A DNA stretch of 64,000 nucleotides, taken from the NCBI GenBank assembly GCA_021648145.1, contig JAKITI010000003.1:124001-188000 (forward strand). The letters are read 5' to 3'. Position numbers and translations under genes: made by a program. Below the pieces are notes generated by a model. It had not been told where the DNA came from and searched no databases. It worked only from the letters and a program-made list of their open reading frames with translations. This DNA comes from Gammaproteobacteria bacterium (GTDB taxonomy: Bacteria > Pseudomonadota > Gammaproteobacteria > JAADGQ01). Shown piece after piece: positions 1-64,000 of this stretch. How positions within the stretch are numbered: the first letter of the stretch is position 1; the number at the start of each line of letters is the position of its first letter.

Positions 1-1320
1 CCCATGAATAATGCTTTCAAGGCGAGTGATCTGGAAGAGATCGTTTTCTGCTAATAGAGCAATCTGAACATCTCCTGCAGTTATGTTTGAAACACCAAGA
101 GACTCTATATTCAATATCCCTCTGAGGTTCAGTTTTCTTAAACTTTTTAAAGGCCATTCAGCGACTGGATAATTTTTTTCAGGCACGTAGTGGTTTATTG
201 CCAGTTTGTTTAAATTCAATGAAAAATCAATAGCAGGATTATTGAAGCTATTAATTTCAATAAAACCTTTTAAAATAGCACTGTCGAAACGCATATAAAA
301 ATCATTCGCAATGAAAGAGTCAAGTGTTGCGGTGTACTTTGATTTTATTAATACTTCTGTGAGTGCAGATGAGTTTTTAGGGATATAAAATTCATACCCA
401 AGTTTTTCAAAAATATCTCTCGGATTAAAACTTGAAGTTTTAATTTTTCCACTGAACTCAGGTGAATTCAGTAGGGAAACCGCCGAAGTCTCTCCTTGGA
501 TTTCAGCATCAAGCAACTGCAGGCTCCAGGCGGGTATTGACAAGGTTTGTTTTGAAAGGTTCAGTGTGGTGTCTTGTGCTGTGAAAATAAAAGGGGGTAG
601 CTCTTTTGCTGCGGGTGAATTTTTGTTTTTAGACTGTATGGTGATGTGACTTTGATTGAAGTCATAATGTTTCAAATCTGGATCAAGTTTTATATAGCTT
701 GTGAGAGCAATGCTTTTACTGAACTGGTTTTGATGGGTGGTTAGATTGAAGCGGCTTTTTACTTTGAAAGCATGATTGAATGTAAGCTTGTTTGTTTCGA
801 TGAATAAATTGTCTATTGTATAAAAAGTATTGATGAGGTTGTTTTTCCACTGAATGGTGGCTTGGTTGATTTCAAGTTTTTCGATGGGATTTTGGAATAA
901 ACTGTTTTTTTGTAGTGCTTTTATAATGCTGTCCCAATTATTTTCATCGTGGCTGTTTTTACTTAAGTTCAGCTTCAATTGATTCAGGGTAATATGTTGA
1001 ATAGAGAGTTGGTTCTGTAATAGTGGTAGTAGTTTTACTCTGAGAACCATTTTTTCGATGCGAGCAAAGGGCTGCTCATCAAAGCCTTCTATGCTGCTTA
1101 ACTCCAGATTATTGATCTCGAGCTCTATTTTTGGGTAAAACGAAAATTTGATGTTTCCGGGGATAGCGAGCTTCCGTTCGGTGTGAGTTTCGACTGCAGT
1201 TGTAATTTGAGCTTTTAATGCTTCAGTGTTAATCAGGTGAGGTAGTGTGTAGATGGTTGCTATCGGTATTAATAAGATCAATGCTAAAAACAACGCAACT
1301 ATCTTTATATATTTTATCAT
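1..1320 (-). CDS. AsmA family protein, C-terminal part missing (window edge)
   Basis: This open frame has no stop before the left edge, so at least 440 N-terminal residues are visible. It starts with one hydrophobic segment (residues about 5-25, rich in I/L/V), then a long beta-rich, Asn/Ser-rich region typical of AsmA-like inner-membrane-anchored periplasmic proteins. The early SFYPKIELEINNLELSS stretch is the hallmark of the AsmA N-terminal domain. The family is thought to affect outer-membrane lipid and protein assembly. The ATG at 1320 gives the best signal-anchor geometry. An in-frame ATG at 1365 would add 15 residues, and neither has a clear Shine-Dalgarno sequence. Family assignment is by sequence feel only. 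Confidence 0.75.
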   Translation of the reverse strand, partial: MIKYIKIVALFLALILLIPIATIYTLPHLINTEALKAQITTAVETHTERKLAIPGNIKFSFYPKIELEINNLELSSIEGFDEQPFARIEKMVLRVKLLPLLQNQLSIQHITLNQLKLNLSKNSHDENNWDSIIKALQKNSLFQNPIEKLEINQATIQWKNNLINTFYTIDNLFIETNKLTFNHAFKVKSRFNLTTHQNQFSKSIALTSYIKLDPDLKHYDFNQSHITIQSKNKNSPAAKELPPFIFTAQDTTLNLSKQTLSIPAWSLQLLDAEIQGETSAVSLLNSPEFSGKIKTSSFNPRDIFEKLGYEFYIPKNSSALTEVLIKSKYTATLDSFIANDFYMRFDSAILKGFIEINSFNNPAIDFSLNLNKLAINHYVPEKNYPVAEWPLKSLRKLNLRGILNIESLGVSNITAGDVQIALLAENDLFQITRLESIIHG

Positions 1321-1669
1321 GATTCTGGAGAGTTTGATTGGCTTGCAAAGTATTGTAAAGAACATTCATAAATTGAGTGTGTCCCATCATTGACTGAATT
1401 ATCTGCGCTTCTGCTTGCTTTTTATTGTTCAGCTTGAGTTCATTATTATATGCAATAATGGAAAACGTGATCAAGTTCATGAAACGAAAGCATAAACGTT
1501 GGGCTTTAAAATCATAGCGTGTTATGCTCGCGATCCCAATTGGGGGGATTAAGGTTCATTCCTTTTTTGTTTGTGGATTGGGTTATAGTACGAAGTCGCT
1601 TATTGCTCTGGTCGATGTCATTAAGGCAGGCTGGGAAGTATAAAAAAACAATTTCTAAGGAGAAATATT
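1321..1669. other. 349-bp intergenic region between divergent genes
   Basis: This gap separates the AsmA gene (leftward) from the cytochrome c5 gene (rightward), so it should hold promoters for both. It contains a candidate sigma-70 promoter (TTGGGC at 1499-1504, 18-bp spacer, TATGCT at 1523-1528) and, just after it, an imperfect dyad of the form ATCCC-AATT-GGGGGGAT (about 1533-1549) that could be an operator. I see no gene or RNA in it. Confidence 0.4.
1499..1528 (+). promoter_or_regulatory. candidate sigma-70 promoter for the cytochrome c5 gene
   Basis: TTGGGC and TATGCT are separated by 18 bp and lie about 140 bp upstream of the cytochrome start. The match is moderate; other AT-rich hexamers nearby could serve. 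Confidence 0.28.
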
Positions 1670-1975
1670 ATGCGTATTAAAGCTATTGCTGCTGCTCTGG
1701 GTGCTGCTGCTGTTCTGACTGCGGGTGTTGCATCTGCTGACGGTCAAGCAACTTATGAGTCTGTTTGTAAAATGTGTCACGATACAGGTATGGCTGGCGC
1801 ACCTAAAACAGGTGACAAAGCTGCATGGGCTGATCGTATTGCTCAAGGCAATGATGTATTGAATGACCACGCTATTAAAGGCTTTAAAGGCATGCCACCT
1901 AAAGGTGCACGCCCTAGTTTGAGCGATGAAGAAGTGATCGCAGCGACTGCATACATGGTTGAAAAATCTAAGTAA
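1670..1975 (+). CDS. cytochrome c5 family protein
   Basis: This 101-residue exported class I c-type cytochrome has a cleavable signal peptide (residues 1-23, ending ASA), so the mature protein is about 78 residues. The single heme-binding CKMCH motif sits at residues 33-37. The GMPPKG segment further on is where this family supplies the axial Met. It would carry one electron in the periplasm, between a donor such as the bc1 complex and terminal reductases; the partner cannot be told from context. The ATG is preceded by a good AAGGAG ribosome site. The gene appears monocistronic, with an intrinsic terminator about 50 bp after the stop. Confidence 0.9.
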   Translation: MRIKAIAAALGAAAVLTAGVASADGQATYESVCKMCHDTGMAGAPKTGDKAAWADRIAQGNDVLNDHAIKGFKGMPPKGARPSLSDEEVIAATAYMVEKSK

Positions 1976-2025
1976 TATGTAGTACTAAAAGTCATATTCA
2001 CTGCTTTATAATGGTGGATATGCAT

Positions 2026-2054
2026 AAAAAAGGGCGGTTTATCCGCCTTTTTTT
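2026..2054 (+). terminator. intrinsic terminator after the cytochrome c5 gene
   Basis: A GGCGG/CCGCC stem with a short TTTAT-type loop is flanked by an A run on the left and a run of seven T on the right. This is a textbook rho-independent terminator, and the A run makes it usable in both directions. Confidence 0.85.
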
Positions 2055-2188
2055 CGTCAAGATTAAAATCTTAAACTTGATCTGTTTTTAATTCCCATAT
2101 TTTTCAGCACGCTTTCATTGAAGTTTTTAGGCGCTCTTCCAATCGGGTATGATGCCTGACCTAAATTGCTGTTTTGTCTGGAGGATGA

Positions 2189-4861
2189 ATGCGTTACTTG
2201 AAATTGAAAAAAAGTGGGGTCGCTTTACTATTAATATCTATCACTTTTACGTCACTTGCCAGTGAACTAAAGTCTGTTGAGCCTGCTCACCTGTTTGTTG
2301 GGAAAGGAAATAGTGTTTCATTTGTTTTTGATGAATTGCCTCTTAATGCACAGCTAAAAATCTATTCTGGTGGGAGTTATATTAAACAGAAGTTACCTCT
2401 TGGCGATGAGGCTGAAGGTTTTGTTGAATATAATGACCTTCAGGTTGTGAGTAACAGTACTCTTTTCACTGTGAGTCAACAGAGTGTTATGGCCTTTAGC
2501 ATCAAGTCTGATGGAAAATTGGAATATCGCAGTATTTATCGTGCGGTATCACCCGTATTGGATATTACTGTTCATCAAAACAGGGCTTATCTGGCGCTTC
2601 AAAGTGGTGAATTGCTGCTGCTGGACGTATCAAACCCTGACCAATTAGTCTGGCTGGGCAGTCATGCTAATTTAGCGGGTATTCAACGGTTGAGTTATAG
2701 CAATAAAAAAGTACTGGCCATCACAAGTCAGGGGGCTCAATATTTAATTGATGTAGAAAATCCAGAGCGACCCACGGTGATTAATGCTTATTCCGATTCA
2801 AATAAAGAGTGGGGGCAGACAATTTTATTGGATGATGAATCAAGTGTGGGCTTAAGTGCAGGGGCATTGCAGGTTGTTGATTTTTCTTCTGCGGCTCCAC
2901 AAATCTCAAATGAAAATATGGACTTTGGCCAAGGGGTTAATTTTGGTGGGCAGCGCCGTGCGGTGATTCGTGACAATATTATGTATGTGGCAGATTGGTT
3001 TTCAGGAATCCACCTTTACGACATCAGCCAACCTGATAATCCCCAATTATTATCCAGTTTTCATACCCCCGGCTCCCCCAAAGGTATCGTTGTAAGGGGT
3101 AATTACGCTTATGTGGCGGATGATGATTATGGTTTGCAAATTATTGATGTATCCAATCCACGCCAACCCAAGCATGTCTCCGAACTGATTACGAGTGGTT
3201 TGGCATATACACCTGTATTGGCTGGCGATCGCCTTTTTCTTGCCAGCCATCGTGGCGGATTTCATATTATTGATATCAGTGATGTAAAAGCGCCTAAAGT
3301 GATTGCTGAATATGATACGCCCGGCAAAGCATGGTCACTTGCAGTGAAAGATGACGTCGTTTATGTGTCAGATACAACATCAGGGCTGTTGATCTTTGAC
3401 GTATCGAATGTTGATGAAATCAAACAAATCGCATCTTTTAGTCCAGGCAAAAATGCGGAAGATATCTTGATTCAAGGTGATATTGCATACGTTGCTTTTT
3501 TTGATGATGGACTGTATTTATTAGATATTAGCCAGCCTGAGGAACCTAAAGTTTTATCTCATCTGACAACCCCTGGCAATGCCCGGGGTTTGGCGTTGGA
3601 AGGTGATTTTCTCTATCTGTCTGACTGGCGTGCAGGCATGCATATCATTGATATTTCGGATGTCAATCAGCCCAAAATTACAGGCAGCTATGATACAAAG
3701 GGTGCATCATGGGGTGTGAAAGTTAAAAATAGTTATGCCTATGTGCTGGATTGGTGGGGTGGTTTGGTGGTGCTTGATGTGAGCAATAGTGACGCACCTA
3801 CGCTGGCCTTGGAATACAATCAACGCGGCATCATTCAGCAAACAGTTGCATTTGATAACTATCTGGTTGCTGTCAGTGGTGAGGGGAGTTTGCAGGTTTT
3901 TGATATTAAAAACCCACTTCACCCAACATGGATGACAACGCTTGACTCTATCAATCAAGCATCAGCTCTGACGCTTATGGATAAAGTTGCTTATGTTGCA
4001 AATGATAGTGCTGAAATAACAGCTGTTGATTTGAGTAATCCGTTTAATATCCAGTTACTGGATACCATTAAAGTGTCCAGCAAAATTGATTCTATTAAAA
4101 ATAGCCAAGGTAAAATTTATACTGCTAATTATGATTTTGGATTGACCGTTCTGGATCCGAAAAGGCCAGAGTATCAAACTCAATACAGAACAAAACTTAA
4201 CGATTTCTGCCTTGATGGCTCCTCCATTTATATTGCGACCCCTTCAAAAGGTATTTTAAAACTTGATCAGCAAACTCTGGAAGTGACAGGACACTATATG
4301 GCGGGCAGTGATATATCCAGAGTGGTATCAAATGGTTCAATTATGTTTGCCTCGGATATGGCAGGAAAAATTTCTATGTTTGACCTGAGGAGTGAAACAT
4401 TGATTTCGGAGTATGATATTTCTCAATCTGTGGTGGATATGTCGCTACAAAAAAACAGGCTGTATGTGACGCTTGCAACACAAGAGTTACTTGTTTTTGG
4501 TTACAACAAAGAAGAGTCACTCACTTTGGATACAAAATATACCTTAAATAATCCTGTTTCTGATATCACGGAGCATCAAGGCATACTCTATTTTTCGGGC
4601 GGGAAAATGATCACGGCCATGAAGCCATTGCCTGATCTAAAAATATCTTTAGAAAACAGCAATACATTTAAAGTGATGATTCCAGATAACATGGCAGAAG
4701 GGGCTTATGATGCTGTTCTGACTCATGAAAATGGAGTGCAGCAGCGCTTTCATAACGTATTTGAGGTTAAAGTTCCCCGCTTTTCAAAACCAAAAATTTC
4801 AAGTGAAAAATATAAACAGCTTTTACAACAGCAACTTCAAAAAAATAGGAATTTACAATAA
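2189..4861 (+). CDS. LVIVD-repeat beta-propeller protein, exported
   Basis: This 890-residue protein has a signal peptide (about residues 1-25, ending LAS). It contains at least ten copies of a roughly 40-45-residue unit of the type AYVAD-x-GLQIIDVSNPxxPK, the LVIVD repeat that folds as propeller blades. They fill about residues 75-800; a less regular domain of about 60 residues and a Gln-rich tail (KQLLQQQLQKN) end the protein. No catalytic motif is visible; a scaffold or binding role at the cell surface or in the periplasm is an inference. It starts at an ATG with a perfect GGAGG site. Its stop codon overlaps the aroE start (TAATG), so the two are probably translationally coupled although functionally unrelated. 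Confidence 0.85.
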   Translation: MRYLKLKKSGVALLLISITFTSLASELKSVEPAHLFVGKGNSVSFVFDELPLNAQLKIYSGGSYIKQKLPLGDEAEGFVEYNDLQVVSNSTLFTVSQQSVMAFSIKSDGKLEYRSIYRAVSPVLDITVHQNRAYLALQSGELLLLDVSNPDQLVWLGSHANLAGIQRLSYSNKKVLAITSQGAQYLIDVENPERPTVINAYSDSNKEWGQTILLDDESSVGLSAGALQVVDFSSAAPQISNENMDFGQGVNFGGQRRAVIRDNIMYVADWFSGIHLYDISQPDNPQLLSSFHTPGSPKGIVVRGNYAYVADDDYGLQIIDVSNPRQPKHVSELITSGLAYTPVLAGDRLFLASHRGGFHIIDISDVKAPKVIAEYDTPGKAWSLAVKDDVVYVSDTTSGLLIFDVSNVDEIKQIASFSPGKNAEDILIQGDIAYVAFFDDGLYLLDISQPEEPKVLSHLTTPGNARGLALEGDFLYLSDWRAGMHIIDISDVNQPKITGSYDTKGASWGVKVKNSYAYVLDWWGGLVVLDVSNSDAPTLALEYNQRGIIQQTVAFDNYLVAVSGEGSLQVFDIKNPLHPTWMTTLDSINQASALTLMDKVAYVANDSAEITAVDLSNPFNIQLLDTIKVSSKIDSIKNSQGKIYTANYDFGLTVLDPKRPEYQTQYRTKLNDFCLDGSSIYIATPSKGILKLDQQTLEVTGHYMAGSDISRVVSNGSIMFASDMAGKISMFDLRSETLISEYDISQSVVDMSLQKNRLYVTLATQELLVFGYNKEESLTLDTKYTLNNPVSDITEHQGILYFSGGKMITAMKPLPDLKISLENSNTFKVMIPDNMAEGAYDAVLTHENGVQQRFHNVFEVKVPRFSKPKISSEKYKQLLQQQLQKNRNLQ

Positions 4862-5685
4862 TGCAGCCTGATTTATATGCAGTGATAGGTAATCCAATTG
4901 CCCATAGTATGTCACCACAAATTCATGCTGTTTTTGCATTGGAGACTGAGCAAAACCTTATTTATGAAACATTGCTTGCCGATGTTGATCAGTTTTCAGA
5001 GGCGGTTGCAGAGTTCCGTAACAAAGGTGGAAAAGGGCTTAATGTGACCGTGCCCTTTAAACAATATGCATGGGCGTGGTCCGATCGGCGTAGTAAGCGT
5101 GCAGAGCGGGCTGGAGCTGTAAATACGATCGTATTCAATAATGATGGCAGCACTTTGGCGGATAATACGGATGGTGTAGGGTTGGTACGAGATATACTGC
5201 ACAATCATGAAGGAAAAATCGACCAGCAACGAATACTTATTTTAGGTGCGGGAGGTGCTGTGCGGGGTGTATTAGCCCCTATTTTGGCAGAAAATCCAGC
5301 GCAATTGGTAATCGCTAATCGAACGGTAAAGCGAGCCACTGAATTAGCAGATACATTTGGAGATTTAGGTAAAGTCGTTGGCTGTGGTTTTTCTGATCTT
5401 GTAGGTGAATCATTTGATCTTGTCATTAATGGCACAGCGGCAAGTCTCCAAGGTGAAGTGCCGCCACTACCAAGCGGTGTAGTGACGCAGAAAAGCTTCT
5501 GCTATGACATGATGTATGGCAAAAAAGAGGACACAGCTTTTGTATTATGGGCGCGTGAGCAGGGCGTTCAATGTGCGGTTGATGGTTTAGGTATGTTGGT
5601 AGAGCAAGCTGCGGAATCATTTTATCTATGGCGAGACGTGAGGCCAGAAACGCAGCCAGTGCTGGCTGCGTTACGTGATGGATAG
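4861..5685 (+). CDS. aroE: shikimate dehydrogenase (NADP+)
   Basis: It reduces 3-dehydroshikimate to shikimate with NADPH in the cytoplasm, the fourth step of the chorismate pathway. Length is 274 residues, normal for AroE. The substrate-binding motif NPIAHSMSP is at residues 11-19, the catalytic Lys in NVTVPFKQ is about residue 67, the catalytic Asp in NTDG about residue 104, and the glycine-rich NADP loop GAGGAVRG about residues 129-136, followed by ANRT for the 2'-phosphate. The start overlaps the upstream stop by one base, with no separate ribosome site, so it relies on coupling. An 11-bp inverted repeat lies inside its last codons. Confidence 0.97.
   Translation: MQPDLYAVIGNPIAHSMSPQIHAVFALETEQNLIYETLLADVDQFSEAVAEFRNKGGKGLNVTVPFKQYAWAWSDRRSKRAERAGAVNTIVFNNDGSTLADNTDGVGLVRDILHNHEGKIDQQRILILGAGGAVRGVLAPILAENPAQLVIANRTVKRATELADTFGDLGKVVGCGFSDLVGESFDLVINGTAASLQGEVPPLPSGVVTQKSFCYDMMYGKKEDTAFVLWAREQGVQCAVDGLGMLVEQAAESFYLWRDVRPETQPVLAALRDG
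5649..5672. terminator. hairpin at the aroE 3' end, likely two-way terminator
   Basis: AACGCAGCCAG and CTGGCTGCGTT form a perfect 11-bp inverted repeat with only two bases between, inside the last codons of aroE. Only three bases separate the convergent stop codons downstream, so there is no other room for a terminator. No clear U tract follows on either strand, so the role is inferred. Confidence 0.5.
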
Positions 5686-5688
5686 TTT

Positions 5689-6828
5689 TTAGTTCTGCCA
5701 ATTGCCGTTATTGTCATTTTTCTTTAGATTATCAAGGATGTCACTTTTAGCTGAATTGTTATAAATCCAGAATGACCCTGTATGTCCTGTGAGTTTGTAA
5801 TTTCCACGTCGAACCAAACCATCATGTTCGAAAAAAACAATGTGGCGTGAGTCTTCCGTAAAACCAAAGTCGATTGCAAGTGACTCGGGAACTTCAATCA
5901 AATAGAGTTTCTTCCCAAATACTTCTTTTTCTTGCCAGGTGTTGCTACTGCTTTTTGTTGCAGATGCGGGAAAGGTTGGTTCATCGTTAACTATTGCTTT
6001 CAGTTGGGTGGTGTAAAAATTAGCTGTGCCATCAGCAACAATCTCAACAGCCAGTAACGGAATAGTCTGGTCGGCATCCCATGTTAAGAATGCAGCTTTA
6101 AGGCCACCTAAACCCGTTGCATTCGTTGCAGTTTCTGTTGGAATGTCATCTAACCCCGTTGCTTCTTGTCCAAAAAAAGCTCCACTCGCTGGTTGTATCC
6201 ATACTTGGTTGCAACCGAATTCTTCTTCGCAGTTTAAATCCCACATGCTGTAACGATCTGTATTAAATTGAAGTGAAACTTCATAAGCAATACTATCGGT
6301 ATTGAATAGTGAGCCTTCAATAATTTTATTGGTCCAGCCAGTATCTTTGTTGATAGAGTTGAAGTGATCAACAATTTCTTTGTCAGTGAGATCTTCTGGA
6401 AGGCCAGAAGCTAAGAGTGTTTTGGTGATAAGGGGTTCTTCTGAGTCGCTCAGAGCTATAGATGCGCCGCCATTAATGTTACTGACGATAAATTTATTGT
6501 CACTTTGTAGCCAGCCACTGCTTGTGAGTACGAAGTTTTTTGTACTTTGAGGCTCAAGTTGAAAGTCTCCTGCTGCACTTTGAGTGTACTTGTTATGGGT
6601 GGTTTCAGAACTGTAAAATAATAGGTCATCATATTTTAAAGTAGTTTGAATCCACTCACCTGATCCATAGGTTTCACTTGAAAACCAAGTGATTCCTTTA
6701 TCCTGAAGAGCTAAGGATAAGTTAACATCATCACTGCTGCCTTCTTCATCGCAGCCGCTGAGCAGTGCCAAGAAAGCTATTGCAATGGGTATATAATAGA
6801 TCGTTTTTTTTTGTAAGGTTTTTTTCAT
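5689..6828 (-). CDS. hypothetical lipoprotein of 379 residues
   Basis: I do not recognise a family. The N terminus has a Lys-rich start, a hydrophobic stretch and a lipobox LLSGC with the lipidated Cys at residue 26, followed by acidic residues (DEEGSSDD). The rest is polar and beta-rich, with Trp- and Ser-rich patches and no obvious repeats or catalytic motif. It is a single gene, convergent with aroE and divergent from the RND exporter operon at 7034. The 205-bp divergent region holds an inverted repeat that may be an operator shared by both sides. Confidence 0.7.
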   Translation of the reverse strand: MKKTLQKKTIYYIPIAIAFLALLSGCDEEGSSDDVNLSLALQDKGITWFSSETYGSGEWIQTTLKYDDLLFYSSETTHNKYTQSAAGDFQLEPQSTKNFVLTSSGWLQSDNKFIVSNINGGASIALSDSEEPLITKTLLASGLPEDLTDKEIVDHFNSINKDTGWTNKIIEGSLFNTDSIAYEVSLQFNTDRYSMWDLNCEEEFGCNQVWIQPASGAFFGQEATGLDDIPTETATNATGLGGLKAAFLTWDADQTIPLLAVEIVADGTANFYTTQLKAIVNDEPTFPASATKSSSNTWQEKEVFGKKLYLIEVPESLAIDFGFTEDSRHIVFFEHDGLVRRGNYKLTGHTGSFWIYNNSAKSDILDNLKKNDNNGNWQN

Positions 6829-6921
6829 GCTGCGACCTTTTGGTACTCCAATCTCTCTGGCAAGGTGTACGAGAAAATATTGGAAATGATGTTGATGTGA
6901 TAACGAAAGAGGCTACGCAGA

Positions 6922-6946
6922 GTAACATATTGTTACACTTTGTTAC
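6922..6946. promoter_or_regulatory. candidate operator: GTAACA-TAT-TGTTAC dyad plus repeated half-site
   Basis: A perfect six-base dyad (GTAACA at 6922-6927, TGTTAC at 6931-6936) is followed by another TGTTAC at 6941-6946, exactly ten bases (one helical turn) after the previous copy. It lies between the divergent lipoprotein gene and the RND exporter operon. The regulator is unknown. Confidence 0.4.
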
Positions 6947-7033
6947 TATGCGCCCTTTAGTGGAACGATCGTTTGCTGATAGACTCTCATGACAGCATTA
7001 ATATCAAAAACGTAAAGTAAAAAGGGGAAGTGT

Positions 7034-9316
7034 GTGGTAGAACAGTATGCTCGTTGGGTCATTCGTTTACGCTGGCTGATTGTTTTTTTGACTTTAGGTG
7101 TCGTTGGTTTATTGGCCAGTGGCGGCCAGTATCTGTCATTTAGTAATGACTATCGCGTCTTTTTCAGTGAAGAAAACCCGCAGCTTACTGCTTTTGAAAA
7201 TTTACAAGATACCTACACTAAAAACGATAATATCCTGTTTATGATCATGCCAAAGGGTGGTGAGGTTTTTACGCCTGACGTATTGGAAGCTGTGGTTGAA
7301 CTAACAGAAGATTCATGGCAGATACCCTACTCCATTCGGGTGGATTCAATCAGTAACTATCAGCACACTTATGCATCGGGTGATGATCTGATTGTTGCTG
7401 ATTTAGTTGAAGAACCAAGAACTCTAACGACTGAGCAGTTGCAATCTATTAAAAATATTGCGCTGAACGAGCCATTACTTGTTAACAGGATTATTTCTCA
7501 GACGGCACACGCAACGGGTGTAAATGTTGTGGTTGAGTTGCCTGGTAATGATACAAATGAAGCGTTTGAAGTTGCAGCGTTTGCGCGTGAAATTAAAGCA
7601 AACATTGAAACTGAATTTCCTCAGGTTGACGTTTATATGACGGGCATTGTTCTAATGAATAATGCATTTCCTGAAGCCAGCCAAGAAGATATGCAGACAT
7701 TAGTGCCACTTTCATATCTGGTTGTTATTGTTGGAGCGTTTCTATTTTTACGCAGTATTGCTGGTACCATTGGTACTGTACTTGTTATCGTTTTTTCAAC
7801 GCTGATGGCAATGGGCAGTGCGGGCTGGTTGGGGATTCAACTCACACCGCCGGCAATGTCTGCCCCGACGATGATTTTGACGCTGGCGGTGGCAGACAGT
7901 ATTCATTTTCTGGTGACAATGTTGCATGAAATGCGCAAAGGAAGTAGTAAAAATGATGCCATTGTCGAGAGTTTACGCATTAATTTTCAGCCAATTTTCC
8001 TGACTTCAATCACGACAGCAGTTGGCTTTCTTAGTATGAATTTTAGTGATGCGCCACCATTTCGTGACTTGGGTAATATTACAGCAATGGGTGTGATGTA
8101 TGCATTTTTTCTGAGCGTACTGTTGTTACCTGCAGTTATGGCGATATTGCCGGTTAAAGTGAAACCATCAAAAACACTTTCATCTCGTTTGATGGAGCAA
8201 TTTGCAGAATTTGTGATTCGTCGTCGTCAAAAACTGTTTTGGGGTATGGCGGGCATTATTTTGCTCTCTATCGCTTTTATTCCAAAAAACGAATTGAATG
8301 ATATCTTTGTTAACTATTTTGACGAAAGTATTGAATTTCGCACACATACCGACCTTGTGGCGGAAAATTTAACGGGTCTCTATTTTATTGATTATTCGCT
8401 TGAGAGTGGCGAAAGCGGTGGCATCAGTAATCCCGATTTTTTGAAAAAAGTGGATCAATTCGCAGACTGGTATAGGCAGCAACCTGAAACCAAGCATGTC
8501 AATGTGATTACAGATACGTTTAAACGACTGAATAAAAATATGCATGGTGATGACCCAGCCTATTATAAACTGCCTGAAGAGCGTGATCTCGCAGCACAAT
8601 ATCTGCTGCTTTATGAGATGTCGCTGCCCTACGGGCTGGATTTGAATAATCAGGTTAATGTTGATAAGTCAGCGACGCGTATCTCAATTACATTGGGTAC
8701 TCTTTCGACTAAAAATATTCTTGAACTGGAGTTAAGAGCCGAAGCGTGGTTAAAAGAAAATGCGCCCGAAATGCTGACAACTGGCGCAAGCCCGTCGGTG
8801 ATGTTTGCCCATATTGGTGAGCGCAATATTCGCAGTATGCTGACTGGAACTGTGGTTGCACTGATATTGATCTCAATGATTTTGATGGTGGCATTGCGTT
8901 CTGTAAAAATGGGTCTGATCAGTCTGGTTCCCAACCTAATTCCAGCCGCAATTGCTTTTGGTGTATGGGGATTATTTGTTGGTGAGGTCGGTCTGGCACT
9001 CTCTGTTGTGGTGACGATGACATTAGGAATTGTCGTGGATGATACGGTTCACTTTATTAGCAAATATCTGCGAGCCCAACGGGAGAATAACCTGAACTCA
9101 CAAGATGCAGTGCGCTATGCATTTGCCAATGTCGGGGTTGCCTTATGGGTGACTTCGCTGCTGTTGATCGCTGGGTTTTTAGTCCTGACGTTATCCGCAT
9201 TCGAGCTCAATTCTGGTATGGGATTGTTGACTGCGATTACGATTGGAGTGGCATTGGCGGTTGATTTTCTATTTTTACCCACATTACTCATGAAACTTGA
9301 AGGAAAAAAAGCATGA
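7034..9316 (+). CDS. RND/MMPL-superfamily exporter
   Basis: This 760-residue inner-membrane protein has the duplicated RND layout: a first transmembrane helix at residues about 10-30, a large periplasmic loop, a helix block around 220-375, another helix about 395-415, a second periplasmic loop and a last helix block about 600-755. Charged helix motifs expected of the proton relay are present in both halves (ADSIHFL near 283, VVDDTVHF near 666). It belongs to the predicted-exporter group of COG1033 rather than the multidrug pumps. The GTG start has a strong AGGGGAA site. Its stop overlaps the next start (ATGA). With the LolA-like and outer-membrane partners it probably moves a lipid or lipoprotein-like cargo to the outer membrane; that is inference. 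Confidence 0.87.
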   Translation: MVEQYARWVIRLRWLIVFLTLGVVGLLASGGQYLSFSNDYRVFFSEENPQLTAFENLQDTYTKNDNILFMIMPKGGEVFTPDVLEAVVELTEDSWQIPYSIRVDSISNYQHTYASGDDLIVADLVEEPRTLTTEQLQSIKNIALNEPLLVNRIISQTAHATGVNVVVELPGNDTNEAFEVAAFAREIKANIETEFPQVDVYMTGIVLMNNAFPEASQEDMQTLVPLSYLVVIVGAFLFLRSIAGTIGTVLVIVFSTLMAMGSAGWLGIQLTPPAMSAPTMILTLAVADSIHFLVTMLHEMRKGSSKNDAIVESLRINFQPIFLTSITTAVGFLSMNFSDAPPFRDLGNITAMGVMYAFFLSVLLLPAVMAILPVKVKPSKTLSSRLMEQFAEFVIRRRQKLFWGMAGIILLSIAFIPKNELNDIFVNYFDESIEFRTHTDLVAENLTGLYFIDYSLESGESGGISNPDFLKKVDQFADWYRQQPETKHVNVITDTFKRLNKNMHGDDPAYYKLPEERDLAAQYLLLYEMSLPYGLDLNNQVNVDKSATRISITLGTLSTKNILELELRAEAWLKENAPEMLTTGASPSVMFAHIGERNIRSMLTGTVVALILISMILMVALRSVKMGLISLVPNLIPAAIAFGVWGLFVGEVGLALSVVVTMTLGIVVDDTVHFISKYLRAQRENNLNSQDAVRYAFANVGVALWVTSLLLIAGFLVLTLSAFELNSGMGLLTAITIGVALAVDFLFLPTLLMKLEGKKA

Positions 9317-10104
9317 AGATTAATGGTATTAAAGCAATTGTTACCCTGTTATTAATAAGTCTCGCATGGGGTGCTCAAGCCGAAACAGCAGAAGAGAAAG
9401 GTCTGGAGATTGCTATCGCTATGGATGAGCGTGATACAGGTTTCCATGATCTGACGGCAGACATGGTGATGACACTGCGTAATCGTAAAGGTGATGAAAG
9501 TGTTCGTGATATTCGAATTCGCACGCTGGAAGTTGAGGGCGATGGTGATAAAAGCATCTCGATATTTGATCGTCCACGAGATATCAAGGGGACGGCAATG
9601 TTGACGTTTTCGCATGGTTTGGAGCCGGATGATCAGTGGCTTTATCTTCCTGGATTGAAGCGGGTGAAGCGGATTAGTTCAAAAAACAAATCAGGGCCGT
9701 TCATGGGAAGTGAGTTTGCTTATGAAGATCTGAGTTCACAAGAGCTGGAAAAATATACCTATAAATGGCTGCGGGATGAGCCGTGTGGTGATTGGCAATG
9801 TTATGTGATTGAGCGAATACCTGCTTACAAATACTCAGGTTACAAACGTATTATTTCGTGGATTGATAAAGCTGAATATCGCGCTATCAAAGTTGAATAT
9901 TTTGACCGTAAAAACTCAAAATTGAAGACCCTGATAATGAGTGATTATAACGAATATATTGATCGCTACTGGAGAGCGGGCGATATGTTCATGGAAAATC
10001 ACCAGACTGGAAAAAGCACCCGTCTGGAATGGAAAAACTATCAGTTTCAAACAGGCCTGACTGAAAAAGATTTTAACAAAAATGCGTTAAAACGGATTCG
10101 ATAA
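9313..10104 (+). CDS. outer membrane lipoprotein-sorting protein, LolA-like
   Basis: This 263-residue exported protein has a signal peptide (about residues 1-23, ending AQA). The DMVMTLRNRKGDE, DQWLYLPGLKRVKRIS and SEFAYEDLSSQE segments are typical of the COG2834 / LolA-like group that forms a half-barrel for hydrophobic cargo in the periplasm. Genes of this group commonly follow a COG1033 exporter, as here. It overlaps the exporter stop by four bases (ATGA) and the next gene by one base, so all three are probably made in matched amounts. Confidence 0.85.
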   Translation: MKINGIKAIVTLLLISLAWGAQAETAEEKGLEIAIAMDERDTGFHDLTADMVMTLRNRKGDESVRDIRIRTLEVEGDGDKSISIFDRPRDIKGTAMLTFSHGLEPDDQWLYLPGLKRVKRISSKNKSGPFMGSEFAYEDLSSQELEKYTYKWLRDEPCGDWQCYVIERIPAYKYSGYKRIISWIDKAEYRAIKVEYFDRKNSKLKTLIMSDYNEYIDRYWRAGDMFMENHQTGKSTRLEWKNYQFQTGLTEKDFNKNALKRIR

Positions 10105-11300
10105 TGAAGGTTTGTATTGCAGCGTTTTCATGTGCTCTGTTTTTCAGTGCTTCGAGTCAGGCGATCGAGCTCTCTGGAAATATTACTTCTGAGTTACGTT
10201 ATTTCCCAGACGCACCCGTCTCTTTTGGAGCATCTAAGTTTGATCGTGGTAGCTCATTGTCATTTTCATTCGCTCCAGAGATCTACCATGAGTGGAATGG
10301 AGGTGAGCGTGCCATTATTTTCTCTCCTTTTTTACGTTGGGACGAAAGCGATTCACAGCGCACTCATCGTGATATTCGTGAATTGAATATGTTGATCGTT
10401 CAAGGTGATTGGGAGTGGCGATTGGGTTTGGGACGCGTATTTTGGGGTGTGGCCGAATCACAACATTTAGTCGATATTATCAATCAAACGGATTCTGTTG
10501 AGAATATTGATGGTGAGGATAAGCTGGGTCAACCAATGATTCAGGCCAGCTGGAGTCAGGATTGGGGTGTACTGGATCTGTTTGTACTGCCTGGCTTTCG
10601 TGAACGTACTTTTGCGGGTGAAAGAGGGCGACTTCGATCCCCTCTTGTTGTTGATACCGAAAACCCTGTGTATGAATCAAAAGACGAAGATCGACATGTT
10701 GATTATGCGATTCGCTGGAGTCATAGCCTGGGTGTTTGGGACGTGGGCTTATCAAATTTTTATGGTACGTCGCGTACTCCGGAATTAAGGCAACGAGGCT
10801 ATAAACTCATTCCCCACTATAACTTAATTAATCAAACGGGAATTGATTTGCAGGCGACGCTGGATGAATGGATACTGAAATTAGAGTCTGTTTATCGTAT
10901 TGATCAGCGAAAGAGTGGTGATAAAAACTATGCCGCGCTTGTCGGTGGTTTTGAATATACATTTGTAGGTGCGTTTGAAACTGATGCTGATGTGGGTTGG
11001 TTAGTTGAGTATCACTATGATGATCGACAGAAAGATGCAACCAGCCCCTTTCAAAATGACCTGTTTACGGCCGTCAGGATTGCTCTGAACGATGTTCAGA
11101 GCAGTGAGCTTCTAGCGGGTGCTTTTGTTGATCTTGATCAGGGAGGATATAGTTTGCGACTCGAAGCGAATCGTCGCATAGGTGACGTTTGGAAGCTTAG
11201 TTTAGAGTATCAGGGCTTCAATAATATTGATCCTGACGATATGCTGTATGCACAGAGGCAGGAGGATTATTTGCAAGCAGAGTTAAGCTGGTTTTTTTGA
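10104..11300 (+). CDS. outer-membrane beta-barrel protein of the RND/LolA-like operon
   Basis: This 398-residue protein has a signal peptide (about residues 1-20, ending SQA). It shows alternating polar/hydrophobic strands throughout and ends in ELSWFF, a classic C-terminal aromatic signal for barrel insertion. I cannot place it in a named family with confidence; it resembles barrel proteins next to COG1033/COG2834 genes. The start overlaps the previous stop (TAATG). It probably forms the outer-membrane end of the transport route begun by the upstream genes. It is convergent with the histidine kinase, only eight bases apart, with no visible terminator. Confidence 0.75.
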   Translation: MKVCIAAFSCALFFSASSQAIELSGNITSELRYFPDAPVSFGASKFDRGSSLSFSFAPEIYHEWNGGERAIIFSPFLRWDESDSQRTHRDIRELNMLIVQGDWEWRLGLGRVFWGVAESQHLVDIINQTDSVENIDGEDKLGQPMIQASWSQDWGVLDLFVLPGFRERTFAGERGRLRSPLVVDTENPVYESKDEDRHVDYAIRWSHSLGVWDVGLSNFYGTSRTPELRQRGYKLIPHYNLINQTGIDLQATLDEWILKLESVYRIDQRKSGDKNYAALVGGFEYTFVGAFETDADVGWLVEYHYDDRQKDATSPFQNDLFTAVRIALNDVQSSELLAGAFVDLDQGGYSLRLEANRRIGDVWKLSLEYQGFNNIDPDDMLYAQRQEDYLQAELSWFF

Positions 11301-11308
11301 CCAAAGCA

Positions 11309-12547
11309 CTATTCCATATCCAGTTCGGTATCACTCGTTGGAATAATAAAGCTAAATGAAGCGCCTTCTCCTGCTGTGCTCGTTGCGTCAATGCTGCCGT
11401 TATGGTGTTGAATAATTTCTCTGCAAATCGATAAACCAAGGCCTGTACCGCCTGCACCTGTTTTGGTTTTACTGCTCTGTACAAACTTATCAAAAATACT
11501 TTCCAACTCATCTTCAGGAATACCAATTCCTTGGTCTTTTACCGTCACGCGCAGTGCTGGAAAAATACCGGTATCTTTCATCAGCATATCTTCAGTGACT
11601 GTAATTGTGATAGTTTTTCCTGCAGGTGTGAATTTAATCGCATTGGAGAATAAGTTGGTGATGACCTGGCCAACACGTGTTGCATCAAAAGAAAATTTTG
11701 TTTGGCACTCAGCGGGAATATTATTTAAAACAAGCCCACACTCTTCGATACGAACTTCTTGTTCATTGATGCAAGATTGAATCACAGTCGTCATATCATT
11801 TTCTGACATGGAAAAGTCCATCTGCCCAGCTTCCAATTTTGAAAGATCCAGCAGGTCGTTGAGTAGCTTTAAAAGCCGTTTGCCGCTGGTGTTGATGTTT
11901 TGGAAGTATTTTCCAAGCTTTTCAAGTGGTGCTGTTTCCAGTTTTTTGATGCCAAAATTTGAGTAGCTCAAAATTCCATGCATGGGCGTGCGTAACTCAT
12001 GAGACATATTGGCAAGAAATTCGGTTTTGGACAAATTAGCGGCCTCTGCTAATTCTTTGGCAAACTCAAGTTCATGAGTTCTTGCATGGACGACTTCTTC
12101 TAGATGCTCATTATGTTTTCGGATTGTTGACTCAGCTTTTTTTAATAAGAAGGTACGTCTATTCGCCCAATAAACCAGTACCTTCAACTCATTTGTTGCA
12201 TTTGTTTTAATAATTGTATTTGTAGTCGAACCATCATCAACCGCTTGATGCAGCTGAGCTATGATCGCTTTTAGTGGCGTGATTAAAATACGTTGAATAA
12301 TAAAAAACAGATAAAAAATGGCAAGTACAATTAACAGAGCCTGAATGAGTAGTAGGGATTGAATAATATGGTTTGTGTGTGCTCGGTTTTCAAGTGCGGA
12401 TTCGATGATCCAGCTTGTTGAAAAAAGTGTTGTTAAAATAATAACCAGTGCGAGAAGAATAAACAAAAATGGAAGCTGAAATTTTAAACTTTTCTTTAAG
12501 GGAGTGACGGGTGGTGTTGTTGGAATGAGTGGGGTTTGTGTAGGCAT
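11309..12547 (-). CDS. membrane sensor histidine kinase
   Basis: It has two transmembrane helices near the N terminus (about 25-45 and 65-85) with only a short stretch between them, then a linker, HisKA with the phospho-accepting His about residue 183 in SHELRTP, and an HATPase domain with NLFSNAIKF (N box), DQGIGIPE (G1) and GTGLGLS (G2). With almost no periplasmic domain it may sense through its membrane segment. I start at the ATG at 12547, which has GGAG six bases upstream; a GTG at 12559 is in frame. No response regulator is adjacent, so its partner must be encoded elsewhere. Confidence 0.9.
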
Positions 12548-12664
12548 CCTTTTCTCCACTCCAAATTTTTTGGAGCCTATTGTTTTCCAGTTTATTGTGA
12601 TTGAACGTTCCTTATCTACAATATTTCGGACTCAATAGGGGAGAGCTTTAGCGGGTATTTTGTA

Positions 12665-13843
12665 TTAATACCAAACGGAAATGTATGTTTGAAAAATATT
12701 GGCTGAAAATTTATACAGGGGTTCGTCTCCTGCGATAACTGTTTCTGTTCGTAAATCCCGAAAGTTATCGTACTGAAAACGTATATGATCCCAGGCGAAG
12801 TTAATCGTGCCTCTATCAATGAATTTCCAGCTTTTGCGTAAAAATTCATAGCTCGCACTGACACCAAAGGTATGGTTGTTGTATGTGCTTAGCTCTTTGT
12901 CTCGGGCTCGATAGCTCTGAGCTTCTTGATAGGCGAACAGGTCATTGTAAAAACTAGCTTGTTTTTGTCGGTAGTAGCGGTACCTGAAGTCATAAATCCA
13001 GTGGTTGTCTGTAGGGTAGGTGTAACCTATTTCATAGGTTTGTGCACCGATTCCCCAAGTGTCGGTGAAGTAGCGGTACTCCCCTTTGAGAGCCGCACGG
13101 TGAGCTAGGTAGTAGATTGAACGTAAAGCGATTGAGTTACTGGTGCGAGTGTTTGGGTAAAGCTCATCTTCGTAACAATAGTTACGCCCAGAGGGGCACT
13201 CTTGTGTGGCATCGGCTTGTGAATTGCTATTGCCTAGGTATCTGACCTTTCGGTAAGGGTTGTTTAAAAAGCCTTCATCTGTGATGGCTTCATAGCCCAA
13301 ATTTAATAAAAGGTTTTTTGTGACGATCTGTGACAGGCTTAACCGATAGTGGTGACGGTCCACATCTTTGGAAAACAGCGGATCGCCACGCCGACCGACT
13401 TCATCCCAGCCACGAGAATACCCCAGTGATAATGTACTTAAATCACCAAAAAGGTCTTGGCTGATCGTAAAGTGTGCTGATTGAGCATTAAAGTCATTCT
13501 CATCACTTTTAGTGTATGCAAGCCCCATGATTGTTTTGTTGTGCAGGTAGTCAATACCTACGCTATTTTCTGTGCGCTCTTCAGAGTATTCGCTTGCGCG
13601 GGTAATCACGTCAATAGATGCGCTGCTGATCGAGTCAACATAATAGTTTCCAGAAACAGAAAATTTTTGGGCAAACTCTTTTCTGACTAAAATAGAAGGG
13701 CCACTGATTGTCACGCCGCCGCCATCATAGACGTGAAAAAGTGCATCAGCGCGGTCTTCAGGGAGAATGGCTGCCTGAATGAATGATGTCATGCCTGTCA
13801 GCCAGGCAATTACGAAGAGTTGTCGTAAATTAATTACAACCAC
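12665..13843 (-). CDS. DUF3570 outer-membrane protein
   Basis: The sequence is beta-rich, and the conserved YDGGGVTISGPSILVRK and SGNYYVDSISSASID segments match what I recall of DUF3570, predicted outer-membrane barrels. I place the start at the GTG at 13843, inside the end of the DUF4266 gene: it follows AAGGTGG by five bases and gives a normal signal peptide (NLRQLFVIAWLTGMTSFIQA before AILPED). The frame stays open upstream to 13936, but that would put a Val-rich stretch, antisense-like in composition, before the signal. It ends in SVWY, an aromatic barrel end. Function unknown; the operon with TlpA suggests a redox or metal role. Confidence 0.83.
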   Translation of the reverse strand: MVVINLRQLFVIAWLTGMTSFIQAAILPEDRADALFHVYDGGGVTISGPSILVRKEFAQKFSVSGNYYVDSISSASIDVITRASEYSEERTENSVGIDYLHNKTIMGLAYTKSDENDFNAQSAHFTISQDLFGDLSTLSLGYSRGWDEVGRRGDPLFSKDVDRHHYRLSLSQIVTKNLLLNLGYEAITDEGFLNNPYRKVRYLGNSNSQADATQECPSGRNYCYEDELYPNTRTSNSIALRSIYYLAHRAALKGEYRYFTDTWGIGAQTYEIGYTYPTDNHWIYDFRYRYYRQKQASFYNDLFAYQEAQSYRARDKELSTYNNHTFGVSASYEFLRKSWKFIDRGTINFAWDHIRFQYDNFRDLRTETVIAGDEPLYKFSANIFQTYISVWY

Positions 13844-14051
13844 AACCACCACCTTGTCCACCTTCTGCACCACGAGCGCCTTCACGCGCTTGGTAAACAT
13901 GATTTCGATAGGAGCTTGATACTGGGTTACGTTCAAAGCTCATGATCGGGTCAGCTAAATGAGCACGTTCGTAAGGTTTAACCCACGGCTCAACACTGCT
14001 GCAGGCCGTGAGAAAAATAGAGATTAAAAAAAGTAGGGTGGTTAATTTCAT
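13830..14051 (-). CDS. DUF4266 small lipoprotein
   Basis: This 73-residue lipoprotein has lipobox LTAC with the lipidated Cys at residue 17. The core WVKPYERAHLADPIM is the conserved DUF4266 segment, and the C terminus ends in a Gly-rich tail GGQGGGCGCN with two Cys. Start and upstream stop overlap as ATGA (14048-14051), and its own end overlaps the DUF3570 start, so TlpA, DUF4266 and DUF3570 form one coupled unit. The function is not known to me. The CGC tail next to a thioredoxin-like protein suggests that the tail is a redox or metal-binding site. Confidence 0.88.
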   Translation of the reverse strand: MKLTTLLFLISIFLTACSSVEPWVKPYERAHLADPIMSFERNPVSSSYRNHVYQAREGARGAEGGQGGGCGCN

Positions 14052-14560
14052 TCTCGAATCAGTGCCTTCACCTGTGTTTTATACTTTTCTTCAATGCCAG
14101 GAAGATAACCTTTGTGCTCAAATCGTTGGTTGCCATTTTTGTCGATCAATATTGTGGTTGGCATACCAGAGACTTGATAAAGTTTGCTGACGGCGTTTGT
14201 TTGATCAAATAAAATCGGAAAGCTGACTGGGATTTTTTTCAGCATGGCGTGCGCCATCTGAGTATCCTCTTCGACATTGATGCCGATAATAGTGAACCCG
14301 AGGTCTTTGTAGCGTTGATAGAGCTTTTCTAAAAAAGGCATTTCCTGGCGGCATGGAATGCACCATGAAGCCCAGAAATTAATCATGACGACTTCGCCAC
14401 GAAAGTCTTCGAGATTGACTGGATTTCCTTGGCTGTCAGGCAGGGTGAAATTGGGTGCTGGGCCGGATACTTCCTTTGCAAAAACTGTTCCACCATAAAA
14501 TAGAAATATTGCACTTAAAAGGATAAGCAATTGTGAAAAAAATTGAAAGCGGTTTCTCAT
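14048..14560 (-). CDS. TlpA-like exported thioredoxin-family protein
   Basis: This 170-residue protein has an N-terminal signal (about residues 1-28, ending VFA) and an AhpC/TSA-Redoxin fold: APNFTLPDSQG, then the active site WASWCIPC with Cys at 67 and 70, the cis-Pro segment GMPTT, and a C-terminal helix. Such proteins reduce disulfides or deliver electrons in the periplasm, for instance in cytochrome c or metalloprotein maturation. Its neighbour carries a Cys-Gly-Cys tail, a plausible substrate. It is the first gene of the TlpA-DUF4266-DUF3570 operon. The ATG follows a weak AGAAAAG site. Confidence 0.92.
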   Translation of the reverse strand: MRNRFQFFSQLLILLSAIFLFYGGTVFAKEVSGPAPNFTLPDSQGNPVNLEDFRGEVVMINFWASWCIPCRQEMPFLEKLYQRYKDLGFTIIGINVEEDTQMAHAMLKKIPVSFPILFDQTNAVSKLYQVSGMPTTILIDKNGNQRFEHKGYLPGIEEKYKTQVKALIRE

Positions 14561-14597
14561 GGCAGGTTCTTTTCTCTGTTTAATTTCTTACTTATAT

Positions 14598-14699
14598 CGC
14601 CATGCTTATTGGCGGGGTAAAGGGGTATGTATTTTTGCTCCGCAAAAATCATGACGCTTTGCCACGTCCAATGGAACATTTTGTTAGGCATTTTTGGTT
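14598..14699 (-). repeat. integron attC-like recombination site, degenerate 3' arm
   Basis: Read on the minus strand the element begins GCCTAAC, a perfect RYYYAAC core, about 40 bases after the stop of the 14738 gene. It then forms a long imperfect stem: GGACGTGGCAAAG on the left can pair with CTTTACCCCGCC on the right with one extrahelical A and two mismatches. The tip is a perfect 8-bp hairpin, ATTTTTGC-GGA-GCAAAAAT (14631-14649). The 3' core GTT is not recognisable. This is the layout of an attC site after a gene cassette; no integrase is in the window. Confidence 0.5.
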
Positions 14700-14737
14700 A
14701 ATTAAAATCATAGTCACTTGTTAAGCAAGTTCAGATA

Positions 14738-15250
14738 TTAATCACTTTTAATTATTTTAAGAATACTACTGACTGTTGTGTTGCCCAATATACCACCCCA
14801 CCACCTGATGTTTTTTCCTTCCGGATATGCCACCAATACTTGGTTGCATGGTAAACCAATGGCAACTTCTACTTTTTCACCATTTCTAATAAAACGAACA
14901 CCTTGAAAGAATTGGTTTTGGCAACGTTGCCGTATATTGGTATAGTTTTTATCATTTAAAATAAATTTTGCCAATTCTTCTGATTCTTGTCTATTGAATT
15001 TTTCTGGTGTGGTTTGAACTGGGTATCCTGCAATGCGTTTATCAGTTGTAAAAACATACTCTCTCGACTCGGCTACACTTACAACGTGCAAACATGCGCT
15101 TTCTGCTGATGTATGATTTGCTATAATACCTGACGAAGCTCCTAAAGTTTCGAGTAAAGTGAATTGCTCAGCATGACTAACAGGTGTTAAGAATATACAA
15201 AAACATAAAAATACAGGTTGACTGTTTGATATTCTAAGCAAGATTTTCAA
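14738..15250 (-). CDS. hypothetical exported protein paired with the HExxH protein
   Basis: This 170-residue protein has a signal peptide (about residues 1-27, ending SHA). The mature part contains three Cys, two Trp in the RWWGG motif and a VEVAIGLPCNQVLVAYPEGK segment; I do not recognise a family. It starts at a TTG codon (15250-15248), supported by GGAG six bases upstream and by the signal peptide beginning right there; the start lies 17 bases inside the end of the preceding HExxH gene, so the two are coupled. An exported small protein following a putative protease without signal would fit an immunity or inhibitor role, but this is a guess. Confidence 0.68.
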   Translation of the reverse strand: MKILLRISNSQPVFLCFCIFLTPVSHAEQFTLLETLGASSGIIANHTSAESACLHVVSVAESREYVFTTDKRIAGYPVQTTPEKFNRQESEELAKFILNDKNYTNIRQRCQNQFFQGVRFIRNGEKVEVAIGLPCNQVLVAYPEGKNIRWWGGILGNTTVSSILKIIKSD

Positions 15251-15767
15251 GGTAATCTCCTAGCTGCTTTATCGATCCCAATATTGCAGGGTTATATTGG
15301 GGTTTAAAGCCACACTTATCAGCTGCTTTTTCAGCAGCATGAGATGCTCCCCCAGGAGCACCACCAATATGAGCAAGCTCGTGAATAATAGTAGCAGCAA
15401 CCATCCAGCGATTAGTGTTGCCTAAACACCATGCAGAAATACAAATATCTTTATCGTTACTATGTGTGGCTCCGTAAAATCCAATAATTACAGAAGGAGA
15501 GTAATTGATAAAAATAGTATTATCTCTCCAAAAATGGTGAAATGCCTTTCTTTTAGAAAGAGTTCTAAAGTATTTATTACAGGGGCCTTGTAGATCAATT
15601 TTAGCATCAAATTTATTTATAATGTTATACGCTTCATTTAATTTTTTTAAATGTGCTTTTTCAGTATCTGTCCCGTTACAAAATACATTATATTGAATGG
15701 TTGTCCCCCCTGCATAATGTTCAGTTTTACTGCCATGTCCTGAGTCAATTGTATTAATTTTGGACAT
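15234..15767 (-). CDS. putative zinc metallopeptidase (HExxH), AT-rich gene
   Basis: This 177-residue protein has a zincin signature HELAH at residues 129-133 (two His ligands and catalytic Glu), followed by GGAPGGASHAAEKAAD, in which Glu146 or Asp150 could be the third ligand. Five Cys (30, 63, 109, 114, 152) suggest disulfides, yet there is no signal peptide. The region before the motif resembles lysine-specific metallo-endopeptidase or toxin-type metalloprotease domains, without a clear match. I use the ATG at 15767, nine bases after GAGG; an ATG at 15776 is in frame but touches the ribosome site. Base composition is visibly more AT-rich than in the neighbouring operons, and an attC-like site follows the pair, so transfer is likely. 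Confidence 0.68.
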   Translation of the reverse strand: MSKINTIDSGHGSKTEHYAGGTTIQYNVFCNGTDTEKAHLKKLNEAYNIINKFDAKIDLQGPCNKYFRTLSKRKAFHHFWRDNTIFINYSPSVIIGFYGATHSNDKDICISAWCLGNTNRWMVAATIIHELAHIGGAPGGASHAAEKAADKCGFKPQYNPAILGSIKQLGDYLENLA

Positions 15768-15857
15768 CTTTGCCATCCTCGTTTGGTTAGTTAATTCAAT
15801 ATCTATTTTTCACAGGTTATTTTTACAAAATGACCTTTCTTTAGCCTGTCAGGTCAA

Positions 15858-16484
15858 TTAAAAATAAACTGTGATACTTCCTGAAGTTTCGAGATTGTGT
15901 GTTGTTTTATTTTCACCGAGTAAGTCTGTGTCAAAGATGTAATCACGCATATCAAGGTGCAGGGCGATTGAGTCTGTCAGAAGGAACCGGTAACCCGCGC
16001 CCAAATTAATCGTGCGATAGTCGTCGCCTGCAAAACGGGTATTACCCATGCCGGCAATAAGATAGAGTGCCGTATTATAAGCACGACTTCGACCTATGAA
16101 CGCTTCACCAGGAAGCAGGTTGTAACCGAATGAAATATTATAGTAGTCAAGCTCTCGCTCACTGTCTGTGAGCAGTTGAGCCGCACCACTGAGGCGCTCG
16201 TAACTGGTTTTTGTGGTGGCACTTCTGGCATAAGCTGCTTCAATAAATATGGCAGGTGAAATGTGATATGCAAACCGTAACCCCAGCACTGAATTGACTC
16301 CAAAATCCTCTACACTGAGTAGGCCACTATACAAACCAATTTCAAAATCTTCAGTATCAATTGCAGCAATTTCGATCTCTCTGCGTTCGACTTCGGGGTT
16401 AACGACCTGAGGCGTTGCAAAGGCTGTCGTATGGCCAAACAGGGCAAAAAATGTTAGAAAAAGAATGCGAAACCGGCTTTCCAT
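15858..16484 (-). CDS. outer-membrane beta-barrel protein (OmpA-like fold)
   Basis: This 208-residue protein has a signal peptide (about residues 1-23, ending AFA). It has about eight predicted strands with alternating hydrophobic residues (FEIGLYSGLLSVEDF, GLRFAYHIS, YYNISFGYNLLPGE, INLGAGYRFLL) and ends in SGSITVYF, a barrel-type C-terminal Phe. It resembles the small outer-membrane barrel domain also present in the gene before it. Its start overlaps that gene by 31 bases; the three genes from 19865 leftward read as one operon. The function is probably structural support for the upstream heme lipoprotein, or sensing at the surface. Confidence 0.78.
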   Translation of the reverse strand: MESRFRILFLTFFALFGHTTAFATPQVVNPEVERREIEIAAIDTEDFEIGLYSGLLSVEDFGVNSVLGLRFAYHISPAIFIEAAYARSATTKTSYERLSGAAQLLTDSERELDYYNISFGYNLLPGEAFIGRSRAYNTALYLIAGMGNTRFAGDDYRTINLGAGYRFLLTDSIALHLDMRDYIFDTDLLGENKTTHNLETSGSITVYF

Positions 16485-17209
16485 TCGTCGATATCCTCGT
16501 TGTCTGTATCGCTGGAAAAAATAACGTAATTTTTGTACTCCGCACGAAAAATAAAGCGGCGGGTGATATAGGTTCGTATACCTATACCATAATGCGCAAG
16601 AATGCTATTGCGATTTTCTGATTGTATTAGTGTTGTGCGTGGATTGGTTTGAATGCCGCCTGCACCCAATGTGAAAAAAGGTGAGACTCGCCAGTCAGGG
16701 AAGGGCTGGTTGAGTATATTGGCGTTCAGCATCATACTGCTGGAAAATGTACCGAGTATTTGTGAGAGTCCGATCTCGCTCGATATATTGGGTGTGAATG
16801 CATAATTCCCATAAATATTCATGACTGATGCACCATCAAAGCGACCCCCCAGCAAGCCAGCTTCCCAGCGACGTGTCAGAGAATTTCGCCGAGTCATCCA
16901 CTGAAACTCCTCTCCATTATTCTTGGCGGTTCTGCTTTCCATGCTGGATTGTGGAGCCCAACCGACTTTCCCTTTATGAGTGCGTACTTTGAACCAGTCC
17001 GTTCTTCGCTTGATAATCTCAATATAATCATGTTGTTTAGCTATATGAAAAACAGGGTAGCCCCAGCCAGGTCCTGTATGCATTTCCAGATAAGGTTCGG
17101 TCACCTGTATTTTTGGGTGTGATGATTCACTGCTGTGTGTTGTATTTATAAAAAAACAGAGTAACAGTATGAATAGTTTCAGTCTGTTTTGAGCGAACAG
17201 TTTTGACAA
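16454..17209 (-). CDS. SH3-domain plus outer-membrane barrel protein
   Basis: The protein has a signal peptide, then a bacterial SH3 domain (PYLEMHTGPGWGYPVFHIAK to VGWAPQSS, ligand-loop Gly/Pro and Trp present), then an eight-strand barrel domain ending GFAFFF. The barrel part resembles that of the next gene. No ATG precedes the signal peptide. The TTG at 17209 gives a normal signal length (SKLFAQNRLKLFILLLCFFI), while the TTG at 17287 would add 26 residues and overlap the upstream gene; neither has a strong ribosome site. The SH3 domain may bind peptidoglycan or the heme lipoprotein encoded upstream. Confidence 0.75.
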   Translation of the reverse strand: MSKLFAQNRLKLFILLLCFFINTTHSSESSHPKIQVTEPYLEMHTGPGWGYPVFHIAKQHDYIEIIKRRTDWFKVRTHKGKVGWAPQSSMESRTAKNNGEEFQWMTRRNSLTRRWEAGLLGGRFDGASVMNIYGNYAFTPNISSEIGLSQILGTFSSSMMLNANILNQPFPDWRVSPFFTLGAGGIQTNPRTTLIQSENRNSILAHYGIGIRTYITRRFIFRAEYKNYVIFSSDTDNEDIDEWKAGFAFFF

Positions 17210-17264
17210 TGTGATTGTTTTCTTTGTTATTTGCTGTGATGAATTGGCTCTTACAGTATAGCAG

Positions 17265-19865
17265 CTAATCTTCGGATGATAAGTCAAAAGAGTTGTTGTA
17301 ATATTGCCCGCCGATATCGAGCCATTCGGAGATCAAGCGTCGCTCTGTGGGGGTAAGTAAATTTGAGTGATTAATACTGGGTGTATCAAAACGTTCGAAA
17401 AAAGAGCGTGCACCGTTAGCGGACATCACGGGGCTGGGTGCGCTAACAGTTGTCATGATTGGAATTGGATTACCGTCAGCATCCCGAATCAAGTCACCAT
17501 TTTCGTCTGTCTCAAAAAGAGTTTGATTGTTTTCATCCGTTTCTTGCACTATTAAATCTTGTAATACACCATCAATAACGACCTGTATATCATCGTTAAA
17601 AAACAGTTCTCGGTAAGTGGTAATGTGGGCCGCATTTTGGTCTGAAGGCTCAGAGGTAAACAGATCAAGGTCTGCCGCAGCGACAAGTGGGTTTCCGTTA
17701 TCGTCGGCAGGTGCGTGGCATAGGCTGCATGTGCTATCCGTTGTGCCTATGGTGCGTGGGGCACTCCATATTGGGTGAATATGCTGAACATAATTAATAA
17801 TTGTGCGGCATAAGTTATTCCAGCTCTTTAGGCATTGAGGTGTTGTCGGTGCGGGGGTTGATAAATCATCATAAAGGTAGCTGAAAGAGGGGTCAATGGC
17901 TCTAACGTTGGGGTCTGTCCAGCGATCTTCAAAAATAATATCCATGCTGGGATTGAGTGAATTGCAGTCTGTTTCACAGCTGATTCGAGCACGGGTTTGC
18001 GCCATGGTTTCGCCTGTGATTGCGACTAAGTCCACCTGAGTATTTGGAAACGGGATGTTATCTGTTGTTGCTCCACTATTAAGTGCAGTTATTGCTTCAG
18101 GGCGACCGTGAGGCTCAGCGCTTTCTGCATCATGGCAGCCATGGCACTCTAGTGTTTCACCGGGACGAACTTGCATCCAGTTGGGATGGCGGTCGCCAAT
18201 GCGTTGTCCATTTTCATCTAATATGCTTATGGTAAATGCGATATTTGCGGGTACTTTTATCATCACTGAACCATCCGGCTCGATCATATTGTAGCCTACG
18301 ATCTCTCTCATTTTTTGTCGATTGCTAATGCCGAAGGTTGATCCAGCCACTCCGTCAGGTGTCGGTGCGGCTTTGATAATGCGTAAAAAACGAGCAGGGC
18401 GGGCGTTTGCCTGGGTTTGAAGTGGGTCAGCTAATTCGGTGATGTTTTCTGCACTGCCACCCAGATTGTTGTAAGTGCCATCAAAGTCATAAACACTGCG
18501 GATATGCAGTACACCGATACCTTCTTCAATAAAGTTGGTATTGAGGTTCTTGCTGTCAGAGATAACTGTGGGTATTTCTCTGGGTTGCAGGGTGATGGCA
18601 TCGCTGATAATTTTTCCTTCTACGGGAGGGATGACAGGTAACATGGTGTCTTCATTTTTGTCAAAAATATAGATGCCGTAGAGTGGAAATGCGGCGCTAG
18701 CGTCTTCGTTATTGATGCTCTCTTCAGTGCAGGGAATGAGGCGATCATTTTCTTCCAATAAGCGACATTGTGACCAACTGATTAATATCCGTTCTGTTCC
18801 GTCCCAGAGTGGAAAGGCAGAGTGAAATTGACCGCCGATTGAAATAGAACCATCAATTAAAATCTGTTGTGAAGTGGCGGCTGTTTGTGTGGTACTGGAA
18901 GTCGCCATCGGTAAGGGTTGGTTGTAATCTGAAAAATTAGTAATGTCGATAAGAGTGAGATCACCGACCGGTTCATCGAATGGTTTGATTATTGTGAGTA
19001 ACTTTCCATCAGGCATGGGTTTGGGTCTTAGAAACTGAATGGTTGTTTCGTTGGTGCCTGTTTCGTGGCTGTTGGCACCATAAAGGAGTTGCAGGTTTGT
19101 GCCGTCTGGATTGATTTTGTAAAGATTGATTTCATTTTTGTTGCCCATATTATCCCAGCGACTAAAAATAATTTCTCCGCTATTAAGTACTGCCGGGTTT
19201 AAATCGTGACTTTGATTGAACGAAATTTGACGAATATTGCTGCCATCTGTATTGATGATATGCAGCAGAGAGGCTGGCTCATTACCGTCTTCATCCAGCC
19301 CAGAAAATTTTGGTTTGCCTTCATCAAGCAACATGGCTCCCGTTTGGCGCTGACGAGTTGAAGTAAATACAATGCGGCCATCGGGTAGGTAGTGTGGAGC
19401 CGTATCGTGGCCAAGTTCGGCGGTATTATCAGAATTGATGAGACGGCGTAGTTGATCACTTTGGATGTCGTACTCCCAGAGATTCCATGTATCGCTGTCT
19501 TGGTCTGAAAGGCGCATGGAAAACATTAATTTATTACCATCAAAAGAGACTGAAATATCTTTTACATCACCCTTTCCGTCAGTGATGCGTGAGGTGATAT
19601 TTTTCTCAGTAGCACTGGGTGAGGCGCGATGACGCAGGTAAAGATCACTGCCTTCACGGAAACTCAGGATTTCACGTTCATCATCGGCAATAAACAGACC
19701 CTCTTCATCAATGGGTATGGCTCGTTTAGTATAAGCAATGCCAAAGTCTTTGACGACGGGGTCGGGAGTCTGTTTGTCATCACCAATACAGCCTGTGAGT
19801 GCAGGTAGTGTAAACAGGAGGCTGATTAATATGATGTATGGTGTGTGTTTGCAATTGAAAAACAT
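17265..19865 (-). CDS. HzsA-like diheme lipoprotein with TolB-type propeller
   Basis: This 866-residue lipoprotein has lipobox LTGC with the lipidated Cys about residue 26. The N-terminal half has PD40/TolB-like propeller blades (LPDGRIVFTSTRQ, NSGEIIFSRWDN, DGSNIRQISF). The middle part resembles the HzsA-related middle domain, and two c-type heme motifs follow: CHGCH about residues 572-576 and CSLCH about 713-717. It must be matured by the cytochrome c system and anchored to a membrane facing the periplasm or surface. HzsA is the alpha subunit of hydrazine synthase, but HzsA-related proteins occur far outside anammox bacteria, so hydrazine synthesis must not be assumed. It is first in an operon with two barrel proteins. 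Confidence 0.82.
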   Translation of the reverse strand: MFFNCKHTPYIILISLLFTLPALTGCIGDDKQTPDPVVKDFGIAYTKRAIPIDEEGLFIADDEREILSFREGSDLYLRHRASPSATEKNITSRITDGKGDVKDISVSFDGNKLMFSMRLSDQDSDTWNLWEYDIQSDQLRRLINSDNTAELGHDTAPHYLPDGRIVFTSTRQRQTGAMLLDEGKPKFSGLDEDGNEPASLLHIINTDGSNIRQISFNQSHDLNPAVLNSGEIIFSRWDNMGNKNEINLYKINPDGTNLQLLYGANSHETGTNETTIQFLRPKPMPDGKLLTIIKPFDEPVGDLTLIDITNFSDYNQPLPMATSSTTQTAATSQQILIDGSISIGGQFHSAFPLWDGTERILISWSQCRLLEENDRLIPCTEESINNEDASAAFPLYGIYIFDKNEDTMLPVIPPVEGKIISDAITLQPREIPTVISDSKNLNTNFIEEGIGVLHIRSVYDFDGTYNNLGGSAENITELADPLQTQANARPARFLRIIKAAPTPDGVAGSTFGISNRQKMREIVGYNMIEPDGSVMIKVPANIAFTISILDENGQRIGDRHPNWMQVRPGETLECHGCHDAESAEPHGRPEAITALNSGATTDNIPFPNTQVDLVAITGETMAQTRARISCETDCNSLNPSMDIIFEDRWTDPNVRAIDPSFSYLYDDLSTPAPTTPQCLKSWNNLCRTIINYVQHIHPIWSAPRTIGTTDSTCSLCHAPADDNGNPLVAAADLDLFTSEPSDQNAAHITTYRELFFNDDIQVVIDGVLQDLIVQETDENNQTLFETDENGDLIRDADGNPIPIMTTVSAPSPVMSANGARSFFERFDTPSINHSNLLTPTERRLISEWLDIGGQYYNNSFDLSSED

Positions 19866-19982
19866 GCCGCGTTTCCTTATTGAACTGCTGCTAATCCTAC
19901 ACTTATGAGTAAATTCGTTTTGTGAAAGCGGTCACGAGTGATGCTTGCGACGATTAAATTGTTGGAAGTTTAACATGAGTGC

Positions 19983-20011
19983 TTGCTTTCGGTGCACGCC
20001 TTCAGTATCTT
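19983..20011 (+). promoter_or_regulatory. sigma-70 promoter for tRNA-Val
   Basis: TTGCTT (19983-19988) and TATCTT (20006-20011) are separated by exactly 17 bp. They are followed by a GCGC discriminator typical of stable-RNA promoters and lie about 15 bp before the mature tRNA start. Confidence 0.5.
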
Positions 20012-20026
20012 ATGCGCACATTTTGA

Positions 20027-20101
20027 AGGCGCGTAGCTCAGTGGTAGAGCACTACCTTGACATGGTAGTGGTCGGTGGTTCGATCCCACTCGCGCCTACC
20101 A
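20027..20101 (+). tRNA. tRNA-Val (anticodon GAC)
   Basis: This 75-nt cloverleaf includes an encoded CCA. The acceptor stem AGGCGCG pairs with CGCGCCT. The D arm contains GCTCAGTGGTAGAGC. The anticodon stem CTACC/GGTAG encloses the loop TTGACAT with anticodon GAC. The T arm GTGGTTCGATCCCAC is standard. It decodes GUC and GUU. It stands alone, 46 bp before thrS, and the two may share a transcript. Confidence 0.97.
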
Positions 20102-20147
20102 GATAATTCTGTTTTTTTATTTCACCAGTACATTTTTCAGAGCACTC

Positions 20148-22073
20148 ATGCCCGTTATAACGCTTCCCGATGGTAGTCAACGTTCCTTTCAGTCACCCGT
20201 TTCAGTATATGAAGTGGCTGCTGATATTGGGGCGGGTTTGGCAAAAGCAGCCATTGCTGGGCGTGTTGATGGTCAGCTTGCTGATGTCTCTTATGTGATT
20301 GAAACTGATGTTAGTTTAAGTCTTGTTACAGCAAGAGATGACGAAGGCCTGGAGATTATTCGTCATTCGACCGCACATTTGCTGGCTCAGGCAGTAAAAG
20401 AGCTTTATCCGGACGCGCAGGCGACCATCGGACCAGTGATTGAGGATGGCTTTTATTATGACTTTGCTTGTGAACAGCGCTGGACGTTGGATGATCTGGC
20501 AGTCATCGAAAAGAAAATGGCTGAGCTGGCTAAGCGTGGCGATGAAGTCAGTCGCTCTGTGTTATCCCGCAACGATGCACTCGAATTTTTTCGAGCGCGA
20601 GGTGAAGCGTATAAAGCACAAATCATTGAAGAGATTCCTGAAAACGAAGAGCTTTCTCTGTACCGCCAAGGTGATTTTATTGATCTATGTCGTGGCTCTC
20701 ATGTGCCTAACACTAATTACCTGAAACATTTTAAATTAATGAAGTTGGCAGGGTCATATTGGCGCGGTGACTCGGATAACGAGATGTTGCAGCGTATCTA
20801 CGGCACCGCCTGGGCCAATAAAAAAGAGCTTAAAGCCTATCTGCGCCGCCTGGAAGAGGCGGAAAAACGCGATCATCGTCGCATAGCGAAGAAGCAAGAT
20901 CTGTTTCATACGCAAGAAGAAGCGCCAGGAATGGTTTTTTGGCATCCGAATGGGTGGGCGATTTACCAGGAAGTTGAGCAATATATTCGCCGCGTATTGA
21001 ATGAAAACAACTATCAGGAAGTGCGAACACCACAACTTGTTGATCGTACTTTATGGGAAAAGTCAGGTCACTGGGATAAGTTTGGTGACATGATTTTTAC
21101 GACACACTCTGAAAATCGTGACTACGCAGTTAAGCCCATGAATTGTCCGTGCCATGTGCAGATTTTTAATCAAGGATTAAAGAGCTACCGTGATTTGCCG
21201 TTGCGTATGGCTGAGTTTGGTTCATGTCACCGTAATGAGCCGTCAGGCACTTTACATGGTTTGATGCGTGTACGTAATTTTGTGCAGGATGATGCACATA
21301 TTTTCTGCACTGAAAGTCAGATTCAAGATGAAGTCTCGACATTTATTGATTTGCTGTTTGATGTGTACGCTGATTTTGGTTTTAACGATATTATTATCAA
21401 GCTCTCTACACGCCCTGAAAAGCGTGTTGGCTCTGATGAAGTGTGGGATAAAGCTGAAAAAGCACTAGAGCAAGCCTTGGAAAATAAGCAGTTGCCTTGG
21501 GGTTTGCAGCTAGGTGAAGGTGCATTTTATGGGCCAAAAATTGAATTTTCGTTAAAAGACTGTCTTGGTCGTGTGTGGCAATGTGGTACGATTCAGGTCG
21601 ATTTTTCGATGCCAGGTCGTTTAGATGCAACTTATGTTGCTGAAGATGGCAGCAAACAAGTGCCTGTGATGTTGCATCGGGCAATACTGGGTTCGTTAGA
21701 GCGCTTTATTGGTATTTTGATTGAAGAGTCAGCAGGGTCGCTGCCTACATGGCTTTCACCGACGCAAGTTGTGGTAATAAATATTGCTGATCGGCACTCA
21801 GAATATGCCTCTGAAATTGAAGGTTTTTTGCAAAATCAGGGCTTCAGAGTAAAATCAGACTTGAGAAATGAGAAGATCGGATTTAAAATCCGCGAGCACA
21901 CGATGAAAAGAGTGCCTTATCTTCTGGTTGTGGGTGATCAGGAGATGGAAAATAAAACTGTGGCTGTGCGTACGCGTCAAGGAGTGGATTTGGGTAGTAT
22001 GTCCTTGGTGCAATTGGGTGAACACCTGAATGCTGATGTCGCAAATTATAGTCGAATTGCTTTAGAGGAATAA
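20148..22073 (+). CDS. thrS: threonyl-tRNA synthetase
   Basis: This class II synthetase charges tRNA-Thr in the cytoplasm. At 641 residues it is full length. In order it has the TGS domain (residues 1-60), the editing domain with the [14 protein letters not shown] zinc-type motif, the catalytic core with MNCPCH and [15 protein letters not shown], and the C-terminal anticodon-binding domain. The start ATG at 20148 begins the conserved [10 protein letters not shown]. No operator stem like that of E. coli thrS is obvious in the short leader. It heads the thrS-infC-rpmI-rplT cluster, with infC starting five bases after its stop. Confidence 0.98.
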
Positions 22074-22077
22074 TAGA

Positions 22078-22596
22078 ATCGCTGCTGAAAAAAGGCTCCG
22101 CCTGAATAATGACATAAGGGTTCCATCGGTTCGTCTCATTGATGGCGAAGGCAACCAAGCCGGTGTTGTAAGTATTGATGAGGCTAAGCAAGCTGCTGAA
22201 GATGCTAAAATGGATTTGGTGGAGATCTCGCCTCAGGCTGATCCACCTGTATGTCGGATTATGGACTATGGGAAATTCTTGTTTGAAGAGAACAAGAAAA
22301 AACATGCGGCGAGAAAAAAACAGAAACAAGTTCAAGTCAAGGAAGTAAAGTTTCGTCCAGGGACGGAATCAGCGGACTACCAGGTAAAACTTCGCAACCT
22401 GACCCGCTTTGTGGATGGAGGAGATCGCGTCAAGGTGACCTTACGGTTCCGTGGGCGTGAAATGCTCCATCAACAGCTAGGCCGTGATCTGCTTAAGCGG
22501 ATCGAAGGTGATTTGGCTGATATTGCCACTGTCGAACAATTTCCTCGTATGGAAGGACGGCAGATGGTGATGTTAATGGCACCTAGAAAGAAGTAG
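22078..22596 (+). CDS. infC: translation initiation factor IF-3 (ATC start)
   Basis: IF-3 binds the 30S subunit and checks start codons. From the ATC at 22078-22080 the product has 172 residues, beginning [20 protein letters not shown], the correct IF-3 N terminus. No ATG, GTG or TTG is available at this position, while AGAGGA lies eight bases upstream, exactly right. The first ATG (22210) would remove the first 44 residues of the N-domain. Later marks are [19 protein letters not shown], the Lys-rich linker and the C-domain FRGREM. Non-canonical AUU-type starts in infC are the known basis of autoregulation, since IF-3 rejects them when abundant. ATC is a rarer member of that class. Confidence 0.95.
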
Positions 22597-22605
22597 TGAA
22601 GTTTG

Positions 22606-22640
22606 TCTTGAATTTTTCAAGATAATTATTTTTTAATTTT
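22606..22640 (+). terminator. weak hairpin with U-rich tail between infC and rpmI
   Basis: TCTTGAA and TTCAAGA form a 7-bp stem with a TTT loop, followed by an AT-rich tail with a run of six T. The stem is AT-rich, so it is likely a partial terminator or part of the L20-responsive leader that this operon carries in many bacteria. Confidence 0.4.
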
Positions 22641-22665
22641 AACGTTAACGAATGCGGAGTTAACA

Positions 22666-22863
22666 ATGCCAAAGATAAAAACGAACAGCGGGGCGGCTAA
22701 ACGCTTCAAGCGCACAGCGTCTGGTGGGTTCAAATGTAAACAGTCTCATCTCAGACATATTCTGACTAAAAAAAGCACTAAGCGTAAGCGTCAGCTGCGT
22801 AAGGGTGAACAGGTCGCAGCATGTGATGTGCCAGCGGTACGTCAAATGCTGAATATCAGATAA
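22666..22863 (+). CDS. rpmI: 50S ribosomal protein L35
   Basis: This 65-residue, strongly basic protein has the standard start [20 protein letters not shown] and end [11 protein letters not shown]. It is part of the large ribosomal subunit. It sits between infC and rplT as in most gammaproteobacteria, and translation is usually controlled by free L20 binding to the leader. The ATG follows GCGGAG by seven bases. A TAACGTTAAC motif lies 16 bases upstream of the start. Confidence 0.98.
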
Positions 22864-22882
22864 TTGTTGAGGGGAGAATAAA

Positions 22883-23239
22883 ATGCCAAGAGTAAAAAGA
22901 GGTGTAACCGCAAGAGCTAAGCACAAAAAGGTTATAGCTCAAGCAAAAGGTTATCGTGGTCGTCGTAAAAATGTATATCGTGTTGCTACGCAGGCTGTCA
23001 CTAAAGCGGGTCAATATGCGTATCGTGACCGTCGTCAGAAAAAACGTACGTTCCGAGCGCTGTGGATTGCTCGAATTAATGCGGCCGCTCGTGAATGTGG
23101 AATCTCTTACAGTCTTTTGATCAATGGCTTGAAAAAAGCTGAGATCGAGATTGATCGTAAGGTTTTGTCCGATATTGCGATTCATGACAAAGCGGCTTTT
23201 GCAGCCATTGCAGAAAAGGCTAAAGCAAGCTTAGCGTGA
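22883..23239 (+). CDS. rplT: 50S ribosomal protein L20
   Basis: This 118-residue protein has the conserved [17 protein letters not shown] start, the [12 protein letters not shown] rRNA-binding segment and the [18 protein letters not shown] core. L20 is an early assembly protein of the 50S subunit and in many bacteria also represses rpmI-rplT translation. It is 19 bases after rpmI with a GAGGGGAG site. An intrinsic terminator follows, so the ribosomal part of the cluster can end here. Confidence 0.98.
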
Positions 23240-23277
23240 TTTTTTAATTATCCTAAGTTGTTCTGGTTTAATTGAAG

Positions 23278-23303
23278 GGGAGGCTGTTTAGCTTCCCTTT
23301 TTT
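23278..23303 (+). terminator. intrinsic terminator after rplT, upstream of pheS
   Basis: GGGAGGCT and AGCTTCCC form an 8-bp stem (one G-U pair) around a GTTT loop, followed directly by six T. It separates rplT from pheS. In E. coli the pheST leader has an attenuator at this place, but I see no Phe-rich leader peptide here. Confidence 0.85.
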
Positions 23304-23324
23304 GGTTACTCCATATTTTTATAA

Positions 23325-24374
<1,050 letters not shown>

Positions 24375-24426
24375 TTTTGATCGTTTTATAAAACCTTCTA
24401 ACGTTAACAATAGATAGATCATAAAT

Positions 24427-26808
24427 ATGAAATTTAGTGAACAATGGCTTCGTGAATGGGTTAATCCATCAATATCGACATCAGAGCTTGCTGAGCAACT
24501 GACGATGGCAGGTCTGGAGGTTGATGCAATTGAGCCTGTCGCACCCTCTTTAGAGCACGTGGTGGTGGGTGAAATTGTGGCGGTCAGTGCACATCCTGAT
24601 GCAGAGCGATTGCAAGTTTGCAGTGTAAATGTTGGTGAATCAGAGCAGCTCACTATCGTTTGTGGTGCGGCTAATGTTGCTGTTGGAATGCGCGTGCCAA
24701 CGGCCAAAGTAGGCGCTGTACTCGTCGGTGGTATGAAAATAAAACGTGCCAAGTTGCGTGGTGTTAAGTCATTTGGAATGCTTTGCTCCGTTGCTGAATT
24801 AGGTTTGGCGATCAGTGCTGAGGGTTTGATGGCACTTCCTGATGATGCGCCTGTTGGCAAGCTGATGTTTGATTATTTGAAACTGGATGATTTCAGTATT
24901 GAGGTTGGGTTAACACCCAATCGGGGTGATTGCTTGAGCATTATGGGAATTGCACGGGAGGTTGCGGCAATAAATCAAAGTGAAATGGCTCATTCATCTG
25001 TAACCTCTGTTCCTTCTGTTATCAAGGACATAGTTGCTGTTGAAGTTTGTGAGCCGTCTGCTTGCCCACGTTATGTTGGAAGAGTTATTAAGGGTGTTGA
25101 TGTTTCGGTGCAGACACCATTATGGATGCAAGAGCGTTTACGGCGCTGTGGTTTGCGCAGTATTAGCCCTGTTGTCGATGTTACAAACTACGTGATGCTT
25201 GAGTTGGGGCAGCCGATGCATGCTTTTGATCTGGAGAAGGTTGAAGGTGGTGTTCAGGTTCGTTATGCCAATGTTGATGAAAAGGTGACCTTGCTTGATG
25301 GTAAAGAAGTTACGCTGAAAAAAGAGACATTGGTGATTGCTGATCAACGCGGTGCTCAAGCGATTGCTGGCGTGATGGGAGGCGAGGCTTCATCAGTGAC
25401 AAATAGTACAGCAGCACTATTTCTTGAAAGTGCTTTTTTCTCACCAGATACAATGGCAGGTCAGGCACGGCAATATGGCTTGCATACAGATTCATCTCAC
25501 CGTTTTGAGCGCGGTGTCGATTTTTCATTAGCAAGTCAGGCAATGGAGCGTGCTACTCAATTGTTGCTGAATATTGTGGGCGGCTCTGCTGGGCCAGTGA
25601 CAGAGGTGGTCAATAATGAAAAACTACCTGATAGAGCGCCTGTTGAATTGAGACAGTCAAGAATCAAACGCTTGCTGGGTGTTGAAATTCCATCTAAAAA
25701 AATATCTGAAAGCCTGTCATTTTTGGGAATGGCAATTAATTCCAACTCCGGTTCATGGCAAGTGACTCCGCCATCATACCGTTTTGATATCACTATTGAG
25801 GCTGACTTAATCGAAGAAGTGGCGCGGATGCATGGTTATAATCAACTGGTTGGAACGTCAGTGGTTGGGCGGTTGAAAATAGAAAATGAAAAAAAAGATT
25901 CGTCGGTGACTAAAAAAATAGGCCAACTGCTGGTGAACCGAGGTTATCAGGAGGCTATTACGTTTAGCTTTGTTGATCCTGCTTTGCAAAAACTAGTAGA
26001 GCCAGAAATTACTCCTGTTAAATTACTCAATCCAATCTCCGCTGATATGTCAGAAATGCGTACCAGTTTGTGGTCTGGGCTATTGCAAGCACTGCTTTAT
26101 AATCAAAATCGACAGCAAGATCGCGTTCGTTTTTTTGAAAGCGGCCTAAAGTTTCATGCCTCAGGTGATGAAATAAAGGATAAGAAGGTCATTGCGGGTG
26201 TTTTGCAGGGCGATGTTTACCCAGAGCAGTGGAGCAAAATACCAAAGAAACTTGACTTTTTTGATGTTAAAAATGATGTTGAAGCATTGCTTGGCTTGAC
26301 AGGTAAAGCGGGTTGCTTTCATTTCCGTGAAGGGCAGCACTCTGCTTTGCACCCAGGGCAAACAGCAGCTATTGAGAATGTAGACGGCCAGGTGATTGGT
26401 TGGTGTGGAGTGATTCATCCTGCGTTGGCAGTAAAAATAGGTGTGCCAACAACTGTCTGTCTGTTTGAGCTGCAGCTTGATGAATTGAATCAAGTAAATT
26501 TGCCTTGCTTTCACGAATGGTCTAAATTCCCTTATATAAGAAGGGATATTGCTTTGGTCGTAGATGAGAGTGTATCTATGCAGGCTATTCGAGATGTTGT
26601 AGAGCTCTCAGTAGGTGAGCGACTGCAAAGCATGCAACTGTTTGATGTTTACCGAGGTGCCGGTATTGCAGATGGACAAAAAAGCCTGGCATTAGGTTTG
26701 CTTTTACAAGATAATTCGCGCACATTGAAAGATCATGAAGTGAGTGCGCAAATGGATGAGCTTTTAACTAAGCTTGAAAATAAGGTCGGTGCAACACTGA
26801 GGAACTGA
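24427..26808 (+). CDS. pheT: phenylalanyl-tRNA synthetase beta subunit
   Basis: This 793-residue subunit carries tRNA recognition and editing. In order it has an N-terminal domain starting [17 protein letters not shown], the EMAP-II-like tRNA-binding domain (about 40-150), the B3/B4 editing domain ([22 protein letters not shown]), the B5 domain, a degenerate class II core and the C-terminal FDXACB domain ([14 protein letters not shown]). It is complete and typical. The start has no strong ribosome site but matches the family; a TAACGTTAAC motif lies 18 bases upstream of it. Confidence 0.97.
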
Positions 26809-26810
26809 AT

Positions 26811-27107
26811 ATGACTTTAACTAAAGCTGATATGGCTGACAGGCTCTTTGATGACATAGGTCTGAATAAACGTGAATCGAAAGAGTTGGTCGAGGCTTTT
26901 TTTGATGAAGTGAGAGCAACGCTGGAACGTGGTGAAATTGTAAAACTATCTGGTTTTGGTAATTTTAATTTACGGGATAAAAAACAGCGCCCAGGTCGTA
27001 ACCCTAAAACAGGAGAAGAGATTCCTATTTCTGCTCGGCGGGTTGTGACATTTCATGCGGGGCAAAAATTAAAATCACGTGTGGAGCTCTATATAGGTGA
27101 TGGCTGA
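26811..27107 (+). CDS. ihfA: integration host factor alpha subunit
   Basis: This 98-residue HU-family DNA-bending protein has the beta-arm sequence [15 protein letters not shown] containing the intercalating Pro, followed by [13 protein letters not shown]. It forms the IHF heterodimer with IhfB (encoded elsewhere) and bends DNA at specific sites in transcription, recombination and replication. It starts two bases after pheT and overlaps the MerR-like gene by eight bases, the order pheS-pheT-ihfA-merR common to gammaproteobacteria. Confidence 0.97.
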
Positions 27108-27453
27108 TTCTTCTGCTGATAAATTACCCATCATACCCAGTAAGCGTTACTTTACAATTGGTGAAGTGAGCCGTTTATGTGACGTAAAACCACATGTTTT
27201 ACGTTATTGGGAGCAGGAATTTTTTCAATTAAAGCCAATGAAGCGCCAAGGAAATCGGCGCTACTACCAACGTCATGATGTGATGTTGGTTCGTCAAATA
27301 CGTAGCCTATTATATGAGAACGGTTTTACCATTGATGGCGCACGTCAACGTCTGAAAGGCGATGAGGTTAAAGGGGATAGTGAGCGCAGCCATCAAATAG
27401 TGTGCCAGGTTCGCAAAGAACTTGAAGAATGTTTATCTATTCTTGATTCATAA
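27100..27453 (+). CDS. MerR-family transcriptional regulator
   Basis: This 117-residue protein has a winged-helix MerR DNA-binding domain: [25 protein letters not shown], then [22 protein letters not shown]. Only a short C-terminal tail follows, so there is no effector domain or metal-binding Cys. It is the standard small MerR protein found after ihfA in gammaproteobacteria; its targets are not well known. The ATG at 27100 overlaps the ihfA end; a GTG three bases earlier is possible. The tRNA-Pro that often follows in relatives is absent. Confidence 0.92.
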
Positions 27454-27550
27454 ACGGCTGAAAAATAGCTATCTTTTTCCAATTTTGTTAAGTTTGTCGT
27501 GCTGTTCTTTTTAATTCAAATTGCTTTGTAGTTTGAAGAAGAGTTTTTAT

Positions 27551-28138
27551 ATGAAAATAAAGTACGGGAGTATGCGTAAAGTGAAGTTTTGCATTATCGC
27601 CATTGGAATTATGATGGGGTTGTTTAGCCCATGGGTTTCCGCACAAAAAAGCTCGCCTGGCTACCTTGTTGGCCCAGAGGATGTTCTGGAGATTTCGGTG
27701 TGGCGTGAAGAGTCATTGCAAAGGGAGGTGCTAGTTCGTCCTGATGGTCGTATCTCTTTCCCTCTTGTGGGGGACTTGAAAGTGGCAGGAAGTACGCCAG
27801 CTGAAATACAGGCTAAATTATCTAAAAGCCTGAAAAAATTCATTCCTGACCCTGTTGTTACTGTCGTGATCACTAAGGTTGGGGGTTATAAAATATATAT
27901 TATTGGCCAAGTGCAAAAATCAGGGCAATATGCGGTCGGGCGCTATCTTGATGTGGTTCAAGCATTAGCACTTGCGGGGGGGTTAACCCCTTATGCCGCT
28001 GAAAGTAAAATTAAAATTTTTCGCAGGGAAAATGGGGTTCAAAAAATCATCCCGTTTAGGTATGACAATATTAAAAAGGGCAAAGGTCTGAAGCAAAACA
28101 TCATCTTGAAAAGTGATGATTTGATTATTGTACCTTGA
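27551..28138 (+). CDS. polysaccharide export protein, Wza-like (XrtA-type locus)
   Basis: This roughly 195-residue periplasmic protein has a signal peptide ending VSA. The Poly_export domain (GYLVGPEDVLEISVW to DPVVTVVITKV) and one SLBB domain (YKIYIIGQVQKSGQY to LIIVP) match the short exporters of XrtA/PEP-CTERM loci. It has no lipobox Cys and lacks the C-terminal outer-membrane helix of Wza, so it cannot form the full outer-membrane channel alone; the barrel protein encoded next may supply that part. I use the ATG at 27551. An ATG at 27572 is also possible, and a TTG at 27521 is unlikely. Confidence 0.9.
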   Translation: MKIKYGSMRKVKFCIIAIGIMMGLFSPWVSAQKSSPGYLVGPEDVLEISVWREESLQREVLVRPDGRISFPLVGDLKVAGSTPAEIQAKLSKSLKKFIPDPVVTVVITKVGGYKIYIIGQVQKSGQYAVGRYLDVVQALALAGGLTPYAAESKIKIFRRENGVQKIIPFRYDNIKKGKGLKQNIILKSDDLIIVP

Positions 28139-28152
28139 TACTATTGAACTTA

Positions 28153-29343
28153 ATGAACCTGATACAAAAGATGATCACCAAAGTTGTATTTTCTAGTATC
28201 GTTGTTTTCTGCTTTCTGTTTTCATCGGCTACTTTGAAAGCAGCAGAGTGGTCTCTTTTGCCAGCACTTGGTTTTGCGGAAGAGTATGGTGAGAATGCTG
28301 CTTTATTACCTGGTGTTAAAGACCGTTATTTTCGATTGATTGCAATACCTTCATTGGAAATGGTTCGTAAAGATCGTAATACGGAGCTATCTTTACGTAC
28401 TTTTCTTGATTTTAAATACAGTAAAAATAACGATTTGTCTGACAATTCACAACGTGCATATTTGAAATATACCTATCAACTTGAGCGTAATGTACTTGGA
28501 GTTAATGGTACTTTTAAACGGGAAGGTGTGCTCAGGAAGATCGCAGCAGAGGTTAATTATGATGATATTGAAGCGTCTGATTTAGAGGATGCAGATACTT
28601 CAATATTACAGGTGTATTCCAGACGAACTCTTTTCGATGTCAAACCATACTGGGTGTGGCGATTGAGTCTACAGGATACACTGAAATTACAATACAGGCT
28701 TCTGGATACGAAGTATTCCACTGATTCGTTATTTGATCATCGCACACAGAGGTTATCTGCAAACTGGGTTCATCAATTGACACAAAAAATGGATTCAGTG
28801 TTGAGTTTTTCTGGTTCACAGTATAAAAATCTCGATAATGATAGTGTTGTTGATAATCGTCAGGTCAATCTAGGGGTTAACTATAAGTTCTCTGAAAGAT
28901 TTAAGGGCAGTGCTCAGATTGGCTTTCGGAATAGTTCATCGGAATCAGAAGATTCTTCAGGTGTTATTTATCAGATTATTGGAAATAAAAGAACTGAGAT
29001 TGGATCACTTAATCTTTTGCTTCGCCGAAATGTGAACTCCAGTGGAAAAGAGACATCTATCTTGGCTGACGAATTAAAATTTTGGTGGAAAAGAAAAATT
29101 AGACCGACTGTTGATTTTTCTCTTTATCTTAATACCTATCAGAATAAAAATCTGGCGGATGGTTCATCAAGTCAAGTATATTTTGGCCTACAACCCCGCT
29201 TTATCTGGCAGTTGTCACTTGATTGGGCTATGGATTTTAGTTATGAATTTCGTCGATTCAAAGATAATAGTGCTGTTGCTAAAAGTAACTCTGTGGCGAT
29301 AGGCGTTCGTTATGCTTGGCCTAAAGTTTCTGTGTCCAGGTAA
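28153..29343 (+). CDS. outer-membrane beta-barrel protein of the exopolysaccharide locus
   Basis: The protein has a signal peptide (about to residue 28, ending LKA) and long alternating strands with Tyr/Arg-rich turns (LKYTYQLERNVLGVNGTFKR, YRLLDTKYSTDSL, VNLGVNYKFSERFKGSAQIGF). It resembles the large barrel found after the export protein in XrtA/PEP-CTERM loci. It probably provides the outer-membrane pore for the polymer. I start at the ATG at 28153; the frame is open to a TTG at 28135 that overlaps the previous gene. Neither has a clear ribosome site, so translational coupling is likely. Confidence 0.8.
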   Translation: MNLIQKMITKVVFSSIVVFCFLFSSATLKAAEWSLLPALGFAEEYGENAALLPGVKDRYFRLIAIPSLEMVRKDRNTELSLRTFLDFKYSKNNDLSDNSQRAYLKYTYQLERNVLGVNGTFKREGVLRKIAAEVNYDDIEASDLEDADTSILQVYSRRTLFDVKPYWVWRLSLQDTLKLQYRLLDTKYSTDSLFDHRTQRLSANWVHQLTQKMDSVLSFSGSQYKNLDNDSVVDNRQVNLGVNYKFSERFKGSAQIGFRNSSSESEDSSGVIYQIIGNKRTEIGSLNLLLRRNVNSSGKETSILADELKFWWKRKIRPTVDFSLYLNTYQNKNLADGSSSQVYFGLQPRFIWQLSLDWAMDFSYEFRRFKDNSAVAKSNSVAIGVRYAWPKVSVSR

Positions 29344-29399
29344 TATTATAAAAATTGTAAGTTGATTTTACATGATGAGTAAGGAGTAGTGCCTGAATT

Positions 29400-31082
29400 A
29401 TGGCAACAGAACAAGATACAATGAGTGAGTTTAGTGACTTTATTGAAATTGCTAAACGACGCAAAGCACAGATTATTACCCCTTTCTTATTGATTTTATC
29501 AATTGCAGCGGCTCTCGCATTTTTTTTACCTCCTGTTTATCAGTCCACAGCGACAATTTTGATTGAGCAGCAGGAAATTCCGCAAGACCTAGTTAAGTCG
29601 ACTGTCACGAGCTATGCGGATGAGCGTATTCAGTTGATTGGCAAACGTGTGATGACGAACGCCAATCTTTGGAAAATTATTGAAAAGTTTGATCTGTATT
29701 CAGAATACAGAGAGCAGGGTGAAACGGGCCTGTTGATTTCGACAATGCGTAAAGCAATTTTGGTTGATATGGTTAGTGCTGATGTTTTTCGTGGTGGGCG
29801 AGCCTCTAAAGCGACTATTGCTTTTGAACTGTCATTTGAATATGACGAAGCAGAAGCTGCGCAAAGTGTCACCAAAGAGCTGGTTCGACTGTTTTTGGCT
29901 GAAAACGTTAAGATACGTACACAAAAAGCTGAAATGACTTCGGAATTTTTAGGCGGAGAAGCTGAGCGCTTGAGTGAGACGATCAAATTGCTGGAAGCAC
30001 GGCTTGCGGTATTTAAAGAGCGGAATGTCGGCCGTCTTCCTGAGTTAATGCAGTTGAATATGACTCGTATGGAAAACTCTCAAAAAGAGCTGGAGGATGT
30101 TGAAGCTCAGCTATCACTCTTGCAAGAGCGCAGGATGAGCATTGAAAGTCAGCTGGCTTATATTGCCCCTTTTTTGGGTGATAGCCCCGCCGGACGTTTA
30201 AGGGAGTTACAATCAAACTATATGAACGCAATGGCAAGGTACTCACCGGATCACCCTGATGTGGTTCGATTGAAACGGGAAGTTGAAGCACTGAAAAGAC
30301 AGACGGGTGTTGGCGATGATACGAATGAAATAGCCATTCAAATCAAGCAAACAAAAGCACAGTTAAAATCAGCTCAAGAGAAGTACTCGAATGACCATCC
30401 TGATGTCATTAAGCTAAAACGTTCATTGCGGTCATTAACAAATGCATTGGAAAATGCTCGACCTTCTAATAATAAAGCTTCGCAGTTACCACCGGATAAT
30501 CCCGCATATATTGCAATGAAGTCACAACTTAACACGGTTCTTATTGGCATTAAGTCACAAAAAAACCGACGTGAAAGAGTGAAGTTGAAAGCGAGAGATT
30601 ATGAAGAGCGCTTGATGCAAACGCCTAGAGTTGAACAAGAGGGGCTTTTGATTAAGCGTGACTACGATAATGCCGTTAAAAAATACCAGGAAATTAAAGA
30701 TAAGCAGTTACAAGCACAGATTTCTGAGCAATTAGAGTTTGAAAATAAAGGTGAGCGCTTCTCTTTGCTAGAGCCTGCCAATTTACCCACAACCCCTATT
30801 CGACCTAACCGCTTGGGCATATTATTGCTGGGATCAATTGTCGCAGTTGGTGTCGGTATTGGTTATGCAGCCATTGTCGAGTTTATGGATCGTAGTGTCC
30901 GTGGTATAAATGGTGTGACTCTTATTGCAAAAGCCCCTCCTTTAACCGTGATACCCTATATTAAAAATAATCAAGATCTGAGGCGAAAAAGAAATCGATT
31001 GATTTTTAAATTTGGAATTTTTGTTCTTATTATACTGTTGGTGGTGGGTGGATACTTGTATCTGTTGCCTATGTTTATATGA
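29400..31082 (+). CDS. polysaccharide chain-length determinant (Wzz/GNVR type)
   Basis: This 560-residue inner-membrane protein has a first transmembrane helix about residues 25-47, a long periplasmic coiled-coil (about 170-450), a second helix about 475-498 after the Pro-rich PTTPIRPNRLG, and a third near the C terminus (about 535-557). The third helix is unusual, as most have two. The coiled-coil contains two near copies of a YSxDHPDVxxLKRxxxxL unit, around residues 280 and 332, suggesting internal duplication. It has no kinase domain; the next gene supplies it. It controls polymer length and export in the XrtA-type system. Confidence 0.9.
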   Translation: MATEQDTMSEFSDFIEIAKRRKAQIITPFLLILSIAAALAFFLPPVYQSTATILIEQQEIPQDLVKSTVTSYADERIQLIGKRVMTNANLWKIIEKFDLYSEYREQGETGLLISTMRKAILVDMVSADVFRGGRASKATIAFELSFEYDEAEAAQSVTKELVRLFLAENVKIRTQKAEMTSEFLGGEAERLSETIKLLEARLAVFKERNVGRLPELMQLNMTRMENSQKELEDVEAQLSLLQERRMSIESQLAYIAPFLGDSPAGRLRELQSNYMNAMARYSPDHPDVVRLKREVEALKRQTGVGDDTNEIAIQIKQTKAQLKSAQEKYSNDHPDVIKLKRSLRSLTNALENARPSNNKASQLPPDNPAYIAMKSQLNTVLIGIKSQKNRRERVKLKARDYEERLMQTPRVEQEGLLIKRDYDNAVKKYQEIKDKQLQAQISEQLEFENKGERFSLLEPANLPTTPIRPNRLGILLLGSIVAVGVGIGYAAIVEFMDRSVRGINGVTLIAKAPPLTVIPYIKNNQDLRRKRNRLIFKFGIFVLIILLVVGGYLYLLPMFI

Positions 31083-31120
31083 CATTAATAGCCTTGAATA
31101 TAAACTGGGGAGAGTTGTAG

Positions 31121-31921
31121 ATGGACCGTATTACCAAAGCGGTTGAGCGTGCACGGAAAGAGCAGCAGGATGGAGGTGTTACGTCATCTGGAAAACGGCT
31201 TGATGCAGGGAAAGTCTATAATGGTGCACCTGTAAGAAAAATCGCTGTATCGGAAGATGTTCTAAAAGAAAATCGCATTATCACCAATAAGATAAACTTT
31301 GAATACTCTCAAATTTATAAAACACTCAGAACCCATGTGTGGCATAAAATGCGGACTCATGGTTGGAATACGCTGGCAATAACAAGCTCAAACCCTGGTG
31401 AAGGAAAGTCGCTTACGGCGATTAATCTGGCGATTAACCTGGCACTCATGGAGGTTGATCATGCTATTATATTAATTGATCTGGATATGCGAAATCCCAG
31501 CGTACATCGCTATTTTGGGCTTGAGCCAGAACTTGGTGTCAGTGATTATCTGGTTTCAGAAACGCCGCTGGATGAAATTATAGTCGACCCTGGTATTGGT
31601 CGCTTTTATGTGGTGCCGGGTAGTGTTGCCCTTCCAAATTCTTCAGAAATTCTGTCATCACCACGGACATCGCGTCTGATTGATGAAATAAAGGCAAGAT
31701 TTCCATCCAATATTATTATATTTGATATGCCGCCCATTCTGCTAACGGACGATGTGCTGGTACTCTCTCCTTATATTGACTCTACTATATTAGTAATAGA
31801 AGAGGGCAAGACGCTTTCAAGAGATGCATCACGTGCAATGGATGCATTAGGTCGTAATAATTTAATGGGCACTGTGCTGAATAAAGCTGAAGTTAAGGTT
31901 CAACAATATGGTAATTTTTAA
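31121..31921 (+). CDS. tyrosine autokinase (BY-kinase), XrtA-associated type
   Basis: This 266-residue cytoplasmic ATPase has Walker A SNPGEGKSL (about 90-98), Walker A' IILIDLDMRNPS (about 116-127) and Walker B FDMPP (about 199). The opening MDRITKAVERARKEQQ is typical of the kinases in XrtA/PEP-CTERM loci. The C terminus ends QQYGNF with a single Tyr and no Tyr cluster, so autophosphorylation may be limited or occur elsewhere. It works with the preceding chain-length protein to control polymer synthesis. Confidence 0.9.
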   Translation: MDRITKAVERARKEQQDGGVTSSGKRLDAGKVYNGAPVRKIAVSEDVLKENRIITNKINFEYSQIYKTLRTHVWHKMRTHGWNTLAITSSNPGEGKSLTAINLAINLALMEVDHAIILIDLDMRNPSVHRYFGLEPELGVSDYLVSETPLDEIIVDPGIGRFYVVPGSVALPNSSEILSSPRTSRLIDEIKARFPSNIIIFDMPPILLTDDVLVLSPYIDSTILVIEEGKTLSRDASRAMDALGRNNLMGTVLNKAEVKVQQYGNF

Positions 31922-31957
31922 CAATATAAAAGAACAGCGATAGAGAGCATTTAAGCT

Positions 31958-32872
31958 ATGTATGAATCATTTTACGGGTTTGATGAAAAGCCTTTTTCCC
32001 TGCTTCCAGATCCTGGATTCCTTTTTATGAGTAAAAAGCATCGCCAGGCTTTGGCCATGCTCGAATATGGCTTAATGAACCAAGCTGGATTTACGGTCAT
32101 TACGGGCGAAATTGGTGCAGGTAAAACGACTCTGGTCAGGCAGATTTTGGGGCAGATTGCTAAAAATATGGAAGTGACCGTCGGGCTGGTGTCAAATACG
32201 CACCGCTCATTTGGTGAGTTAATGCAATGGGTGCTCTATGCTTTTCAGCTAGAGTATCGGGGTAAGGAGAAAGTTGAACTTTATCAAACATTCGCTGAAT
32301 TTTTAACTCGAGAGTATGAGGGTGGAAAACGCACTGTACTCATTATTGATGAAGCTCAGAATTTAAGTATTGAAGCACTTGAAGAGCTCCGGATGCTAGC
32401 AAATATTAACGCAGACAAGGATCAGGTTTTACAGTTGGTACTCGTGGGTCAGCCAGGTCTTCGAAATATGTTACGCACCCCGGAACTTGAACAATTTTCT
32501 CAAAGAATTGCGATAGATTTTCACTTGAAAACACTAGACTTGCAAGAGACCTGTGAATATATTCGGCATCGTATTTCTGTTGTCGGTGGTGATCATGATT
32601 TGTTTGAAACGGCAGCTTGTGTTGCCGTACACTACTATACAAAAGGAACGCCACGGCTGATTAATGTGTTGTGTGATACTGCACTGGTGTGCGGGTTTGC
32701 AGAGCAACGTAAAACAATTGATGCTGACTTGATACATGATGTTGTTAGAGATAAGACTGTGGGCGGAATCGTACCTGCATGGGAAGAGAGTGATAAAAAT
32801 GGAGATGTTGTGACAGACATTCATGCTGCCAAGAAAAAGAAAGATCAAGCAAACTTGATTGACAACAAATAG
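31958..32872 (+). CDS. ExeA-like AAA ATPase of the XrtA-type locus
   Basis: This 304-residue protein starts MYESFYGFDEKPFSLLPDP and has Walker A GEIGAGKTT (about 50-58), Walker B VLIIDEAQNLS (about 128-138) and a C-terminal AAA lid. It is very close to the ATPases found between the autokinase and later genes in XrtA/PEP-CTERM exopolysaccharide loci; a role in assembling or energising export is inferred from that position. There is no transmembrane helix or peptidoglycan-binding domain, unlike full ExeA. It ends in a Lys-rich tail. Confidence 0.9.
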   Translation: MYESFYGFDEKPFSLLPDPGFLFMSKKHRQALAMLEYGLMNQAGFTVITGEIGAGKTTLVRQILGQIAKNMEVTVGLVSNTHRSFGELMQWVLYAFQLEYRGKEKVELYQTFAEFLTREYEGGKRTVLIIDEAQNLSIEALEELRMLANINADKDQVLQLVLVGQPGLRNMLRTPELEQFSQRIAIDFHLKTLDLQETCEYIRHRISVVGGDHDLFETAACVAVHYYTKGTPRLINVLCDTALVCGFAEQRKTIDADLIHDVVRDKTVGGIVPAWEESDKNGDVVTDIHAAKKKKDQANLIDNK

Positions 32873-32892
32873 CAGGAATTTAAGGTAGAGAT

Positions 32893-33666
32893 ATGAAAGT
32901 AGTGATTCTTGCAGGGGGATATGGAACGCGGATTAGTGAGGAAAGCAGTGTTCGCCCCAAGCCCATGGTTGAAATTGGTGGGCGGCCCATTTTGTGGCAT
33001 ATAATGAAAATATACTCTTCTCATGGCATTAATGATTTTATTATCTGTTGTGGTTATAAGGGGTATGCCATAAAAGAGTATTTTGCAAACTATTACCTGC
33101 ATGCATCGGATGTCACATTTGATATGCGCAATAATGATATGGTTATTCATAATAACACTGCCGAGCCATGGCGAGTGACGCTGGTTGATACAGGTGAAAA
33201 CTCAATGACAGGTGGGCGTTTGAAGCGAGTCAAAAATTATCTGGATGATGAAACATTTTGCTTGACTTATGGTGATGGTGTGAGTGATGTAAATATACGT
33301 GACTCAATTAAATTTCATAAAGAAAAGAAAACACTGGCAACTTTAACGGCTGCACAGCCACCAGGGCGATTTGGTGCTTTTAGCCTAGCTCAAAATAACA
33401 GTAATATACAAACTTTTAAAGAAAAACCAGAGGGTGATGGCGCATGGGTAAACTGCGGTTTTTTTGTGCTTGAACCTAAAGTTATTGATTATATTGACGA
33501 AGATAAAACAGTGTGGGAGCGAGAGCCAATGGAAAATTTGGCTCAAGATGGACAATTAAATGCCTATAGGCATCACGGTTTTTGGCAGCCTATGGATTCA
33601 TTACGAGATAAACATGTTCTGGAAGATTTATGGTCGAGTAGTACTCCCCCATGGAAAGTCTGGTAA
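32893..33666 (+). CDS. rfbF: glucose-1-phosphate cytidylyltransferase
   Basis: It makes CDP-glucose from CTP and glucose-1-phosphate. Its 257 residues start [29 protein letters not shown], the nucleotidyltransferase signature, and continue with the cytidylyltransferase-specific [16 protein letters not shown] and [10 protein letters not shown]. This is the entry to CDP-6-deoxyhexoses. The next enzyme (rfbG, 41867) is 8 kb away, after the methyltransferase and the ABC exporter genes, an unusual split. A GTAGAG site precedes the ATG. Confidence 0.96.
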
Positions 33667-33805
33667 ATGCACTTTTTAGGCTAAAGCATTGACCTCAATG
33701 ATAACTCTGTATCAGGTGCTGAACCACACCATTTGAATGAACTGTTTCATGCCCATTCCTTACAGTGTTAAATTAATTATATAGACTTTATCTGGAATAT
33801 AAGTA

Positions 33806-35047
33806 ATGAGTGAAAAAAAGTGTCGATTCTGTAATACCCATCTTGAGCATGTTTTTGTTGATCTCGGTGTATCGCCTGTTTCCAATGATTTTTTGAACGA
33901 AGATGCCCTTCAAAAAATGGAACCAATGTACCCATTATGTGTGTATGTTTGTGACAAATGCTTTTTAGTACAGTTGCCTGAGCATCAAAGCGCTGACTCA
34001 CTCTTTCGTGACGACTATATTTATTTTTCTTCATTTTCAAAAAGTTGGGTGCAACATGCATCGGATTATGCCGATATGATGTGTGAGCGATTTGGGTACG
34101 GAAAAGATAGTCAGGTTGTGGAGCTAGCAAGTAATGATGGTTATCTACTGCAACATTTCAAGGCAAAAAATATTCCAGTATTAGGGATAGAGCCCTGTGC
34201 TAATGTCGCTGCAGCGGCAGAAAAAGAGAAGGGGATTCCCTCTCTTGTTAAATTTTTTGGTGTGCAAACAGCTAAAGAATTGGTTAAAGAAGGTAAAAGC
34301 ACTGACTTATTACTAGGTAATAATGTGCTTGCGCATGTTCCCGATATTAATGATTTTGTCGGTGGCATGAAGCTGATATTAAAGTCTGATGGTGTGATTA
34401 CCATGGAGTTTCCTCATTTGATGAAGCTTATGGAGTTGAACCAATTTGATACCATCTATCACGAACATTACTCATATCTCTCATTCAGCGCCGTTGAACG
34501 TATATTTTCACATCATGGTTTAACGCTATTTGATGTTGAAGAGTTAGGTACGCATGGTGGTTCATTGCGTATTTTTGCACGCCATACAGAAGATCAAAGC
34601 AAACCCGTGACTGATCGGGCGATAGAGATGCTTAATCGTGAAGATAAAGCGGGTTATAACTCACTTGAATACTATCAGTCCTATCAAGATCAAGTCGAAA
34701 AAACCAAGCGTAATTTGTTAACTTTTCTGATCGAAGCAAAGGAACAAGGTAAAACCGTTGTGGGTTATGGAGCGCCTGCCAAAGGTAATACTTTGTTGAA
34801 TTATTGTGGCGTACGCACGGACTTTCTTGATTATACGACTGATCTGAGCCCTCACAAACAAGGGTTGTATCTACCGGGTGTGCATATCCCGATTTATGCA
34901 CCCGAAAAGATTATGGAAACTAAACCCGACTACGTTTTAATTCTGCCTTGGAATTTGAAAAATGAAATTATTGAGCAGATGAAAGAGGTGCGTTCGTGGG
35001 GTGGGAAATTTGTAACGCCTATTCCTGAAGTCGAAATACATGACTGA
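33806..35047 (+). CDS. SAM-dependent sugar C-methyltransferase
   Basis: This 413-residue protein has the three-part build of sugar C-methyltransferases such as TylC3. An N-terminal zinc domain has Cys at 6, 9, 49 and 52; a Rossmann methyltransferase domain contains the SAM loop VELASNDGYLLQ; a C-terminal domain contains GYGAPAKGNTLLNY. In this context it should add a methyl branch, most likely at C3, to the 4-keto-6-deoxy sugar made by RfbF/RfbG. Regiochemistry cannot be read from sequence. Its stop overlaps the start of the DUF4910 gene by eight bases. Confidence 0.9.
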   Translation: MSEKKCRFCNTHLEHVFVDLGVSPVSNDFLNEDALQKMEPMYPLCVYVCDKCFLVQLPEHQSADSLFRDDYIYFSSFSKSWVQHASDYADMMCERFGYGKDSQVVELASNDGYLLQHFKAKNIPVLGIEPCANVAAAAEKEKGIPSLVKFFGVQTAKELVKEGKSTDLLLGNNVLAHVPDINDFVGGMKLILKSDGVITMEFPHLMKLMELNQFDTIYHEHYSYLSFSAVERIFSHHGLTLFDVEELGTHGGSLRIFARHTEDQSKPVTDRAIEMLNREDKAGYNSLEYYQSYQDQVEKTKRNLLTFLIEAKEQGKTVVGYGAPAKGNTLLNYCGVRTDFLDYTTDLSPHKQGLYLPGVHIPIYAPEKIMETKPDYVLILPWNLKNEIIEQMKEVRSWGGKFVTPIPEVEIHD

Positions 35048-36350
35048 TTTTTCTCTGGAAGAGATGAGTGCTGAACGATCTGCCGGAGAGTGGATGTATG
35101 GTTTTTCTGAAAAACTATTTCCACTGTGTCGCAGCATTAGTGGCGATGGCGTTCGAGAGACGCTGAAATCAATACAGAGCCATATTCCACTCGATATTCA
35201 TGAAGTACCCACTGGAACAGAGGTCTTTGATTGGACGGTACCAAAAGAGTGGAATGTTAGGGATGCCTATATAAAAAATGCAAAAGGTGAGCGAATTGTG
35301 GACTTTAAAAAGTCCAACCTTCATCTGTTAAATTACAGCGTGCCAGTGAATAAGAAATTATCACTGGACGAGCTTAAAGGTCATCTTGTTACATTGCCAG
35401 AACAACCTGATTTAATTCCCTATCGAACCTCATATTACAAAGAGACTTGGGGTTTTTGCTTAAGCCATAATCAATTTGAACAGCTTAATGATGAGGTCTA
35501 TGAAGTTTTTATTGACTCATCGCTAGAGGATGGCTCGCTGAGTTATGGCGAGTATCTTTTGAAAGGTGAAAGTGATGAAGAGGTCTTGCTGTCAGCGCAT
35601 ACTTGTCACCCATCACTGGCAAATGACAACTTGTCGGGCATCGCACTATTAACACTGCTGGCAAAACATCTCTCCAAAACCCAGCAAAAACTGACGTACC
35701 GTTTTATTTTTGCGCCGGGAACCATTGGTTCAATCACCTGGCTTGCTCGAAATGAAGAAAAAGTAAAAAATATAAAGCATGGAATTGCACTCTCCTGCGT
35801 CGGTGATGGCGGCGGGCCTGTTTATAAACGCAGCCGACAAGGTGATGCATTTATAGATAAAGCGATTGAGCATGTTTTGGAGCATTGTGGAAAATCTACA
35901 GCGATTGTTGAAGATTTTTCACCGTACGGATACGACGAACGTCAATACTGTTCACCTGGTTTTAATTTAGCCGTGGGCTTATTCGAACGCAGTAAACACG
36001 GAGTTTTTCCTGAGTATCATACCTCAGCAGATAATCTGGATTTTATAAAACCAGAGCATCTGGAAGACTCTTACCACATGATTTGTCAGATCATTAATAT
36101 CCTGGAAAAGGATACTTATTATATCAATACCAATCCAAAATGTGAGCCGCAACTGGGCAAACGCGGTCTATACAGTGCGATGGGTGGAGAGAATGACCGC
36201 GTAGAGCGTCAGATGGCCATGCTATGGGTGCTTAATCAGGCCGATGGCGCTAACTCTTTATTAGATATCGCCATCCGCTCCAAACATCCCTTTGCATTGA
36301 TTCAAGAAGTTGCTTCACTACTGGAAGCGCATGAGCTTCTAAAAATTTAA
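35040..36350 (+). CDS. DUF4910 aminopeptidase-like protein
   Basis: This 436-residue cytoplasmic protein opens with MYGFSEKLFPLCRSISGDGVR, a segment I know from DUF4910/DUF2172 proteins. It carries an M28-peptidase-like metal site: HTCHPSLANDNLSG near residue 187, with further His/Asp in GYDERQYCSPGFN and PEYHTSADN. A C-terminal winged-helix-like part follows. Such genes are common in O-antigen and capsule clusters, but the substrate is unknown; a deacylase or amidase acting on a sugar is possible. The start lies inside the methyltransferase end, so the two are coupled. Confidence 0.85.
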   Translation: MTDFSLEEMSAERSAGEWMYGFSEKLFPLCRSISGDGVRETLKSIQSHIPLDIHEVPTGTEVFDWTVPKEWNVRDAYIKNAKGERIVDFKKSNLHLLNYSVPVNKKLSLDELKGHLVTLPEQPDLIPYRTSYYKETWGFCLSHNQFEQLNDEVYEVFIDSSLEDGSLSYGEYLLKGESDEEVLLSAHTCHPSLANDNLSGIALLTLLAKHLSKTQQKLTYRFIFAPGTIGSITWLARNEEKVKNIKHGIALSCVGDGGGPVYKRSRQGDAFIDKAIEHVLEHCGKSTAIVEDFSPYGYDERQYCSPGFNLAVGLFERSKHGVFPEYHTSADNLDFIKPEHLEDSYHMICQIINILEKDTYYINTNPKCEPQLGKRGLYSAMGGENDRVERQMAMLWVLNQADGANSLLDIAIRSKHPFALIQEVASLLEAHELLKI

Positions 36351-36359
36351 GGTAAATAT

Positions 36360-37199
36360 ATGAGCAAAATAGAGCAAGGTGAACTGCCTGTCACTATTAT
36401 AAAAGGTGGCGATGAAAAGCGTACTATCGACTTCCAGGAGCTGAAACAGTACAGAGATCTTTTTTTCTTTTTGGTTTGGCGGGATATTAAAGTACTGTAT
36501 GCGCAAACAATTTTAGGGTTTGCCTGGGCAATTTTAAACCCTTTTGTACAAATTATTATTTTTACTATTATTTTTGGTAAAGTGGCCAAACTGGATACTG
36601 ATGGTATCCCTTACGTACTTTTTTCTACAGTTGCGATTATTCCCTGGACCTATATGTCAACCGCCATGCTGGCTTCCAGTCAGAGCTTGGTGGCTGGGCA
36701 AAATATGCTCGGTAAAATCTATTTTCCACGCCTGATATTTCCTTTAACCGCAGTGCTGGCCAAGCTGGTTGATTTTTTCATTGCCATGTTATTGATGGTG
36801 GCAGTTTTGTGGTTTTATGAGATCGCTCCAACCTGGAATTTACTCCTGTTTCCATTTCTTATTGTGATAATGATGTGTATTCCTGCAGGCTTGGGGATGT
36901 GGTTGTCATCACTTGCTATTCGTTTTAGAGATGTAAAATTTGCCATGGCGTATGTGATGAGTCTGCTGATCTATACAGCCCCCATTCTCTATTCCGCCTC
37001 ATCAATTCCTACAGAATATCGCTTGCTCTATTCACTCAACCCGATTGTGGCTGTGATAGAAGGGTTCCGAGCCTGTTTTCTGGGAGGGGCAATACCTTGG
37101 GAATATATCCTGCCAGGTGCGATCACCGCTGTTTTAATTGTTATCACTGGTGCGCGGTATTTTACAAAAACAGAAAAACTTTTTGTTGATGTCATATAA
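36360..37199 (+). CDS. wzm: ABC-2 type polysaccharide exporter permease (Wzm-like)
   Basis: This 279-residue integral membrane protein has six predicted helices and the family segments DLFFFLVWRDIKVLYAQT, LGFAWAILNPF and LYSLNPIVAVIEGFR. It pairs with the ATPase encoded next to export undecaprenyl-linked O-antigen or a similar glycan across the inner membrane. It comes 10 bases after the DUF4910 gene. The symbol is by role in ABC-dependent O-antigen export. Confidence 0.92.
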   Translation: MSKIEQGELPVTIIKGGDEKRTIDFQELKQYRDLFFFLVWRDIKVLYAQTILGFAWAILNPFVQIIIFTIIFGKVAKLDTDGIPYVLFSTVAIIPWTYMSTAMLASSQSLVAGQNMLGKIYFPRLIFPLTAVLAKLVDFFIAMLLMVAVLWFYEIAPTWNLLLFPFLIVIMMCIPAGLGMWLSSLAIRFRDVKFAMAYVMSLLIYTAPILYSASSIPTEYRLLYSLNPIVAVIEGFRACFLGGAIPWEYILPGAITAVLIVITGARYFTKTEKLFVDVI

Positions 37200-37227
37200 A
37201 AAACTGGAAATGATCGAGTAAGAACAT

Positions 37228-38547
37228 ATGAGTAATAAAGATATTGCAATCAAAGTACAGGATGTCGCTAAGGTGTACCGTATTGGTACGAAAGCAAATA
37301 AGAGTGATAGTCTGGCACGTTCAGCGGTAAATTTTATTAAGAGTCCACTGGAGAATTTTAGAAAATATCGCTCCCTGTATGAGTTTGATGATATTGAAAC
37401 GATTGAAGATACAGAGAGCTGCTTGTGGGCATTAAAAGGGGTCTCTTTTGAAGTCAAGCAAGGCGAGGTGGTTGGCATTATTGGCCGCAACGGAGCCGGT
37501 AAATCGACACTGCTCAAAGTGCTGTCAAAAATTACGACACCGACACGAGGCTCACTTGAGTTGCGCGGGCGAATCTCCAGTCTGCTTGAAGTCGGTACAG
37601 GCTTTCATCAAGAGCTGACAGGTCGGGAGAATGTTTACCTGAATGGTACTGTGCTCGGAATGCGCAAAAAAGAGGTCGATCGTAAGTTTGATGAAATCGT
37701 CGAATTTTCAGGTGTCGAAAAATTTCTTGATACTCCAGTCAAACGTTACTCCAGTGGAATGCGAATTCGTTTGGCCTTTGCAGTCGCGGCACATCTGGAA
37801 CCTGAGATTTTGATCGTTGATGAAGTATTAGCTGTGGGTGATGCTGCATTTCAAAAAAAATGTATGGATAAAATGGAAGATGTTGGCAGTGAGGGGCGCA
37901 CGGTATTGTTTGTTTCACATAATATGTCAGCGATTACCCGAATGTGTCAGCGAGTCATCTTATTGAATCAAGGTGTGGTGGAGATGGATGGCCCCGCTTA
38001 TGAAATCGTCAGTGCTTATCTTGAAAAAGGCCATGGTAGTAACTCAAGTGTGACATGGGACAGTGTGGCCGATGCGCCCGGGACGGATATAGTAAAAGTC
38101 AGGGAGGTTCGCCTATGCCTTTCTGATGGAAGGCTATCTGATGCCATTGATATTCGCGAGCCCATTCATGTTGAAATTGAGTTTGAAGTCTCTACACCTG
38201 GGCATGTACTGCAGCCTCATGTTTCATTTATGAATGAAGAGGGTATTGTAGTTTTTGCTTCGGTTGATTTGGATCCGCAGTGGCGTAAACGCCCGAGGCC
38301 TGCCGGTCGTTATGTCAGTCGAGTGACCGTTCCCGCGAACTTTTTTGCAGAAGGCCCTGCGGTGATTGATATTTCGATGTGGGCGCTGGAGCCGCGTCAG
38401 GAGTTACAGTTTCATGTGAGAGATGCACTGGCATTTCAAGTCATTGATAGCCTGGATGGTGACTCTACTCGAGGGGATTGGCCAGGAAATTATGTCGGGG
38501 TTGTACGCCCCATGCTGGAGTGGAATACTGAGTTTCAAGCCTCTTGA
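37228..38547 (+). CDS. wzt: polysaccharide ABC exporter ATPase with Wzt-type C-terminal domain
   Basis: In this 439-residue protein the ATPase domain has Walker A GRNGAGKST (about 86-94), signature YSSGMRIRLAF (about 172-182) and Walker B ILIVDEVLAVGD (about 193-204). From about residue 270 a beta-sandwich domain follows (VREVRLCLSDGR, HVSFMNEEGIVVFAS), the Wzt C-terminal carbohydrate-binding domain. In the known O-antigen systems this domain recognises the terminal modification of the finished chain, often a methyl or phosphomethyl cap, so export here is probably also chain-end specific. Confidence 0.94.
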   Translation: MSNKDIAIKVQDVAKVYRIGTKANKSDSLARSAVNFIKSPLENFRKYRSLYEFDDIETIEDTESCLWALKGVSFEVKQGEVVGIIGRNGAGKSTLLKVLSKITTPTRGSLELRGRISSLLEVGTGFHQELTGRENVYLNGTVLGMRKKEVDRKFDEIVEFSGVEKFLDTPVKRYSSGMRIRLAFAVAAHLEPEILIVDEVLAVGDAAFQKKCMDKMEDVGSEGRTVLFVSHNMSAITRMCQRVILLNQGVVEMDGPAYEIVSAYLEKGHGSNSSVTWDSVADAPGTDIVKVREVRLCLSDGRLSDAIDIREPIHVEIEFEVSTPGHVLQPHVSFMNEEGIVVFASVDLDPQWRKRPRPAGRYVSRVTVPANFFAEGPAVIDISMWALEPRQELQFHVRDALAFQVIDSLDGDSTRGDWPGNYVGVVRPMLEWNTEFQAS

Positions 38548-38782
38548 AATTAAAAGTTTTGTGATTGGGTAGATGATTTTATTATGAAATAATGTTATTT
38601 AAGAGGCGGGTAGGGGAAGTAATACAATTCTTGCGTAATTATTCCTGAGATGTAATAGTGTTCTTTTCTGTTTGTAATGAAGTTTTTAGTTGTCTTCACT
38701 TAATGGAAAGTTGTAAAGGTCGCAGCACGGAAGTGCTGTAGTTGTTTGTTATGTTAGATGATGAAACAGGAGGCAAAAGCCA
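38548..38782 (+). promoter_or_regulatory. 235-bp leader before the small Trp-rich lipoprotein gene, with hairpin
   Basis: This AT-rich stretch contains a small hairpin (CAGCAC-GGAA-GTGCTG, 38723-38738) with a GNRA-type loop, about 45 bases before the lipoprotein start. It may act as an mRNA element or a weak terminator for the exporter operon. I see no gene in it and no recognisable riboswitch. Confidence 0.3.
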
Positions 38783-38941
38783 ATGAAATTAGTATTTGGC
38801 ATAAAGATTGTTTCACTCCTTGTTCTGCTTTTCGCTTTATCAGGTTGTAGTGATGGCGGCGGTGGCGGTGACAATGGCGGTGGCAGTGAGTCAGGCAGTA
38901 ATTGGGATCAAATGAAATGGGATCAGGGTAAGTGGGGCTAA
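38783..38941 (+). CDS. small lipoprotein with Trp-Asp-Gln motif tail (52 residues)
   Basis: The protein starts at an ATG ten bases after a perfect CAGGAGG site. The N terminus is a lipoprotein signal with lipobox LSGC (Cys about residue 22). It is followed by a Gly-rich spacer (SDGGGGGDNGGG) and the tail NWDQMKWDQGKWG, in which a WDQxKWDQxKW pattern repeats every five residues. I do not know a family. The strong ribosome site, the lipobox and the position between the exporter and a secreted protein make it a real gene. The regular Trp spacing suggests a surface tag for binding carbohydrate or aromatic ligands. Confidence 0.8.
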   Translation: MKLVFGIKIVSLLVLLFALSGCSDGGGGGDNGGGSESGSNWDQMKWDQGKWG

Positions 38942-39016
38942 ACAAGCGCTCTGATTTGATTTTTGAAACTTTAATAATAACGAATAGACATTAAAATTTA
39001 AAAGGATACATGGATT

Positions 39017-39796
39017 ATGAAAAAAACAGCACTTTCAATAGGAATCGCAGCCGCTTTTATGATGGGTGGTTCTTCTGTTATGGCAGGCGAAATAGCAGAC
39101 GATGCGATGAAAGCCTTCGTAGCAGAAGAGACGGCTCTGGCATCAGAGGTCAATGGTAATTTTACAGCTGTAAAAGATGCAGTTAATGGTAATGCAGCAG
39201 ATATTGCTGGTAAGGCAGATGCTACAGCTCTTACAGAGGGGCTTGCATTGAAGGCAGATGCTATAGCTCTTACAGACGGGCTTGCATTGAAGGCAGATGC
39301 TACAGCTCTTACAGACGGGCTTGCATTGAAGGCAGATGCTTCTACTGCTGAGCCTCTTAATACAATTGACGGAAATGCTACAGCTATTGCCGAGTTAACA
39401 GGTGGTGGTTGCCCTGATGAGATGGCTGCAGTGGGCTCGTTGTGTGTGGATAAAACTGAGCATGGTGGTGTGATGGCTCCAACAACTGGAGTTGATCAAA
39501 GAGCGGCATTGAAGTCTTGTGCAGAGGCGGGTAAACGCTTATTAACTGATGCTGAATGGAGTATGGCAGCCGTAGCTGCAGAGAGTGACGCTGATTTGGG
39601 TATTGTTAATATGGCCGATGGTGTTTATGAGTGGGTCGCTGATTTTACGGGACCTGCTCAAGGATTGCTTCGTGGTAATGGTAGTGGTGTTGGAGCGGGT
39701 AATATTGATGAATATACCCCATGGTTCTTTGCAGGTAATGGTGGTGGTGATCTCGGCGGACCTAATGCCGTTATAGGCTTCCGTTGCGCCAAATAA
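39017..39796 (+). CDS. exported repeat protein with FGE/SUMF1-like C-terminal domain
   Basis: This 259-residue protein has a signal peptide (residues 1-23, ending VMA), then a helical stalk (FVAEETALASEVNGNF) and three tandem 13-residue repeats ADATALTDGLALK (about 67-105) encoded by 39-bp DNA repeats. The C-terminal part has GKRLLTDAEWSMAAVA, YEWVADF and the end GFRCAK, all landmarks of the formylglycine-generating-enzyme/C-type-lectin-like fold, but it is much shorter than the catalytic enzymes. It is probably a binding module on a coiled stalk, exposed at the surface. A strong terminator follows, so the gene may be transcribed separately. Confidence 0.78.
   Translation: MKKTALSIGIAAAFMMGGSSVMAGEIADDAMKAFVAEETALASEVNGNFTAVKDAVNGNAADIAGKADATALTEGLALKADAIALTDGLALKADATALTDGLALKADASTAEPLNTIDGNATAIAELTGGGCPDEMAAVGSLCVDKTEHGGVMAPTTGVDQRAALKSCAEAGKRLLTDAEWSMAAVAAESDADLGIVNMADGVYEWVADFTGPAQGLLRGNGSGVGAGNIDEYTPWFFAGNGGGDLGGPNAVIGFRCAK
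39215..39340 (+). repeat. 39-bp tandem repeat (three full units and a partial one)
   Basis: Units start at 39215, 39254 and 39293, with a partial fourth (GCAGATGCT) at 39332. They differ at only a few bases and encode the 13-residue ADATALTxGLALK unit. In-frame copy-number change would lengthen or shorten the stalk without breaking the gene. Confidence 0.92.
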
Positions 39797-39824
39797 TTAT
39801 GTTACTCTGAATCATGATTTAAAG

Positions 39825-39860
39825 ATGCGGGTGTTGTTAACAACAATACCCGCATTTCTC
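39825..39860 (+). terminator. strong intrinsic terminator after the FGE-like gene
   Basis: ATGCGGGTGTTGTT pairs with AACAATACCCGCAT as a 14-bp stem (one G-U pair) around an AAC loop, followed by a T-rich stretch. It is the strongest terminator in the polysaccharide region. Confidence 0.88.
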
Positions 39861-39921
39861 GTTTCTTAAATTTTATCCTTCTCTTTTTTCATCCTTTTCT
39901 TTTCGACTCATTGAGTGGTTT

Positions 39922-41841
39922 ATGAGCAAAAAAATGTTTTTATCTCATCATTTTCGTCTATTCCAGCTCTCACTATTTTCTATATTAGTGATGGCGGGAT
40001 GTAGTGATAACTCAAAAAATGCAGCGCCTGTTGCAATAGACTCCGTTTTGGATGTGATGGAGGACGAGTCCGCCACTGCAATAATGGCCGCAGAAGATCC
40101 CGATGGAGATGAACTGGAATTTTCAATTAAAAATAACCCAGGTAAGGGCGAATTGACTATTCTTGACCAAGTCACTGGTCGCTATGAATATAAACCGAAT
40201 GCAAATATGAATGGTGAAGATCAATTTGCCTTTCTTGTGAGTGATGGTGATAGCGAATCCAGTGGAGTAGTGACCATCCAGATTCGTGCCAGGAGTGATG
40301 CGCCACAAGCCGTGGATGATTTTTATGATTTGGGTGAAGGGATGAGCAAAGGTGCCAATTTATTAGAGAATGATAGTGATCCGGATGGTGACTCCATCAC
40401 ATTGAACACTACAGCTATTAGGGGCCCTACTAATGGTACGTTGACGCTGGATGCTGATGGTGGCTTTACATACACGCATGATGGCAGTGAAACCACAAGT
40501 GACAGTTTTATTTATGAAATTATTGATGCCGGTGGCTTGACAGCACAAGCAACAGTAACACTAATAATCAACTTGGAAAATGATGCTCCCATTGCTGATG
40601 AAGATCAAGAAAGTACGAATAAAGGGGTTGCCGTTAATATTAATGTAACAGCTAATGATAATGACCCAGATAGTACGATTAATGTTTCAACAATTAGCAT
40701 TGTGAGCCCGCCCAGTGGAGGAAGTACGGCTGTCGTGAATGGCCTGGTGAGGTATACACCCAATGCTTCATTTGTAGGGCAGGACTCTTTTGATTATACG
40801 GTTAAAGATAGATCTGGATTGGTTTCTAATGCTGCAAGGGTGACCATTATGGTCAACCATAATAATCCTGTGGCTGAGGCAAACTGCTCATTTGCAGAAA
40901 AACAGAGTCAGCAGACGGGCACATTAAAAGCCAGTGATAATGATTCAGTTGATGCAGGTCAAATGGTTTTCAAACTCGGTAGCAATGGTGAAGTTGCAGA
41001 GAATAACTGGTTAAATACGACTTATGGCCGAGTGCGTATTACAAATAAAACAAGCGGTGCATTTGAATTTGAACATACTGATCTTGCAGGGTTAGGTAAA
41101 AGAGATGTGTTTGACTTTCAAGTGAGCGTTGAAGGTGAAACTTCTGATACAGCAAAACGATCCTTTCTCATTGAGCCACGAATTATGCCGTTAGGGGATT
41201 CGATTACAGATGGAATTAGTGAAGGCATCAATGGCGATCCAAATGACAGTCTTCCATCAATACCTGCACGAAACGGCTATCGAAAATCACTCTATAGTTC
41301 ACTTACTAGCTCCAGTTATAAGATTGATTTTGTGGGCTCTAAAATGAGTGGCGATGGTAATGATAATAATCATGAAGGAAACTCTGGAAAGTCTGCGGAC
41401 TGGATTCTTGGGAATGTGGATGGTTTTTTGAGTGACAATCCTGCTGAGGTTGTTTTGCTGCATGTTGGAACCAATGATCTTAATATTCCAATATCTCAGT
41501 CACCTGAGGGTGTTAAAAATGATGTGCAGGGTATATTAAATAACATTAATAGCTGGGCCGTTGCTCAAAATAGAGATATTTATGTACTGACTGCGAAAAT
41601 CATTGATTTTAACCCAGAAAATAGCGATGTAGCTGCATTGAACTCTCTTGTGACTAATATGGTGGCTTCTGGAAATTGGTCTAATTTAACGGTGAGTATG
41701 GTGGATCAGTACAGTGCTTTGGCTGACAGTAATGACTGGGGGGATGAACTTCACCCATCAGCGCAAGGTTACAATAAAATGGCTAACACTTGGAAGAGTG
41801 CGTTAACACCCGTGTTAGATGCGATGTGTGTTATTGAGTGA
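39922..41841 (+). CDS. lipoprotein with cadherin-like repeats and SGNH/GDSL hydrolase
   Basis: This 639-residue protein has lipobox MAGC with the lipidated Cys at residue 27. Residues about 35-310 hold three to four cadherin-like/VCBS-type domains (DPDGDELEFS, NDSDPDGDSITLN, DSFIYEIIDAGGLTAQATV). From about 415 a SGNH hydrolase follows: MPLGDSITDG with the nucleophile Ser (about 427), GTND block (about 515) and the catalytic DELHPSAQGYN (Asp/His about 607-610). It is probably a surface-anchored esterase acting on acyl or acetyl groups of a polysaccharide. Its position between the exporter and rfbG points to the glycan made by this locus as substrate. The acyltransferase at 47075 would be its counterpart. 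Confidence 0.88.
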   Translation: MSKKMFLSHHFRLFQLSLFSILVMAGCSDNSKNAAPVAIDSVLDVMEDESATAIMAAEDPDGDELEFSIKNNPGKGELTILDQVTGRYEYKPNANMNGEDQFAFLVSDGDSESSGVVTIQIRARSDAPQAVDDFYDLGEGMSKGANLLENDSDPDGDSITLNTTAIRGPTNGTLTLDADGGFTYTHDGSETTSDSFIYEIIDAGGLTAQATVTLIINLENDAPIADEDQESTNKGVAVNINVTANDNDPDSTINVSTISIVSPPSGGSTAVVNGLVRYTPNASFVGQDSFDYTVKDRSGLVSNAARVTIMVNHNNPVAEANCSFAEKQSQQTGTLKASDNDSVDAGQMVFKLGSNGEVAENNWLNTTYGRVRITNKTSGAFEFEHTDLAGLGKRDVFDFQVSVEGETSDTAKRSFLIEPRIMPLGDSITDGISEGINGDPNDSLPSIPARNGYRKSLYSSLTSSSYKIDFVGSKMSGDGNDNNHEGNSGKSADWILGNVDGFLSDNPAEVVLLHVGTNDLNIPISQSPEGVKNDVQGILNNINSWAVAQNRDIYVLTAKIIDFNPENSDVAALNSLVTNMVASGNWSNLTVSMVDQYSALADSNDWGDELHPSAQGYNKMANTWKSALTPVLDAMCVIE

Positions 41842-41866
41842 GAGAGCCGCTTGGAATTATTAAATT

Positions 41867-42967
41867 ATGTTTGAAAATGTATATAAAGGAAAGAAAGTAC
41901 TGGTCACAGGTCACACTGGATTTAAGGGCAGTTGGCTGGTTTCATGGCTTTTAAAACTCGGTAGTGAAGTAATTGGAATTTCTAAAGATATTCCAACGAA
42001 GCCTTCCATGTTCGAAGAGCTTGATCTGCAAGATAAGATCAAACACTATCAGCAAGATATTCGAGACCTTGATGCGATAAAAAAAATCATATCAAAGGAA
42101 AAACCTGACTTTCTCTTTCATCTGGCCGCACAAGCCATCGTTTCGACCTCTTACAGTGATCCCATTGAGACAATCTCCACCAATGTAATGGGAACGGCTA
42201 ATATCCTGGAAGCACTTAAAGAGATTAACCCTCTTTGCACCGCCATCATTATCACCAGCGATAAGTGCTACGATAATGTTGAGCAAATCTGGGGCTATAA
42301 AGAAAATGACCCTATGGGCGGTAAAGATATATACAGCGGCTCCAAAGGTGCGGCAGAGCTGATTATCAAATCTTACTTCTACTCATTTTTCACAGAGCAA
42401 GAGTGCAACGTTAAAATGGCCGTTGGACGTGCAGGAAATGTCATCGGTGGTGGAGATTGGGCAAAAGATCGTATTGTGGTGGACTGCGTTAAAGCTTGGA
42501 GTGAAGGCGATAAAGTTGAGATCAGAAGCCCCAATGCAACTCGGCCATGGCAGCATGTTCTTGAGCCTTTGAGTGGATACCTCAACTTGGGTTCAGCACT
42601 TTATAAAGATAAAGATTTCCACGGGGGTACATTTAATTTTGGGCCGCGTGCAGAGCAAAATCATACCGTTGAAGATCTGTTGATTGAGCTGAGCAAGTAT
42701 TGGCACTTTAGTTCACCCGATGAAGCTTATGCAGTCACGGGAAATATCCCTTTTCATGAAGCAGGTCTTTTGAAACTCAGTTGTGATAAAGCGCTAGGTT
42801 ACCTGAAATGGCAATCTAATCTGGAGTATTCTGAAACGATTCGCTTTACCAGTGAATGGTATTATGACTTTTATAAGAATGGTGCAGATATGTATCAAAA
42901 AACAGTGACTCAAATTAGTGAGTATGAAGGGTTTGCGAAAAAAAGAGCACTGTTATGGACAAAGTAA
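41867..42967 (+). CDS. rfbG: CDP-glucose 4,6-dehydratase
   Basis: This 366-residue short-chain dehydrogenase-type enzyme has the NAD-binding loop GHTGFKGSWL near the N terminus and DFLFHLAAQAIVSTSYSDP. The expected catalytic Tyr-x-x-x-Lys is represented by YSGSKGAAE, and GRAGNVIGGGDWAKDRIVVD is specific for the CDP-glucose enzyme. It turns CDP-glucose into CDP-4-keto-6-deoxyglucose. It overlaps the next gene by 13 bases. It follows the hydrolase gene after 25 bases and works with rfbF far upstream. Confidence 0.96.
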   Translation: MFENVYKGKKVLVTGHTGFKGSWLVSWLLKLGSEVIGISKDIPTKPSMFEELDLQDKIKHYQQDIRDLDAIKKIISKEKPDFLFHLAAQAIVSTSYSDPIETISTNVMGTANILEALKEINPLCTAIIITSDKCYDNVEQIWGYKENDPMGGKDIYSGSKGAAELIIKSYFYSFFTEQECNVKMAVGRAGNVIGGGDWAKDRIVVDCVKAWSEGDKVEIRSPNATRPWQHVLEPLSGYLNLGSALYKDKDFHGGTFNFGPRAEQNHTVEDLLIELSKYWHFSSPDEAYAVTGNIPFHEAGLLKLSCDKALGYLKWQSNLEYSETIRFTSEWYYDFYKNGADMYQKTVTQISEYEGFAKKRALLWTK

Positions 42968-43362
42968 TTCTAACGCCGCTTAAGCAAGTCATGCATCCAC
43001 AGGGTGATATTTTTCATGGTATGAAAAAGAGTGATATTGGCTATGATGGTTTTGGTGAGGCCTATTTTTCAACCATTCACCAAGGTGACATCAAGGGCTG
43101 GAAAAAACATATTAAAATGACCCTTAACCTAGTTGTCGTTAACGGCGAGATTGAGTTTGTGGTTTATGATGAAGATGATGAAACATATTTCACAGTCAAA
43201 CTCTCTCATAAAAACTACCAAAGACTGACTATCAAACCTGATGCTTGGGTTGCTTTTCGCGGCTTGGCTGCAAACAACATGTTGCTTAATCTTGCAAATT
43301 TAGAGCATGACCCCAAAGAAGCGATCAATATTGATTTAAGTAAAATTCATTATTCTTGGTAA
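42955..43362 (+). CDS. RmlC-like cupin (sugar 3,5-epimerase-type protein)
   Basis: This 135-residue protein is short for an RmlC epimerase (about 180). Family features are MHPQGDIFHGMKKSD, FGEAYFSTIHQGDIKGWKKH and LVVVNGEIEFVVYDEDD, as in the small RmlC-like proteins found in CDP- and dTDP-sugar clusters. It probably epimerises or isomerises the 4-keto-6-deoxy intermediate from RfbG before or after C-methylation. It overlaps rfbG by 13 bases. A 15-bp hairpin follows the stop. Confidence 0.85.
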   Translation: MDKVILTPLKQVMHPQGDIFHGMKKSDIGYDGFGEAYFSTIHQGDIKGWKKHIKMTLNLVVVNGEIEFVVYDEDDETYFTVKLSHKNYQRLTIKPDAWVAFRGLAANNMLLNLANLEHDPKEAINIDLSKIHYSW

Positions 43363-43419
43363 TCCCTATACCCACCACACTATTGTCAATAATTGGGTGG
43401 AAATTTTTCTTTTAATATA

Positions 43420-43453
43420 ACCTGAATCCGCACCTTCAGGTGCGGATTCAGGT
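43420..43453. terminator. 15-bp perfect hairpin between convergent genes
   Basis: ACCTGAATCCGCACC and GGTGCGGATTCAGGT are perfect inverted repeats around a TTCA loop, between the RmlC-like gene and the leftward lipoprotein gene. T-rich sequence lies on the left (good for the minus strand) but there is no clear U tract on the right. It is probably a two-way terminator. Confidence 0.7.
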
Positions 43454-43470
43454 ATAAGATTCAGAGACCC

Positions 43471-45393
<1,923 letters not shown>

Positions 45394-45449
45394 AGATGAT
45401 AAACCTCGCAGAATGATTAATTAATATGTTTTGCTATTTTATTTAAGAC

Positions 45450-45682
45450 TTTTGTAGCTTTTTAATAAGTTGCCGACCAAGATTGATTCTTGGTAACTCG
45501 ATATACCGATAAGAATATAGTGCGGCAAAGTAGCTAAAGAACAGAGTCAGGAAAAAGGTGAAAAATAGTTTTATCTCATCGCCATAAAGACCCGTGTTAA
45601 CAATAATAAGCACAGAAGCCCCAATAAATATGTTGTGATATAGGTATGTGCTATACGAAATTTCACCGTATTGTTTCAAGAA
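45450..45682 (-). pseudogene. duplicated 3' fragment of the acyltransferase gene
   Basis: These 233 bases match 47079-47311, the 3' end of the intact acyltransferase gene, with eight differences by my count (about 97% identity), all transitions. Homology stops sharply at 45682 / 47311 (after CAAGAA). The fragment would encode only the last 78 or so residues (two transmembrane helices), with no promoter, so it is a remnant. It marks a duplication or an insertion event that brought in the segment between the copies. Confidence 0.9.
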
Positions 45683-46048
45683 TAGTTACATGGAATTCTA
45701 ACTGGTGTCCATGTCAAAAACACCTTTGAGCCACTACCCGATTTTGAAACGTTTCATTATTCATTTGTCGGGTGACTGTTTGGAGAGCTAATTTTAACAG
45801 AATAAAACGTACATAAAAGGTTTATTGACATAATATTGAATCCTTGGGGGTTTTATTCTCCCCGCTAGCGGCGTAAATATTTTTGTTTAAGGCTAACCAA
45901 TATGCCCCTCTTCGCGAAGCGAATTTGAGCTCAAGCGAGAAGGCTTGCCGTGGGGCTATTGATTCTCAGGTTTAACCCACTACCGACTCTTAATTGTCTC
46001 TCATTAATGTGTCCTGTTCTATTAGACCACTGCATAGACTCGATTTAA
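45683..46048. other. palindrome-rich non-coding segment
   Basis: No credible gene is present. It contains ACATGGA/TCCATGT (45687-45713), the perfect palindrome CCGCTAGCGG (45862-45871), and a layered inverted repeat at 45895-45972: AACC/GGTT, AATA/TATT and GCCCC/GGGGC arms around TTCGCGAA and TTGAGCTCAA. It could be a MITE, a REP-like element, a degenerate attC or the footprint of the transposase remnant that follows. Confidence 0.5.
45895..45972. repeat. layered inverted repeat, 78 bp
   Basis: Outer arms AACC-AATA-x-GCCCC (45895-45908) mirror GGGGC-TATT ... GGTT (45952-45972). The centre holds two perfect palindromes, TTCGCGAA and TTGAGCTCAA. It would fold into a branched hairpin as single-stranded DNA or RNA. 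Its nature is unknown. Confidence 0.5.
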
Positions 46049-46204
46049 TCACTTATTTCCCTTCACTTTCTTCGGTCTACCCCTAGGTTTTGGTGTTGTA
46101 CGCCGATCTGATAATTGTTCAATCTTCTCAGATTTCATATGAATCGGGGCGATCGAAAAGCTTTTTATTGCACGCCTCTGTACATAAGAGTACAGTTCGT
46201 GTAT
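46049..46204 (-). pseudogene. C-terminal remnant of a transposase
   Basis: On the minus strand one frame reads about 51 residues: HELYSYVQRRAIKSFSIAP, then HMKSEKIEQLSDRRTT, then PKPRGRPKKVKGNK and a stop. The SDRRTT-PKPRGRPKK tail is typical of the basic C terminus of DDE-type IS transposases; the family is uncertain. A stop codon precedes the fragment (46205-46207) and there is no upstream domain, so it is dead. Confidence 0.55.
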
Positions 46205-46233
46205 TCAAAATATGATATAGAGGCAAAATCCAG

Positions 46234-46464
46234 ATGATGACAGTTAGTTTCACAGAGTTTAGAAAAAACGCTTCGGCTATATTTTCTTCTGTAGAAAATG
46301 GAGAAACGATTCATGTATTACGTCATGGAAAGGAAATAGCTGAAATAACGCCAATCAATAAAGAGAGTAAAGGTCAACCATCCTGGAAGCAAAAACGAAT
46401 AAAGCTAACGGTTCAGGGCGAGGATATTTCAAAAATAATTATAGAAGAACGAAAAATTTCATAA
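46234..46464 (+). CDS. Phd/YefM-family antitoxin
   Basis: This 76-residue protein has the N-terminal MTVSFTEFRKNASAIFSSVENGETIHVLRHGKEIAEITPI, the Phd/YefM DNA-binding and dimerisation domain, and a short basic, toxin-binding C-terminal part. It overlaps the toxin start by one base. The antitoxin should bind its own promoter and neutralise the PIN toxin. It lies in the scarred island between two acyltransferase gene copies. An AGAGG site precedes the first ATG; a second ATG follows directly. Confidence 0.9.
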   Translation: MMTVSFTEFRKNASAIFSSVENGETIHVLRHGKEIAEITPINKESKGQPSWKQKRIKLTVQGEDISKIIIEERKIS

Positions 46465-46880
46465 TGAATGTGTTCTTTGACTCTTCTGCATTTATTAAAA
46501 AATTTATACAAGAACAAGGTAGTACGGAAGTGGATGATTATTGCCAGCAGGCATCAATGCTTGGATTAAGTATCATCTGCTTGCCTGAAATGATGTCGGC
46601 GCTAAACAGAAAAGTAAGGGAGGGGAACCTCTCGATAGAGAATTATCTTATTCTAAAAGGACAAATTGCAGAGGATATAAAAGATATTCAGATTATCAAT
46701 CTTGTTCCTGAAGTGGTTGAAGGCTCTATCATCTTATTGGAAAATAATATGTTGCGTTCATTAGATGCTTTACATTTATCCTGTGCAATAACGTGGAATT
46801 CTGAACTTTTTATCTCGTCTGATAAGCGCCAAATTCAGGCAGCAGAAAACTCAGGGCTACAAGTGCAGTATGTACAATAA
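46464..46880 (+). CDS. PIN-domain toxin (VapC-like ribonuclease)
   Basis: This 138-residue PIN nuclease has the acidic residues expected for Mg2+ binding: Asp in FFDSSAFIKKF near the N terminus, Glu in LPEMMSALNRK, Asp in RSLDALHLSCA and Asp in FISSDKRQ. It forms a toxin-antitoxin pair with the overlapping Phd-type gene; such toxins cut tRNA or rRNA. All catalytic positions are present, so it is probably active. Confidence 0.92.
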   Translation: MNVFFDSSAFIKKFIQEQGSTEVDDYCQQASMLGLSIICLPEMMSALNRKVREGNLSIENYLILKGQIAEDIKDIQIINLVPEVVEGSIILLENNMLRSLDALHLSCAITWNSELFISSDKRQIQAAENSGLQVQYVQ

Positions 46881-46917
46881 TATGGCTAAAAAAACAACAC
46901 GGAGGAGGTGATGCGGC

Positions 46918-47058
46918 ATGATAGAATTATCAAAAAGATCAACAGTTTACTTTTTTAAGTAGATGTCTACCAAGCACTTAGAGTCAAGATAGCTACAACT
47001 CACCAGTATAGTAAATGAGGCAGTACGTGTCATCTTAAGGGAAGATCAGGAGGATCTA
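46918..47058 (+). pseudogene. degenerate ribbon-helix-helix antitoxin gene
   Basis: A strong GGAGGAGG site precedes an ATG at 46918. The frame reads MIELSKRSTVYF, then shows in-frame stops at 46960-46962 and 46990-46992, and resumes with IVNEAVRVILREDQEDL. KRSTVYF and VNEAVRxxLxEDQEDL are the two conserved ends of CopG/RHH-type antitoxins at the correct spacing, so two point nonsense mutations have killed the gene. No partner toxin remains. Confidence 0.75.
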
Positions 47059-47074
47059 AATTCCTTACCAATGC

Positions 47075-48205
47075 CTATTTTTGTAGTTTTTTAATAAGTT
47101 GCCGGCCAAGGTTGATTCCTGGTAACTCGATATACCGATAAGAGTATAGTGCGGCAAAGTAGCTAAAGAACAGAGTCAGGAAAAAGGTGAAAAATAGTTT
47201 TATCTCATCGCCATAAAGACCTGTGTTAACAATAATAAGCACAGAAGCCCCAACAAATATGTTGTGATATAGGTATGTGCTATACGAAATTTCACCATAT
47301 TGTTTCAAGAACCTTGTAATAAAGGACTCTTTAATATCAAACTTTGTATATAAAACCACAAAAACACTCAGTATTGCTAGTAAACCGTATAAATTCCAGT
47401 TTAATTGCTGATTATAAAATATATGTTTCGGGAGGTGAAAGTAGTTATTTTTTACCGCAGCCGCTAATGTAAATAGTAAGATCAATAAAATAATCCCCCA
47501 TCGCATGCTCATTTGTATGTTCACTTTTTTTTCAGTATATAAATATCCAATTAAAATTCCCCCGCAGAATGTAAAGGCTAAAGTGAATACTTCATACCGA
47601 TCAATCTCAATGAGCTGAAGTGAGCCTATAAAATAGAGGGCAATTGCGATAAAAATAAGACCCAGTGCACGAGTGAACAATATAGCTGCAATTAATACAG
47701 GAAATATAATATAGAACTGAAACTCGACAGGAAGGCTCCAGTAGGCGACATTCATGATGTTGTCAGGACCTGTAAGATTCGATGTCAGGCTCAAATACTG
47801 TAAAACATTGATGAATGAAAAATCACTGTCGGCGAGGAACTCTATCCATAAACCTCTCGGCTCACTCAGGTAAAAGTATTGAAATATCTGAATAAAAACC
47901 AGGTAGATCAGCACGGATACAAAGAAGGCGGGCCATATTCTGAATACTCGTTTTATATAGAATTTAATAATTCCCCTATGGTTGTCAAAGCGTCTGTTAC
48001 TAATCCATAGTGCGCAGCCGCTTAAAACAAAAAAGAGTGCGACACCAAAAAACCCCAGCCCCATAAAATCCATGGGTGGAAAGCGGCTTGTGACATCAGA
48101 ATCAGAGTATTTGACTTTAGTCGCATCAATTGAATGAGCGACAATGACCAAAAAAGCAGCGATACCTCTTAACCATGTGAGTTGTTCTATATGTTTGTAT
48201 TTCAT
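47075..48205 (-). CDS. acyltransferase family 3 (O-acyltransferase), membrane
   Basis: This 376-residue protein has about ten transmembrane helices. It starts with the family signature QLTWLRGIAAFLVIVAHS (catalytic-type His) and continues with FFGVALFFVLSGCALWISNRR, both typical of OafA/ExoZ-type acyltransferases that O-acetylate polysaccharides. A role in decorating the glycan made by the cluster upstream is inferred. Its last 233 bases are duplicated at 45450. It has no neighbour in the same direction, so it may be transcribed alone. Confidence 0.9.
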   Translation of the reverse strand: MKYKHIEQLTWLRGIAAFLVIVAHSIDATKVKYSDSDVTSRFPPMDFMGLGFFGVALFFVLSGCALWISNRRFDNHRGIIKFYIKRVFRIWPAFFVSVLIYLVFIQIFQYFYLSEPRGLWIEFLADSDFSFINVLQYLSLTSNLTGPDNIMNVAYWSLPVEFQFYIIFPVLIAAILFTRALGLIFIAIALYFIGSLQLIEIDRYEVFTLAFTFCGGILIGYLYTEKKVNIQMSMRWGIILLILLFTLAAAVKNNYFHLPKHIFYNQQLNWNLYGLLAILSVFVVLYTKFDIKESFITRFLKQYGEISYSTYLYHNIFVGASVLIIVNTGLYGDEIKLFFTFFLTLFFSYFAALYSYRYIELPGINLGRQLIKKLQK

Positions 48206-48401
48206 GAATATCGGTGCGATTTCGTCCTAAATATAATCTTTTGCAGAATATAACGTATCGTCACAGCCTCAACAACACTTAATCTCTCACTATGCATCGT
48301 GTTTAGGCACTATTTTTACCTCTCTCCACTCAGATATTCCTTAAGTTTCATTTGTACTGAGCAGATAACTGTATATAGACAGCTGAACATGGAGCATTGC
48401 T

Positions 48402-48749
48402 GTGGCTTTAATTATTATAAATGACATTACACCTGGCATGATTTTGGCTCAAGATGTGCAGGATTCGAATGGGCGAATTTTGCTTCGTGAAGGAATGGAG
48501 TTGACGATACGCCATATCCGTATCATGAAAACATGGGGCGTTGCCGATGCTGATATCAAAGATCTCTCTTCAGAGGAAGCTGAAGATCAAAGCATGGCGC
48601 AGTTTGACCCCGCACTGCTAAAAAAGGCGGAACTCAAGGCCGATCAATTATTTAAAAAATCCAACCTGAATCACCCCGTTGTACACGAACTCTATCGGCA
48701 ATGGGTGCTTCGTTATATGCAAGGAAAGGTGACCGCTCATGGCTTATGA
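48402..48749 (+). CDS. small protein resembling the N-terminal domain of HD-GYP proteins
   Basis: This 115-residue protein starts MALIIINDITPGMILAQDVQ, continues with NGRILLREGMELTIRHIRIM and ends in a helical tail. The segment resembles the small beta-rich domain that precedes HD-GYP or HDOD output domains in other proteins; here it is a separate gene. The GTG start (48402) has GGAG nine bases upstream. It overlaps the HDOD gene by 11 bases, so the two may act as a split version of one protein. Confidence 0.72.
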   Translation: MALIIINDITPGMILAQDVQDSNGRILLREGMELTIRHIRIMKTWGVADADIKDLSSEEAEDQSMAQFDPALLKKAELKADQLFKKSNLNHPVVHELYRQWVLRYMQGKVTAHGL

Positions 48750-49587
48750 TGCGGCCTCTTTGGTTGCAAGTGCCTCTGAATTTGCAATATTACCGACCGT
48801 TTATTTTAAAGTTGATGAGGCGATTAATGATCCGTGTAAATCGAATCACCACCTCTCTCAAATCATTAATGAAGATGCTGTGCTGGCTGCAAAATTACTG
48901 CGTATTGCCAATAGTGCCTTATTTAATTTTCCATCCAGAATAGATACGATTTCAAGAGCAATCACCGTCATCGGCACGCAGCAATTGAGGGATATGGTGC
49001 TCTCTTGCTCGGTGATAAAAACATTCAATCACTTGCCTGCCGATCTGGTTGATATGGATTCTTTTTGGCGACACAGTATGGCGACAGCAGTGGCCGCGCG
49101 TTTGTTGGCCACGTACTGCAAAGAGCTTAATGTCGAGCGCTATTTTGTTGCTGGCTTATTGCATGATATTGGTCAGTTGGTCTTGTTTAGCGAGATTCCT
49201 GATCTCATTTGTGAAGTGATTCAAAAAGCACGGTCAATGCAGCTATTGTTGCAAGATGTAGAGCTGGAAATGGTTGGCTTTACTCATGCTGATGTGGGGG
49301 CTTTGTTGATGAAGTTATGGAAGTTACCTGAGTGCCTTGAGGAGGTCGTAGGGCATCATCACGTGCCTGCCAGTGCCAAAGTTTCAATAAAAGAGGTGGC
49401 TATTGTTCATGTGGCCGACCTAATGACGACCGCACTGCAGCTGGGTCGCAGTGGTGAGTTTTATGCCCCTGAATTGAACAATGAAGCTTGGCAAAGCCTT
49501 GGCTTGTCAGCCAATGTGATCCCTTTGATTATTCAGCAGTTAGAGCGGCAGTATCAGGATGCCATTCGTTATATTTTGAGTGATTGA
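48739..49587 (+). CDS. HDOD-domain signalling protein
   Basis: In this 282-residue protein the HDOD domain spans about residues 20-215: [71 protein letters not shown] and EVVGHHHVP. It keeps the HD pair in LLHDIG. HDOD proteins usually lack phosphodiesterase activity and work as adaptors in chemosensing or c-di-GMP signalling. It is coupled to both neighbours by overlap: 11 bases upstream, and it abuts the histidine kinase. Confidence 0.93.
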
Positions 49588-49591
49588 GTTT

Positions 49592-51352
49592 ATGTTTGAT
49601 GACTCACTGACAAAAGAGAAGAGAGTTGCAACGCTTGAGAAAGCACATCATCGCTTGCTTGATTCTATAGATGTTATTGTTGCAACCCAGCCCCCTGCGT
49701 TAGGTGCGAATGAAATTCCAACCCCGGAAGTGATCACGCTTGATGCACTGACGCGTTTAAAGAAAGTGGTTCCTTTAGATGCATTGGGCCTATTGATGGT
49801 GGATAAACTGGGCTTGGAATTTGACCTTCAGGTTTGTGAGCCTAAAAGTTCGAGGCAGGATCTGGAGCGTATTGTCGATGCTTTTATTGATGATGGAACG
49901 TTTGCCTGGGCAATCAGCCAAAAACGTACGATCGTTGTTCCCAGCGGCGGTAGTTCTCAAACAAAAATACTGCATGTCATTGCAACGGAAGGTGTTGTTC
50001 TAGGGATGTTTGTTGGGTTGACAGACCTGCCAGCAATTGAAGTGGATGATGTTTTTTTAAGTCTGTTATCAGTTATTTTCATGCGTTGTGCTTATGGTCT
50101 GGAAAGCTATGCACTCAACAGGCGAATTAAAGAGCACAATCAGCACCTTGAAAAAGAGGTTTTAATTCGTACCAAGCAGTTGGTGATTGCCAAAGAGCGC
50201 GCTGAAGCAGCGAACCAGGCAAAATCAAGTTTTCTTTCAACCGTAAGCCACGAAATTCGTACACCGCTCAATGGTGTGGTGGGTATGCTGGGTCTGCTTG
50301 AAGAAGAGCAATTTGATGCAGAACAGTTGGGGTATTTGACGCTGGCACGTCACTCGTGCGATTCGTTACTCGTATTGATTAATGATCTTCTCGATTTTTC
50401 CAAAATAGAGGCGGGTCACTTAACAATAGAGAGCATTGAATTTAACCCGGCTAATATTGTTGACGAAAGTATCCGTTTATTAACAGGGAATGCTTTGAAT
50501 AAAGGCCTTGAACTGGTTTTCAGTCCAGCGACTGATATACCCAGTCGAGCTTTGGGTGATCCCACACGCTTGCGCCAGGTGATGACTAACTTATTGAGCA
50601 ACGCCATTAAATTTACTGATCAAGGGAAAATTACTGTAAAAATAGAGCGTGCTTCGCGGCAGCAAAATGGTTTTAATCTTCACTTTGAAGTGGTTGATGA
50701 AGGTATTGGAATTTCACTGATAAACCAGACCAAAATTTTTGAATCTTTCTCTCAAGCAGATAACTCAACCACACGAAAATATGGTGGAACGGGCTTGGGA
50801 CTGGCTATTTGCAAGCGTTTAGTTAATGCGATGGGCGGTGAAATTGGTGTTAAAAGCATAGAAGGGAAAGGAAGCGCCTTTTATTTTGATGTAAATTTTT
50901 TGCCTGCACCGGATGCTACGCATGAGGTAGAGTCGACTCAGTTATTATCCAAACTAGAAAAAATAGAGCCTGGGGTGCGTGTTCTTGTGGCGGAAGACAA
51001 CCGAATTAATCAAACCATTGCAAAGAAAACTTTAGGGAAGCTGGGTTGCATCGTGGATATTGCTGATCATGGAGAAATGGCTATAGCGCTTTTGTCACAG
51101 CACTTTTATGATCTTGTTTTTATGGATTGCCATATGCCGGTGATGGATGGTTATGAAGCAACACGGCAAATCAGAAACAGGGAAAAAGAGGGAATGCTGC
51201 ACACTCCAATTATAGCATTGACAGCAAGCTCACTTGAAGAAGGGTATGATAAATGCGAAGAGTATGGCATGGATGATTACCTGACCAAGCCTTATAAGAT
51301 AGAGCATCTTGAAGCGATGCTGGTGAAGTGGTTGCCTGAAAAGGTGAGGTAA
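49592..51352 (+). CDS. hybrid histidine kinase with receiver domain
   Basis: This protein of about 586 residues has no transmembrane helix. The N-terminal GAF-like region (about 30-190) is followed by a coiled-coil, HisKA with the His in VSHEIRTP (about 220), HATPase with [16 protein letters not shown] and [11 protein letters not shown], and a C-terminal receiver with acceptor Asp in [12 protein letters not shown] (about 512) and KPY near the end. I use the ATG at 49592; a GTG at 49580 is in frame but overlaps the previous stop and has no ribosome site. With the HDOD gene it probably senses a soluble cytoplasmic signal. Confidence 0.92.
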
Positions 51353-51365
51353 CTATTCAGCTCAC

Positions 51366-51394
51366 CCCTGAAATTCGCCATTCGAATTTCAGGG
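51366..51394. terminator. 12-bp perfect hairpin between convergent kinase and acnA
   Basis: CCCTGAAATTCG and CGAATTTCAGGG form a perfect stem around CCATT, in the 110-bp gap between the two convergent stop codons. No U tract follows, as at the two other convergent junctions in the window. Confidence 0.65.
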
Positions 51395-51462
51395 TCAATC
51401 TGAACAGTGACATGTGCATTTTCTACTAATGCCGCTTTTTATCTCAGTGAATACTTACACCG

Positions 51463-54258
51463 CTATAATGCTTGGCGAAGCACGTAAGGTAAAATTCCTC
51501 CGTGATAGAAGTACTCCAGCTCGTTCGCAGTATCAATACGTGCGATCACTGAAAAGGTTTTGACTTCACCGTTTGTTGATGTTGCTGTCACCGTGATTGT
51601 TTGCCCTGGTGTTAGACTTTTCAATCCACCGATATCGAAAGCTTCTGAGCCGTTCAGGCCGAGTGACTCCGCACTTTCTCCTTCTGAAAACTGCAGTGGA
51701 AGAATACCCATTCCAATAAGGTTTGAGCGATGAATGCGCTCATAGCTGATCGCAATAACAGCATTAATTCCCAGTAATTTCGGCCCTTTTGCCGCCCAGT
51801 CGCGCGATGATCCGGTGCCGTACTCTTTACCGGCAATGATGATTAAAGGAATATTATCCGCCTGATATTTCATGGAGGCTTCATAGATGGTCATGCCTTC
51901 ACCTTCGGGTTGATGCCGAGTGAAGCCACCTTCCGTGCCGGGTGCAAGTAAATTACGTAGGCGGATGTTGGCAAATGTACCCCGCATCATCACTTCATGA
52001 TTACCACGCCTGGCACCGTATGAGTTGAAATCTTTAAGTGCCACACCATTTTCAATCAAATATTTTCCTGCGGGTGTTTCAGCGGTGAACGAACCTGCCG
52101 GAGAGATATGGTCTGTGGTGACTGAATCCCCTAAAAGAGCCAGTACGCGTGCTTGTTTGATGTCTTGTACGGGAGTGGGCTCTTTTTCCATTGTTGCAAA
52201 AAATGGAGGCTCTTTAATATAAGTAGAATCCTCTTTCCAGCTATAGAGTTCGCCCGTGGGTACATCAAGTTCGTTCCATTCCGGCTCACCTTTGAATACA
52301 TCGTGATAAGCATTTTCAAACTGTTCAAGCCCAACATGTTTTTCAACAAATTGTTCGATTTCTTCAGGCGAAGGCCAGATATCATCGAGATAGACGGGGT
52401 GGTGGTTAGAATCAAGACCCACAGGTGATTTGCTCAGATCGACATTAAGGTTGCCTGATAAAGCATAAGCAATCACCAGTGCTGGAGAGGCCAGATAATT
52501 TGCACGAACCAATGGGTTAACACGCCCTTCAAAGTTTCTATTGCCTGATAACACAGCCGCAACGGATAAATTACCTTCAGTGATCGCATCACTGATATGT
52601 TTGTGGAGTGGGCCGCTGTTACCAATGCAAGTGGTGCAGCCATAACCCACCACATGAAAGCCGAGTGCTTCCATGTAAGGTAACAGGCCAGCAGCTTCCA
52701 GGTAATCAGTGACCACTCTGGAACCAGGTGCCAGGCTTGTTTTTACCCAAGGCTGTGATTTGAGGCCGCGATGAACGGCATTACGTGCTAACAATGCAGC
52801 CGCAATTAAACCACTTGGGTTCGATGTGTTTGTGCAGCTGGTGATAGCCGCAATTACAACAGAGCCATGACATAAATTATAAGCAACACCATCAGGTTGA
52901 CGAGTTGGAATGTTTCTGCTGAGCAGTTTGTCCAGTTCGGCATCGGGATGCTCTTCATGCAGTTCGGGTGGAATTTGCATTGGGCTGCCGCCTTCACCCA
53001 GCCAGCAGACCATAGAGTCCTCATCGACTCCATCCAGCTCCTCTTCAAGGTGCTCACTGAGTGCGGCGCGAAATGAGTTGCGGACTTTAGAGAGTGCAAC
53101 GCGATCTTGTGGGCGGCTCGGGCCTGCCAATGAGGGTTCAACGTCGCTTAAATCAATCTCTACAATATTGGTATATTCTGCGGTATTTTGCTCGGCGTTG
53201 TACCAAAGGCCTTGGGCTTTATAATAAGCTTCGACCAGTGGTGCATTATCACCACGGCCTGTTAGTTTCAGAAAGTCTGTTGTTTTTTCATCAACTGGAA
53301 AAAGCCCAATTGTTGCGCCATATTCGGGAGCCATATTGGCAATGGTGGCACGATCGGCCAAGGAGAGATGAGCCAGGCCTGGACCAAAGAATTCGACAAA
53401 TTTACCAACCACACCTTTTTTGCGCAGTATTTCAGTAATCGTTAATACCAGGTCGGTAGCCGTGGTTTGTGCGGAAAGTTGGCCCATTAATTTAACGCCA
53501 ACCACTTGCGGAACGAGTAATGAGGAGGGTTGGCCGAGCAGAGCCGCTTCAGCCTCAATACCACCGACACCCCAGCCCACAACACCGAGGCCATTAATCA
53601 TGGTGGTGTGTGAATCTGTACCGATGAGTGTGTCAGGGTAAACCCATGTCTCACCATCAAAGTCAGCTGTGATGGCGACTTTGGCTAGATACTCAAGATT
53701 AATCTGGTGGACGATGCCCATATCGGGTGGAACGACTCGGAAGTTATCAAAAGCACTCTGTCCCCAGCGTAAAAACTGATAACGCTCTCTATTTCGAGAG
53801 TATTCAAGCTCAGAATTTGCTTTTAAAGCGGTCACAGAGGCGTATTGGTCGACTTGCACGGAATGATCAATCACCAGATCGGCCGGTGTAAAAGGGTTTA
53901 TTTTAGCAGGGTCACCTCCGAGTCGCTTTAATGCAGAGCGCATTGCAGCAAGATCGGCAACAGCAGGTACGCCAGTGAAATCCTGAAGGAGAACTCGAGC
54001 CGGCATGAAAAGGATCTCTTTGTCAGGAGTTGCTTTTGCATCCCACTGGCATACGGCTTCAATGTCAGATTTTTTGACTTCAATGCCATCTTCGCGTCTG
54101 AGCAAGTTTTCTAAAAGAATTTTAAGCGAGAAAGGAAGCTTGCTCAAGTCAATGCCACTTGCTTTAGCGACTGCGGGGAGTGAAAAGTAGTGGTATGTTT
54201 TATTCGCAACAGCAAGCGTTGATTTGACACTAAAACTATCGAGTATATTTTTGCTCAT
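51463..54258 (-). CDS. acnA: aconitate hydratase A
   Basis: This 931-residue IRP1/AcnA-type enzyme interconverts citrate and isocitrate in the TCA cycle through a [4Fe-4S] cluster. Cluster Cys are in SCTNTSNPSG and in GYGCTTCIGNSGP. IGTDSHTTMINGLGVVGWG and YGTGSSRDWAAKG are conserved active-site segments. Length is slightly above the usual 890-900. It is a single gene on the minus strand with a 222-bp upstream gap shared with the DUF3549 gene. Confidence 0.97.
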   Translation of the reverse strand: MSKNILDSFSVKSTLAVANKTYHYFSLPAVAKASGIDLSKLPFSLKILLENLLRREDGIEVKKSDIEAVCQWDAKATPDKEILFMPARVLLQDFTGVPAVADLAAMRSALKRLGGDPAKINPFTPADLVIDHSVQVDQYASVTALKANSELEYSRNRERYQFLRWGQSAFDNFRVVPPDMGIVHQINLEYLAKVAITADFDGETWVYPDTLIGTDSHTTMINGLGVVGWGVGGIEAEAALLGQPSSLLVPQVVGVKLMGQLSAQTTATDLVLTITEILRKKGVVGKFVEFFGPGLAHLSLADRATIANMAPEYGATIGLFPVDEKTTDFLKLTGRGDNAPLVEAYYKAQGLWYNAEQNTAEYTNIVEIDLSDVEPSLAGPSRPQDRVALSKVRNSFRAALSEHLEEELDGVDEDSMVCWLGEGGSPMQIPPELHEEHPDAELDKLLSRNIPTRQPDGVAYNLCHGSVVIAAITSCTNTSNPSGLIAAALLARNAVHRGLKSQPWVKTSLAPGSRVVTDYLEAAGLLPYMEALGFHVVGYGCTTCIGNSGPLHKHISDAITEGNLSVAAVLSGNRNFEGRVNPLVRANYLASPALVIAYALSGNLNVDLSKSPVGLDSNHHPVYLDDIWPSPEEIEQFVEKHVGLEQFENAYHDVFKGEPEWNELDVPTGELYSWKEDSTYIKEPPFFATMEKEPTPVQDIKQARVLALLGDSVTTDHISPAGSFTAETPAGKYLIENGVALKDFNSYGARRGNHEVMMRGTFANIRLRNLLAPGTEGGFTRHQPEGEGMTIYEASMKYQADNIPLIIIAGKEYGTGSSRDWAAKGPKLLGINAVIAISYERIHRSNLIGMGILPLQFSEGESAESLGLNGSEAFDIGGLKSLTPGQTITVTATSTNGEVKTFSVIARIDTANELEYFYHGGILPYVLRQAL

Positions 54259-54480
54259 TATGCAATTCCATTCAGACTTCTTGAAGAAAATAGTGTGATT
54301 CTAACAATATCTTGCAATGCTGGGAAATTTCAGTTTAAGGTCAGTGTGCTCTTCTTCGTTGCATGTACGGAAAAACAATTTTAAGTGCGACACTCGCATC
54401 CATCATCAAATTTATGGTCGCCTTTTTTCTCGTACGGCTCGAATCTTATTATCAGGCAAGAGTGGAGCACTTTCGTGACG

Positions 54481-55542
54481 CTATAAAATTCGCCCAATGG
54501 CATCGTGACTCGGTACTCCAAACATGGCTCCTGTTGCCTTTTCAATTTGCTTTGAGCGCTCTGGGTTGCGCAAAACTTGTAACAGTGAGCCACGCATTCC
54601 TGGAATGTAGAGCAGATCTGACATGACGTGATTAAATATATCTTGCCCAACATCCTCATTCGCTAACGCTTCAATATAAGGTTGATTCAGTTCAGGTGAA
54701 TGAAGGTCACTCCAGGCGCGTCCTGCAATGGTAACTAAAACTTCAATATTGTGAGCCACAGGATGGTTCAGCAAACTTTTAATCAATTGTTCTCGTAAGC
54801 CCTTGGCCTTGGCGTAAGAGATGCCGCGCAAACCCGAGGTGATGATTTGGATATCGGGTTTTTCTGCTGAGAGTTGCTCATGAACTCGAGCAATAATCAT
54901 TTCAGTCATTTGTGTATCTATTTTTTCATTTTCGAGAAAATTACATAGTGATGTAAAGGGCTGAGTCGGAATATGAGGTATTGATGCAGCAATATGTTGT
55001 GCGTTGTTCTCTTCATCTAGGCGTGTGGCGATATCTGCAATTCCTTGCAATCCCAGTTGAGACCATTGTTTGTAATCTAAGTCACCAGCAAAGTAGCTTT
55101 GTGCATGTTGATAATATTGTGAGGGTGTTTGTCCGAGCACTTTTAGTGTTTTGGCGTGAAAGCAGGCCATACGCTCTTGATTAGGGGTGAAACCGTAGGG
55201 GTTATCATCCATTGCATTTTGTTGGGTACCGCTGAATTTGTCATCAACTGTTTTGAGTAGTCGGTGCAAAAAATCGTCTCGACCAGCTGGCATTATGTAA
55301 GCTTTTTCATCAAGAGGTAATTTTAAAAACCAGATGAAATGATTGCTCTTGTTTTCTTTTTCCCACCCTAAAACGCCGAGCCAGGCTTGGCGCTGTGAAG
55401 GTTGAGGGTATGCCAGTGCGCACTCTTCAAATTGTTGGAACTGCTTTGAAGGTATTTTGCAGATGCGTCGCCCCATATCAAAGGCGCGGAATTGGGTGTT
55501 GGAGTGCTCAAAAAATTGGCCAATTGTTGTAATTTGATTCAT
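54481..55542 (-). CDS. DUF3549 family protein
   Basis: This 353-residue soluble protein opens MNQITTIGQFFEHSNTQFRAFDMGRRI and contains ALAYPQPSQRQAWLGVLGW, features I recall of DUF3549, a gammaproteobacterial family without known function. It has no signal peptide, membrane helix or clear catalytic motif; the C-terminal half is rich in HEAT-like helices (LREQLIKSLLNHPVAHNIEV). It is a single gene on the minus strand between acnA and mtnA. Confidence 0.85.
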   Translation of the reverse strand: MNQITTIGQFFEHSNTQFRAFDMGRRICKIPSKQFQQFEECALAYPQPSQRQAWLGVLGWEKENKSNHFIWFLKLPLDEKAYIMPAGRDDFLHRLLKTVDDKFSGTQQNAMDDNPYGFTPNQERMACFHAKTLKVLGQTPSQYYQHAQSYFAGDLDYKQWSQLGLQGIADIATRLDEENNAQHIAASIPHIPTQPFTSLCNFLENEKIDTQMTEMIIARVHEQLSAEKPDIQIITSGLRGISYAKAKGLREQLIKSLLNHPVAHNIEVLVTIAGRAWSDLHSPELNQPYIEALANEDVGQDIFNHVMSDLLYIPGMRGSLLQVLRNPERSKQIEKATGAMFGVPSHDAIGRIL

Positions 55543-55707
55543 AAACTGTGCTGATCGGTTTATTGTGAAAATGAGAAGGATTGTGGAGATTATATACTGA
55601 TTAAAACGGGTGGATTGTACTTGTAAATAAAATAATGATTTTAAAATTAACAGGGTTTGTGGTATTCAGTAGTTCATATCTGTTTTATTTAAAGTCGGAG
55701 TGCTGTG

Positions 55708-56748
55708 ATGTCAGAAAATAATAGTGATTCAGTTCATGCCGTTGTATGGGAGGAGGGGGTGCTCAGATTGCTGGATCAACGCTTGTTACCTCAAAAAGTT
55801 GAATATTTGAGTTATGCGGATTCTGCCGAAGTGGCTTCAGCCATCCGCGATATGGTGGTGCGAGGTGCACCAGCGATTGGTATCGCGGCGGCTTATGCGA
55901 TGGTGCTTTCTGCGCGTGCTTGGTATGCACGCGTGCCGCAGCGCTGGAAAGAGCTGATGGAGGCTGATATTAAACAGTTGGCAGATGCTCGTCCCACGGC
56001 GGTAAATTTATGTTGGGCGCTTGATAAAATGCGGGCTTGTCTTGCGGGATGTGAAAATCCTGAAGAAGGGTTGCTGGATGAAGCTAAGCGTATTCATGCA
56101 GAGGATGTGGCCGCGTGTCAGCGCATGGGTGAGTTGGGCGCTGAACTCATTAAATCTCGCTGTTCTGTGTTGACGCATTGTAATGCAGGGGCGTTAGCAA
56201 CAGGTGGATACGGTACGGCGTTAGGTGTGATTCGGTCGGCCAATCACGCTGGGAAAATTCAGCATGTTTATGCAGATGAAACGCGGCCTTGGTTGCAAGG
56301 CTCTCGTTTGACTGCTTGGGAAATGGTACAGGAAAAAATTCCAGTGACAGTTTTAGTTGAGGGAGCGGCGGCTCATTTGATGAAACAAGGCAAAGTGCAG
56401 TGGGTGATTGTTGGCTCGGATCGGATTGCGGCGAATGGTGATGTGGCCAATAAGATCGGGACTTATAATTTAGCTGTTGTGGCACGTTATCATGGCGTGA
56501 AATTTATGGTGGTTGCGCCGACCAGTACGATTGATATGCGTATCGGCCAAGGTGACCAAATTCCGATTGAGTTGCGTTCTGAAGATGAAATTATGATGAA
56601 CCAGTGCAAGCGTGTGGCGGCGACAGGTGCCGTGGGTTGGAACCCTGCATTTGATGTGACCCCTGCGGATTTGGTGGATGCGATTGTGACCGAGAAAGGG
56701 GTGGTGTTTGAGCCTACGGCCAAGAAAATGGCAGCATTAATGGCGTAG
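55708..56748 (+). CDS. mtnA: S-methyl-5-thioribose-1-phosphate isomerase
   Basis: This 346-residue enzyme of the eIF2B-related family converts methylthioribose-1-phosphate to methylthioribulose-1-phosphate in methionine salvage. Marks are [14 protein letters not shown], the active Cys in [36 protein letters not shown] and the catalytic Asp in [19 protein letters not shown]. The ATG at 55708 follows CGGAG by seven bases; a GTG three bases earlier is in frame. mtnA immediately before gyrA is a common gammaproteobacterial order. No other salvage gene is present here. Confidence 0.95.
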
Positions 56749-56888
56749 TCGAGTATAAGGGTCGCCCATGAAATAATTATATAAATTATTCTGTGTGCAC
56801 TCCTAACCATGCAGCACTTTGCTGATTGTGGTACGATTTCGCGGTTTTTTACGCATTCAAACCAATATCATAAGGCTTGTGAATTTTC

Positions 56889-59474
56889 ATGACTGAGTTT
56901 GCTAAAGAAATCCTCCCGATTCACATTGAAGAGGAGATGAAACAGTCGTACATGGAGTACGCAATGAGCGTGATCGTCGGGCGTGCTTTGCCTGATGTGC
57001 GTGATGGGTTAAAACCGGTGCATCGTCGCGTTTTATACGCCATGCGAGATCTTGGTAACGACTGGAACAAGCCTTATAAAAAATCAGCGCGTATCGTCGG
57101 TGATGTTATAGGTAAGTATCACCCTCATGGTGATACCGCCGTTTATGACACCATCGTTCGTATGGCGCAACCATTCTCTCTGCGTTACATGCTGATTGAT
57201 GGCCAAGGGAACTTTGGCTCGGTGGATGGTGACTCACCGGCAGCGATGCGTTATACCGAAATTCGCATGGCGCGTATTGCGCACGACATGTTGATTGATC
57301 TTGAAAAAGAGACGGTTAATTTTGTTGCGAACTATGATGAATCAGAATCTGAACCGACTGTTTTACCGGCACGAATTCCTTGCTTACTGGTGAATGGCTC
57401 TTCAGGTATTGCGGTCGGAATGGCGACCAATATTCCCCCCCACAATATTAATGAAGTAATTAACGCATGTCTTGCACTGGTTGATGATCCAGAAATTACG
57501 ATTCATGGCTTGATGGAGTACATTCCTGGGCCTGATTTTCCAACTGCGGCTATTATTAATGGTTCAAACGGAATTCAAAAAGCGTATGAAACGGGGCGGG
57601 GTTCTATTTATGTACGTGCTAAAACAGGCGTAGAAGAGTCTGCCACTGGCAAGCAGAGTATTATTGTTCATGAACTGCCCTACCAGGTAAATAAGGCTCG
57701 CCTTCTTGAAAAAATCGGTGAGCTGGTTCGAGATAAAAAAATCGAAGGCATTAGTGCACTGCGTGATGAGTCTGATAAAGATGGCATGCGCATGGTCATT
57801 GAAGTCAAACGTGGTGAAGTTGCTGAAGTGGTGATTAACAACCTCTTTAAGCACACTCTGATGCAGACAACATTTGGCGTCAATATGGTGGCGATTGTTG
57901 ATGGCCAGCCGAGATTGCTGAACCTTAAGCAGATATTAGATGCATTTATTCGCCATCGTCGAGAGGTGGTAACTCGGCGAACTATTTTTGAAGTTCGTAA
58001 AGCGCGTGAGCGCGCTCATTTGCTGGAAGGTTTGGCGGTCGCGTTAGCAAATATTGATGAAGTCATTGTATTGATCAGAAATGCCCCTGATCCAGCGACC
58101 GCTAAAAAAGGTTTGCTTGCACGCGTTTGGGAGCCTGGCATTGTTGTGGAGATGCTGGAAAAAGCAGGTGCAAGCCCTTTCCGTCCAGACAGTGTGGAAG
58201 AGGGGTGTGGTTTAACGGATGAAGGTTATCGCCTTTCTGAGTCGCAAGCGCAAGCGATTCTTGATCTGCGTTTGCATCGTTTGACCGGTCTGGAAAAAGA
58301 TAAAGTCATCAAGGAATATGGTGAACTTCTGGCTCTGATTGCTGACTTGATGGATATTATCAATAACCCTGATCGCTTGATGCGTGTGATTCGTGATGAG
58401 TTATTAAAAATTAAAGAGCAATATGGTGATGAGCGTCGCACCGAAATTTTAAGAGATCGCCTTGATTTAAGTCTGGAAGATCTTATTACCGAAGAAGATG
58501 TCGTAGTGACTCTTTCTCATGCCGGTTACGCCAAAGCACAGCCACTGGATAGTTATACAGCACAAAGGCGTGGTGGCCGTGGTAAATCGGCTACGTCGAT
58601 GAAAGAAGAAGATTTTATTGACAAGCTTTTTGTTGCAAGTACGCACGATACCATTCTCTGTTTTTCCAGTCGTGGCAAGGTTTATTGGCTAAAAGTCTAC
58701 GAGTTGCCTCAGGCCAGTCGTGCTGCACGAGGCAAACCTATTGTTAATTTGTTGCCTTTGGAAGAGGGCGAACGAATTAATGCAATATTGCCTGTGCGTG
58801 AATTTGAAGAAGATAAATACGTATTCATGGCGACTGCCAGCGGTGTTGTAAAGAAAACCTCCCTTAAAGATTTTTCTCGGCCGCGTGCTAATGGCATCAT
58901 TGCACTTGATTTACGTGATGATGATTGTTTGGTGGGCGTTGATATTACTGATGGGCAGCGTGATGTCATGTTGTTTAACAGTGCAGGTAAAGCGATTCGT
59001 TTTAGTGAAAGTGTAGTGCGAGCTATGGGTCGTACTGCGCGTGGCGTACGAGGCATGCGTCTGAAACCGGGTCAAGAAATCATTTCACTGATTCTTGCAG
59101 ATGAAGGTCATATTTTAACGGTGACTGAGCATGGTTTTGGTAAATGTACTTTGATCGAGGACTATCCAAGTCATGGCCGTGGTGGCCAAGGCGTGATTTC
59201 AATACAGACATCTGAGCGTAATGGTGCTGTGATTGGTGCAATATCAGTCACCAGCCAGGATGAAGTGATGTTGATCAGTAACGGTGGCACATTGGTGCGT
59301 ACACCGGTTGCGGGCATTTCAGTCGTTGGGCGAAATACTCAAGGAGTGACACTGATTAAACTCGGTAAAAAAGAGTCACTCGTCAGCATTGAGAAAATTG
59401 AAAATCTTGATGGCGATGATGATGACGTAGACGCAGAAAACGATAGTGATAGTGATAGTGAGGGTGAAGAGTAA
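56889..59474 (+). CDS. gyrA: DNA gyrase subunit A
   Basis: This 861-residue subunit breaks and rejoins DNA for negative supercoiling with GyrB. The catalytic Tyr is residue 122 in AMRYTEIRM. The quinolone-resistance region reads [11 protein letters not shown] with Thr83 (E. coli has Ser) and Asp87. The wrapping-domain GyrA box QRRGGRG is present (about residue 557), showing gyrase rather than topoisomerase IV. The C terminus is a long acidic tail ([17 protein letters not shown]). serC starts one base after the stop. Confidence 0.98.
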
Positions 59475-59475
59475 A

Positions 59476-60558
59476 ATGGCACGTATTTATAACTTTAGTG
59501 CAGGGCCTGCAATGCTGCCGACGGCGGTTTTGGAGCGAGCTCAGGAAGAGATGCTTGATTGGCAAGGCACAGGAATGTCGGTGATGGAGATGAGCCATCG
59601 CGGTAAAGAATATATGTCAATTGCTGAAAAGGCTGAATCTGATCTGCGTGAACTGCTCGCTGTTCCAGACAATTACAAAGTGCTGTTTTTACAAGGCGGA
59701 GCAAGTAGCCAGTTTGCTATGGTTCCCCTTAATTTATTACGAGATAAAACATCTGCTGATTATTTTTATACAGGGCAGTGGTCAAAAAAAGCGATTGCTG
59801 AAGCAAAGCGTTATTGTGATGTAAATATTGTCGCAACTTCTGAGTCTGATGGCTTTAATAGCATTCCTGCGCAAAGTGAATGGCAGTTGAGTAAAGGAGC
59901 GGCTTATGTGCATTACACACCAAACGAAACCATTGGCGGCGTAGAATTTCAATGTCTTCCTGAAGTGGGTGATGTGCCGCTTGTGGCAGATATGTCTTCA
60001 AGCATATTGTCACGCCCGATTGATGTCTCAAAATATGGTGTGATTTATGCCGGAGCGCAGAAAAACATTGGCCCAGCAGGCTTGGCGGTTGTTATTGTGC
60101 GTGATGATCTGATCGGCTCTGCCCGTGACGGTACGCCCAGCATGTTTGATTACAAAATCCATGCTGATAATGGCTCTATGTACAATACTCCACCGACTTA
60201 TACGTGGTATCTGGCCGGACTGGTCTTTGAGTACCTTAAAGAAAAAGGTGGATTAACAGTTGTTGCTGAAGAAAATCAGCGTAAAGCAAAAAAACTGTAT
60301 ACCTTTATTGATGCTTCTGATTTTTATGCAAACCCCGTTGCAATTGATAGTCGTTCCTGGATGAATGTGACTTTTACATTGGCAGATAACAACTTGGATG
60401 CAGCCTTTTTGAAAGAAGCTGATGCGCTGGGTCTTAAAACACTGAAAGGTCATCGGTCGGTCGGTGGTATGCGTGCCAGTATCTATAATGCAATGCCAGA
60501 AAAGGGCGTGAGCGCATTGGTTGATTTTATGGCAGAGTTTGAATATCGAAATGGCTAG
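59476..60558 (+). CDS. serC: phosphoserine aminotransferase
   Basis: This 360-residue PLP enzyme makes phosphoserine from 3-phosphohydroxypyruvate and glutamate, and also acts in pyridoxal phosphate synthesis. The start [15 protein letters not shown] is standard, giving the ATG at 59476 rather than a GTG at 59446 inside gyr[17 protein letters not shown] binds the cofactor phosphate, and the Schiff-base Lys lies in [12 protein letters not shown]. The start is one base after the gyrA stop, so the two genes are probably cotranscribed. Confidence 0.97.
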
Positions 60559-60580
60559 ATATTTAAGGTAAAGGGAGTTT

Positions 60581-61744
60581 ATGTATAAAATTCTAACACT
60601 CAATAATATTTCAGTCGCAGGGTTGGAGCGCTTACCGCGTGAACAGTATGAAGTAGCCTCTGAAATTCAACATCCAGATGCTATTTTACTGCGTTCTTTT
60701 AAGATGCACGGCATGGATATTCCCGAAACACTTAAAGCTGTTGGGCGTGCAGGGGCTGGGGTGAATAATATCCCCGTTGATGAGATGAGTCAGCGTGGAA
60801 TTCCCGTATTTAATGCGCCCGGTGCGAACTCTAATGCAGTCCATGAGCTTGTATTGGCTGGAATGTTGTTGGCAAGCCGCAATATCTGTCAGGGTTGGGA
60901 GTATGCACGCAATCTGGAAGGCGATGATGGCGCGATTCACAAACAAGTAGAATCAGGCAAGAAAAATTTTGTCGGCTTTGAACTGCCTGGGCGAACACTG
61001 GGTGTGATTGGGTTGGGTGCAATCGGGATTAAAATTGCCAACTCGGCACTGAAGCTCGGCATGAAAGTGATCGGGTTTGATCCACAGATTACAGTTCAAA
61101 GTGCCTGGAAGCTTTCATCTGATGTGCAGCTGGCCTCCAGTTTAGATGATCTATTAATTCACTCTGATTTTGTTACTTTCCATGTGCCATTGATTGATGC
61201 AACACGCAGTATGCTGAATAAAGATCGCTTTGATCTAATGAAACCAGGCGCAACTATTCTTAACTTTTCTCGCGATGGTATTATTGATAATGAAGCTCTG
61301 TCAGCCGCGATTAAATCTGATAAAATTCATGCCTATGTGTGTGACTTCCCCTCTAATTTGATGAAAAATCATGAAAAGGTTATTACGTTGCCGCATTTAG
61401 GGGCATCAACGATTGAAGCTGAAGAGAATTGTGCTGTAATGGTCGCAGATCAAGTGCGTGACTTTTTGGAAAATGGCAATATTTGTAATGCAGTGAACTT
61501 TCCCGAAACTCAAATGCCTCGTTCAGATGCTTATCGTATTGGTATCTTTAACTCCAATGTGCCGAATATGGTGGGGCAAATATCAACAACGCTGGCTGAT
61601 GCAGGCTTGAATATTGTAGATTTGCTGAATAAATCCAAAGGTGAATATGCTTATACTTTGGTTGATGTGGAGAGTGAAATTCCTCAATCTGTAATTAAGG
61701 CATTGGGCTCTATTGAAGGTGTATTGGCAGTTAGATCGTATTAA
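60581..61744 (+). CDS. serA: D-3-phosphoglycerate dehydrogenase
   Basis: This 387-residue enzyme oxidises 3-phosphoglycerate, the first step to serine. It has the NAD loop VIGLGAIGIKIA, the catalytic Arg-Glu-His set (NFSRDGIIDNEAL, EN, LPHLGAST) and a C-terminal ACT domain (GQISTTLADAGLNIVDLLN) that could bind serine for feedback. It lies directly after serC, where most relatives have pheA next, so both serine genes are adjacent here. pheA starts six bases later. Confidence 0.95.
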   Translation: MYKILTLNNISVAGLERLPREQYEVASEIQHPDAILLRSFKMHGMDIPETLKAVGRAGAGVNNIPVDEMSQRGIPVFNAPGANSNAVHELVLAGMLLASRNICQGWEYARNLEGDDGAIHKQVESGKKNFVGFELPGRTLGVIGLGAIGIKIANSALKLGMKVIGFDPQITVQSAWKLSSDVQLASSLDDLLIHSDFVTFHVPLIDATRSMLNKDRFDLMKPGATILNFSRDGIIDNEALSAAIKSDKIHAYVCDFPSNLMKNHEKVITLPHLGASTIEAEENCAVMVADQVRDFLENGNICNAVNFPETQMPRSDAYRIGIFNSNVPNMVGQISTTLADAGLNIVDLLNKSKGEYAYTLVDVESEIPQSVIKALGSIEGVLAVRSY

Positions 61745-61749
61745 AAACT

Positions 61750-62838
61750 ATGTCAGAGTCTGAGAAATTAAAAGTTGCACGCAATTGTATTGATACGCTG
61801 GATGAACAGATCCAGAATTTGATCAATAAACGGGCTGAATGCGCTATGGACGTTGCGCGTATCAAACAATCTTCTGCCAATAAGCAGATCAATTTTTATC
61901 GACCTGAGCGTGAAGCAGATGTGCTCAGGCATGTGCAGAAACGCAATAAAGGGCCATTAGGCAACGAGGAAATTGCACGTCTTTTCCGCGAAATTATGTC
62001 AGCCTGTCTTGCATTGGAACAGCCAATGCGTATTGCCTATCTTGGTCCGGCAGGAACATTCACTCAAGCGGCGGCATTGAAACATTTTGGTCACTCAGTG
62101 ACCACCGTGCCGTTGATGGCGATTGATGAAATTTTTCGTGATGTGGAGTCGGGTGCTTCACATTATGGAGTCGTGCCGATTGAAAACTCTACTGAAGGTG
62201 TAGTGAATCATACGCTGGATACATTTATTAATTCGCCCTTAAAAATTTGTGGCGAAGTTGAGCTTCGCATTCATCAGAACTTGTTGGGACAAATGACCCG
62301 TATTGATCAGGTGAAACGCATCTATTCCCATCAGCAATCTTTAGCCCAATGCCGTGAATGGCTGGATGCCAATCTACCGGGTGTTTCACGTATTCCTGTG
62401 AGCAGTAATGCGGAAGCTGCACGTCGAGTAAAAAATGAAGCTGATGCCGCTGCAATTGCGGGTGAATTGGCGGGCGAACAATATGGGCTGAATGTCATTG
62501 CAGCTAATATTGAAGATAAACCTGACAATACGACACGTTTTTTAATGATCGGACGGCAGAGTACGATGCGTAGCTGTCGTGATAAGACATCGTTGTTACT
62601 CTCATCTCGAAATCGCTCAGGAGCACTACATAGTTTACTTGCGCCCTTTGCGCATCACGGTATTTCAATGAATCGTATTGAATCTCGTCCTTCTCGGCGC
62701 GGAATGTGGGATTATGTTTTTTTTGTTGATATAGAAGGTCATCAGGATGAACCGAAGGTTGCAAAGGCTTTGGCAGAGCTGGAAAAAGAAGCAGTGATGG
62801 TCAAGGTATTAGGCTCTTATCCTTGTGCGGTGTTGTAG
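61750..62838 (+). CDS. pheA: chorismate mutase / prephenate dehydratase (P-protein)
   Basis: This 362-residue bifunctional enzyme leads to phenylalanine. The chorismate mutase domain (about 1-90) includes IDTLDEQIQNLINKRAECA and FYRPEREADVL. The dehydratase domain has IAYLGPAGTFTQAA and VVPIENSTEGVVNHTLD. The ACT domain contains GALHSLLAPFAHHGISMNRI followed by ESRPSR, the Phe-binding site for feedback control. Its stop overlaps the tyrA start by one base (TAGTG). Confidence 0.97.
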   Translation: MSESEKLKVARNCIDTLDEQIQNLINKRAECAMDVARIKQSSANKQINFYRPEREADVLRHVQKRNKGPLGNEEIARLFREIMSACLALEQPMRIAYLGPAGTFTQAAALKHFGHSVTTVPLMAIDEIFRDVESGASHYGVVPIENSTEGVVNHTLDTFINSPLKICGEVELRIHQNLLGQMTRIDQVKRIYSHQQSLAQCREWLDANLPGVSRIPVSSNAEAARRVKNEADAAAIAGELAGEQYGLNVIAANIEDKPDNTTRFLMIGRQSTMRSCRDKTSLLLSSRNRSGALHSLLAPFAHHGISMNRIESRPSRRGMWDYVFFVDIEGHQDEPKVAKALAELEKEAVMVKVLGSYPCAVL

Positions 62839-63704
62839 TGTCTGAGAAAAAAGAAAAGATTTTATCCATTCTTGGAGTGGGATTAATTGGCGGATCTTTA
62901 GCCAAGGCGGCTAAATCAGCAGGTTTGTTTCAAAAAGTTGTGGGTTACGGACGTTGCCTCGAATCATTGCAAACCGCACTTGATCTGGGTGTTATTGATC
63001 AGGTTGCTTGTGATGTTAAAGCTGCAGTTGAATCTGCTGATATTGTGGTGTTGGCAACTCCAGTCGGTGCGATTGAGCCTTTGTTAAAACAAGCCGCTGG
63101 ATATTTTAAATCCAATGCAGTCATCACTGATGTAGGTAGTACTAAAGGTAGTGTGATTGAAGCTGTGCGCCTAGCTTTGGGTGAAATTCCCGAAAATTTT
63201 GTACCCGGCCATCCTATTGCCGGTACTGAAAACAGTGGTGTTGCGTTCGCTGACGCAAAGCTGTTTAAAGGGCGGCGTGTGATTTTAACGCCACTTAAAA
63301 ATACGGATGCTGATGCTGTGTTACGTGTGCGCCAAATGTGGGAAGGTGTGGGTTCAATTGTTTCTGAAATGGCGGTGAACCACCACGACGAAGTGCTGGC
63401 AGCGACCAGTCATATGCCACATATGTTAGCGTATTTGATGGTAGATAGACTTTCAAAAATGGATGAGCAGCATGAAGTTTTTAAATATGCTGCCAGTGGG
63501 TTTCGTGATTTTACCCGTATCGCATCCAGTGATCCGGTAATGTGGCGAGATATATGTCTGGCTAATGGTGATGCTTTATTGTCGGCATTAGAGCAATACA
63601 GTTCAGAGCTTACGCAGCTTCGAGATGCTATTGAAACTAAAGATGATAAATATTTGATGGCTCTGTTTGGCCGCTCCAAGGCTGTTCGAGATCAGTTTTC
63701 TTGA
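62838..63704 (+). CDS. tyrA: prephenate dehydrogenase
   Basis: This 288-residue NAD-dependent enzyme makes 4-hydroxyphenylpyruvate for tyrosine. The N-terminal ILGVGLIGGSLAKAAK is the dinucleotide loop, and PGHPIAGTENSGV and THMPHML-type His motifs (SHMPHMLAYL) belong to the active site. It has no fused chorismate mutase. The GTG at 62838 overlaps the pheA stop and gives MSEKKEK; the frame is open to a TTG at 62823. hisC, often found before tyrA, is absent. aroA follows after 27 bases. Confidence 0.95.
   Translation: MSEKKEKILSILGVGLIGGSLAKAAKSAGLFQKVVGYGRCLESLQTALDLGVIDQVACDVKAAVESADIVVLATPVGAIEPLLKQAAGYFKSNAVITDVGSTKGSVIEAVRLALGEIPENFVPGHPIAGTENSGVAFADAKLFKGRRVILTPLKNTDADAVLRVRQMWEGVGSIVSEMAVNHHDEVLAATSHMPHMLAYLMVDRLSKMDEQHEVFKYAASGFRDFTRIASSDPVMWRDICLANGDALLSALEQYSSELTQLRDAIETKDDKYLMALFGRSKAVRDQFS

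Positions 63705-64000
<296 letters not shown>

What the first reader, a model, noticed from the sequence alone, without database searches (positions are those of the whole stretch)
12665..14560. Coupled TlpA-DUF4266-DUF3570 operon with a Cys-Gly-Cys tail lipoprotein
All three reading frames overlap. The small lipoprotein ends GGQGGGCGCN and sits next to a CIPC thioredoxin-like protein and a barrel. From memory such genes often sit near ApbE-type flavin transferases, absent here. The CGC tail looks like a substrate for the TlpA protein or a metal/cofactor site, making this a candidate uncharacterised envelope redox system.
Basis: partly seen in the sequence, partly recalled or inferred. Interest (0 to 1): 0.55.

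Follow-up and report, generated by a model that had tools for sequence, protein, structure and literature searches.

The report
Flavin-linked outer-membrane redox operon, new branch
Three neighbouring genes for a thioredoxin, a small cysteine-tailed lipoprotein and an outer-membrane barrel form the core of a little-studied bacterial electron-transfer system, and here they belong to a distinct branch that comes with its own flavin-attaching enzyme and with cytochromes related to hydrazine synthase.

Summary
The trio is real: ResA/TlpA-like protein (CIPC), DUF4266 lipoprotein ending GGGCGCN, DUF3570 barrel, overlapping on the minus strand. The core is already published: Meheust 2021 describes ApbE + DUF3570 + thioredoxin + DUF4266 clusters, the conserved CXC tail, and flavinylation of DUF3570. 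The CGC tail occurs in 113 of 113 loci examined.

The window copy is not that published type. It belongs to a separate clade ("type B", my name) fixed in a six-gene order: diheme hydrazine-synthase-alpha-like lipoprotein, two small barrels, TlpA, DUF4266, DUF3570. The type-B flavinylation site is D-x-x-[S/T]-S-A-S (S at the usual Gly in 79 of 88). The same genome also holds a canonical type-A cluster.

"ApbE absent" holds only locally. Type B has its own ApbE clade: in 13 of 13 type-B genomes and 0 of 67 others (p = 3e-15), linked or unlinked; in this genome it lies on another contig. Most likely reading: TlpA keeps the CGC dithiol reduced; this feeds electrons to FMN attached to the barrel by this dedicated, motif-relaxed ApbE, and on to HzsA-like hemes. 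Flavinylation at SSAS and electron direction are inferred.

The parts
14048..14560 (-). TlpA/ResA-like thioredoxin-fold protein, 170 aa, signal peptide, active site W-C-I-P-C (CIPC codons 14351-14362)
   Evidence: Redoxin 106.3 bits, AhpC-TSA 105 bits; ResA model NF002854 131.8 bits, under its cut-off of 170; best PDB match 3gl3_A E 2.3e-31
13830..14051 (-). DUF4266 lipoprotein, 73 aa, lipobox Cys17, C-terminal tail GGQGGGCGCN (CGCN codons 13833-13844)
   Evidence: PF14086 84.6 bits; tail counts
12665..13852 (-). DUF3570 outer-membrane beta-barrel; flavinylation-type site DSISSAS at 13616-13636; start one of GTG 13852/13849/13843
   Evidence: PF12094 118.7 bits; AlphaFold2 model pLDDT 89.1, pTM 0.87, 16 long strands; Foldseek generic OM barrels; site alignment
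15858..16484 (-). TIGR04565 outer-membrane barrel (OMPmyx)
   Evidence: TIGR04565 160 bits, cut-off 60; linked in 73 of 73 type-B loci with room
16454..17287 (-). SH3-domain plus small barrel protein
   Evidence: SH3_3 30.8 bits; linked in 69 of 69
17265..19865 (-). HzsA-like diheme lipoprotein (TolB-type propeller, CHGCH and CSLCH, lipobox LTGC)
   Evidence: HZS_alpha 59.7 bits; CxxCH motifs; profile hit 5c2v_A E 1.1e-17; fold match 5c2v_D Z 34.0, rmsd 3.2, 594 aligned; linked in 62 of 62
14738..15776 (-). Two extra genes (170 aa and 180 aa) between OMPmyx and TlpA; not part of the conserved unit
   Evidence: no Pfam match; absent from the same place in the same-genus genome G447 (L183)

Best explanation
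The window trio is the outer-membrane core of a flavinylation-based extracytosolic electron-transfer system, in a distinct branch (type B). TlpA, probably fed by the genome's DsbD, keeps the CGC dithiol of the DUF4266 lipoprotein reduced. DUF4266 passes electrons to FMN that a dedicated type-B ApbE attaches to the last Ser of D-S-I-S-S-A-S on the DUF3570 barrel. Electrons exchange with the HzsA-like diheme lipoprotein and the other outer-membrane components. Shown here: gene content and order, tail conservation, the split of DUF3570 into two clades, the changed site, a dedicated ApbE clade that tracks type B, the HzsA fold and two heme motifs. Inferred: FMN attachment at SSAS, thiol chemistry of the tail, direction of electron flow, outer partner and substrate.
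For: Published core: ApbE flavinylates DUF3570; DUF4266 has a conserved CXC tail and clusters with thioredoxin-like proteins. CGC in 113 of 113 loci. Six-gene unit: HZS 62/62, SH3 barrel 69/69, OMPmyx 73/73, TlpA 74/75, DUF3570 72/72 where contigs reach. Site in type B: D 88/88, A 88/88, acceptor S 88/88, next D 88/88; the usual Gly is S 79, G 4, N 4, A 1. DUF3570 types A and B are two sides of one branch, SH-aLRT 100; the Gly-bearing B rows lie inside B, so Gly probably came back there. A type-B-linked ApbE used as query matches 13 of 80 genomes at 301 bits or more, exactly the 13 with a type-B cluster; the other 67 reach at most 169 bits (Fisher p 3e-15). All linked B ApbEs, the own C7 copy and 28 further copies from type-B genomes form one clade, 100/100. 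In 21 loci with ApbE linked to type B, 0 of 316 predicted proteins has a canonical D..[ST]GA[ST], while 18 of 18 DUF3570 have D..[ST]xA[ST]. A Gly-to-Ala change in the motif still gave about 50% flavinylation in another ApbE target (review passage). Own DsbD at C5.
Against: No canonical [S/T]GA[S/T] motif at the aligned site of the window DUF3570; loss of the flavin with a leftover structural motif is possible. Three of 49 named type-B genomes (G435, G439, G446) show no clade-iv ApbE and two more (G405, G443) only truncated candidates. Strand counting on the model puts the site at the outer mouth of the barrel, far from a periplasmic dithiol, so direct transfer from CGC to FMN needs another relay. 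No complex was modelled. Pairing of ApbE with type B does not say which protein it modifies.
Confidence: 0.6

Rival explanations
1. Type B has lost the covalent flavin. The Gly-to-Ser change inactivated the site, hemes of the HzsA-like protein took over electron carriage (a flavin/cytochrome swap), and the type-B ApbE modifies something else.
For: S, N or A at the Gly position in 84 of 88 type-B sites against G in 22 of 23 type-A sites; ApbE not close in most type-B loci (found in 4 of 25 with about 10 kb on both sides); diheme HzsA-like protein in every testable type-B locus.
Against: Dedicated ApbE clade tracks type B, 13 of 13 versus 0 of 67; no protein of 21 ApbE-linked type-B loci has a canonical motif; acceptor Ser, Ala and Asp are invariant and Gly seems to have reverted twice within B.
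Confidence: 0.25
2. TlpA and DUF4266 are a maturation pair, not an electron conduit: the CGC lipoprotein, reduced by TlpA, keeps heme-binding cysteines of the locus cytochromes reduced for assembly.
For: TlpA scores nearest to ResA/TlpA/DsbE-type proteins, some of which serve cytochrome c maturation (role recalled); type-B loci encode several c-type heme motifs.
Against: The same TlpA-DUF4266-DUF3570 trio with the same tail occurs in type A, whose loci carry ApbE and no HzsA-like gene.
Confidence: 0.15
3. The CGC(N) tail binds a metal (for example copper or iron) and the trio works in metal reduction or uptake.
For: [quoted passage not shown] two cysteines one residue apart can bind soft metals (general knowledge).
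Against: No recognised metal transporter was seen in the conserved type-B unit; a thioredoxin lies next to the tail gene in 74 of 75.
Confidence: 0.15

Closest known systems
ApbE / DUF3570 / thioredoxin-like / DUF4266 clusters ('DsbD systems', Meheust et al. 2021, PMC8238504; passages read)
   Same: DUF3570 barrel, DUF4266 with C-terminal CXC, thioredoxin-like protein, ApbE in the genome
   Different: ApbE not in the cluster here; site is DSISSAS, not [S/T]GA[S/T]; six-gene unit with HzsA-like diheme lipoprotein and two barrels; separate DUF3570 and ApbE clades
Type-A cluster of the same genome (G000 C1, L036 11132..8276)
   Same: TlpA - DUF4266 (GGGGCGCN) - DUF3570 in the same order
   Different: ApbE adjacent; site DTVTGAT; no HzsA-like gene next to it
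Hydrazine synthase alpha subunit HzsA (PDB 5c2v)
   Same: Whole-length fold (Z 34.0, 594 aligned) and two CxxCH motifs in the window protein
   Different: 21% identity in the structural alignment; 62.4 bits against an equivalog cut-off of 800; lipoprotein in an envelope operon, mostly of Gammaproteobacteria
Agl/Glt gliding-machinery core (Luciano et al. 2011, PMC3169522; passages read)
   Same: In a subset of type-B loci TPR proteins F9, F10, F11 and, in two loci examined, a MotA/ExbB plus two ExbD genes follow
   Different: Not beside the window cluster; the paper's text has 0 occurrences of thioredoxin, cytochrome or barrel

Membership tests
ApbE-DUF3570-DUF4266 system (Meheust 2021) | DUF3570 (PF12094) | tested here: met
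   118.7 bits, cut-off 25
ApbE-DUF3570-DUF4266 system (Meheust 2021) | DUF4266 (PF14086) with C-terminal CXC | tested here: met
   84.6 bits; CGCN tail
ApbE-DUF3570-DUF4266 system (Meheust 2021) | thioredoxin-like protein in cluster (PF13899 in the paper) | tested here: inconclusive
   A thioredoxin-fold protein is adjacent, but it hits Redoxin/AhpC-TSA and others, not PF13899
ApbE-DUF3570-DUF4266 system (Meheust 2021) | ApbE in the gene cluster | tested here: not met
   None in the window; three in the genome on C1, C7, C8; the C7 copy belongs to the type-B clade
ApbE-DUF3570-DUF4266 system (Meheust 2021) | two [S/T]GA[S/T] motifs in DUF3570 | tested here: not met
   Aligned site reads DSISSAS
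ApbE-DUF3570-DUF4266 system (Meheust 2021) | DUF3570 flavinylated by cognate ApbE | not testable with these tools
   needs co-expression
Hydrazine synthase alpha subunit (for 17265-19865) | HzsA fold over the whole length | tested here: met
   Z 34.0, rmsd 3.2, 594 aligned to 5c2v_D
Hydrazine synthase alpha subunit (for 17265-19865) | equivalog score NF052339 | tested here: not met
   62.4 bits, cut-off 800
ResA/TlpA thiol-disulfide oxidoreductases | thioredoxin fold with CxxC | tested here: met
   CIPC; Redoxin 106.3 bits; 3gl3_A E 2.3e-31
ResA/TlpA thiol-disulfide oxidoreductases | curated ResA cut-off (NF002854) | tested here: not met
   131.8 of 170 bits

The most novel reading that the evidence does not exclude
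A widespread branch of envelope redox systems, centred on Gammaproteobacteria, uses a dedicated ApbE with relaxed specificity (D-x-x-[S/T]-[S/N/G]-A-S) to flavinylate its own DUF3570 barrel. It couples a thioredoxin-fed C-terminal CGC dithiol, an outer-membrane flavin and a hydrazine-synthase-like diheme lipoprotein into one route across the outer membrane, sometimes with an Agl/Glt-type ExbBD motor.
Probability: 0.4. Interest if true: 0.75.

Novelty: new variant of a known kind. Interest (0 to 1): 0.58.

Why it matters
It turns a vague 'DUF' operon into a testable enzyme-substrate pair: one ApbE clade, one barrel, one altered motif, with complete co-occurrence in the 80-genome test. If right, the ApbE recognition motif used to predict flavoproteins is too narrow, many flavinylated barrels are being missed, and a HzsA-like cytochrome gains a genomic and functional context outside anammox.

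Tried and rejected
Rejected: 'type B is ApbE-less, so flavin was lost'. I held this; some searches showed ApbE about 10-11 kb upstream in many type-B loci, and a dedicated clade, so it became a rival. Rejected: the own C1 ApbE as the natural partner of the window barrel; it falls with type A. Rejected as evidence: some ApbE present in all 49 type-B genomes searched, since ApbE is common in general. F10 as ApbE substrate: relaxed motif in 4 of 5, but the matches printed lie at different places. U1 (about 530 aa, Tat-type start) got no Pfam family (at E up to 10 only a sub-threshold TAT_signal match in one of three). No solved relative of DUF3570 by sequence. Papers: DUF4266 and DUF3570 each occur in one paper of the library, the same one; TIGR04565 in none; 'hydrazine synthase alpha subunit' with thioredoxin and outer membrane in none; four papers hold HzsA-like terms, seen as search listing only; a 2024 mSystems paper on flavinylation (PMC11334425) has 0 occurrences of DUF3570 or DUF4266 (section 5 read). 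So 'new' means: not found by these searches. A complex of tail, TlpA and barrel could not be predicted with the tools.

Assignments made by hand: the loci L107, L120, L127 and L133 (short contigs) were put in type B by DUF4266 likeness, L036 in type A although an SH3 hit lay near; L087 and L125 lack the site (truncated) and are not in the 88. Five of 113 rows were left out of the tree by length. L070 was a false DUF4266 hit (under cut-off) and dropped. Most of L151-L161 were fetched because an ApbE was near, so they do not measure linkage. The 80 genomes were chosen by me from 398 + 37 sampled ones: all 13 with a type-B cluster that I knew of, the rest mostly same-class genomes without one; the Fisher test ignores relatedness among genomes.

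Full report
Observation. TlpA and DUF4266 share four bases. DUF3570 can only start plausibly at GTG codons within the DUF4266 tail, so the second overlap is probable. Pfam confirms all three families above their cut-offs.

What is already known. Meheust et al. 2021 (eLife, PMC8238504; passages read) report DsbD gene clusters with ApbE, DUF3570, a thioredoxin-like protein and DUF4266 (221 clusters with DUF4266), and 316 clusters with the same genes without DsbD. They note the highly conserved C-terminal CXC of DUF4266 and show that a Chlorobium DUF3570 is flavinylated at two [S/T]GA[S/T] sites.

Tail and linkage. PF14086 hits 30 of 398 phylum genomes, 29 above cut-off. 33 loci were examined (all places above cut-off, both own copies included): DUF3570 adjacent in 33, TlpA in 31. 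With 80 named relatives added, the last residues are GGGCGCN in 106 of 113, with GVGCGCN 3, HGGCGCN 2, AGGCGCN 1 and GGGCGCY 1; CGC is in all 113.

Two types. The own genome holds two clusters: the window one, and a canonical one on contig C1 with ApbE adjacent and site DTVTGAT. Across 113 loci, 23 are type A: ApbE found in 22 (in the exception, L054, the contig ends), Gly at the site in 22 of 23. Ninety are type B. In type B with the site readable (88), D, A, acceptor S and the following D are invariant, while the Gly position is S 79, G 4, N 4, A 1. In a tree of 108 DUF3570 rows each type is one side of one branch (SH-aLRT 100, length 2.37); the four Gly-bearing B rows (L043-L045, L129) sit inside B, so Gly probably returned (quick method, no bootstrap).

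The wider locus. Type B lies in a fixed unit. Among L071-L150, where the contig reaches: HzsA-like 62/62, SH3 barrel 69/69, TIGR04565 barrel 73/73, TlpA 74/75, DUF3570 72/72. F6 (PSD2-like, one heme motif) is divergent upstream in 55/59. Beyond it come U2 (LamG; two heme motifs in 13 of 14, the other masked) and U1. F8-F10 occur downstream in a subset (13/67, 12/61, 12/53), elsewhere next to ApbE; in two loci examined they are followed by MotA/ExbB and two ExbD genes, the kind of gene set that Luciano et al. 2011 describe as the agl/glt core of unknown function in Gammaproteobacteria (passages). In the window genome the F6-U2-U1 arm sits about 40 kb away on the same contig without ApbE (C3:91539-96825), and the HzsA-like gene abuts thrS.

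HzsA-like protein. Two CxxCH in the window protein and most relatives; lipobox-like motif in 58 of 63 long members. The AlphaFold2 model (pLDDT 89.1) matches Kuenenia hydrazine synthase alpha: Foldseek E 3.2e-28, Z 34.0 over 594 residues, next best Z 27.3 (TolB). It is not a hydrazine synthase by the curated score.

DUF3570 model. Sixteen long strands, pLDDT 89.1; nearest folds are general outer-membrane barrels. Counting strands with both ends in the periplasm, the site ends strand 3 and points to the outer mouth; the longest loops follow odd strands, which fits. This is inference, not a measured topology.

ApbE. All 49 type-B genomes searched have some ApbE, which alone says nothing. Sorting 105 ApbE sequences by tree shows one clade (47 rows, 100/100) with all 18 linked type-B ApbEs tested, 28 further copies from type-B genomes (mostly unlinked) and the own C7 copy; the other own copies, C1 and C8, fall elsewhere. 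By tree or by identity, 44 of 49 named type-B genomes have a member, 2 have truncated candidates and 3 have none. The profile test used 80 genomes of known DUF4266 status: 13 matches at 301-391 bits, in the 13 type-B genomes; the best in the other 67 is 169 bits, Fisher p 3.2e-15 (ignoring relatedness). In 21 loci with linked ApbE, none of 316 predicted proteins has the canonical motif and DUF3570 has the relaxed one in 18 of 18. A review reports that Gly-to-Ala in another target lowers flavinylation to about 50% (passage).

Mechanism. Most likely: DsbD (C5) to TlpA to the CGC dithiol to FMN on DUF3570, exchanging with the HzsA-like hemes. From recall, not a call: short CGC peptides are known as dithiol mimics of protein disulfide isomerase. 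Unknown: direction, outer partner, substrate. The distance from a periplasmic dithiol to an outer-mouth flavin is a real difficulty.

Verdict. The finding is sound, its kind is known, its branch was not found in print by the searches made here, and it offers a sharp test of ApbE specificity.

Noticed in passing
window 14738-15776 (-): Two extra genes, 180 aa with a HELAH zinc-protease-like motif and a 170 aa protein, sit between OMPmyx and TlpA; the same-genus genome G447 (L183) lacks them at this place.
   Followed up: partly
window 11309-12559 (-): Histidine kinase of 416 aa next to DUF3570; the counterpart in G447 (L183 15523-17760) is 745 aa with a similar start, so the window copy may lack a C-terminal part.
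   Followed up: no
window 7034-11300 (+): A 760 aa transporter-like protein, a LolA_like protein (217.6 bits) and a 398 aa protein without Pfam match form an overlapping three-gene run.
   Followed up: no
L124 and L135: A MAG titled Polarisedimenticolaceae (Acidobacteriota, L135) and a Sedimenticola MAG (L124) carry nearly identical type-B barrels (end branches 0.08 and 0.07), suggesting misbinning or recent transfer.
   Followed up: no
L143, L148: DUF4266 precedes TlpA: the two genes have swapped order in these two loci.
   Followed up: no
L093 5239-6260: Type-B-linked ApbE split over two frames (112 and 219 bits).
   Followed up: no
L182 10539-12119 (G000 C3:91539-93119): U1, about 530 aa with a twin-arginine start, conserved beside the cytochromes of type B, matches no Pfam family above cut-off.
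   Followed up: partly
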